Shown here: one piece after another, positions 1 to 35,411 of the stretch
How the letters are laid out: every line of letters starts with the position of its first letter
Position numbering within the stretch: the first letter of the stretch is position 1
Origin: Streptacidiphilus melanogenes
Lineage (GTDB): Bacteria; Actinomycetota; Actinomycetes; Streptomycetales; Streptomycetaceae
DNA length: 35,411 bases
Reading direction: 5' to 3'
NCBI RefSeq assembly: GCF_000787835.1
Contig: NZ_BBPP01000004.1
Location: forward strand, 258,377-293,787
The notes under the pieces: generated by a model
Databases searched by the model: none
What the model was told of the DNA's origin: nothing
What the model saw: only the letters and a program-made list of their open reading frames with translations
Program-made: the position numbers and the translations under genes

Positions 1-1
1 G

Positions 2-631
2 CTCGGCTGTACCGTCGAGGCGGACCTGCTGCTGGGCGAGATCGAGGACGCCGCCCGCCGCATCTCCGCGCTCGTGGGCGCGGCGAAGCAGTACACGCAG
101 CTGGACCGGGCCCCCTACCAGACCGTCGACGTGCACGAGCTGCTGGACAGCACGCTGCTGCTGCTCGCCGCGAAGATCGGCCCGGACATCGCCGTGGTCC
201 GCGACTACGACCGCACACTGCCCGGTATCCCCGGCTACCCCGCCGAGCTGAACCAGGTCTGGACGAACCTCATCGACAACGCCGCCTACGCCATGCACGG
301 CAGCGGAGACGGCGCCGGCACCCTCACCGTGCGGACCGCCAGGGACGGGGACCAGGTGCTCGTCGAGTTCCGCGACACCGGCCCCGGCGTGCCCGCCGAG
401 GCGCAGAGCCGCGTCTTCGACCCGTTCTTCACCACCAAGCCGGTCGGCGAGGGCACGGGGCTCGGTCTGGACATCTCCTGGCGCATCGTCGTCACCCGGC
501 ACGGCGGCGACCTGCGCCTGACGTCCGTGCCCGGCGACACCCGCTTCCAGGTCCGCCTGCCGATCGACCCCGCAGATCCCGACAAGCCGTCCCCCGACAA
601 GCCGGATCCCGACACCCTGCTGGAGTCCTGA
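2..631 (+). CDS. Sensor histidine kinase, C-terminal part (5' end outside window)
   Basis: This is an open frame entering from the left edge; at least 209 residues are visible and the true start lies upstream. It carries the GHKL ATPase signature: an N box (NQVWTNLIDNAAYAM, around 250-295), a G1 box (DTGPGVP, near 375), an F box (DPFFTTKP, near 420) and a G2 box (GTGLGLDISWRIV, near 455). The phospho-accepting His region is not visible or is divergent, so I cannot say which partner is phosphorylated. The stop codon overlaps the start of the UBP zinc-finger gene by one base (TGATG), so the two are translationally coupled. In actinomycetes such kinases often lie beside UBP-finger and FAD/cyclic-nucleotide-domain proteins (family knowledge; those partners would be off the left edge). 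The C-terminal tail is rich in Pro and Asp. Confidence 0.85.
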   Translation, partial: LGCTVEADLLLGEIEDAARRISALVGAAKQYTQLDRAPYQTVDVHELLDSTLLLLAAKIGPDIAVVRDYDRTLPGIPGYPAELNQVWTNLIDNAAYAMHGSGDGAGTLTVRTARDGDQVLVEFRDTGPGVPAEAQSRVFDPFFTTKPVGEGTGLGLDISWRIVVTRHGGDLRLTSVPGDTRFQVRLPIDPADPDKPSPDKPDPDTLLES

Positions 632-981
632 TGACCACCGAGAACCCGATCGACCCCACCGTGCCGCCGAGCGGGACCGGCTGCGTCGAGTGCGACGCGG
701 CCGGCGGCTGGTGGCTGCACCTGCGCCGCTGCGCCCGCTGCGGCCACGTCGGCTGCTGCGACGACTCGCCCGCCAAGCACGCCACCGCGCACGCCAAGGC
801 GACCGGCCATCCGGTGATCCGCAGCTTCGAACCGGGCGAGAGCTGGTTCTGGAACTACGACACCGAGGAGTTCTACGAGTCCGGTCCGCAGCTGGCCGCG
901 CCCGAGCACCACCCCGCGGACCAGCCCGTCCCGGGCCCGGCCGGACGGGTTCCGGCCGACTGGCGCGAGCGCGTGGGGTAG
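631..981 (+). CDS. UBP-type zinc finger domain protein
   Basis: A 116-residue protein dominated by a zf-UBP fold. The visible ligands are C18-x2-C21, C34-x2-C37, C42/C43 and the histidines H50, H54 and H60, followed by a conserved FWNYDTEEFYE-like segment. In eukaryotes this fold binds free ubiquitin C-termini. In actinobacteria it appears as a small stand-alone protein of unknown ligand, commonly linked to redox or histidine-kinase genes. The ATG overlaps the kinase stop codon, so co-expression and a role as a partner or sensor module of that kinase are likely (inference). The C-terminal third is Pro-rich and probably disordered. It is convergent with the NAD kinase gene, with only 36 bp between the two stops. 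Confidence 0.85.
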   Translation: MTTENPIDPTVPPSGTGCVECDAAGGWWLHLRRCARCGHVGCCDDSPAKHATAHAKATGHPVIRSFEPGESWFWNYDTEEFYESGPQLAAPEHHPADQPVPGPAGRVPADWRERVG

Positions 982-1017
982 CCGCCCCGGTGCAACTGGC
1001 GCCCAGCGGCTTCGGGG

Positions 1018-2085
1018 TCAGCGGGCGGCGGTGGGCGGGGGCAGCCGCAGGCCGGCCAGGTCCGGGGGCACGGGGGAGTCCGGGCGGAAGAACGACGGCG
1101 CGGTCTCCCCGTCCGCCGCGGTCGCGGGCGCGTCGGTCAGCCGGAACCGGTCCCGCAGCCGGCCGTAGAAGTCGGTCGGGTGCAGGCGGATCAGTCGCAC
1201 GCGCTGCGGGGCCCGGTAGACGCCGATCCAGTCACCCGGATCGAGCACCCCGCGCAACTGCCCGTCGATGCTGACCGCCGCGCGGCCCGAGTGCGGCAGC
1301 ATGCGCAGCGCGACCGGTTCGTCGGGGGCCGCCACGACCGTGCGGTTGAAGGTCATGTGGGCGGCGATCGGGGTGAACACGACCGCGTCCATGTGCGGGG
1401 AGAGCACCGGCCCTCCGGCCGCGAAGGAGTAGGCGGTCGAGCCGGTGGGTGTGGCGATCACCAGCGCGTCGGCCGAGTAGGCGGCCAGCAGCCGGCCGGA
1501 GACGTAGACGCCGGCGCTGACCTGGCGGTCGCGGGCGAGCTTCTCCACGACGACGTCGTTGAGGGCGTTGACGTCCAGGGCCACACCCCAGCCGTTGCCC
1601 TCGGTGCTCTCCGGCCGCACCTGCGGCGGCGGGAGGGCCGGCCCGCGCCCGAAGCAGAGGAAGGACTCCATCTCCGCCGGGATCTCCGGCGGCCGGGAGG
1701 CCCGCATGGTCAGCGTCATGCGCTCCTCCACCACGGCCCGGTCGGTGTGCACGGCGTCGAGCGCCTCCGGCACGTCGCCGACGGGGACCTCGGTGAGGAA
1801 GCCGACCTTGCCCAGGTCCACGCCCAGGACGCTGGCCCCGGTCTTCACCGCGATCCGGGCGCCGCGCAGGAACGTGCCGTCGCCGCCGAGGGTGACCACC
1901 AGGTCGGGATCCCCGGCTGCGCGGGCCTCCTCGCGGGCCGAGCGGCGCTGCTGGTCCGGCGACCAGACGTCGATCTCGGTGCAGGGGATGCCTCGCGCGT
2001 CGCACCAGGCGTGCACGGCGCGCGCCGCGTCCACGGAGGCGGTGCGGCCCTGATGGACGACCAGGCCGACGCGCTGCACGGGCAT
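1018..2085 (-). CDS. NAD kinase
   Basis: A 355-residue ATP-NAD kinase that makes NADP from NAD in the cytoplasm. It shows the phosphate-donor motif GGDGT at residues 67-71, the NDVVVEK motif at about 176-182, a TPTGSTAYSFAAGGP segment at about 213-226, and the C-terminal beta-sheet domain with SIDGQ. It is longer than most bacterial NAD kinases: residues 130-165, between the two domains, form a Pro/Glu-rich insertion, and the C-terminus has a 30-residue tail. The ATG at 2085 is preceded by a GAGG ribosome site. Streptomycetes usually carry more than one NAD kinase, so this may be the secondary paralogue rather than the housekeeping copy (inference from the insertion and the isolated context). 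It lies downstream of the amidotransferase on the same strand, separated by 145 bp containing an inverted repeat. Confidence 0.9.
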   Translation of the reverse strand: MPVQRVGLVVHQGRTASVDAARAVHAWCDARGIPCTEIDVWSPDQQRRSAREEARAAGDPDLVVTLGGDGTFLRGARIAVKTGASVLGVDLGKVGFLTEVPVGDVPEALDAVHTDRAVVEERMTLTMRASRPPEIPAEMESFLCFGRGPALPPPQVRPESTEGNGWGVALDVNALNDVVVEKLARDRQVSAGVYVSGRLLAAYSADALVIATPTGSTAYSFAAGGPVLSPHMDAVVFTPIAAHMTFNRTVVAAPDEPVALRMLPHSGRAAVSIDGQLRGVLDPGDWIGVYRAPQRVRLIRLHPTDFYGRLRDRFRLTDAPATAADGETAPSFFRPDSPVPPDLAGLRLPPPTAAR

Positions 2086-2117
2086 GGGGCCTCGACCTCG
2101 TCCGACGTGGGTGGTCC

Positions 2118-2153
2118 GGTTCCGGCCAAATCGGAACCAGCTCTTTCGGTTCC
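2118..2153. repeat. GGTTCCG inverted repeat upstream of NAD kinase
   Basis: GGTTCCG at 2118-2124 and CGGAACC at 2132-2138 form a perfect 7-bp inverted repeat with a 7-nt centre. A third copy, CGGTTCC, lies at 2147-2153. It sits 33-68 bp before the NAD kinase start in the gap after the amidotransferase gene. It could be a regulator site or a weak hairpin; no promoter hexamers are clear. Confidence 0.4.
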
Positions 2154-2230
2154 ATGGTGGGGCCGCGCCTCGCGATCGGCCCGCCGGACACCCCGCCGGA
2201 CGCCCGGCGCGTCGCGCCGCTGCGGAGCGC

Positions 2231-3121
2231 TCAGCTGCGTGCGGCGGCCAGGAAGGGCTCCAGCGACAGCAGCTCGTCCTCGCCCGGCTGGATGACGCCG
2301 CAGCTGGTCTCGGGGACCGCGTTCCAGGCGCCTTCGAGGTCGCCGAGCGGCTCGGAGACCACCACCCGGGTCTCCGGCGAGAGGTGGGTGAAGACCGGGA
2401 CCTCCGGGTGCAACCGGGCCAGGGTCTCGGGGGAGGTGCTGAAGAAGAGGCTGCGCGACCGGGCCTCGGTCGAATAGCGGAACACCCAGATCCGCACGCC
2501 GTCGCTGGTCGCCACGGTCATCTGCAGCGGGTTGTCGACGCCGTGCTTCCCAGCGGTCACCTCGACCAGGTGGATCATGCGGGCGACCGCCGTGAACGGG
2601 TCGTCCTCGAGGCCGAAGGTGAGCGCCAGATAGAACATCAGCTCCGAGTCGGTGGAGCCCTGGATGTCCGGCAGCAGCGCCGGCTCGACCGTCAGCAGCA
2701 GGTCGCGCTTGAGCTCGGAGAACCGGGCGATCGCGCCGTTGTGCATCCACATCCAGCGCCCGTGCCGGAACGGGTGCACGTTGGTCTGCTGCACCGGCGT
2801 ACCCGTCGAGGCGCGGATGTGGGCGAAGAACAGCGGCGAACGGACGTGACCGGCGAGGTCCTTCAGGTTCATGTCCCCCCAGGCCGGTCCGGTCGAGCGG
2901 AACAGTGCTGGGGTGACCACGCCGTCCGAGGGCGCCGAGCCCGGGAACGACCGCGTCGCGGGGGTCACCTCGGGGAACCAGCCCACCCCGACGCCGTCGC
3001 CGTTGAGGGTCTCCACACCCATGCGCGCGTGCCTGCTCTGGTCGATCAGCGAGTGCTCGGGTTTGTAGAGCAGCTCCTCGAGCAGGATCGGCGAGCCGTA
3101 GTAGGCAAGCCATCGACACAT
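2231..3121 (-). CDS. Class II glutamine amidotransferase (EgtC/YafJ-like)
   Basis: A 296-residue Ntn-type glutamine amidotransferase. After Met removal Cys2 is the N-terminal nucleophile (MCRWLAYYGSP). The protein then shows the fold's LNGDGVGVGWF segment (about 38-48), the FFAHIRAST strand and the HNGAIARF segment that builds the glutaminase pocket. There is no fused synthase domain, so it is a stand-alone amidase/amidotransferase like EgtC, which removes a gamma-glutamyl group in ergothioneine synthesis. The start is fixed by the catalytic Cys and a GGAAGGAG site just upstream. It is divergent from a glutamate-cysteine-ligase-like gene, which echoes the EgtA-EgtC pairing, but no EgtB or EgtD is present here. 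A general gamma-glutamyl amide hydrolase is equally possible. Confidence 0.85.
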   Translation of the reverse strand: MCRWLAYYGSPILLEELLYKPEHSLIDQSRHARMGVETLNGDGVGVGWFPEVTPATRSFPGSAPSDGVVTPALFRSTGPAWGDMNLKDLAGHVRSPLFFAHIRASTGTPVQQTNVHPFRHGRWMWMHNGAIARFSELKRDLLLTVEPALLPDIQGSTDSELMFYLALTFGLEDDPFTAVARMIHLVEVTAGKHGVDNPLQMTVATSDGVRIWVFRYSTEARSRSLFFSTSPETLARLHPEVPVFTHLSPETRVVVSEPLGDLEGAWNAVPETSCGVIQPGEDELLSLEPFLAAARS

Positions 3122-3345
3122 CTTCCGGACTCCTTCCCCGGGGCGGAGCGATCGCGTAGCGGGCCCGCGCGACGAGGCCGAGCCCAGTGCGACCGTACGG
3201 GCGCCGTCCCCCGGGCGGATCACCTGCACCGGGTGAACCCGGCCGGGCCGCCGGTCACCCACGACGGGTGATCCGGAACGGGCCGCGCGGGAGCTAGCTT
3301 CGAGCCAGGCAACCCCTTCACCACCGGCCGCCACGAGCGGCGATC

Positions 3346-3446
3346 GGGAGGACCGGATGGCGCCACAGGCATGCTCGAGTGGTCCTCGCAACGGGCCCGC
3401 CACGCCGGACGGCGATGCGGGCGGCACGTTGGGCGGCCGGGAATGA
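3346..3446 (+). CDS. Possible 29-codon leader ORF coupled to the carboxylate-amine ligase
   Basis: A GGGAGG ribosome site at 3346-3351, spaced 5 nt from ATG at 3357, opens a frame of 29 codons ending in TGA at 3444-3446. The peptide begins MAPQACSSGP and is rich in Gly, Pro and Ala. Its stop overlaps an in-frame ATG (3443) of the ligase gene as ATGA, the usual layout of translational coupling. It is the best ribosome site in this leader, better than any directly before the ligase. No similarity is recognised; it may be a leader peptide or chance. The listed range includes the ribosome site; the coding part is 3357-3446. Confidence 0.4.
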
Positions 3447-4639
3447 CCCAGGTGACGCCTGGCCGGACCCGCGGCGGTCCGGCGATGATGAGCAGTGTGA
3501 GCCGCTACGACGACGCTGTGCTCCCCGAGGCCGGCCGGGCGCCGCGATTGGGGGTGGAGGAGGAGTTCCTGCTGCTCGACCCGGTCAACGGCGGGCTGCT
3601 CGCGCGCGCCTCGCAGGTGCGCAGCCGCTCCCAGCTGCACCTGGCGCTGGGCCTGGACGAGGTGCAGCACGAGTTGCTGCTCGCGCAGTTGGAGACCGCC
3701 ACGCCCGTCTGTGAGACCCTGCCGGAACTGGGCGGGCATCTGCTGCGGCTGCGGCACACCCTCTCCGAGGTGGCGACGGGGGAGGGGTGCGTGCTGGCCG
3801 CCTGCGCGGCCTCCCCGTTCGCCGACATCGTGTGGCCGGTGCCGATCACCGACAACCCGCGTTACCAGCGGATGCACGAGGAGGCGCAGCTGCTGACGGA
3901 CGAGCAGCTCATCAACGGTCTGCACGTCCACGTCGAGATCTGCGACGACGAGGCCCGGGTGGACGCCCTGAACCGGGTGCGTCCCTGGCTGCCGTTCCTG
4001 GTGGCGCTGTCGGCCAGTTCGCCGCTGTGGCGCGGCGCCGACACCGGATTCGCCAGCTGGCGTTACCTGGTCAGCCACCGCTGGCCGGTGAGCGGGGTCC
4101 CGCCGCGCTTCGAGGACGCCGAGGACTACCGCCGCCGGTCCCAGGACCTGGTCGACCGCGGCATGGTGGCCGACATCGGACAGCTGTACTGGCTGGTCCG
4201 GGCCTCGGCCAAGTACCCGACCCTGGAGGTGCGGGCCTGCGACGTGCAGATGAGGGCCGACGAGACGGTGCTGCTGGCGGGCGTGATCCGCGCCGTGATC
4301 ATGACCGTGCTCGCCGAGGCGGAGGCGGGACTGCCCACCCCCGCCCCGTCGCCCGAGACCCTCGACGCCGCCGTCTGGTACTCCGCCCGGCACGGCCTCA
4401 CCGGCGAGGTCCACGACCCCCGGGACCTGCGGCCCCGCCCCGCGGCGAAAGTCGTCCGCGACGTCCTCGACCACCTCGAACCCGCCCTGCGCCAGGCCGG
4501 CGACCTCCGCTACGTCCGCACCGTCGCGGACCGCGTCCTCCACGAGGGCAACGGCGCCATGCGCCTGCGCCGCGTCCTCGACGACCACGGCTGGCCGTCC
4601 GTCCTCTCCTACCTGCGGGACCAGACACAGAGTCTCTAG
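3443..4639 (+). CDS. Carboxylate-amine ligase, YbdK/GCS2 family
   Basis: A member of the glutamate-cysteine ligase family 2 (YbdK type), which joins a carboxylate such as glutamate to an amine with ATP. The family signature LGVEEEFLLLDP begins near residue 36. It is followed by the QLETATPVCETL segment, a NGLHVHVEI strand, SSPLWRGADTGFASWR (the conserved S-P-x-W-x-G-x-D/x-TGxxSxR pattern) and a YPTLEVRACDVQ segment near the C-terminal part. Length is 398 residues from ATG 3443; starts at 3485 or 3488 would give about 384 and are also plausible, since conservation only begins at LGVEEEF. I prefer 3443 because it overlaps the stop of a short leader ORF with a good ribosome site. The divergent amidotransferase suggests gamma-glutamyl amine or thiol metabolism; the substrate is unknown. 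Confidence 0.85.
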   Translation: MTQVTPGRTRGGPAMMSSVSRYDDAVLPEAGRAPRLGVEEEFLLLDPVNGGLLARASQVRSRSQLHLALGLDEVQHELLLAQLETATPVCETLPELGGHLLRLRHTLSEVATGEGCVLAACAASPFADIVWPVPITDNPRYQRMHEEAQLLTDEQLINGLHVHVEICDDEARVDALNRVRPWLPFLVALSASSPLWRGADTGFASWRYLVSHRWPVSGVPPRFEDAEDYRRRSQDLVDRGMVADIGQLYWLVRASAKYPTLEVRACDVQMRADETVLLAGVIRAVIMTVLAEAEAGLPTPAPSPETLDAAVWYSARHGLTGEVHDPRDLRPRPAAKVVRDVLDHLEPALRQAGDLRYVRTVADRVLHEGNGAMRLRRVLDDHGWPSVLSYLRDQTQSL

Positions 4640-4658
4640 CGCCGGTCCGGTTCGACGA

Positions 4659-4704
4659 TCGACGGCCGGTGCCCCTGCGGCTAGGCTTTGCGTGAACACG
4701 CAAA
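4659..4704 (+). promoter_or_regulatory. Promoter and 18-bp palindromic operator of the ArsR-like regulator
   Basis: A -35 TCGACG (4659-4664) and a -10 TAGGCT (4682-4687) are spaced 17 nt. Starting on the last base of the -10 is a perfect palindrome, TTTGCGTG-AA-CACGCAAA (4687-4704), which would cover the transcription start. It is AT-richer than its surroundings. The placement is typical of an autorepressor site, and the next gene encodes an ArsR-type DNA-binding protein. Confidence 0.65.
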
Positions 4705-4729
4705 AGTCGGCACCGGGGGGGATGCCAAC

Positions 4730-5686
4730 GTGATACGGCTCAGTCTGTCCACGCTCGATCTCGAGCGGCTACGGGTCGCCGACGCCCCCGACTTCGGGCA
4801 GGAACTGTCGCAGGGCGGGGATCAGCTGGCCGGTCGGGCGCCCAGCCGAAGGCTCGCAGGGTGGCGGTCGGAGGTCGCCCGCGGCTGGAACCCGAACCTC
4901 AGCGGGCTGTTCGACCTGTATGCGAGCGTCTACATCCCACCGTTCTCCGACCAGCCCGACCCGGTGGCTGCGACGGGGGGCGATCCCGAGTGGGCGCCGG
5001 CCACCGCTCATCTGCGGGACCTGGCCCGGTCCCGGGCGTTGACCGCCTTCACCCGCGCACTCGCCGACGGGCGCCCGGACGCGGTGGGCGCGCTGGACCG
5101 CATCGTCGCCGGCTTCCGCGTCGTGGGCCTGGACCCCTACCGCCGCAGGATCACCTCTGCCGTTGCCACCGCGTCCGCCACGGCGGACGTCCGCGCCGCC
5201 CTCGGCGGTACCGGGGACATGCTGAACTCCTTGCATCCGTCGATCCGCTGGGACGGTCGCAGGCTGTGCCTGAACACCGTCGTCGACGCGGAGGAGTCAC
5301 TCGAAGGGCGTCCTCTGGTCTTCCAGCCCACGGCGTTGGCCAGCCGTATCTCCTTCGATCCGCGGGCGGACTCGGTGACCGTCATCTACCCGGCCTCGGT
5401 CGGCGCCGTCATGCGCGACCCGGAGCTCCACGCCCCGTCCCAGGCCCTGGTGTCGCTGCTGGGCGCGACCAGGGCGGCGGCGCTGGTCGCCGTGGTCAGG
5501 ACGCCGGCCCTGACCACCGGGCAGCTCGCGGCGACACTCGGGGTCTCCGCTGCGGCCGCCTCGCGACACGCTTCGGTCCTGCGCGAGTCCGGGCTGCTCG
5601 CCACGGTCCGCAAGGGGCAGACGGTCCACCATGCACCGACCCGACTCGGTACGGACCTGGCGCTCGGATCGACCACCGACGAGTGA
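4730..5686 (+). CDS. ArsR-family (DUF5937-like) transcriptional regulator
   Basis: A 318-residue regulator. The C-terminal 245-300 segment is a winged helix-turn-helix of the ArsR type: ALTTGQLAATLGVSAAAASRHASVLRESGLL, split here by its turn, followed by a wing with KGQTVHHAPT. The N-terminal 240 residues resemble the DUF5937 region found in large actinobacterial ArsR-like proteins; its function is unknown, and no metal-binding Cys pair of classical ArsR is present. I chose GTG 4730 (VIRLSLST), the usual N-terminus of this family, behind a G-rich ribosome site. The 18-bp palindrome just upstream is probably its own operator. It is not obviously in an operon; the next gene starts 135 bp later and may be a target. 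Confidence 0.8.
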   Translation: MIRLSLSTLDLERLRVADAPDFGQELSQGGDQLAGRAPSRRLAGWRSEVARGWNPNLSGLFDLYASVYIPPFSDQPDPVAATGGDPEWAPATAHLRDLARSRALTAFTRALADGRPDAVGALDRIVAGFRVVGLDPYRRRITSAVATASATADVRAALGGTGDMLNSLHPSIRWDGRRLCLNTVVDAEESLEGRPLVFQPTALASRISFDPRADSVTVIYPASVGAVMRDPELHAPSQALVSLLGATRAAALVAVVRTPALTTGQLAATLGVSAAAASRHASVLRESGLLATVRKGQTVHHAPTRLGTDLALGSTTDE

Positions 5687-5779
5687 CAGCCGGCTTGAGT
5701 CCGGCGCTCCGGTTCACGCCGGTCGCGGCGTGCCGTCGGGGACGCCGAGCGGCCTCGGACTAGGCTCGCGAGGAAGGTC

Positions 5780-5805
5780 GGGGGAGCACGGAGGGGGAGC
5801 ACGGA
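5780..5805 (+). repeat. 13-bp tandem duplication before yihY-like gene
   Basis: The unit GGGGGAGCACGGA occurs twice head to tail (5780-5792, 5793-5805), ending in a purine-rich stretch that contains the likely ribosome site of the next gene. It is probably a slippage product that duplicated a Shine-Dalgarno-like sequence. A TAGGCT hexamer at 5761-5766 may be the -10 element. Confidence 0.5.
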
Positions 5806-5821
5806 GGGTGGAACGGCGACG

Positions 5822-6850
5822 GTGCGACGCACGCGTCTGGTGAGGACGCTGACCTTCTGGTTCCGCCCTGCTTTCGCCCTTCGTGTCGTCAGCCGCTTCC
5901 AGCGGATCGTGGGTTTCGACCGGGCCATCGCGCTGGCCTCCAGCGCGTTCACGGCCCTGATCCCGATGGCGCTGCTGGTCGGATCGATCCTCGGCAGGCT
6001 CGGCAGGCAGGACGTCGCGGGAAGCATCATCACGCGTTACGGCCTGACCGGGGGAGGGGCCGACGCGGTCAGGGCCCTGTTCTCCCTCGAGACCGGGGCG
6101 GACAGCAGCCTCGGCGTCCTGGGCTCGCTGTTCCTCGTGATCTCGGCCCTGAGCTTCGCCCGCGCGGCTCAGCGGCTCTTCGAGCAGACCTGGGAACTGC
6201 CGCCGCTGAGCGTGCGGAACACGCTGAACGGACTGCGGTGGCTCCTGGGGCTCGTCGTCTTCGCCCTGGTCTCGGGCTGGATCCACGCGGTGCTGAGCGG
6301 CGGGCGGGTGCAGGTGCTGGCGACCGTCTGCGAGGTCCCGCTGGCCGCGGCCTTCCTGGTCTGGAGCGGATGGCTGCTCACCGCCCGGCGCCGCCCCTGG
6401 CGGGACATGATCCCCTTCGGGGTGATCGGGGGCCTGCTGTCCGCGCTGTACGCCGTGGGCTCCGCGGTCTACCTGCCGCGCCTGTTCAGCTCCTACGCGA
6501 CCAGGTACGGGCCGCTGGGCGCGGTCTTCGCCCTCATCGCCGCGTTGTTCGGGGCGATGCTGACGCTCGTCGGCTCCGAGGCCGTGGGCCGGGAGGTCAG
6601 CGACGAGCTCGGCCGGATCCGCCGCGGTGAGGCCCCGCCGGACGACGAGATCCGCAGGGAGTGGGCCACCGTGGTCGACCAGACGCGGGAGCGCTGGCAG
6701 ACGGCGCGCGAGGACCTGGCGCGCCGACGCGCCCGCCGGTCGGACCGGCGGGCGAACCGCAAGGCGAAGCGCGGGGCGAAGGACGGATCGAAAGGCGGGC
6801 CGCGGGGCGGCGCGAGGGGCGGATCGAAGAACGGATCGGAGCCGGACTGA
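5822..6850 (+). CDS. YihY/BrkB-family membrane protein
   Basis: A 342-residue inner-membrane protein of the YihY/virulence factor BrkB family, whose biochemical role is not settled. About six membrane segments are visible (approx. 35-57, 97-115, 138-158, 165-186, 197-218, 230-252). The family hallmarks are the short amphipathic RFQRIVGFDRAIALASSAFTAL-type entry helix region, the FEQTWELP segment, and the SYATRYGPLGAVFALI segment. The C-terminal 50 residues are a hydrophilic, strongly basic tail of Arg/Lys/Gly repeats, probably cytoplasmic and possibly nucleic-acid or lipid-headgroup binding (inference). The GTG start at 5822 is not certain, as another GTG lies six codons later. It is convergent with the HdeD gene, with only 7 bp between stops. 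Confidence 0.85.
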   Translation: MRRTRLVRTLTFWFRPAFALRVVSRFQRIVGFDRAIALASSAFTALIPMALLVGSILGRLGRQDVAGSIITRYGLTGGGADAVRALFSLETGADSSLGVLGSLFLVISALSFARAAQRLFEQTWELPPLSVRNTLNGLRWLLGLVVFALVSGWIHAVLSGGRVQVLATVCEVPLAAAFLVWSGWLLTARRRPWRDMIPFGVIGGLLSALYAVGSAVYLPRLFSSYATRYGPLGAVFALIAALFGAMLTLVGSEAVGREVSDELGRIRRGEAPPDDEIRREWATVVDQTRERWQTAREDLARRRARRSDRRANRKAKRGAKDGSKGGPRGGARGGSKNGSEPD

Positions 6851-6851
6851 A

Positions 6852-6868
6852 GCGCCGTCAGGCGGCGC
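6852..6868. terminator. Short hairpin between convergent yihY-like and hdeD-like genes
   Basis: GCGCCG (6852-6857) and CGGCGC (6863-6868) form a 6-bp stem with a 5-nt loop that spans the stop of the reverse gene. It is weak and short, so it is a possible bidirectional terminator only. Confidence 0.3.
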
Positions 6869-7469
6869 GAGGCGGCGGCGCGGCGCGTCGCCGGGACATC
6901 CGGACCACGATCGCGAGCAGCGCGTCGAGCAGCCCCATCAGGATCAGCCAGACGCCCAGCAGGCGGGTCAGCACGACGGCGCTCTGCACCGGCGAGCTGA
7001 GCAGCACCACCCCGGCGGCCACGCCGAGCGCGCCGAGGCCGAAGATCCAACCCCGGTGCGGGATCGGGCGGTCGACGGCCACGTAGACGGTGACGATGCC
7101 CGCGATCAGCCAGTACACGCCGACGAGGATCGTCAGCGCCCCCACCGTCTCCAGCTGGTGCCGCAGCACCAGCACGCCGGCCAGCACGGCCAGCAGGGCG
7201 ACCAGCACCTGGAGCGCGCGGCTGCTGTCGGTGGGGTCGCGCTGCCCGAAGGCGCGGACGAAGCGGATCGCGCCGTACACCAGCAGCTGGATACCGATGA
7301 CGATGGCGACCACGCGCACCGTCGCATGCGGCCAGGCCAGCAGGATGACGCCGGCGACCAGGGTGACGACGCCGCTGACGAGCCACCAGACCCAGGAGAC
7401 GCCGATCTCGCCGAGCAGGTCGCCGGGGTCTTTCTCCGAGGGCGGCGCGGGGGCCGAGTAACTGGACAT
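6858..7469 (-). CDS. HdeD-family (DUF308) membrane protein
   Basis: A 203-residue membrane protein of the DUF308/HdeD repeat family, linked to acid or envelope stress in enterobacteria. After a 25-residue polar N-terminus come about six hydrophobic segments in three pairs (WWLVSGVVTLVAGVILLAWP; VVAIVIGIQLLVYGAIR; LQVLVALLAVLAGVLVL; ALTILVGVYWLIAGIV; GLGALGVAAGVVLL; LLGVWLILMGLLDALLAIV), the internal duplication being typical of the family. It ends in a basic Arg tail. The ATG at 7469 gives the usual family length. It is the last gene of a reverse unit with the SHOCT and DUF6325 genes (gaps of 19 and 33 bp), an arrangement common in actinomycetes and probably stress-induced. Confidence 0.85.
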   Translation of the reverse strand: MSSYSAPAPPSEKDPGDLLGEIGVSWVWWLVSGVVTLVAGVILLAWPHATVRVVAIVIGIQLLVYGAIRFVRAFGQRDPTDSSRALQVLVALLAVLAGVLVLRHQLETVGALTILVGVYWLIAGIVTVYVAVDRPIPHRGWIFGLGALGVAAGVVLLSSPVQSAVVLTRLLGVWLILMGLLDALLAIVVRMSRRRAAPPPRAA

Positions 7470-7488
7470 GACGGGTGCCCGTGCCGGT

Positions 7489-7806
7489 TCAGGCGCCCAG
7501 CAGCTTGGCCTTGGCGGCGGCGAACTCGGCGTCGTCGAGCAGGCCTTGCTGGCGCAGCGCGGCGAGGCGCTCCAGCGCCTCGATCGTGTCACCGGGGCCG
7601 CCGCCGGAGGCCGGCGCGGGTGCCGGTGCGGCCGGTGCCGGTGCGGGCGGCGGCGCGGCCTGGGCCTCGGCGGCCTCGGCACGCTCCTGCTGCCGCCGGG
7701 CGACCCGGCCGGACACGGCGGTCGCGGTGCCGGCGACGACGGCCGTCCGGCCCGCGGTACGGATCAGACCCGGCCGTGAGGCACGGGCGAGCGGACGTCC
7801 GATCAT
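7489..7806 (-). CDS. SHOCT domain small protein
   Basis: A 105-residue protein ending in a SHOCT domain (short C-terminal oligomerisation domain), seen as IEALERLAALRQQGLLDDAEFAAAKAKLL in two helices. Before it lies a low-complexity Ala-Pro linker of about 20 residues, and the N-terminal 40 residues are a basic stretch with a weakly hydrophobic GRTAVVAGTATAVSGRVA segment that may associate with the membrane. The ATG at 7806 is chosen because GAGGAGG lies directly upstream; a start 7 codons earlier is less well supported. It is the middle gene of the DUF6325-SHOCT-HdeD unit. Its likely role is oligomerisation or tethering in a stress response (inference). Confidence 0.8.
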   Translation of the reverse strand: MIGRPLARASRPGLIRTAGRTAVVAGTATAVSGRVARRQQERAEAAEAQAAPPPAPAPAAPAPAPASGGGPGDTIEALERLAALRQQGLLDDAEFAAAKAKLLGA

Positions 7807-7839
7807 GGTTCCTCCTCGGTCCGCCAAGGCGTCACGCTG

Positions 7840-8259
7840 CTAGGCAGCCGCGTTCAGCACCTCGGCGACGATGGGAGCGGGCACGCGCTCACGGGCCACG
7901 AGCTGACCCCCGGCGCGCCGGATGGCGCTGGTGATCCCCGCCGCCCAGGTGTTCTCCCACACCAACAGGGCGGCGGAGCAGTCCGGTTCGAGCGCGTCGG
8001 CGATGATGGCCAGGTCCTCCTGGCTGAGCAGGCCGTCGATCTCGCCCTCGAGGTCGTCGAAGATCGACGCCTCGTCCGGCTCCAGGGCGGAGAGCTCCAG
8101 GTACTGGACGGCTCCGTCGGAGTCCTTCTTGATGAAGCTCAGATCGATGACCCGGACGATGCCGTCGGCCACCAGCTTCCTGAGTTCCGGCATGATCTCG
8201 CCGCTGAACCGGTTGCCCGGGAACGCGATGACCACGTACTCGACCGATCCCACGTCCAT
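7840..8259 (-). CDS. DUF6325 family protein
   Basis: A 139-residue soluble protein of the DUF6325 type, usually found with SHOCT and HdeD-like genes. It starts MDVGSVEYVVIAFPGNRFSG at ATG 8259 behind a GGAGG site; the open frame extends further upstream but without conservation. Features are a FSGEIMPELRKLVADGIVRVIDL segment, an acidic middle (DEASIFDDLEGEIDGLLSQED) and a C-terminal ALLVWENTWAAGITSAIRRAGGQLV segment. No catalytic motif is visible and the function is unknown. It is the first gene of the reverse unit and divergent from the FAD monooxygenase (170 bp gap). Confidence 0.8.
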   Translation of the reverse strand: MDVGSVEYVVIAFPGNRFSGEIMPELRKLVADGIVRVIDLSFIKKDSDGAVQYLELSALEPDEASIFDDLEGEIDGLLSQEDLAIIADALEPDCSAALLVWENTWAAGITSAIRRAGGQLVARERVPAPIVAEVLNAAA

Positions 8260-8429
8260 CCCGACCTCCACAACGGTCGTCTCCCGCCCGGAATCCAACG
8301 TACCGCCGGACTCCTCGCGCCGCCTGCGGGGCCGCGCCACGTCCGCGGCGTCCGCGCACGCCGACCTCGACTGGCTACGCTGTGGAGTCACACCGTTTCC
8401 CTACGTAGCAAGAGCCTTGAGGAGCACCA

Positions 8430-9719
8430 GTGCAGATCGCCTGTGTCGGCGGCGGCCCGGCGGGGCTTTACTTCTCGATCCTGACGAAGCTGCGGCGGCC
8501 GGAGGACGAGGTCACCGTCCACGAGCGGCTCCCGGCGGACGCGGACGTCGGGTGGGGGGTGACCTTCTGGGCCGACTTCCTCGACGATCTGCGGGTCTGC
8601 GACCCGGAGTCGGCGAGAGCCATCGCCGAGCACTCGGTCCGCTGGCGTGGCGGCGTCTGCCATGTCGGGGGTGAACAGGTCGCACGCAGCGGCGACGAGG
8701 GCTACAGCATCGCCCGCCGCACGCTGCTGGACATCCTCGGCGCGCGGGCCCAGGAGCTCGGCGTGGGCATGGTCCGCGGTCAGGAGATCAACCGGTCCGC
8801 CCAGCTGCCCGGGGCCGACCTCATCGTCGTCGCGGAGGGAGCCGGCAGCCGCCTGCGCCAGAGCCAGCAGCCGAAGTTCGGGACCCGCATCACCGAGGGC
8901 CGCAATCGCTACCTGTGGCTGGGCACGGACCGCGTGTTCGAGAGTTTCACCTTCGCCTTCCACCCGACCGGGACCGGCGGGTGGCTGTGGTGCTACGCGT
9001 ATCCGTTCAGCGACGGCCTCAGCACCTTCATCGTCGAGTGCTCCGAGGCGGCCTGGCGGGCGCTGAAGCTCGAGACGCTCGACCGCGAGGACACGCTGCG
9101 GCTGCTGGAGCGCTGCTTCGCCGAACCGCTGTGCGGACACCGGCTGCAGTGCCGAGCCGAGGAGGACACCGGCGCCGGGCTGTGGAAGACCTTCCGCACC
9201 ATCACCAACACCTCCTGGCACGCGCGCAACATGGTCCTGCTCGGCGACGCCGCGCACACCACCCACTACTCGATCGGCGCGGGCACCAGGCTCGCCCTCC
9301 AGGACGCCGCCGCCCTCGCCTCGGCGCTGGCCGACGCAGCCGACCGGGGCGCCGACCTGGCCGGCGCGCTCGGCGCCTACGAGCTGCGGCGCAAGCAGGA
9401 GCTGCGCCGCGCCCAGGCCGCGGCCCACTACAGCGCCCGGTGGTTCGAGGACTTCGCCCGGTACGCGGGGCTGTCGCCGCAGCGTCTCTTCGCCGTCCTC
9501 GGCCAGCGGCACTCGCCGCTGCTGCCGCACCTGCCGCCCGTCCTCGGCTACCACGTCCACCACGGCCTGGAGGCGCTTCCGGCGTTGCGCACGCTCCGCC
9601 GTTGGGCCGGGCACCGGCTCGCGACGGCGCTGCACTCCGGTGCGGCCCCGGCCTCCGGCGCCGTGCCCGCGTCGCGCGGGCCGGCGGTCACCCGCGAGGG
9701 CGCCGGCCCCAGGCGGTGA
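8430..9719 (+). CDS. FAD-dependent monooxygenase (aryl-CoA hydroxylase-like)
   Basis: A 429-residue class A flavin monooxygenase. The FAD-binding GxGxxG motif is VGGGPAGLYF (residues 6-15) and the second FAD motif is GDAAHTTHYSIGAGT starting at residue 272. The overall pattern (ACVGGGPAGLYFSILTKL start, GWGVTFW after the first acidic strand, NRYLWLGTD.RVFESFTFAF in the middle) resembles salicylyl-CoA 5-hydroxylase and the N-terminal domain of anthraniloyl-CoA monooxygenase. It should hydroxylate an aromatic substrate with NAD(P)H and O2. The GTG start has a GAGGAG site 5 nt upstream. No aryl-CoA ligase is adjacent, so the substrate is unknown. Its last 32 bp overlap the end of the convergent methyltransferase gene. 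Confidence 0.85.
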   Translation: MQIACVGGGPAGLYFSILTKLRRPEDEVTVHERLPADADVGWGVTFWADFLDDLRVCDPESARAIAEHSVRWRGGVCHVGGEQVARSGDEGYSIARRTLLDILGARAQELGVGMVRGQEINRSAQLPGADLIVVAEGAGSRLRQSQQPKFGTRITEGRNRYLWLGTDRVFESFTFAFHPTGTGGWLWCYAYPFSDGLSTFIVECSEAAWRALKLETLDREDTLRLLERCFAEPLCGHRLQCRAEEDTGAGLWKTFRTITNTSWHARNMVLLGDAAHTTHYSIGAGTRLALQDAAALASALADAADRGADLAGALGAYELRRKQELRRAQAAAHYSARWFEDFARYAGLSPQRLFAVLGQRHSPLLPHLPPVLGYHVHHGLEALPALRTLRRWAGHRLATALHSGAAPASGAVPASRGPAVTREGAGPRR

Positions 9720-10527
9720 TCATGCCGGGGGAGAGGTCGGCCAGCGCGGGAGAGGCGAGGTAGCCCAGTGCCCGGTCGAGCTCGCCCGGCTCCAGCGCGG
9801 TCTCCAGGGCGTCGCGCATGCTGCGCCAGGTGCCCGCCCAGAAGGCGGTGACGGGCGCGTCGACCGTCAGCGGCGGCACGACGACCTCCGCGCCGACCTC
9901 GCGCAGGCCCAACTCGTGCAGCAGGTGCGGGTACCGGGTCACCCAGGTGATGTCGGTGCCGATCCGGTCGTGCAGCACCTGCCACATCGCCGCCATGGTC
10001 CGCCGGTAAGCGACCTGCGGCGAGCCCGGCGTGGTCAGGTCGACGGCGTCGCTGACGACGAGCCAGCCCCCGGGTGCGACCCAGTCGGCCAGGCGGGCCA
10101 GCGCGTCCGCGTGACGGCGCAGGTGCATCAGCACGAAGCGGCAGTGGACCAGGTCGAACCGGCCCGGCGCGAGCGCCGGGTCGGCCGTCAGCGCCGGGTC
10201 GGTCAGGTCCGCGGTCATGGTGCGCAACCGTCCGCCCGGGCGGGCGCCCACGAAGCGCGGGTCGCGGTCCAGGGCCAGCACCTCGTCGACGCCGACCTCC
10301 TCGGCCAGCCAGCGGCTGATCGTCCCGGTCCCGGCGCCGACGTCGAGGCAGCGCCACCCCGGGCCGACGCCCAGGGCGGTCAGCCGGGCCCGGCTGGTCG
10401 CGTCGTAGGCGAGGGCGCCGTAGTCGATGCGCTCGTCCTCCCCGGTCTCGTCGGGGGAGAAGAGGTCGGTCCCGTAGTGCCCGCTCGGGACACTCGGCGC
10501 GGTGGGATCCACGGGTTGCCCGTCCAT
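9688..10527 (-). CDS. Class I SAM-dependent methyltransferase
   Basis: A 279-residue methyltransferase. Motif I is CLDVGAGTGTISRWLAE (about residues 61-77), the acidic motif II is the LALDRD strand, and the post-motif FDLVHCRFVLMHL segment is typical of small-molecule methyltransferases of the Methyltransf_11/25 type. It was probably cytoplasmic and acts on a small metabolite; the acceptor cannot be deduced. The ATG at 10527 is preceded by GGAAGGGAAGG. It is convergent with and overlaps the FAD monooxygenase by 32 bp, and is divergent from the NTF2-like/cupin fusion gene. The overlap of two coding ends in opposite directions suggests antisense interference is tolerated. Confidence 0.85.
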   Translation of the reverse strand: MDGQPVDPTAPSVPSGHYGTDLFSPDETGEDERIDYGALAYDATSRARLTALGVGPGWRCLDVGAGTGTISRWLAEEVGVDEVLALDRDPRFVGARPGGRLRTMTADLTDPALTADPALAPGRFDLVHCRFVLMHLRRHADALARLADWVAPGGWLVVSDAVDLTTPGSPQVAYRRTMAAMWQVLHDRIGTDITWVTRYPHLLHELGLREVGAEVVVPPLTVDAPVTAFWAGTWRSMRDALETALEPGELDRALGYLASPALADLSPGMITAWGRRPRG

Positions 10528-10635
10528 GTGCCTTCCCTTCCTTCTCCGGCCGGTCTCGACCCTGGTTGCGGCGGCCCTCGCACAGGAGGAGCGTCGTAGG
10601 CAGAAGGCTGAGAACAGCACAGAGGCGGCGACGAA

Positions 10636-11403
10636 ATGAGCACGACGCAGAGCAGACCGATGTTCGATGTCGAAATGTTGCGCCGCGGCATCGAGGGCCG
10701 CGACGCCTCGGCCTTGCGGGGCCTGTACGCCACGGACGCGCGCATGACCATCGTGGACCACCGGGACCAGCCGAGCCACCCGATGGAGATCGCCGGCAAC
10801 GCCGCCATCGGGGAGTTCCTCGACGACGTGTGCAGCCGGGAGATGGAACACCACCTGGGGCAGGTCGTCGTCTCCGCCGACGGCAGCCATGCGGCCTACC
10901 TGGAGGAGTGCCGGTATCCGGACGGCACGAGGGTGATGTCCACCTCGATGCTGGACCTGCGCGACGGGCTCGTCACCACGCAGTCCGTCCTCCAGGCCTG
11001 GGACGAGGAATCCCAGGAGAAGGGGATGTCTGCCGGGGCCGCGGCCGCGATGGCGGAGCGGTTGAACTTCTCCACCCCCGACGAGGTGCGCACCTTCCCG
11101 CACGGCCGCGTGGAGATCATCAACGCCGCCGGCGGAGCGATCGGCCGCATGACGCTGGAGCCGGGCTGGCGCTGGTCCCAGGACGTCAAGCCCCTGGCCG
11201 GCACGGAGTGGTGCGAGGCGCCGCACTTCCAGTACCACCTGTCCGGGACGATCCGCATCCACATGGCCGACGGCACGGAGTTCGACGCGAAGGCGGGCGA
11301 CATCACCATGCTCCCCTCCGGCCACGACGCCTGGGTGATCGGCGACGAGCCGGTCGTGGCCATCGACTGGCAGGGGGCGATGCACTACGCGGAGGGGTCC
11401 TGA
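10636..11403 (+). CDS. NTF2-like (SnoaL) / cupin fusion protein
   Basis: A 255-residue two-domain protein. Residues 10-125 look like an NTF2/SnoaL-like cone fold (FDVEMLRRGIEGRDASALRGLYATDARMTIVDH, then the EFLDDVCSREMEHHLGQVVV and MLDLRDGLVTTQSVLQAW strands). Residues 140-255 form a cupin (IGRMTLEPGWRWSQDVKPL, EWCEAPHFQYHLSGTIRI, AGDITMLPSGHDAWVIGDEPVVAIDW). The cupin metal site is incomplete: the usual GxHxH is replaced by GWRWSQD, but a His in APHFQYHLSG remains, so metal binding is uncertain. Both domains are usually separate proteins, and the substrate is unknown. It is divergent from the methyltransferase and ends in front of a strong hairpin. Confidence 0.75.
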   Translation: MSTTQSRPMFDVEMLRRGIEGRDASALRGLYATDARMTIVDHRDQPSHPMEIAGNAAIGEFLDDVCSREMEHHLGQVVVSADGSHAAYLEECRYPDGTRVMSTSMLDLRDGLVTTQSVLQAWDEESQEKGMSAGAAAAMAERLNFSTPDEVRTFPHGRVEIINAAGGAIGRMTLEPGWRWSQDVKPLAGTEWCEAPHFQYHLSGTIRIHMADGTEFDAKAGDITMLPSGHDAWVIGDEPVVAIDWQGAMHYAEGS

Positions 11404-11432
11404 GTCCCCAGCCCCACCCCGTCCGATCCCGA

Positions 11433-11463
11433 GCGCCCCGGCCGAGCATCACGGCCGGGGCGC
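11433..11463. terminator. 12-bp perfect hairpin, bidirectional terminator
   Basis: GCGCCCCGGCCG (11433-11444) and CGGCCGGGGCGC (11452-11463) are perfect complements with a 7-nt loop, placed 30 bp after the cupin gene and 28 bp after the convergent ABM gene. No U tract follows, as usual for high-GC actinobacterial terminators. Confidence 0.75.
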
Positions 11464-11490
11464 CCGTGCGGTGCGTCGTGGCGGGTTCGT

Positions 11491-11793
11491 TCAGCTCGCC
11501 CCGCCCGTCACACCCTGGGCCACGAAGCGGCGGTGGAGCGGCCGGAAGCCGGTCTCCGGTTGCCCTTCGATGCCCGCCTCCTTGACCGCGGCGGCGAGCC
11601 GGTCGGCGAAGAAGCGCTCGAAGTGCGCCTCCGACTCCCACACGTCGGTCACGTACAACGCGCCGCCCTCGAACGAGGCGACGTGCAGGAACGCGCCAGC
11701 GGGCGTGTCCTCCTCCCAGCCGACCGCGTTCCGCACCGAGTCGTACTGCTCGGGGGTGACGCCGGTCCAGCGCATCGTCATCACGACGGCCAT
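11491..11793 (-). CDS. ABM-like dimeric alpha/beta-barrel protein
   Basis: A 100-residue small protein of the antibiotic biosynthesis monooxygenase/dimeric alpha-beta barrel type. It shows the MAVVMTMRWTGVTPEQYDSVRN first strand and helix, the ALYVTDVWESEAHFERFFADRL segment that is typical of this fold (strand, then W/S-x-E-x-F helix), and a FRPLHRRFV C-terminal strand. Such proteins act as cofactor-free oxygenases or simple detoxification or scaffold proteins. The ATG at 11793 has a GGAAGGAGG site. It is divergent from the PadR gene, so the operator there may also regulate it (inference). Confidence 0.75.
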   Translation of the reverse strand: MAVVMTMRWTGVTPEQYDSVRNAVGWEEDTPAGAFLHVASFEGGALYVTDVWESEAHFERFFADRLAAAVKEAGIEGQPETGFRPLHRRFVAQGVTGGAS

Positions 11794-11909
11794 GGCGGTG
11801 ATCCTCCTTCCGCGTCGAGGTGCCCCCTACGACCAGCAGACATCAACCGGCGGGGCGGGGCACGCCGGGGAGCCGCGGAGCCTGTCCAAGCCAGTCCCTG
11901 GCATTCGCT

Positions 11910-11943
11910 GGTACTTGACACTGCCTAGTACCTGAGACAGTCT
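11910..11943 (+). promoter_or_regulatory. PadR promoter with GGTAC...GTACC operator
   Basis: TTGACA (11915-11920) is a consensus -35 with CAGTCT (11938-11943) 17 nt downstream as a weak -10. The -35 is enclosed by an inverted repeat GGTAC (11910-11914) and GTACC (11928-11932) with a 13-nt centre. The next gene, a PadR regulator, starts at 11951, so the transcript would have almost no leader. PadR proteins typically bind imperfect palindromes at their own promoters. Confidence 0.6.
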
Positions 11944-11950
11944 TGATCCT

Positions 11951-12307
11951 GTGACCTCCAGCCATGACCCCCAACTGCTCAAGGGCGTCCTGTCGCTCCT
12001 GCTGCTGCACCTGCTCGCCGAACAGGAGTCCTACGGGTACGAGGTGGCCCAGCGCCTGCAGGCCGCCGGCTTCGCCGACGTCCTGGAGGGCACGGTCTAT
12101 CCCGCCCTGGCCCGGCTCGAACGCGAGGGGCGGCTGGCCACCCGGCTGGTCGCCTCCTCCAGCGGACCCGCGCGTAAGTACTACCGGCTCACCGAGGCCG
12201 GCTACGAGGCCCTGGCCGCCGGCGCCGCCGGCTGGTCCCGGCACGTCGCCGGGGTCGACGCCGTCCTGTCCCGTCCCCTGTCCGCCGCACCGCAGAAGGG
12301 CTCCTGA
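11951..12307 (+). CDS. PadR family transcriptional regulator
   Basis: A 118-residue PadR-type winged helix repressor. The domain fills residues 9-80: LLKGVLSLLLLHLLAEQESYGYEVAQRL, then the recognition region VLEGTVYPALARLEREGRL and the wing with RKYYRLTEAG. PadR proteins bind small molecules or respond to stress and repress an adjacent gene. The GTG start lies 8 bp after the likely -10, so the mRNA may be leaderless or nearly so. The stop is 1 bp before the ATG of the HAAS membrane protein, a pairing seen very often in Gram-positive bacteria. Confidence 0.85.
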   Translation: MTSSHDPQLLKGVLSLLLLHLLAEQESYGYEVAQRLQAAGFADVLEGTVYPALARLEREGRLATRLVASSSGPARKYYRLTEAGYEALAAGAAGWSRHVAGVDAVLSRPLSAAPQKGS

Positions 12308-12308
12308 C

Positions 12309-12878
12309 ATGCCGAACACCGTCTCCTGGTACGACCGGCTGCGCGTCGAGTGGGTGGTCTGGTCGCTCGACCAGCGCCTCTACGACCTGCCGAGCCGCAC
12401 CCGGATCGCCCACCGGCGCGAGGTCCGCGCCAACCTGCTGACGGCCGCCGCGGAGGTCGGCGTCGGCGAGGCGCTGCGCCGCGTCGGCAGCGCCCGAGAG
12501 CTGGCCGCGCAGTACCGGGACGCCGAGTTCGGCGAGGGCCCGCGGCACTCGTGGTTGGCTGCCGCGCTCTTCGCGCTGACCACCCCGCTGGTCCTCAACT
12601 TCTTCCTGAGCGAGGCGGCCAACGCCTACGAGCAGGCCCTCACTGCTACCGGTACGCACGCCGACGGCAACTACACCTGGGGCGGCGTCACCTGGCTCCA
12701 GAGCCCGCTGACGTTCTCCCTGCACCAGGGTCAGGCCACCCACGTCGGCGGGGCGTACACGCCGCTGACCTACGTCCTGCTGGTCGGCGGGGCGATCGCC
12801 TGCGGCCGCCTCTGGCGCGCCCTGCCCCGCCGCCGCTCCCCGCGCCCGACCCCCTCCGCCAACGGCCTGGCGGGCTGA
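12309..12878 (+). CDS. HAAS signaling-domain membrane protein
   Basis: A 189-residue membrane protein. Residues 5-75 match the HAAS/DUF1700-type domain (YDRLRVEWVVWSLDQRLYDLP, then the REVRANLLTAAAEVGVGEALRRVG helix pair and ELAAQYRDAEFG). It is followed by two membrane helices (about 82-100 and 150-166) with an extracytoplasmic loop of about 50 residues rich in Thr, Gly and aromatic residues. Such proteins are encoded next to PadR regulators and are thought to transduce envelope signals to them. It starts 1 bp after the PadR stop, so the two are co-translated. A compact hairpin structure lies 23 bp after the stop. Confidence 0.8.
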   Translation: MPNTVSWYDRLRVEWVVWSLDQRLYDLPSRTRIAHRREVRANLLTAAAEVGVGEALRRVGSARELAAQYRDAEFGEGPRHSWLAAALFALTTPLVLNFFLSEAANAYEQALTATGTHADGNYTWGGVTWLQSPLTFSLHQGQATHVGGAYTPLTYVLLVGGAIACGRLWRALPRRRSPRPTPSANGLAG

Positions 12879-12901
12879 ACGCGAGGTCGGATCAGCAGGA
12901 T

Positions 12902-12939
12902 GGAGACGCGCCGTAGGCGCCACCGGCTGAGGTGTCTCC
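12902..12939. terminator. Compact three-stem structure after the PadR-HAAS operon
   Basis: GGAGAC (12902-12907) pairs with GTCTCC (12934-12939). Inside are GCGCC-GTA-GGCGC (12908-12920) and ACC-GGCTGA-GGT (near 12922-12933), which together give a small three-way junction. It lies just after the HAAS stop and most likely works as a transcription terminator or mRNA end; a small structured RNA is a less likely alternative. Confidence 0.4.
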
Positions 12940-13064
12940 TTCGGGGGTCGACCTCTGTCGCCACCCAGCACCCGCCAACCAGCGCTGGTGAACGGCCTGT
13001 CCGGGATGGGGGCGGTTCCTCCGGAGGGACGGCTGAACTCCGAGGACGCCGACTGGGGCACCCG

Positions 13065-13508
13065 TCAGGGCAACGGCGACAGGGCGAGGCCGTGGATCCG
13101 GGACGTTCCGGAGTCGCTGCCGCACGAAGGGCACCCGCTGACGATCCGATGTTGAGCAAGATTGCGCCCCAGGACGGGGATTCCCACCTCAGGGCGGACC
13201 ACCTCGAACCTCGCGTTGCACACAAAGCACTTGTGCCGCATGAGCTCGGCGAGCACCACGCCCCTCAGATCGTCCGCCGGTTCCGCCACCTCCTCGGTCA
13301 GATCAGGAAGGACCACCTCGTCGGGCCACACCGCTACGTAGGGATCGGCCGGCCGTCCCAGCCGCAGGTGCAGGAAGTGGCGCAGAAGCGCTGGCCTGAA
13401 ATTGGCGCCGAACCGCGCGGGAACCTCGGCGATGCCAATCGCCGACGAAGGAAGAGGCTCGTCCGTGAACACACGAAGATCGCCCCAGGGCCCCGAGAAC
13501 AGCCGCAT
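13065..13508 (-). CDS. Hypothetical protein with C-terminal zinc-ribbon-like cysteines
   Basis: A 147-residue protein I cannot assign to a named family. The N-terminal 75 residues look globular (PWGDLRVFTDEPLPSSAIGIAEVPARFGANFRPALLRHFL), then an acidic TEEVAEPADDLRG linker, then a metal-site candidate made of C94-x2-C97 and C126-x2-C129. The ATG at 13508 has GGGAG 9 nt upstream, so I prefer it over an in-frame ATG 3 codons earlier or longer starts that run into the next gene. It is downstream of the small membrane-protein gene on the same strand (52 bp gap). Base composition is a little less GC-rich than that of its neighbours, which fits acquired DNA but proves nothing. Confidence 0.55.
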   Translation of the reverse strand: MRLFSGPWGDLRVFTDEPLPSSAIGIAEVPARFGANFRPALLRHFLHLRLGRPADPYVAVWPDEVVLPDLTEEVAEPADDLRGVVLAELMRHKCFVCNARFEVVRPEVGIPVLGRNLAQHRIVSGCPSCGSDSGTSRIHGLALSPLP

Positions 13509-13560
13509 CCCGCACATCTCCCATTGCACTTGTCCAACGCCGCCGCAGATGCGGGCGGTG

Positions 13561-14025
13561 TCAGCACTTCGTGGCTCCCTCGTCAGGTACGGGCAGACTG
13601 CGCCGGGTTTCACGGTCCTTTGCCCAACTGCGTGCGCCCAGCAGGATCGCGACCGCGAGGACGGCGAGGCCGGCGTAGATCGTGGGGTTCACCCAGGAGG
13701 GCACGAGTTCGGCGGCGTGCCCGTCGGAGGCGACGCACCTGACGCTGACCGGGAGGGTCTCCCGGGTCACGATGGCGCTCGTCGGAACACCGTGCATGGC
13801 GCAGAGCTCGTCCGGCTCCTGCCAGGTGTTGCCTGCGAGGAGACCCCATCCGTAGGCGCCGTACACGGCTGCGGCGGCCATCACCGCGACCAGCGCCCAC
13901 GTCATGGCACCGGGCGGCCGCCTGCGCCGCCTCCGGCCACGCGCCCAACGAACGAGCAGCGCGGCCGCCGCGGTCAGGAACACCGCAGGAGCCGCGAGCG
14001 GCGAGGACAGCAGAGCCATGAACAT
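13561..14025 (-). CDS. Hypothetical membrane protein with two extracytoplasmic cysteines
   Basis: A 154-residue membrane protein without a recognised family. Three hydrophobic segments are visible (about 5-27, 41-63 and 115-132), with a basic Arg cluster (RGRRRRRR) after the first that should stay cytoplasmic, so the loop 64-114 should face outside. That loop holds C75 and C97, a plausible disulfide, in a beta-rich segment reading ETLPVSVRCVASDGH. The ATG at 14025 was chosen for length; the ribosome site is weak and an upstream GTG start five codons earlier is possible. It is the first gene of a two-gene reverse unit with the zinc-ribbon-like hypothetical protein. Confidence 0.55.
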   Translation of the reverse strand: MFMALLSSPLAAPAVFLTAAAALLVRWARGRRRRRRPPGAMTWALVAVMAAAAVYGAYGWGLLAGNTWQEPDELCAMHGVPTSAIVTRETLPVSVRCVASDGHAAELVPSWVNPTIYAGLAVLAVAILLGARSWAKDRETRRSLPVPDEGATKC

Positions 14026-14131
14026 GAAGTCACCCACGTCAGCGTGGACAGGATCATGATCGGTTCGGTTCCCGGGCCGCCCGATGCCCGCCCGACATCT
14101 GCGAGGGCTGTGATCAGGAGATACTGGCGGC

Positions 14132-14474
14132 GTGACAGCTGTCCACGCTGTGCTTGCCGACGCCACCACCGTGTGGGACGAGTGCGGCATCCGTGTGCGC
14201 CGGAACTGATCTGGGTGCCGAGTACCCAACGGCGGGGGCGTACCGGCGCAGGCACCCGTCGCCCTGCCGCCCGGCAGCTGGAGGGACTACCGGCGGCGCG
14301 GGCTGGCCCGCGCGATGATGCTGCACGGGATGCGCCTGGCGCGGGCGGCGGGGGCCACGCACGCCACCGTCGTGTGCCTGGCCGCGCCGGGGCATCCCGA
14401 GGCGCGGGCTCTACTACGGCCTCGGCTTCCGGGAGCTGTCGCGCGACGCGCCGCTCGTCAAGACGGCCGGCTGA
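14132..14474 (+). pseudogene. Decayed GNAT acetyltransferase gene
   Basis: The recognisable part (about 14261-14474) encodes the acetyl-CoA-binding core of a GNAT protein: YRRRGLARAMMLHGMRLARA corresponds to the R/Q-x-x-G-x-A loop, followed by ATHATVVCLAAPGHPEAR. The frame is then broken near 14409: one frame reads on into the PucR gene's antisense, while the expected LYYGLGFRELS C-terminus lies in the next frame and ends at TGA 14472-14474, fitting a 1-nt gain or 2-nt loss. An in-frame stop at 14207 separates this from a possible N-terminus starting at GTG 14132 with AGGAG upstream. The gene therefore carries at least one frameshift and is probably also truncated or stopped. The convergent PucR gene ends at 14489. 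Confidence 0.6.
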
Positions 14475-14488
14475 CGAGTCGCCCTGCC

Positions 14489-15658
14489 TCAGCCGGGCTG
14501 AAGGCGGTGGGCCTGCAGCGCGGCGCCGAGGTCGGTGACCGCAGCCGGGTCGGAGAGTGAACGGCCCGTCAACTCCTCGATCCGGCGCAGGCGGTAGCGC
14601 ACGGTGTTGGGGTGGACGAAGAGCCGCTGTGCCGCCTCGGCGGCGACTCCGCCCGCGGCGAACCAGTGCTCCAGGGTCTCCACCAGGCGCCTTCGGTCCA
14701 GCGGGGGCAGAGCGAGCACGGGGCCCAGGACCAGCCGTACCAGGCGGGCCGACTCGGCGGGGGCCGCGACGACCACCATGGCGAGGGGGTTGTCGTCGAA
14801 GCGGACGACCCCGGCCCCCTCGGCGGGAAGCCCGGCCAGCGCCAGCCGGGCGAAGTGCAGCGCCTGTGGGGTGTCGCGCAGCGAGTCGAACGCGGGGCTG
14901 ACGCCGACGCGGGCGGCGCGACGGGCGCGCAGGGCCCGGAAGCAGACCGTCTCGGCGTCCGGCGCGGCGAGGGAGACCAGACCGATCTGCTGGTCGGGCA
15001 GCAGCCGCCAGGCGGACGGCAGGTGGGCCTCCCGCAACGCGGCCTCGATGCCCGGCAGCGGCTCCGCTCCCGGATCGGGCACGTGCGCGGCTGCCACCGC
15101 GTACGGACCCCGCTCGGGCAGGCCGAGCTGCCGGGCCGCCTCCCACAGTGTCGTGCTGCCCCCGATCGCGCCGGTCAGCAGGGCCTCCAGCAGCGCCGAA
15201 CGCCGCGATTCGCGCTGCAGGACCAGTTCCGCGCTGCTCGCCCGGTGGGAGGCGGCCACCGCCTCCGCGTACCGGCCGAACAGGGCCCAGATCTCGGACG
15301 ATCCCGCCACCAGGTCGGCGTCGGTGACCTCGGGGTGGCCGCCGGCCTCCTCGACCATCTCCGACCAGATGAACTCGAAGCCCACGCGGTAGGCGTGCAG
15401 CGTCTCCGAGAGCGGCACGCCCTGCTCGGCGCGCAGACGTCCGGTCCCGCGCGCGGGGTGGTCGTCCGGTGGTGTGCCGAAGGCGAAGTGCCCCAGCAGC
15501 AGGTCGGCGTTGCGCCGGCAGGACTCCTGGAGCGACGCGAAGGGGATGAGCGTCTCGTCCCGGTAGGACTCGACCTCCGCGCGGATGCGCGCCGCCATCC
15601 GCGCGCTCAGGTCGGGAAGGCGCGCGTGCAGCGCCGTTCCCACTCCGCTCAGGTCCAT
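14489..15658 (-). CDS. PucR/CdaR-family transcriptional regulator
   Basis: A 389-residue regulator. The C-terminal domain is the PucR-type helix-turn-helix: LVETLEHWFAAGG, then AEAAQRLFVHPNTVRYRLRRIEELTG, where the HPNTVRYRL helix is the family hallmark. The N-terminal half, with MAARIRAEVESYRDE, the LSETLHAYRVGFEFIWSEM segment and the central GGDEF-like fold (QIGLVSLAAPDAETV to HFARLALAGLP), matches the RsbRD/CdaR arrangement of actinobacterial members. PucR proteins usually activate nearby catabolic genes in response to a metabolite. The 16-bp palindrome 24-39 bp before the start is its likely binding site, placed between it and the divergent acyl-CoA synthetase, its probable target. Confidence 0.85.
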   Translation of the reverse strand: MDLSGVGTALHARLPDLSARMAARIRAEVESYRDETLIPFASLQESCRRNADLLLGHFAFGTPPDDHPARGTGRLRAEQGVPLSETLHAYRVGFEFIWSEMVEEAGGHPEVTDADLVAGSSEIWALFGRYAEAVAASHRASSAELVLQRESRRSALLEALLTGAIGGSTTLWEAARQLGLPERGPYAVAAAHVPDPGAEPLPGIEAALREAHLPSAWRLLPDQQIGLVSLAAPDAETVCFRALRARRAARVGVSPAFDSLRDTPQALHFARLALAGLPAEGAGVVRFDDNPLAMVVVAAPAESARLVRLVLGPVLALPPLDRRRLVETLEHWFAAGGVAAEAAQRLFVHPNTVRYRLRRIEELTGRSLSDPAAVTDLGAALQAHRLQPG

Positions 15659-15681
15659 TCGCCGAGCTTACGCGGCCCTGG

Positions 15682-15697
15682 TTGTTCCTGGGAACAA
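15682..15697. promoter_or_regulatory. 16-bp palindrome between PucR and acyl-CoA synthetase
   Basis: TTGTTCC-TG-GGAACAA is a perfect 7-bp inverted repeat with a 2-nt centre, 24 bp upstream of the PucR start codon and 139 bp from the start of the synthetase. Its symmetry and position suggest a dimeric regulator site, most simply for the adjacent PucR protein. Confidence 0.6.
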
Positions 15698-15836
15698 GCG
15701 TGTGCGGCGTGCGCTGTGCGCACCGCCATGGACGCCCGGCATCACCCGGTACCACGATGCGATCACCACGGACGTGCGCGGAGCCGAGCGGGCGCCCGTG
15801 GGTGCAGGCGGGTGCAGGTGGATGCGAGGAGGCATC

Positions 15837-17330
15837 ATGTCCAATCTGGCGGAGTTCCTGGTGGAGACCGCGCGACGGCAGCCCGAGCGGTCCGCGCTGC
15901 GGCTCGGCCCGGCGGCCATCGACTACGCGGAGCTGGACGAGCTGACCGCACGCGCCGCCGCGCTGCTGCGCGCCGAGGGCGTCCGACCCGGTGACCGGGT
16001 GGCCCTGATGCTGCCGAACGTGCCCGAGTTCGTCGTGCTGTACTACGGGATCCTGCGCACCGGCGCCGTCGTGGTGCCGCTGAACCCGCTGCTCAAGACC
16101 CGTGAGACGGACTATCACCTGCGCGACTCCGGAGCCGTGCTGCTCTTCGAGTGGCACGCCGCCCCCGGCGAGGGCGCCCAGGGAGCGGCGGCCGCGGGGG
16201 TGCCGCACGTCTCCGTCGAGCCGGCCGACTTCACCGCGCGGTTGGCCGCGCACGCGCCGCACGAGGAGGTCGCCGACACCGCCGGGGACGACGTGGCGGT
16301 GCTGCTCTACACCTCCGGCACGACCGGCCGCCCGAAGGGCGCCGCGCTCACCCACCACGGACTGCGGCACAACACCGAGACCGTCGCCGCGAACCTGGAG
16401 CGGCTGACCTCCGACGACGTCGTGGTGGGCTGTCTGCCGCTGTTCCACATCTTCGGCCAGACCTGCGGCATGAACGCCGCAGTGCGCGGCGGGGCCACGC
16501 TGGTGCTGGTGCCCCGGTTCGACGCGCGGACCGTCCTCGAGACCATCGCCCGGGACCGCGCCACCATCTTCCAGGGCGTCCCCACCATGTACGCCGCGCT
16601 GCTCGAGCAGCCGGATCTCGACGAGGGCGACGTCGCGGCCCTGCGGATGTGCATCTCCGGCGGGGCCTCCCTGCCGGTGGAGGTGCTGCACGGGTTCGAG
16701 CGGCGGTTCGGCTGCATGATCCTCGAGGGCTTCGGCATGTCCGAGACCAGCCCCGTGGTGACGTTCAACCACCCCGACCGACCGCGCAAGCCCGGCTCGA
16801 TCGGCACCCCCGTCCGCGATGTCGAGGTGCGGCTGCTCGACGAGGAGGGCAAGCAGGTCGCCCAGGGAGAGGTCGGCGAACTCGCCGTCCGCGGACCGAA
16901 CCTGATGAAGGGCTACTGGAACCGCCCCGAGGAGACGGCGGCCACCGTCCCGGACGGCTGGCTGCGCACCGGGGATCTCGCCCGTCAGGACGAGGACGGC
17001 TACCTCTACATCGTCGACCGCAAGAAGGACCTGATCATCCGGGGCGGCTACAACGTGTACCCCCGCGAGATCGAGGAGGTGCTGTACGAGCACCCCGCCG
17101 TCGCCCTGGTCGCGGTCGTCGGCACGCCCGACGAGCGCCTGGGCGAGGAGGTCGCCGCGGCCGTCGTGCTGCGTCCGGGCGCCGGAGCCACCCCGGAGGA
17201 GCTCGTCGAGTTCACCAAGGAGCGGGTGGCCGCCTACAAGTACCCCCGCCACGTGTGGGTGATGGACGCGCTGCCGATGGGCCCCAGCGGCAAGATCCTC
17301 AAGCGCGAGATCACCGCTCCGGCCTCCTGA
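15837..17330 (+). CDS. Long-chain fatty acid--CoA ligase-like acyl-CoA synthetase
   Basis: A 497-residue AMP-forming acyl-CoA synthetase, which activates a carboxylic acid via an acyl-adenylate. Core motifs in order are YTSGTTGRPKG (158-168), LPLFHIFGQTCGMN, GFGMSETSP (A5), GWLRTGDLA (A7), DRKKDLIIRGGYNVYPREIE (A8) and the catalytic-lysine motif PSGKILKRE close to the C-terminus. No carrier domain is attached. Motifs and length fit a fatty-acyl or short/medium-chain ligase; the acyl chain cannot be told from sequence. ATG 15837 has GAGGAGG close upstream, so the longer open frame is not used. Divergent from PucR, probably its target. Confidence 0.9.
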   Translation: MSNLAEFLVETARRQPERSALRLGPAAIDYAELDELTARAAALLRAEGVRPGDRVALMLPNVPEFVVLYYGILRTGAVVVPLNPLLKTRETDYHLRDSGAVLLFEWHAAPGEGAQGAAAAGVPHVSVEPADFTARLAAHAPHEEVADTAGDDVAVLLYTSGTTGRPKGAALTHHGLRHNTETVAANLERLTSDDVVVGCLPLFHIFGQTCGMNAAVRGGATLVLVPRFDARTVLETIARDRATIFQGVPTMYAALLEQPDLDEGDVAALRMCISGGASLPVEVLHGFERRFGCMILEGFGMSETSPVVTFNHPDRPRKPGSIGTPVRDVEVRLLDEEGKQVAQGEVGELAVRGPNLMKGYWNRPEETAATVPDGWLRTGDLARQDEDGYLYIVDRKKDLIIRGGYNVYPREIEEVLYEHPAVALVAVVGTPDERLGEEVAAAVVLRPGAGATPEELVEFTKERVAAYKYPRHVWVMDALPMGPSGKILKREITAPAS

Positions 17331-17502
17331 CCCGACCGCTGAGGCGGTGTCCCGCCGGCGGTGCACGGTCGCTGTCGGCAAAGGAGGTCGCGGAGGGAGT
17401 CGTGGAGGGGCGTGGCCGAGGTCACCGGCGAGGTCCCGGGCACGGCCCGCACGCTGCGCTACCGTGGCGTGACGGATCACGACGTCCATCAGGAGTGATG
17501 GC

Positions 17503-19143
<1,641 letters not shown>

Positions 19144-19160
19144 ACCGCCGTCACCGCACC

Positions 19161-19216
19161 GCTGTCACCCCGCTGTCACCCCGCGGTCGCCACCCCGCGG
19201 TCGCCACCCCGCTGTC
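19161..19216. repeat. Short tandem repeats after pgm
   Basis: Two copies of GCTGTCACCCC (19161-19182) are followed by two copies of GCGGTCGCCACCCC (19183-19210) and a partial first unit. The units are related, which suggests replication slippage. It is directly before the terminator hairpin and has no coding role. Confidence 0.7.
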
Positions 19217-19241
19217 GGGCCCGTACGAGGGGCCCGACGGC
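19211..19241. terminator. Bidirectional terminator hairpin between pgm and NTF2-like gene
   Basis: GTCGGGCCC (19214-19222) and GGGCCCGAC (19230-19238) are perfect complements with a 7-nt loop. The stem can extend to 12 pairs with one G-U pair. It stands between the ends of the convergent pgm gene and NTF2-like gene. Confidence 0.7.
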
Positions 19242-19250
19242 GTCGGGGCG

Positions 19251-19640
19251 TCAGGCGTCGAGCGCGCGGGCGATCGGGACGGTGTCGGAGGTCTGCCGCA
19301 GCCGGGTGATCCGGCCGTCCCGCAGGGTGAAGAAGTGGGCGAACCGCGAGGTCACCGCCGCGCCCTTGGTGGTGACGCCGACGTAGCGGCCGAGCACGAC
19401 CACATGGTCGCCGTCCTCGTAGAACTCGTCGCCGAGGCAGGCGAACTGCTCGAAGTCGGCGAGGAACCCGAAGAACTCGCCCACGATGCGGTCCAGGCCC
19501 TCGTAGACGCCGCCCCGGGGGAAGCCCTCAGCGATGTCCCACTGGGCGTCCTCGGCCACGACGGAGCGGATGACCTCGAGGTCGCCGCGGGCGTCGTAGA
19601 AGCGGCGGACGGCGTCGATCTGCGGGGAGGAGCGGTCCAT
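19251..19640 (-). CDS. NTF2-like (SnoaL family) protein
   Basis: A 129-residue NTF2-like fold protein: IDAVRRFYDARGDLEVIRSVVAEDAQWDI is the N-terminal helix pair and first strand, followed by YEGLDRIVGEFFGFLADFEQF, then FYEDGDHVVVLGRYVGVTTKG and the C-terminal AHFFTLRDGRITRLRQTSD strands. Such proteins are either small isomerase/hydrolase-type enzymes or ligand-binding modules; no catalytic pair is clear. ATG 19640 with GGAG upstream gives the usual family length. It lies 91 bp downstream of xylR on the same strand and could be co-transcribed with it. Confidence 0.75.
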   Translation of the reverse strand: MDRSSPQIDAVRRFYDARGDLEVIRSVVAEDAQWDIAEGFPRGGVYEGLDRIVGEFFGFLADFEQFACLGDEFYEDGDHVVVLGRYVGVTTKGAAVTSRFAHFFTLRDGRITRLRQTSDTVPIARALDA

Positions 19641-19731
19641 GGCGAGTCTCCGTGCTCGTGACGACGGTCGGGGCTGCGGTGGATCCTTCCTCGCTCCGGT
19701 CGTGTTCATGCAGGAACGCGCCGAAGGGCCG

Positions 19732-20892
19732 TCAGTCGCGCGCCTCCCAGGCGGCCGGGTCGGCGTGGATGCGGTGGACCACCGACGTCGCCGCCCCGAC
19801 CGCCGCGGCGGTCCCGCCGAGGCGCGAGCGGCGGACCGCGACGGGCGCCCAACGCGCCGACACCACGTGCTCGGTGAGGGCGGCCCGGACGAACTCCTCC
19901 AGGTCCGCCCGCTGTGCGTAGGCGCCGCCGAGGACGACCGTGTCCAGGTCGTAGAGGTTCACCGCGGCCGCGATCGCGCGGCCGAGGCCCCGTCCGGCCC
20001 GCGAGGCCGCGTCCGGGGCCGGGGCGCGCAGCGCGTCGAGCCCCGCGACGGTCTCCAGGCATCCGCGCGCCCCGCAGCGGCACGCGTCGCCGCCGGGCTC
20101 CACGGTCACGTGCCCGATCTCCCCGGCCCAGCCGCGCGAGCCGGTGAACAGGCGCCGGTCGAAGACGATCCCGGCGCCGACGCCGATCTCGCCCGACACG
20201 TACAGGAAGTCCCGCAGCCCGCGGTCGGCGGCCAGCTCCGCGAGGGCCGCGTAGTCCGCCTCGTTGCCGACGGCCGCCAGGGCGGGCGTCTCGGGCAGAC
20301 GCGGCGTCAGTTCCGCGAGGACGTCCACGTCCTGCCAGCCCAGGTTGGGCGCGCGGAGCACCCGGCCGCCGTTCGCGCGCACCAGCCCCGGCACGGCCAC
20401 CGCCGCTCCCGCGATCCGCAGCCCGGTGCCGGGCCCCGCCTCGGGGGAGGAGGGCGCCGCGAGGTCCTCGGTGACCCGGTTCGCCAGCTCGGCGAGGTCG
20501 GCCAGGACGGGGCCCGGCTTCCGTCCGCGCTGGTCCCCGTCGAGGGTGACCTCGTGGCGCACGGCCCCGGTCAGGTCCACCACACAGGCCGCGAGGTGGT
20601 CGACGTTGACCTCGAGGCCCAGGCCCACCCAGCCGGCGGACGCCGGGACCAGACCCGTGGCCGGGCGCCCGGCGGTGCTCGCGGGCGGCGGCGCGACCTC
20701 CTCCACCAGCCCGGCCGCCAGCAGCGCGTCGGCGAGCGCGCCGGCGGTGGCCCGGGTCATGCCGGTCGCGGCGGCGAGCGCCGCCCGGCTGACGGGGGTC
20801 GGGGCGTCGAGGACCAGGCGGTAGGCCAGCGCGAGGTTCGACGCCCGGATGGACTGCTGGCGGGCCGGGACGCGTGCGGATACCGAGGTCAT
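19732..20892 (-). CDS. xylR: ROK-family transcriptional regulator of the xylAB genes (XylR-type)
   Basis: A 386-residue ROK repressor. The N-terminal HTH is within residues 12-62 (PTPVSRAALAAATGMTRATAGALADALLAAGLV). The ROK kinase-like fold follows: VNVDHLAACVVDL, the AVPGLV loop, GNEADYAALAELAADRG, and the zinc motif CRCGARGCLE (C271, C273, C278), the ROK signature. The divergent neighbour is xylA, the arrangement that defines XylR in actinomycetes, so it should repress xylAB until xylose (or a derivative) binds. The start is ATG 20892, 79 bp from the xylA start. The symbol is by context; the inducer was not shown. Confidence 0.85.
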   Translation of the reverse strand: MTSVSARVPARQQSIRASNLALAYRLVLDAPTPVSRAALAAATGMTRATAGALADALLAAGLVEEVAPPPASTAGRPATGLVPASAGWVGLGLEVNVDHLAACVVDLTGAVRHEVTLDGDQRGRKPGPVLADLAELANRVTEDLAAPSSPEAGPGTGLRIAGAAVAVPGLVRANGGRVLRAPNLGWQDVDVLAELTPRLPETPALAAVGNEADYAALAELAADRGLRDFLYVSGEIGVGAGIVFDRRLFTGSRGWAGEIGHVTVEPGGDACRCGARGCLETVAGLDALRAPAPDAASRAGRGLGRAIAAAVNLYDLDTVVLGGAYAQRADLEEFVRAALTEHVVSARWAPVAVRRSRLGGTAAAVGAATSVVHRIHADPAAWEARD

Positions 20893-20895
20893 GCC

Positions 20896-20933
20896 TTGAC
20901 AATGCCATATCCGCTCCATAAGTTCATTGGCAA
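20896..20933 (+). promoter_or_regulatory. xylA promoter and likely XylR operator
   Basis: TTGACA (20896-20901) and TAAGTT (20919-20924) are spaced by 17 nt, a good consensus promoter for xylA. The inverted repeat TTGACAATG (20896-20904) / CATTGGCAA (20925-20933), 9 bp with one mismatch and a 20-nt centre, brackets the promoter, and its left arm contains the -35. The region is much richer in AT than its surroundings. It is the likely XylR site, controlling both directions. Confidence 0.65.
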
Positions 20934-20971
20934 TACAAATACCTTCGCTCCCTTCGGCTGAGGAGTCCGCC

Positions 20972-22165
20972 ATGGCTGCTTCCGTTCCCTCGCCCACCCC
21001 GGCGGACAAGTTCACCTTCGGTCTGTGGACCGTGGGCTGGCAGGCCCGCGACCCGTTCGGCGACGCGACCCGTCCCGCGCTGGACCCGGTGGACGCCGTG
21101 CACGGGCTGGCCGAGCGCGGCGCGTACGGCGTGACCTTCCACGACGACGACCTGATCCCGTTCGGCTCCGACGAGGCCGCCCGCGACCAGCACATCGCCC
21201 GGTTCCGCAAGGCGCTGGACGAGACCGGGCTGCAGGTCCCGATGGTGACCACGAACCTGTTCACCCACCCCGTCTTCAAGGACGGCGCGTTCACCGCCAA
21301 CGACCGCGACGTCCGCCGCTTCGCGCTGCGCAAGGTGATGCGCAACCTGGACCTGGCCGCCGAGCTGGGCGCGCACACCTACGTGTTCTGGGGCGGCCGT
21401 GAGGGCGCGGAGTCCGACGCCGCCAAGGACGTCCGCTCCGCCCTGGACCGCTACCGCGAGGGCCTGGACCTGCTCGCCTCCTACGTGCAGGACCGCGGCT
21501 ACGACATCCGCTTCGCGATCGAGCCCAAGCCGAACGAGCCGCGCGGCGACATCCTGCTGCCGACGATCGGTCACGCCCTGGCGTTCATCGGCACCCTGGA
21601 GCACGCCGACATGGTCGGCCTGAACCCGGAGGTCGGGCACGAGCAGATGGCCGGGCTCAACTTCGTGCACGGCATCGCGCAGGCCCTGTGGCACGGCAAG
21701 CTGTTCCACATCGACCTCAACGGCCAGCGCGGCGCCAAGTTCGACCAGGACCTGGTGTTCGGCCACGGCGACCTGCTGAACGCCTTCTTCCTGGTGGACC
21801 TCCTGGAGAACGGCGCGGGCGGCGTCCCGGCCTACGACGGCCCCCGCCACTTCGACTACAAGCCCGCCCGCACCGAGGACTTCACCGGCGTGTGGGAGTC
21901 GGCGTCGGCGAACATGCGCACCTACCTGCTGCTCAAGGAGCGCGCTGCCGCCTTCCGCGCCGACCCCGAGGTCGCCGAGGCGCTCGCAGCGGCACGGGTC
22001 GGCGAGCTGGCGCGGCCCACCGTGGCCCCGGGCGAGTCCTACGCGGACCTGCTGGCGGACCGTTCGGCGTTCGAGGACTTCGACGTCGACGCGGCCGCCG
22101 AGCGCGGCGCGGGCTTCGTGCGGCTGAACCAGCTGGCCGTCGAGCACGTGCTGGGCGCGCGGTGA
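20972..22165 (+). CDS. xylA: Xylose isomerase
   Basis: A 397-residue class I xylose (glucose) isomerase converting D-xylose to D-xylulose. It matches the Streptomyces enzymes nearly throughout: [20 protein letters not shown] near the N-terminus, catalytic H57 with D60 in [30 protein letters not shown], the metal-site Glu E184 in [14 protein letters not shown], and [16 protein letters not shown] for the second metal. Active-site numbers are shifted by three from the S. rubiginosus enzyme. The ATG at 20972 has GAGGAG upstream; an in-frame TTG at 20927 lies at the promoter and is unlikely. The stop overlaps the xylB start by 4 bp (GTGA), so the two are co-translated. Confidence 0.97.
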
Positions 22166-23667
22166 CCCTGGTCGCCGGCGTCGACTCCTCGACGCAGTCC
22201 TGCAAGGTCGTGATCCGCGACGCGGAGACCGGAGCCCTGGTGCGCCAGGGCTCCGCCCCGCATCCGCCCGGCACCGAGGTGGACCCGGAGGCCTGGTGGA
22301 CGGCCTTGGGCCGCGCCGCCGAGGCGGCGGGCGGCCTCGACGACGTCGCCGCGCTCTCGGTCGCCGGGCAGCAGCACGGCATGGTGTCCCTGGACACCGA
22401 CGGCACAGTGGTGCGGCCCGCGCTGCTGTGGAACGACACCCGCTCCGCCGGGGCGGCGGACGAGCTGGTCCGCGAACTCGGGCCGAAGGTCTGGGCCGAG
22501 GCGGTCGGCAGCGTGCCCGTGGCGTCCTTCACGGTGACCAAGCTGCGCTGGCTCGCCGAGCACGAGCCGGAGCACGCCGCCAGGGTCACGGCGGTCTGCC
22601 TGCCGCACGACTGGCTCACCTGGCGCCTGCGCGGCTTCGGCGGCAGCGGCCCGAGCGGTGGCCCGGCGGCGCGCGCGGCTGCGGGTGCAGGCGCTGGAGC
22701 GACTGTGGCGTCGGGCGCTGGGTCGGGTGCCGGCTTGGACGCCCTCACCACCGACCGCAGCGACGCGTCCGGGACCGGGTACTGGTCGCCGCGCACGGGG
22801 GAGTACCGCCAGGACCTGCTGGCGCTCGCGTTCGGGCGCACGCCTCTCCTGCCGCGCGTCCTGGGGCCCGCGCAGTCGCCGGGACCCGCCGCCGCGCTGC
22901 GCGGCGACGTGCTGCTCGGCCCCGGCGCGGGTGACAACGCCGCGGCCGCCCTCGGTCTGGGCGCCCGCCCCGGGGACGTGGTGGTCTCGATCGGGACCTC
23001 CGGCACCGTCTTCGCGGTCTGCGCCGCGCCGACCGCCGATCCGGACGGTGCGATCGCCGGCTTCGCCGACGCGGCCGGGGCGTTCCTGCCGCTGGTCTGC
23101 ACGTTGAACGCGGCCCGCGTGCTGGACGCGGCCGCGTCGACGCTGGACGTGAACCTGGCGGAGGTGTCCCGACTCGCGCTCTCGGCGCCGCCCGGCGCGG
23201 ACGGGCTGACCCTGATCCCCTACCTGGAGGGCGAGCGCACACCGAACCTCCCCGACGCCGCCGGTTCGCTGCACGGGCTCCGCCTGGCCAATGCGAGCCC
23301 GGCGCACCTGGCGCGGGCGTACGTCGAGGGCATGCTGTGCGGACTGGCCGACGGTCTGGACGCCCTGACGGCGGCGGGAGTCCCGATCGAGCGGGTGCTG
23401 CTGGTGGGCGGTGGCGCGAGGTCCGAGGCCGTGCGCCGGATCGCCCCGGCGATCCTCGGCCGCCCGGTGGCGGTCCCGCCGCCCGGCGAGTACGTCGCCG
23501 ACGGCGCCGCGGTCCAGGCGGCGTGGATGCTCGGCGGGCAGTCCGATCCGCCCCGCTGGGGCGGCGCCGAGGTGGAGGTCCACGAGGCCGCACCTGCGCG
23601 GTGGATCCGCGAGCGGTACCGTGACCACCGCGAGGGCATTAGTTCGGCTATTGTTGGAATGAAATAG
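22162..23667 (+). CDS. xylB: Xylulokinase
   Basis: A 501-residue FGGY-family carbohydrate kinase phosphorylating D-xylulose to xylulose 5-phosphate. Features include the N-terminal [14 protein letters not shown] phosphate loop, AGQQHGMV and [29 protein letters not shown], the catalytic base D258 in [13 protein letters not shown], and [11 protein letters not shown], then [16 protein letters not shown]. Residues 159-194 are a Gly/Ala/Ser-rich low-complexity insertion in the loop before TTDRSDASG, not seen in E. coli XylB. The GTG start overlaps the xylA stop. The last codons (ISSAIVGMK, stop 23665-23667) contain the complete left half and most of an operator for the following regulator gene. 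Confidence 0.93.
23639..23663 (+). promoter_or_regulatory. Shared ROK operator, copy 1 (before ROK regulator 1)
   Basis: TTAGTTC (23639-23645), an 11-nt centre GGCTATTGTTG, then GAATGAA (23657-23663), an imperfect match (2 of 7 differ) to GAACTAA. The centre is identical at 10 of 11 positions to copy 2 at 30701. It ends inside the stop region of xylB, about 74 bp before the regulator start at 23737. A TACTAG hexamer at 23682-23687 may be the -10 of that gene, so the operator would sit over or just above the -35. Confidence 0.65.
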
Positions 23668-23736
23668 CCCCGGGCCGACGCTACTAGAGTCCTCCTGCGG
23701 AGCGGGCAGCCCGTCATCGAAGGGGGAGCAACAGTC

Positions 23737-25020
23737 GTGGCAACCAACCGGACTGAGTCCTACCCGCGCGACCTGGCCATGGCCGGGCCGCCCGGGGCCA
23801 AGGACCGCTCCTCGACGCGCCGCGCGAACCTCAGCCTCATCCTCAACCTCCTGCACGGGGAGGGAGGCCGCTCCCGGGCACGGATCGCCGCCGACACCGG
23901 GCTGCCCAAGGCGACCGTCACCAACCTCATCGCCGAACTCGTCGAGGGCGGCCTGGTCCGCGAGGGCGAGGCCGAGCGCGAGGGCGCGATCGGGCGGCCC
24001 GGCCACGTGGTGGAGCTGGACGGCCGCTCGCTGTGCGGCATCGGCGCCGAGGTCAACGTCGACTACGTGAGCGTGACCGCGCTGAACCTGCCCGGCGACG
24101 TGGTCGCCCAGCGCCGGCTGTCCGTGAACGTCGCCGACACGCCGCCCGAGGAGGTGCTGAGCACCGTCGCGGGCCTCGTCGCGGAGACCGTCGAGGAGCT
24201 GCGCAGGCAAGGGGTCCGCACCATCGGGGTCACCCTCGCCGCGCCCGGGGTCATCGACCCCGAGCCCGGCGTGGTCAGCTACGCCTCCAACATCGGCTGG
24301 CGCGAGGTCTCCGCCGTGGACGGCCTGCGCCGCCGCCTGGGCTCCGCGGCGCCCGAGATCCACCTGGAGAACGACGCCAAGCTCGGCGCCATCGCCGAGT
24401 TCGTCACCGCCACCACCCCCGGCGTGCGCGACCTCGTCTACCTCACCGGCACCACCGGCGTCGGCGCGGGCATCATCGCCAGCGGCAAACTCCTGCGCGG
24501 CAACGCCGGGTTCGCGGGCGAGGTCGGCCATCTGCCGCTCGGGGACCCGGAGCAGCCGTGCCCCTGCGGGCGCCAGGGCTGCTGGGAGACCGCCGTCGGC
24601 CTGGCGGCGCTGCTGCGGCTCGCCGCCGATCCGGACGACGAGGTGCACGACCCCGCCACCGACCTCGACAGCCGCCTGCGCGAGCTGCGGCGGCGCGCCG
24701 ACGACGGCGACCCGCGCACGCTCGCCGCGGTCGAGCGCCTCGGCGAGGCGCTGCGCAGCGGCGTCGCCCTGCTCGTGGACATCCTGAACCCCCGACTGCT
24801 GGTACTGGGCGGCCACTTCGCCGTCTTCGGCGACTACCTGGTGCCCGCGATCCGGGACCACGTCCACGAGACCGTGATCGCTCCCAACGCCGGTGGGTGC
24901 GAACTGGTCCCCTCGCAGCTCGGGTTCACCGCCCCTGCGCGCGGCGGGGCGTACCTCGCGCTGGACGCGATCTACCAGGACCCGATCGCCATCATGCAGG
25001 GGCTCCAAGCGGCGGGTTGA
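23737..25020 (+). CDS. ROK-family transcriptional regulator 1
   Basis: A 427-residue ROK repressor. Residues 40-75 carry the winged HTH: GRSRARIAADTGLPKATVTNLIAELVEGGLV. The kinase-like domain has EVNVDYVSVTALNLPGDV, TLAAPGVIDPEPGVVSYASNIGW, HLENDAKLGAIAEF, LTGTTGVGAGIIASGKLLRG, and the zinc motif CPCGRQGCWE (C275, C277, C282). The sugar-binding E and H residues of the ROK fold (FAGEVGHLPLG) are present. It shares the full layout with ROK regulator 2, and the two recognition helices (GLPKATVTNL against GLPRTTVVHL) are close, so they may bind the same site. The GTG start follows AGGGGGAG; the operator copy 1 lies upstream. The strong hairpin after the stop separates it from the convergent hydrolase. 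Confidence 0.87.
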   Translation: MATNRTESYPRDLAMAGPPGAKDRSSTRRANLSLILNLLHGEGGRSRARIAADTGLPKATVTNLIAELVEGGLVREGEAEREGAIGRPGHVVELDGRSLCGIGAEVNVDYVSVTALNLPGDVVAQRRLSVNVADTPPEEVLSTVAGLVAETVEELRRQGVRTIGVTLAAPGVIDPEPGVVSYASNIGWREVSAVDGLRRRLGSAAPEIHLENDAKLGAIAEFVTATTPGVRDLVYLTGTTGVGAGIIASGKLLRGNAGFAGEVGHLPLGDPEQPCPCGRQGCWETAVGLAALLRLAADPDDEVHDPATDLDSRLRELRRRADDGDPRTLAAVERLGEALRSGVALLVDILNPRLLVLGGHFAVFGDYLVPAIRDHVHETVIAPNAGGCELVPSQLGFTAPARGGAYLALDAIYQDPIAIMQGLQAAG

Positions 25021-25282
25021 CCGCGGGCGCGGCGCGCGGGGGCGGCCGGGCACGTGGGTCGCGCTGCGGCCGTTGCGCATCGCGGGGTGGCCGACTGCTT
25101 CCCGGCGCGTCCGACGTCAGGGTGCCGCGAGTGTCCTCGCGGGGCTCGGGCCGCCGCGGTGACGGTGAGGCCGGGTTGCGGTAGCCGCTGCTTTGCGGCG
25201 GTCCCCGAGGCCCAGCGGGCGGTCCGGTGCTGCGGATCACGGACTGCCTGACGGCCGCGCCGCCACGGCGCACGCCCATGGC

Positions 25283-25322
25283 CGCGCGCCGACCTCGGCC
25301 TGGGAGGCGAGGTCGGCGCGCG
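25283..25322. terminator. 15-bp perfect hairpin between convergent genes
   Basis: CGCGCGCCGACCTCG (25283-25297) and CGAGGTCGGCGCGCG (25308-25322) are exact complements with a 10-nt loop. It is the strongest hairpin seen in the window, placed in the 317-bp gap between the ends of ROK regulator 1 and the reverse hydrolase gene; the rest of the gap holds nothing recognisable. It should stop transcription from both sides. Confidence 0.8.
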
Positions 25323-25337
25323 TCGCTCCGTGCGGCG

Positions 25338-27338
25338 TCAGTGCCAGTCGACGCGCAACCAGCCGCGGTATGGGAGATGTTCGATGGCGCGGAGGTGGCG
25401 GCCGTCCCAGGTGGACGTCGCCGGTTCGGGCTCGGCCAGGGGGGTCAGACGGAAGGACGTGACCCCCTCCGGTGCCCGCGGCAGGTCGACCCGCGGGCGG
25501 GCCGGGTCGGCGCTGCCGTTGGCCACCGTCAGGCTCCAGCCGTCGTCGGTGCGCAGCAGGTGGGGGAGCAGGTGCGGGCCGCCGCTGACGAGCGGGAGCG
25601 TGGGCCGGTCGGCTTCGAGGAACCGGATCGTCGCGTGCAGGAGGCGCTGGCCGTCGTCGTCGAAGGGCAGCAGTTCCGGCGCGGTGGCGGCGAGGACCGC
25701 GACCCGGCCGCCGACAGCGTTGCGAAATACGAAGCGGCCGACACCCCACGGCTCCTGGCGCGGTGTCAGGATCCGCGTCCAGACTTCGGCCTCTGCCACC
25801 GGCGTCAACCGGGCGAGAGCCGGTTGGTTGTTGACGCTGAGGTAGACCTCGGCCGTGTCGCTTCCCGCAGTCGGCGCCACCCGCTCCAGCGCGTACGGAC
25901 CCGGCGCGGCGGCGTGGTCCTCGCGGGTGACGAGCCCGACCGAGGCGAGGCCGATCAGGTCGCCGAAGCCGCGCCGGACGAGGATGTCCGCGGCGACGCC
26001 GTCCAGCAGGGTTCCGCCGCGCAGGAACTCCCGGACCTCGGCGTCGTCGAACGCCCAGGCCAGCTGGCCGAACAGGACCCGTACCGGGGCCGGTCCGGCG
26101 GTGACGGGGACGCCGTAGCGCAGCAGGAGGTCGGCCGCGGGGCCCGCGTCGACGGCCAGCTCGCCGAGGTCGCCGCCGACCCGGGCGCGCACATGCGCGG
26201 CGGCCTCGGGCCGCACCGGCAGGCCGACGCCGAAGGTGTGCAGCTCCCGCGGTTGCCGGTCCGCGATCCAGTCGAGGGCCGGGCGGGAGCGGCGGAGCAT
26301 CTCCGCGATGTCAGGGAAGCGCTGTGCCTGGCCGGACTGCATCGGGTGGACGTTGAGGAACATCGCGTCCGAGCCTGCGAGTTGAGCCGCCACGAGCTCG
26401 GACCAGGTCTGCGTGTCGGACTTGGACCACGCGGTGTGCGGCCAGTTCTCGATCTCCGGTTCGCTGCTGGCCCAGCGCGGACGCAGGGCGCGCTGGACCT
26501 CCAGCGTCCACAAGGAGAAGGACAGTTCGCGGCCGGGCGCGTCGCTGTAGCGGGCGAAGTGCGGACGGTGGGCCGCCTCGCCCTCGATGGCCAGGGCCTG
26601 GAACAGGGCGGGCCAGTCGCGGCCCTCGACGGAGGCGACACCGAGCTCGGAGCTCATCAGACCGAGCCGGGAACGCCCGCCGGAGGATTCGGCCACTGCT
26701 GCGGCGATCTGCGCGGCGACCTCCAACTGGGCCGTGCGCCAGACTTGTTGCAGCAGTGCGCGCCACGGGTGCGGGGTGCCGGGCGCGGTGACGGCCGCGA
26801 CTGCCCGCTCGTGCGTCACCGGTTCGCCGACCAGCGCCGAGAGCCGGTCCAGCATGGGCTGTTCGAAGCCGCCGCCCCAGGTGAGCGGGGCGTGGTTGTG
26901 GTAGCGGAAGTCGTCCTCCAGCCACAGCACCCGGAAGCCGAGGGTCGCGAAGCGCGCGTAGTGCGAGGTGATCCAGGCGCGCCAGCGAGGGCAGGCGAAG
27001 GAGGCCTGCGCGGTGGCGACCACGCCGTCCGGCCCGACCATCGGGGTGAAGCCGAGCCGGTCCGCGCGGCCGCGGTCGGCGTGCCCGGCGGTGACCCACG
27101 GGTTGAGGCTGACCAGCAGCCCGGCCTCGCGCAGCTGCCTGGCCGCGGCGGCCGCCGTCTCGAACCAGAGGTCCTCGTCCGCGCCAGCGGGATGGCCGGC
27201 GTAGAGCTCCTCGGCTCCGAGCAGCAGCACGACCTCGTCCACGCCGGCCTCGCCGCAGAACTTGACCAGTTCCGTGGTGCGGTCGTGCAGGTCCGGGCCG
27301 GGGTGGAGCTGGAACCGCAGGTGGTACCGGGCGGGCAC
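25338..27338 (-). CDS. Putative cytoplasmic glycoside hydrolase, unclassified TIM-barrel type
   Basis: A 666-residue protein without signal peptide. The first 420 residues read like a TIM barrel: RYHLRFQLHPGPDL, GVDEVVLLLGAEELYAGHPAGAD, AGLLVSLNPWVTAG, GFRVLWLEDDFRYHNHAP (acidic triad E141, D142, D143 at a strand end), RLGLMSSELGVASVEG, and SSEPEIENWPHTAW (E293, E295, E297) are the conserved-looking acidic sites. Residues 430-666 form a beta-rich part that may be a galactosidase-type trimerisation plus beta-sandwich region. I cannot place it in a CAZy family. It follows the permease genes 11 bp after the last stop; GTG 27338 has GAGGAG 8 nt upstream. It probably cleaves the imported oligosaccharide (inference); EDD or the SEPEIE acids could be catalytic. 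Confidence 0.65.
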   Translation of the reverse strand: MPARYHLRFQLHPGPDLHDRTTELVKFCGEAGVDEVVLLLGAEELYAGHPAGADEDLWFETAAAAARQLREAGLLVSLNPWVTAGHADRGRADRLGFTPMVGPDGVVATAQASFACPRWRAWITSHYARFATLGFRVLWLEDDFRYHNHAPLTWGGGFEQPMLDRLSALVGEPVTHERAVAAVTAPGTPHPWRALLQQVWRTAQLEVAAQIAAAVAESSGGRSRLGLMSSELGVASVEGRDWPALFQALAIEGEAAHRPHFARYSDAPGRELSFSLWTLEVQRALRPRWASSEPEIENWPHTAWSKSDTQTWSELVAAQLAGSDAMFLNVHPMQSGQAQRFPDIAEMLRRSRPALDWIADRQPRELHTFGVGLPVRPEAAAHVRARVGGDLGELAVDAGPAADLLLRYGVPVTAGPAPVRVLFGQLAWAFDDAEVREFLRGGTLLDGVAADILVRRGFGDLIGLASVGLVTREDHAAAPGPYALERVAPTAGSDTAEVYLSVNNQPALARLTPVAEAEVWTRILTPRQEPWGVGRFVFRNAVGGRVAVLAATAPELLPFDDDGQRLLHATIRFLEADRPTLPLVSGGPHLLPHLLRTDDGWSLTVANGSADPARPRVDLPRAPEGVTSFRLTPLAEPEPATSTWDGRHLRAIEHLPYRGWLRVDWH

Positions 27339-27349
27339 GCGGGGACTCC

Positions 27350-28288
27350 TCACTTGACGCTGCCGGCGGTCAGGCCGGAGCGCCAGTAGCGCTGCAGGGA
27401 AAGGAACAGGACGACCAGCGGGACCGCGGAGATCATGGCCGCGGTGATGACGATGTTGTAGGGCGGCGCGCTCGGGCCGATGGCGCGCTGCGCCTGCCAG
27501 CCGACGATGCCCTCGGTGACCGGCTGCAGCTTGTCGTTGGCGAGCATGAGGACCGGCAGCAGGTAGTTGGTCCAGATCGACACGAACTGGAACAGGAAGA
27601 TGGTGACCAGCGCCGGGGCCATCACCCGCATCGAGATGGTGAAGAAGATCCGCAGCTCTCCCGCCCCGTCGATGCGGCCGGCCTCCAGCAGCTCGTCGGG
27701 CACGGAGGCGCCGGCGTAGATGCGGGCCAGGTAGACGCCGAACGGGCTGACCATGCTGGGCAGCAGGACGGCCCAGTAGGTGTTGACCAGGTGCACCTCG
27801 GAGAACAGCAGGTACAGCGGGACGGCGAGCAGCGGCTGCGGCACCAGGACCGCGGCGAGCACCACGTTGAAGGTGAACTCCCGGCCGCGGAAGGGGTACT
27901 TGGTGAGCGCGTAGCCGGCCATCGCGGAGATCAGGGTGCTGACCGTCGCGCCGCCGACCGCGTACAGGGCGCTGTTGAGCAGCCAGGTCGAGTAGATGCC
28001 GCCCTGTTCGGTGAAGACCGTGCGCACGTTGTCGAAGAAGGCGAAGTGCCCGAACCAGAACGCGTTGCCGCTGAACAGGCCGGAGTCGGTCTTGGTGGAC
28101 GCGACCAGCAGCCACCACACCGGCGCGAGGAAGTAGACCGACGCGATGACCAGCACGCCGAGCACGAGCCAGCGCGAGGCGTCGAACCGGATGGGCGGTC
28201 GGTTGCCGACGGGGGCGCGGCGGGCGGCCGCGGCGGGGACTGTCTGCCGCGTGGGGCGGTCGAGCTGGGGAGCGGGGTTGCGGCTCAC
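27350..28288 (-). CDS. Sugar ABC transporter permease 2 (MalG type)
   Basis: A 312-residue inner-membrane permease with six predicted helices. The EAA-type loop that contacts the ATPase reads EAGRIDGAGELRIFFTISMRVMAP. A first helix LVLGVLVIASVYFLAPVWWLL follows a basic N-terminus, then a periplasmic loop, NSALYAVGGATVSTLISAMAGYALTKY and further helices ending QRYWRSGLTAGSVK, the usual MalG tail. The GTG start overlaps the stop of permease 1 by 4 bp (GTGA). It acts with permease 1 and the lipoprotein; no ATPase gene is in the operon, so a shared MsiK-type ATPase is expected. Confidence 0.9.
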   Translation of the reverse strand: MSRNPAPQLDRPTRQTVPAAAARRAPVGNRPPIRFDASRWLVLGVLVIASVYFLAPVWWLLVASTKTDSGLFSGNAFWFGHFAFFDNVRTVFTEQGGIYSTWLLNSALYAVGGATVSTLISAMAGYALTKYPFRGREFTFNVVLAAVLVPQPLLAVPLYLLFSEVHLVNTYWAVLLPSMVSPFGVYLARIYAGASVPDELLEAGRIDGAGELRIFFTISMRVMAPALVTIFLFQFVSIWTNYLLPVLMLANDKLQPVTEGIVGWQAQRAIGPSAPPYNIVITAAMISAVPLVVLFLSLQRYWRSGLTAGSVK

Positions 28289-29238
28289 AGGGCGGCCCCA
28301 CGGTGCTGGACGAGCCTGAGGAAACCGAAGGAGAGCACGAACGCCAGCAGCGCCAGGATCACGGACTCGGCCGCGGCGGCGTTGAAGTTGTTGGCGTTCA
28401 CCGCGTCGTAGGCGGCGTAGATGGGCGTGTAGGTGCTGCTCAGGTTCGGTGCGACGTTGTGCAGGATGGCGGGCTCGTTGTAGAGCTGGGCGGTGCCGAT
28501 GATGGAGAACACGGTGGTGAGCACGAGCGCGGGACGCACCAGCGGGATCTTGATCCGCCAGGCGACGCCCCAGGCCGAGCAGCCGTCCATGGTGGCGGCC
28601 TCGCTGAGCTCGGCCGGGATCGCCTGCAGGGCGGAGTAGATGATCAGCATGTTGTAGCCGGTCCAGCCCCAGGTCAGCATGTTGCCGATGGTCGGGGCCA
28701 GCATGCCGTTCGAGGTCAGGTCCAGGTGCAGGCCGAGGTGGTGTGCGGCCGCCGTGATCGGGCTGAGCCCGGGCGCGACGAGGTAGGACCACATGATGGC
28801 GCCGACGACGCCGGGCAGCGCGTAGGGCAGGAAGAAGGACAGCCGGAAGAACCGCCTGAACAGCGTCGACCTGGCGTCCAGCAGCAGGGCGAGGCCCAGC
28901 GCGAGCCCGAGCATCACCGGCACCTGCACGACGCCGATCAGCAACACCCGCAGCAGCGAGCCGCGGAAGGCCGGATCGCCCAGCGCGGTGGTGTAGTTGG
29001 CGAGCCCGGCGAACACCTGCGTGGGCGCGCTGAGGCCGAGCCCGTCGCGGTGCATCCGGAAGAGGCTCTGGTAGAGCGTGTACCCGATCGGGGCCAGGTA
29101 CATGGCCGCGAAGAGCATCAGGAACGGCGCGAGGAACAGCGCGGCGGTCCGGGCGCGGCGGCGCACGTGGCGGGGCGGACGATGGGCCGCGACCGGTGGA
29201 GTCGCCGTCGCGGCCCGCCCGAGGGGAGCGGTGGTCAT
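28285..29238 (-). CDS. Sugar ABC transporter permease 1 (MalF type)
   Basis: A 317-residue permease. The EAA loop is ELSEAATMDGCSAWGVAWRIKIPLVRP. Other features are the N-terminal helix TAALFLAPFLMLFAAMYLAPIGYTLYQSLF, the LGLALGLALLLDARSTLFRRFFRLSFFLPYALPGVV helices and LTWGWTGYNMLIIYSALQAIP. The N-terminus is basic and cytoplasmic. It is the first permease gene after the solute-binding protein gene, separated by 96 bp that hold a strong stem-loop, and it overlaps permease 2 at its stop. It completes the membrane pair of a CUT1-type oligosaccharide importer. Confidence 0.9.
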   Translation of the reverse strand: MTTAPLGRAATATPPVAAHRPPRHVRRRARTAALFLAPFLMLFAAMYLAPIGYTLYQSLFRMHRDGLGLSAPTQVFAGLANYTTALGDPAFRGSLLRVLLIGVVQVPVMLGLALGLALLLDARSTLFRRFFRLSFFLPYALPGVVGAIMWSYLVAPGLSPITAAAHHLGLHLDLTSNGMLAPTIGNMLTWGWTGYNMLIIYSALQAIPAELSEAATMDGCSAWGVAWRIKIPLVRPALVLTTVFSIIGTAQLYNEPAILHNVAPNLSSTYTPIYAAYDAVNANNFNAAAAESVILALLAFVLSFGFLRLVQHRGAAL

Positions 29239-29274
29239 GCGGGTCGGTGCCTTTCGGACGGGGCGTCGTCGGGG

Positions 29275-29316
29275 CCCCGCACCGCCGCCGGTCAGGGCCC
29301 GGACGGCGGCGCGGGG
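29275..29316 (-). terminator. Intra-operon stem-loop between binding-protein and permease genes
   Basis: Reading the plus strand, CCCCGC (29275-29280), ACC bulge, GCCGCCG (29284-29290), a 13-nt loop, CGGCGGC (29304-29310) and GCGGGG (29311-29316) pair as a 13-bp stem with a 3-nt bulge. It lies after the binding-protein stop within the same operon. Such structures in ABC operons reduce read-through or protect the upstream mRNA, giving more binding protein than permease. Confidence 0.65.
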
Positions 29317-29334
29317 AGCGGAGGGACGGTCCGG

Positions 29335-30660
29335 TCAGCCGGAGACCGTCAGGCCCTGCTGCTTCATCTCGGCCACGGTCTTGGTCTGCACCGTGCCCAG
29401 CACGCTCGGCAGGGTCGCGCCGCCGGTGCCCGCCTGGCCGAGGCCGTCGCCGAGGTCGGTGGAGGTCTGGGTCATCGTCGGGCCCCACTGCCAGGAGGTG
29501 TTGATGTGCGGGGTCTCGGCGTTGAAGACGTCGTAGATCTTCTGGCCGCCGTAGAAGGCGTCGGGTGCGGACAGGGCCGGGTTGGTGAGCCCGGAGGTGG
29601 CGGCGGGGTAGATGCCGGTGACCTTGATCAGGTTCGAGACGCTGTCGGCGTCCGTGCTCATCCAGACGGCGAACGCGGTGGCCTGCGCGGCGTGCGCGCA
29701 GCCCTTGAGGACGGCGGTGGCCGAACCGCCGTCGTTGCCGTAGACGGGGTTGCCCGCGTCCCAGACCGGCATCGGGGCGACGGCCCACTTGCCGGAGGTG
29801 CTCGCGACGCTGGAGGCGATGATCGGCGCGTCCCAGACGGCGTTGACGTCGGAGAGGATCTTTCCGTTCGCCATGTCCTTGTACAGGGACGGGTCGTAGC
29901 TCGGGTCGGTCTTCAGCAGCTTCTTGTCGAGCAGGCCCTGCCAGTAGGAGGCGACCTTCTGGTTTCCGGCGTTGTCCAGGCTCACCTGCCACTGCTGGTT
30001 CGCGGTGCCGAACCAGGGGGCGCCCGCCTGCCAGGCCAGACCGGCGTAGTTGTAGGCGTCGTTGCCGAAGTCGCCCAGGTAGACGGTGGGATCGGCGGCG
30101 TGCACCTTGGCGGCGTCGGCGGCGTACTGGTCCCAGGTGGCCGGGGGAGTGGTGATGCCGTACTTGGCGAACAGGTCCTTGCGGTACATCAGCGCCATCG
30201 GGGCGGTGTCGACCGGGATGCCGTAGGTGGCGCCGCCGATGCTGACCTGGTTCCAGGTCCAGGTCGCGAACTCGCTCTTGGCGGAGGCGGCGGAGGAGGA
30301 CACGTCCTGCAGGGCGCCGGCGGCGGCGAAGCTCGGCAGCGTCTCGTAGCCGACCTGAGCCAGACACGGGGCGTTCCCGGCCTTCACCGCCGTCAGCATC
30401 TTGGTGTAGCCGCCCTTGGAGCCCGGCGCGGTCGTGTCGAACCTGACCTGGATGTCGGGGTGGGACTTGTTCCACAGTGCGACCGACTGCGCATAGCCGG
30501 GCGCCCAGCCCCAGAAGTCGAGGGTGACCGGCCCGGAGGCGGCGCTGCTGCCACCAGTGGAACCGGAGGCGGTGGAGCCGCTGCTGGAGCAGCCGGTGAG
30601 CGCCGTCGTGGCCGTAAGGGCCACGGCGACGGCCGCGAGAGAGGCGGTTCTGACCTTCAC
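29335..30660 (-). CDS. Extracellular sugar-binding lipoprotein of ABC transporter
   Basis: A 441-residue solute-binding protein of the CUT1 (SBP_bac_1) type. The signal peptide MKVRTASLAAVAVALTATTA is followed by lipobox LTGC, so lipidation is expected on C24, then a Ser/Gly linker. The mature domain opens VTLDFWGWAPGYAQSVALWNKS, with the GAPYDTAPMALMYRKDLFAKYG-like PVDTAPMALMYRKDLFAKYG segment, and W/Y residues for sugar stacking. It is the first gene of a four-gene reverse operon with two permeases and a hydrolase. GAGGAGA lies just upstream of ATG 30660. Its promoter is covered by shared operator copy 2, so it should be repressed until the ligand is present. Confidence 0.92.
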   Translation of the reverse strand: MKVRTASLAAVAVALTATTALTGCSSSGSTASGSTGGSSAASGPVTLDFWGWAPGYAQSVALWNKSHPDIQVRFDTTAPGSKGGYTKMLTAVKAGNAPCLAQVGYETLPSFAAAGALQDVSSSAASAKSEFATWTWNQVSIGGATYGIPVDTAPMALMYRKDLFAKYGITTPPATWDQYAADAAKVHAADPTVYLGDFGNDAYNYAGLAWQAGAPWFGTANQQWQVSLDNAGNQKVASYWQGLLDKKLLKTDPSYDPSLYKDMANGKILSDVNAVWDAPIIASSVASTSGKWAVAPMPVWDAGNPVYGNDGGSATAVLKGCAHAAQATAFAVWMSTDADSVSNLIKVTGIYPAATSGLTNPALSAPDAFYGGQKIYDVFNAETPHINTSWQWGPTMTQTSTDLGDGLGQAGTGGATLPSVLGTVQTKTVAEMKQQGLTVSG

Positions 30661-30700
30661 GTGCGTCTCCTCGGAAAGGGGGTCGGGCGAGGGGCTGTGA

Positions 30701-30725
30701 TTGATTCGGCTATTGTTTGAACTAA
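30701..30725. promoter_or_regulatory. Shared ROK operator, copy 2 (divergent ABC operon / ROK2)
   Basis: TTGATTC (30701-30707), centre GGCTATTGTTT, GAACTAA (30719-30725). On the reverse strand it reads TTAGTTC-11-GAATCAA. For the ABC operon the -35 is TTGACT (30740-30735) and the -10 is AACAAT (30717-30712), spaced by 17 nt, with the -10 inside the operator. For ROK2 the likely -35 is TTGATT (30701-30706) and the -10 is AACTCT (30724-30729), also spaced by 17 nt. One bound dimer could block both. Confidence 0.75.
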
Positions 30726-30779
30726 CTCTGCTGAAGTCAAGGGCGGGCGACGAGGAAAGCCGACGAGGGGAACGGGGGC

Positions 30780-32126
30780 GTGAGGGTGAACCGGTCGGCG
30801 CGGGTGGCGGACGTCCAGGGGCTGGCCATCGCGGGGCCGGTCGTGCGCCGGGACCGCCTGTCGGCCCGGCGGGCCAACCTCGGTGCGGTGCTGCGCCTGC
30901 TGCGCGACGAGGGCCCGCGCGCCCGCACCAGGATCGCCGACGACACCGGACTGCCGAGGACCACGGTCGTGCACCTCGTCGCCGAGCTGCTCGACGGCGG
31001 CCTGGTCGCCGAGGGCGAGCCCGAGCGCGACGGCGCGCTCGGGCGCCCGGCCCTGACGGTCGGGATCGACGGCGCCGACGTCCACGGGATCGGCGTGGAG
31101 GTCAACGTCGACTACCTCGGCCTGCTGGCCCTCAACCTCAGGGGCGAGGTCGCGCTCGAACGTCGCACGCCGTTCGACGTCCCGCGCGCGGACCCGAAGG
31201 CCACGCTCGACGAGACGGCCCGGCTCGTCGCCGCGGCCCTCCGGGCGGTCCGCGCCCGTGGCGGGCGCACGGTCGGGGTCACCCTCGCCACACCCGGTGC
31301 CGTCGACGTCGCCGCCGGGGTGGTCGGCTACGCCGCCAACATCGGCTGGCGCGGCGTGCGGGCGCTCGCCCGGCTGCGCGAGGGGCTCGCGGGCGAGCTC
31401 CCGGAGCTGTTCCTCCAGGACCGGCCTCCGGAGCCGGGTATGTACCCGGAGCTGTACCCGGAGCCGGACCTGTATCTGGAGAACGACGCGAAGCTCGGCG
31501 CGCTGGCCGAGTACGTCCCGGCCTCCGCGCGGGGCGTGCGCGACCTCGTCTACGTCACCGGGCAGACCGGGGTCGGCGTCGGCATCATCGCCGGCGGCCG
31601 GCTCGTGCGCGGCGCGGCCGGTCACGCCGGGGAGATCGGCCACCTGCCGCTCGTCCCCTCCGACCAGCGCTGCTGCTGCGGCCGACGCGACTGCTGGGAG
31701 ACCACGGTCGGCCGCGGCGCGCTGCTGCGCTACGCCGCCGATCCGGCCGACGCGGTCCACGATCCGTCCGTCGACCCGGCGTACCGGCTCGCGGAGCTGC
31801 GCCGCCGCGCCCGGGCCGCCGACGCCCGCACCCTGGACGCGCTGGATCGGATCGCCGCCAATCTTGGGCCCGGCCTCGCCCTGCTCGCGGACGTCCTCAA
31901 CCCGCGCCTGATGGTCCTCGGCGGCCACTTCGCCTACTTCGGCCGCTATCTGACGGACAAGGTCGCTGCGGCGGTGGGCGAGCGGGTCATCGCGCCGCGG
32001 GGCGGCGGCTGCGAGATCGTCCCCTCCGGCCTCGGCTTCGCCGCGGCGGCCCGGGGCGGCGCGCTGCTCGCGCTCGATGCCGTCTACCGGGACCCGATCC
32101 GGGCCATGGCCGGGCGCGGTGTCTGA
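30780..32126 (+). CDS. ROK-family transcriptional regulator 2
   Basis: A 448-residue ROK repressor, paralogue of regulator 1. HTH region: RARTRIADDTGLPRTTVVHLVAELLDGGLV (about 47-76). The ROK domain has EVNVDYLGLLALNL, TLATPGAVDVAAGVVGYAANIGW, LENDAKLGALAEY and VTGQTGVGVGIIAGGRLVRG. The zinc motif is CCCGRRDCWE (C298, C300, C305); the usual Gly before the last Cys is Asp. Residues 208-230 are a Pro-Glu-Tyr-rich insertion absent from regulator 1. GTG 30780 has GAGGGG 9 nt upstream. It is divergent from the ABC operon and followed by the secreted lectin gene, so it is the prime candidate for reading operator copies 2 and 3. Confidence 0.87.
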   Translation: MRVNRSARVADVQGLAIAGPVVRRDRLSARRANLGAVLRLLRDEGPRARTRIADDTGLPRTTVVHLVAELLDGGLVAEGEPERDGALGRPALTVGIDGADVHGIGVEVNVDYLGLLALNLRGEVALERRTPFDVPRADPKATLDETARLVAAALRAVRARGGRTVGVTLATPGAVDVAAGVVGYAANIGWRGVRALARLREGLAGELPELFLQDRPPEPGMYPELYPEPDLYLENDAKLGALAEYVPASARGVRDLVYVTGQTGVGVGIIAGGRLVRGAAGHAGEIGHLPLVPSDQRCCCGRRDCWETTVGRGALLRYAADPADAVHDPSVDPAYRLAELRRRARAADARTLDALDRIAANLGPGLALLADVLNPRLMVLGGHFAYFGRYLTDKVAAAVGERVIAPRGGGCEIVPSGLGFAAAARGGALLALDAVYRDPIRAMAGRGV

Positions 32127-32148
32127 CCAGCGAACCTTGCGCGAAGTC

Positions 32149-32188
32149 TTGACGAGCGCGTTGTTAGTTCGGATTCTAGCGGAACTAT
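32149..32188 (+). promoter_or_regulatory. Promoter and shared ROK operator, copy 3 (secreted lectin gene)
   Basis: TTGACG (32149-32154) and GATTCT (32172-32177) are spaced by 17 nt. The operator is TTAGTTC (32164-32170), centre GGATTCTAGCG, GAACTAT (32182-32188), with the -10 beginning at the second base of the centre. The spacing from -35 to left arm (9 nt) and from left arm to -10 (1 nt) is identical to the reverse-strand promoter of the ABC operon. The leader to ATG 32237 would be about 50 nt. Confidence 0.75.
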
Positions 32189-32236
32189 TCTCGGTGCCTC
32201 CCGTCCCCAGGGCGGCACATCCCCCGGAGGTTCCCC

Positions 32237-35224
32237 ATGACAGCCAGACTGACAGGGCGGTCGCGCAGAGCGATCGCGGCCGCCCTCGCCGGGTTCACTG
32301 CGCTCTGTGTGCCGCTGCTCGGCGGCGTCCCGACGGCGAGCGCCGCCGCCTCCGCCGGCCCGATCACCATCGGCGGTGCGTGTCTGGACGACGCCAACTC
32401 CGGTACCGCCAACGGCAACACCATCGACGTCCGGAGCTGCGACTCGGGCACGAACCAGAGCTTCACCTGGAACTCCGACGGCAGCGTCACCGTCCTGGGC
32501 AAGTGCCTCGACGTCACTGGCGGCTCCAATGCCAGCGGCGCGGCGATCGAGCTGTACGACTGCACCTCCGGCTCGGCCGGGCAGAAGTTCGCCGCCCTGC
32601 CCGACGGCACCGTCTACGCGCCCAAGTCCGGCAAGTGTCTGGAGGTCCAGGGCGGATCCGTGAGCAACGGCGCGACGATCGGCCTGGAACCCTGCGACCC
32701 CGCCCAGGCTCTGCAGCAGTTCTCTGCCTCCACGGCTCCCGCCGCGCCGTACACGATGGACGCGACCGCGATCACCAACGGCGGCTTCCACGGCAGCGAC
32801 AGCCCCTCGCTCCCCTTCACCGACGCGGGCGGCCAGTTCTACTACCAGAACTCCTACTCCGGGTACGGCGCCACCGACGGCCACGTCTGGAGCTTCTACA
32901 CCGGCGCGAACATGTCCGACGCCGCCGCCGCGTCGATCAACACCTCCGTGAACCCGGCCAACCCCGCCGACGCCAACAACAACACGGTGTGGCGCTGCAA
33001 CAACGGCCCGACCGGCAAGAACGCCACCGCGGGCGGCTACGCCTACGGGGACTACTGCGACCTGGTCGGGGTGTGGGTCGACCCGGACACCGGCTGGTGG
33101 TACGGGCTGGTCCACAACGAGTTCTCGATGAGCCCCTTCGGCGACTCCGCGCACTTCGACGCCATCGACTACGCCGTCTCCAAGGACCACGGCGCCACCT
33201 GGGCCATCACCGACCACGCGATCACCTCCCCGTACTCGACCTCGCGGCCCAATAGCCAGCTGTGGACCATGGCGTCGAACGGGCAGGTGCAGACCGGCAC
33301 CAGCTGTCTGGACATCAACGGGGGCGGCACCGCCGCCGGCACCGCGGTCGACACCTATGGCTGCGGCACGAACCAGTCCAACCAGAAGTGGACCGCGAGC
33401 AACGGCGAGCTGGTCAACCCCGCCTCCAACCTCTGCCTGACCGCTTCGGGCACCACCACGGGCAGCACCTTCACCATCCAGAACTGCACCGGCGCGGCCG
33501 CCCAGCAGTTCACGGCTCCCGCCTCCGGCGCCAAGGGCCAGATCAAGGTCACCGGCTCCACGTCCGAGTGCATCGACGGGACCGGCACGCTGCGGCTCAA
33601 CTCCTGCGACGACCCGACCGTGGACGGGCGCACCGCGTTCCCCCACCAGACCTACTACTGGGGTGACGGCGACCCCCGCCTGTTCACCGACTACCGCTCC
33701 GGCTACTTCTACGTCTTCTACACCTCCCGCCTGGTCGACCAGGGAGGCGGCTGGGGCGCGTTCGAGGAGCACGTCGCCCGCGCGCCGATCTCCCAGAAGA
33801 TGGCGCCTTCCTCCTGGCAGAAGTGGTACGACGGCTCCTGGTCCACTGCGGGTGTCGGCGGCGCCGAGTCCGACGTCATCCCGGCCGACGGCGGCGGCCT
33901 CGGTTACGTTCCCCCCGCCGACGGCTACTCGCCGAGCAGCACCGGCACGATCAGCGCCCAGGTGGCCGCGGGCACCGCGCCGGCCACGTCGCAGCTGTCG
34001 TTCATGAACGTCTCCTACGACACCTACCTCGGCCTGTACATCGCCACCCCCGAGAGCGACTACCCCTCCGGCGGCGCCCCGCAGCACATCTACGCCACCG
34101 GCGACCTGGCCACCCAGCGGTGGACCGACCTCGGTCCGATCGGCGACGCCCAGACCTCCTGGTACCGGTGGCTGATGGACCCGCAGAACCTCACCAGCGA
34201 CACCACCGTGGGCAAGACCGTGCGCATGTACTGCAACATCTCGTGCGAGGACGGCTCCGGCGGCGGCTACACCGACATCACCATCGCACCGAGCGCGGCC
34301 GGCTCCCTGCCCGCCGCCCCGGTCACGGCCGGGTCCGCCTACCAGATCGCGGCCGGAAACGGCCAGTACCTGGCCCAGAGCGGCGCAGGCCTGACCACCG
34401 CCGCCGGGAGCGGCACCAGCGGGCAGTGGACCTTCACCCCCACCGGTGACGGCTTCTACACCGTCACCAACGTCGGCTCCGGCCAGCTGCTCGGTGTGGA
34501 CTCCACCGGCAACGCCGGCCGCGCCTGGGGCGCCGCCGTCACCCCCGCCACCCGCGGCGCCAGCCCCACCGTCGGCCAGCAGTGGTCCGTCCAGAGCATC
34601 CTCAGCACGCCCGCCACCAGCGGCTCCTCCACCCCCACCGGCAACTACCGCCTCGTCAACCGCTACAGCGAGCTGGCCCTGAGCCTCACCAGCGGCACCA
34701 CCCAGCCCGTCGCCACCTCCCCGCAGCGCACCTGGGACAACACCGGCACCAGCGGCGACACCCGCGCCGCCGCCGCGCAGACGCTCACCTTCACGGCGGC
34801 GGCCACGACCACCGACCTCAGCGGCACGCACACGCTGACCCTCGGCGGCCAGGCCCTGGACGACCCCAACTGGTCGACCACGCAGGGCACCCAGCTCGAC
34901 ACCTGGTCCACCAACGGCGGGAAGAACCAGAGCTGGACCTTCACCCGGCAGCCTGACGGCGACTACACCGTCGTGAACGGCAACTCCGGCCAGTGCATGG
35001 ACGACGACGGCGGCGCCACCGCCGCCGGAACCCCGGTGATCCAGTGGAACTGCACCGGCGGCAGCAACCAGGAGTGGACGGTGACCCGGCTGCCCTCGGG
35101 CGCTTACACGCTCACCAACGCGCACTCCGGCCTGCTGCTCACCACCGCCTCCACCGCGAACGGCGCGCTGGTCACCCAGCAGCCGAACACCGGCTCGTCC
35201 CTCCAGCAGTGGACGCTCGGCTGA
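32237..35224 (+). CDS. Secreted multi-lectin protein with Asp-box propeller-like region
   Basis: A 995-residue secreted protein. Signal peptide with twin-arginine-like RSRR start, hydrophobic AAALAGFTALCVPLLGGV, and TASA-A cleavage near 36. Residues 41-162 form a ricin-B beta-trefoil (QSFTW, CLDVTG, QKFAAL). Residues 170-340 and 460-685 are propeller-like; an Asp-box, SKDHGATW (315-322), and strands VWVDPDTGWWYGLVHNEF and YWGDGDPRLFTDYRSGYFYVFY are visible. A second lectin module (341-458) sits between them. Two more lectin modules follow (700-855 and 860-995). Such a fold points to a sialidase- or GH43-like hydrolase, but I cannot assign a family. GGAGG precedes ATG 32237 by 6 nt. Operator copy 3 controls it. 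Confidence 0.7.
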   Translation: MTARLTGRSRRAIAAALAGFTALCVPLLGGVPTASAAASAGPITIGGACLDDANSGTANGNTIDVRSCDSGTNQSFTWNSDGSVTVLGKCLDVTGGSNASGAAIELYDCTSGSAGQKFAALPDGTVYAPKSGKCLEVQGGSVSNGATIGLEPCDPAQALQQFSASTAPAAPYTMDATAITNGGFHGSDSPSLPFTDAGGQFYYQNSYSGYGATDGHVWSFYTGANMSDAAAASINTSVNPANPADANNNTVWRCNNGPTGKNATAGGYAYGDYCDLVGVWVDPDTGWWYGLVHNEFSMSPFGDSAHFDAIDYAVSKDHGATWAITDHAITSPYSTSRPNSQLWTMASNGQVQTGTSCLDINGGGTAAGTAVDTYGCGTNQSNQKWTASNGELVNPASNLCLTASGTTTGSTFTIQNCTGAAAQQFTAPASGAKGQIKVTGSTSECIDGTGTLRLNSCDDPTVDGRTAFPHQTYYWGDGDPRLFTDYRSGYFYVFYTSRLVDQGGGWGAFEEHVARAPISQKMAPSSWQKWYDGSWSTAGVGGAESDVIPADGGGLGYVPPADGYSPSSTGTISAQVAAGTAPATSQLSFMNVSYDTYLGLYIATPESDYPSGGAPQHIYATGDLATQRWTDLGPIGDAQTSWYRWLMDPQNLTSDTTVGKTVRMYCNISCEDGSGGGYTDITIAPSAAGSLPAAPVTAGSAYQIAAGNGQYLAQSGAGLTTAAGSGTSGQWTFTPTGDGFYTVTNVGSGQLLGVDSTGNAGRAWGAAVTPATRGASPTVGQQWSVQSILSTPATSGSSTPTGNYRLVNRYSELALSLTSGTTQPVATSPQRTWDNTGTSGDTRAAAAQTLTFTAAATTTDLSGTHTLTLGGQALDDPNWSTTQGTQLDTWSTNGGKNQSWTFTRQPDGDYTVVNGNSGQCMDDDGGATAAGTPVIQWNCTGGSNQEWTVTRLPSGAYTLTNAHSGLLLTTASTANGALVTQQPNTGSSLQQWTLG

Positions 35225-35244
35225 CGCCGACCCGGCCACGCCGA

Positions 35245-35285
35245 GGTGAGGTGACCCGCCCGGTTCCGGGGCCGGCCACCTCACC
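35245..35285. terminator. Terminator hairpin after the secreted lectin gene
   Basis: GGTGAGGTG (35245-35253) and CACCTCACC (35277-35285) are perfect complements; the 23-nt loop itself contains CCCGG/CCGGG pairs that extend the stem. It lies 20 bp after the stop codon. Confidence 0.65.
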
Positions 35286-35353
35286 ACGGCGGTGCGCGGA
35301 TGTGACCTGCGCCCTAGTCACCTCGTGCCTTTGTCCCGTTTAGTTCCTTGCGT

Positions 35354-35378
35354 CACCCGCGCGGCGTACGCGCGGGTG
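35354..35378. terminator. 10-bp hairpin near right edge
   Basis: CACCCGCGCG (35354-35363) and CGCGCGGGTG (35369-35378) are perfect complements with a 5-nt loop. It lies 130 bp after the lectin gene and may be a second terminator, or the end of a gene coming from the right. Confidence 0.55.
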
Positions 35379-35411
35379 CCTGCCCGACCTGCCCCGCACC
35401 ATGAGGGAACC

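What the first reader, a model, noticed from the sequence alone, without database searches (positions are those of the whole stretch)
23639..32188. Three copies of one 25-bp operator tie two ROK repressors, a sugar importer and a secreted lectin enzyme into one regulon
Copies at 23639-23663, 30701-30725 and 32164-32188 share arms TTAGTTC/GAACTAA (2, 2 and 1 mismatches) with an exactly 11-nt centre. The first two centres are identical at 10 of 11 positions, which symmetry alone does not require, so the centre seems to be read too. No other good copy was seen in the window. The genes behind the copies form a complete uptake-and-hydrolysis system. Sequence repeats are seen directly; the regulatory meaning is inferred from family knowledge of ROK repressors.
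Basis: partly seen in the sequence, partly recalled or inferred. Interest (0 to 1): 0.78.

Follow-up and report, generated by a model that had tools for sequence, protein, structure and literature searches.

The report
Operator-promoter set of a ROK regulon
Three near-identical DNA boxes in a Streptacidiphilus-type soil bacterium are very probably the docking sites of one sugar-sensing repressor that shuts off a sugar importer and secreted enzymes by sitting on their promoters; the arrangement is real and conserved in relatives, but of a known general kind.

Summary
In detail: three 25-bp sites, beyond chance. The genome holds a fourth copy, before a second lectin enzyme. The sites track one ROK clade: in 297 sampled family genomes a promoter-plus-operator pattern occurs in 41, the regulator in 50, both in 39. 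In 37 of 40 target promoters TTGAC lies 9 or 10 nt before the operator, whose centre holds the -10 hexamer; where ROK diverges from its target, the centre also fits a -10 on the other strand. So the conserved centre need not be read by the repressor, though that is not excluded. The two-repressor claim is weaker: the two nearest relatives lack ROK2, one keeping a gene remnant, yet their remaining operators are unchanged. XylR seems separate. Likely mechanism: ROK1 without sugar covers the -10 and blocks transcription. Binding, repression and ligand are inferred. The 7-11-7 layout is known from RokB, the ends from the Bacillus xyl operator: a new member of a known kind. Open are the ligand and two enzymes whose catalytic parts match no Pfam family.

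The parts
23639..23663 (.). Operator copy S1, upstream of ROK1, overlapping the 3' end of xylB
   Evidence: unchanged 25 of 25 in G007 and G010 while flanks changed
23649..23654 (+). Candidate -10 (TATTGT) for ROK1 inside S1
   Evidence: operator positions 11-16 on the ROK strand; inference
30701..30725 (.). Operator copy S2 between divergent SBP and ROK2 genes
   Evidence: unchanged 25 of 25 in G007 and G010
30735..30740 (-). -35 box TTGACT of the SBP operon, 9 nt from S2
   Evidence: function inferred
30712..30717 (-). Candidate -10 (AACAAT) of the SBP operon inside S2, 17-bp spacer
   Evidence: inference
30711..30716 (+). Candidate -10 (TATTGT) for ROK2 inside S2
   Evidence: inference
32149..32154 (+). 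-35 box TTGACG of the lectin-enzyme gene, 9 nt from S3
   Evidence: function inferred
32164..32188 (.). Operator copy S3 upstream of the lectin enzyme
   Evidence: unchanged 25 of 25 in G007
32172..32177 (+). Candidate -10 (GATTCT) of the lectin-enzyme gene inside S3, 17-bp spacer
   Evidence: inference
23737..25020 (+). ROK1, ROK-family regulator, likely main repressor
   Evidence: Pfam ROK 8.8e-49; orthologues beside the operator in relatives
25338..27347 (-). GHx, putative intracellular glycosidase of GH42-like predicted fold, no Pfam match
27350..28291 (-). ABC sugar permease 2
   Evidence: BPD_transp_1 5.2e-12
28285..29238 (-). ABC sugar permease 1
   Evidence: BPD_transp_1 4.9e-14
29335..30660 (-). 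Extracellular solute (sugar) binding protein, SBP
   Evidence: SBP_bac_1 2.5e-36
30780..32126 (+). ROK2, diverged ROK regulator, 56% identical to ROK1
   Evidence: Pfam ROK 1.9e-42
32237..35224 (+). Ricin-lectin protein, probably secreted (signal-like N terminus by eye), with a beta-propeller core
   Evidence: Ricin domains; propeller fold by Foldseek on a homologue's core

Best explanation
The 25-bp palindromes are operators of one ROK clade (ROK1; ROK2 is a second member of it). Each operator is wrapped round the -10 region of the promoter it controls: TTGACN, 9 nt, then the operator, whose positions 9-14 hold the -10 hexamer (NANNNT) 17 bp from the -35. Where a ROK gene diverges from the target operon, the same centre also gives a -10 (TANNNT, positions 11-16) in the ROK direction, so one bound dimer would block both directions and close an autoregulatory loop; release by a sugar would open importer, intracellular enzyme and lectin enzymes together. 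S1 with ROK1 looks like a relocated copy of the ancestral divergent promoter-ROK block whose SBP-direction -35 is decaying. Shown: sites, their conservation, promoter-like geometry, co-occurrence with the ROK clade. Inferred: promoter activity, binding, repression, sugar release, ligand.
For: (three sites, shuffle mean 0.05); fourth copy before a paralogous lectin enzyme (54-64% identical over the two long segments), flanks diverged; in 14 genomes of the genus TTAGTT-N13-AACTAA with up to 1 mismatch has 24 places: 15 at SBP, ROK or lectin genes, 6 of the MarR-box type, 3 other; backward control 6; of 40 target-gene promoters (operator with up to 2 mismatches, gene match within 450 nt; 34 clusters at 80% identity) 32 have TTGAC at 9 nt, 5 at 10 nt, 3 neither; of those 37, 32 have NANNNT at a 17-bp spacer and the 5 with the longer gap have it at 18, at the same operator positions. 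A10 and T14 in 37 of 37; 15 of 19 genomes with the ROK clade and 0 of 42 without it have the composite pattern (25 matches; control 2); 39 of 50 genomes with ROK, 2 of 247 without (55 matches; control 9). S1, S2 and S3 have 0 of 25 changes between sister species, their 40-nt flanks 4 to 27; operators kept where ROK2 is missing; the box behind S1 reads TTGAC, TTGGC, TCGGC in G007, G010 and the window. Precedent: NagR operators overlap -10 or -35 in 10 of 11 cases (PMC9599254, passages seen); AcrR represses both directions of a bidirectional promoter (PMC12825309, passages).
Against: No binding or expression data. 11 of 50 sampled family genomes with the regulator lack the composite pattern, and 6 of 23 named loci at 50% identity or more have no site with up to 2 mismatches in -450..+60 (one of the six, L077, is a partial gene). 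The TTGAC spacing is absent from 3 of 3 sites before lectin genes in Kutzneria and Actinocrispum. ROK proteins may also activate (recalled). The test meant to separate a ROK-direction -10 from protein reading did not: A15 is 20 of 21 at divergent sites and 13 of 16 elsewhere, p = 0.30. Genomes are related, so counts are not independent.
Confidence: 0.8

Rival explanations
1. The ROK protein reads the 11-bp centre directly, besides the arms.
For: Centres of S1 and S2 agree at 10 of 11. In Paenibacillus XylR an asymmetric inner base matters: repairing the palindrome left a binding ratio of 1.9% (PMC9104551, passages seen). A15 is mostly kept also where no ROK gene diverges (13 of 16).
Against: The invariant centre positions 10 and 14 coincide with a -10 hexamer at a 17-bp spacer; centre positions other than 10, 14 and 15 hold only 0.23 to 0.96 bit. 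S1 and S2 are probably copies of one promoter.
Confidence: 0.25
2. Two repressors share the regulon with different ligands, ROK2 adding a second input.
For: ROK2 is an intact frame, and its four orthologues found in Kitasatospora and Streptomyces sit beside the same operator; its recognition-helix region and a 21-residue insert beside the ENDAK motif differ from ROK1.
Against: ROK2 is missing in two sister species with the remaining operators unchanged; 43 of 50 sampled genomes with such a ROK have one match only.
Confidence: 0.3
3. The sites belong to XylR, the third ROK protein of the window, and the regulon is xylose catabolism.
For: XylR and xylAB adjoin S1; the Bacillus xyl operator has the same outer bases.
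Against: The xylR-xylA intergenic region has no copy (best 5 of 12 arm mismatches) but an element of its own, the same in three species; operators follow the ROK1 clade also in fetched loci without xyl genes.
Confidence: 0.04
4. The repeats are chance or mere remnants of recent duplication without function.
For: S1 and S2 probably share origin; at 3 mismatches the control is as frequent as the pattern or more.
Confidence: 0.01

Closest known systems
B. subtilis XylR / xyl operator (PMC12034463, passage seen)
   Same: Repressor operator of 25 bp, TTAGTTTGTTTGGGCAACAAACTAA, with the same TTAGTT/AACTAA ends; XylR is of the ROK family
   Different: There ten palindromic bases flank five central ones; here mainly the outer six or seven are palindromic and the centre fits a -10. 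The window's own XylR is outside the ROK1/ROK2 clade.
RokB of Streptomyces coelicolor (PMC4856308, passages seen)
   Same: Novobiocin-cluster site TTTGTTC-11X-GAACAAA: same 7-11-7 layout, arm differs at one base
   Different: RokB's genomic sites have no perfect inverted repeat, and its proposed role is amino-acid metabolism and transport
NagR of Bifidobacterium (PMC9599254, passages seen)
   Same: ROK repressor of ABC importers and glycosidases; operators overlap -10 or -35 in 10 of 11
   Different: Effectors GlcNAc and its phosphates; motif letters not compared; no fixed promoter-operator unit in the passages read
CsnR of Streptomyces lividans (PMC3048496, passages seen)
   Same: ROK repressor of a secreted glycanase through a palindromic operator
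   Different: Chitosanase target; operator letters not compared here
Bidirectional promoters, e.g. acrA/acrR (PMC12825309, passages seen)
   Same: One shared -10 drives both directions; the autorepressor blocks both
   Different: TetR-family repressor, E. coli

Membership tests
ROK-family transcriptional regulators | ROK domain | tested here: met
   ROK1 8.8e-49, ROK2 1.9e-42
ROK-family transcriptional regulators | N-terminal winged helix (absent in ROK kinases) | tested here: met
   HTH_IclR above its cut-off in both
ROK-family transcriptional regulators | CxCGxxGCxE zinc motif (recalled) | tested here: inconclusive
   Met in ROK1; in ROK2 the glycine before the third cysteine is D, cysteines kept (by eye)
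ROK-family transcriptional regulators | Binds the palindromic operator, released by a sugar | not testable with these tools
   Needs protein
ROK operator of 7-11-7 layout | Two 7-bp arms 11 bp apart | tested here: met
   spacing scan in 45 loci: N13 between 6-mers in 25, the 16 other spacings tried 0 to 9
Autoregulated ROK sugar regulon | Site before the regulator and before importer genes | tested here: met
   Position only; regulation itself not tested
XylR (xylose) regulators | Controls xylAB through the same site | tested here: not met
   No copy between xylR and xylA; ROK1/2 clade leaves out the window's XylR
GH42 / clan GH-A (GHx) | Fold similarity | tested here: inconclusive
   Foldseek E 2.2e-16 to GH42, but model pLDDT 66.5 and TM about 0.55
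GH42 / clan GH-A (GHx) | Sequence family match | tested here: not met
   No Pfam match up to E 10, none in NCBIfam up to 0.001

The most novel reading that the evidence does not exclude
A conserved promoter-operator unit (TTGACN-9-operator with a bidirectional -10 in its centre) is the cis-signature of an undescribed actinobacterial ROK regulon that pairs two glycosidase-like protein families without a Pfam model (a GH42-like intracellular protein and a secreted lectin-propeller) for a glycan not yet known.
Probability: 0.55. Interest if true: 0.55.

Novelty: new member of a known kind. Interest (0 to 1): 0.42.

Why it matters
It gives a testable cis-code by which the regulon can be sought in actinobacterial genomes, offers a way to separate promoter from repressor constraint inside one operator, and supplies two natural losses of one regulator. 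It also points to two enzyme families to assay together; their shared control suggests one substrate.

Tried and rejected
Rejected: XylR as reader of the sites. The C92 palindrome as a fifth copy: it lies before a MarR-family gene. Chance.

Led nowhere: the A15 comparison between divergent and one-way promoters. Sequence searches of solved structures with both enzyme alignments: 0 matches for the propeller core, two weak unrelated ones (E 0.27) for GHx. Literature: the listings showed no title on this regulon, but they list only part of the papers that matched (for example 20 of 221, 10 of 82,732, 8 of 631, 12 of 91), the library lacks most subscription journals, and databases such as RegPrecise could not be searched; 'undescribed' is limited to that.

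Dropped before counts: L091 (match begins at base 8), so 79 of 80 loci, seven loci judged to be the same genomes as others (L056, L057, L060, L062, L075, L077, L118; from equal contig lengths or sequence), two wrong-strand gene assignments in L043 (42 to 40 strands); also the three promoters without TTGAC (37 left). In one search spacing 17 gave 9 and spacing 9 gave 5 of 45, against 25 for spacing 13. Upstream sites (7-nt arms, up to 3 mismatches, by my reading): 18 of 20 genes of the clade (not L011, L017); 1 of 8 ROK genes outside it (L021, 3 mismatches). The printed output was cut; its promoters were recomputed.

Full report
Observation. The genome (8.77 Mb, 107 contigs) has one further true copy, at C90:65308. 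It ends 38 nt before a second lectin-enzyme gene whose protein is 54-64% identical to that of the window over the two long segments; its operator differs from S3 at one base of 25 while the rest of the promoter has diverged. Another place with 2 mismatches, at C92, is a TTAGTTGC..GCAACTAA box in front of a MarR-family gene and is of another kind.

Which regulator. ROK1 and ROK2 are 56% identical to each other and 31-35% to the window's XylR. In a tree of 29 ROK proteins they fall in a 20-member clade with 100/100 support that leaves out XylR. In a tree of 38 with named genomes added, ROK1 groups with four proteins of the same genus (100/100) and ROK2 with Streptomyces rubellomurinus, S. tateyamensis and two Kitasatospora (100/100). 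Members of the clade lie beside SBP, permease, GHx and/or lectin genes in many of the 18 twenty-kb loci fetched.

Footprint. Within 14 genomes of the genus, TTAGTT-N13-AACTAA with up to one mismatch occurs at 24 places: 15 at SBP, ROK or lectin genes, 6 of the MarR-box type, 3 elsewhere; the backward control has 6 (of the six MarR-type boxes only that of the window's genome was checked for its gene). In named genomes, 17 of 23 loci with at least 50% identity have a site with up to 2 mismatches within -450..+60 of the match, and 12 of 56 below that; 79 of 80 loci were examined.

Promoter inside the operator. On the strand of the target gene (SBP or lectin) a TTGAC box lies 9 nt (32) or 10 nt (5) before the operator in 37 of 40 promoters; the other three are lectin genes of Kutzneria and Actinocrispum. 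With TTGACN as -35, the hexamer 17 bp on is NANNNT in 32 of 37; in the five with a 10-nt gap it sits at the same operator position, so it is tied to the operator. A10 and T14 are invariant in 37 of 37 and A15 is present in 33. Adenine at -11 and thymine at -7 are the conserved positions of HrdB promoters in S. coelicolor (PMC6344877, passages seen; the same passage says most of those promoters lack a -35 element or have a poorly conserved one). On the ROK strand of divergent sites the same bases give TANNNT at positions 11-16 in 20 of 21 (from the columns); over all 38 ROK strands, which include ROK genes outside the clade, it is 23. So operator and promoter look like one unit, bidirectional where ROK diverges from its target. 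Similar logic is published for AcrR (PMC12825309, passages) and, for overlap with -10 or -35, for NagR (PMC9599254, passages).

Co-occurrence. The composite pattern TTGAC-N10-TTAGTT-N13-AACTAA with up to 2 mismatches was found in 15 of 61 relatives, all 15 among the 19 with a ROK match of at least 45% identity, none among the other 42; 25 matches, control 2. In a sample of 297 family genomes the pattern is in 41 and a ROK1 match (E up to 1e-80) in 50; 39 have both, 2 the pattern only, 11 the regulator only (Fisher test, with the reserve that genomes are related). There were 55 pattern matches and 9 control matches. Of the 34 matches outside the genus, 30 lie within about 400 bp of the ROK match on the same contig, by my reading of the tables (one place in G198 counts on both strands); the four others are in G131, G144, G152 and G220:C6.

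History and the role of ROK2. In G007 the SBP and lectin genes are kept with S2 and S3, but ROK2 is gone; about 27 nt of its 3' end remain between the two operators. In G010 the 413 bp that the contig holds beyond S2 are another sequence, and only one ROK of the clade was found; both are drafts. S1 and S2 are unchanged in 25 of 25 in both and S3 in G007, while the 40-nt flanks differ at 4 to 27 positions (ungapped, so small indels inflate the S2 flanks, and the S1 upstream flank of G010 hardly aligns). So ROK1 suffices to keep the sites under selection, or the losses are very recent. Behind S1, on the strand away from ROK1, the box that is the -35 of SBP elsewhere reads TTGAC in G007, TTGGC in G010 and TCGGC in the window: S1 looks like a relocated copy of the divergent promoter whose unused half decays. 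This also explains the 10 of 11 identical centre bases of S1 and S2 by descent. The inference rests on three species.

What is controlled. The operon is SBP, two permeases and GHx; a motif search found no ABC signature or Walker A motif in the window, so an unlinked ATPase (MsiK-type, recalled) would have to serve it. GHx matches no Pfam model up to E 10 and no NCBIfam model; its predicted fold (pLDDT 66.5) resembles GH42 beta-galactosidases and GH164 (best E 2.2e-16, TM about 0.55). The core of the lectin protein has no Pfam match apart from ricin-type domains; the model of the S. pinicola homologue's core (pLDDT 63.7) resembles propellers of GH117, sialidase, GH43 and GH93 type (best E 8.4e-08; TM 0.26-0.45 in the 50 listed, so the family is open). 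Beside the fourth operator are a ROK-domain protein without a winged-helix match, probably a kinase, and a melibiase-type lectin protein. A galactose- or arabinose-containing glycan is a fair guess, no more.

Mechanism and verdict. Most likely ROK1 without sugar binds the operator as a dimer, covers -10 in one or both directions, and leaves when an uptake product binds. Binding, direction of control and ligand are inferred. The 7-11-7 layout is known from RokB's novobiocin-cluster site (PMC4856308, passages) and the outer bases from the B. subtilis xyl operator (PMC12034463, passage). I therefore call it a new member of a known kind; the tight promoter-operator unit and the two enzyme families without models are the parts worth pursuing.

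Noticed in passing
window 33248-33634 (lectin protein, about residues 338-466): A stretch of about 129 residues, ricin-like by eye, interrupts the propeller core of the window's lectin enzyme; the paralogue in L001 lacks it.
   Followed up: partly
window 31441-31464: ROK2 has about 21 extra residues next to its ENDAK motif, containing a perfect 12-bp tandem repeat, absent from the other 20 aligned ROK proteins.
   Followed up: partly
window 20893-20971: The xylR-xylA intergenic region keeps ATAAGTTCATTGGCAATACAAATAC in three species, with TTGACA 17 bp before TAAGTT: probably XylR's own operator over the xylA -10.
   Followed up: partly
   Followed up: partly
L002:4903-4927: Palindrome TTAGTTGCTTGCTCCCAGCAACTAA before a MarR-family gene and an MFS-type transporter (by eye), with similar boxes in five other genomes of the genus.
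   Followed up: partly
L097, L098, L099, L100, L101, L109: Nocardiopsis, Glycomyces and Streptomonospora loci share TTTGTTTGTCTAAACGGCCAACTAA (0 to 1 letter changed) with conserved flanks some 3-5 kb from a ROK gene; the gene behind it was not examined.
   Followed up: no
L114:4883-4907: A Chloroflexi MAG has TTAGTTCGTTGAACCAACAAACTAA before a ROK gene, close to the Bacillus xyl operator.
   Followed up: no
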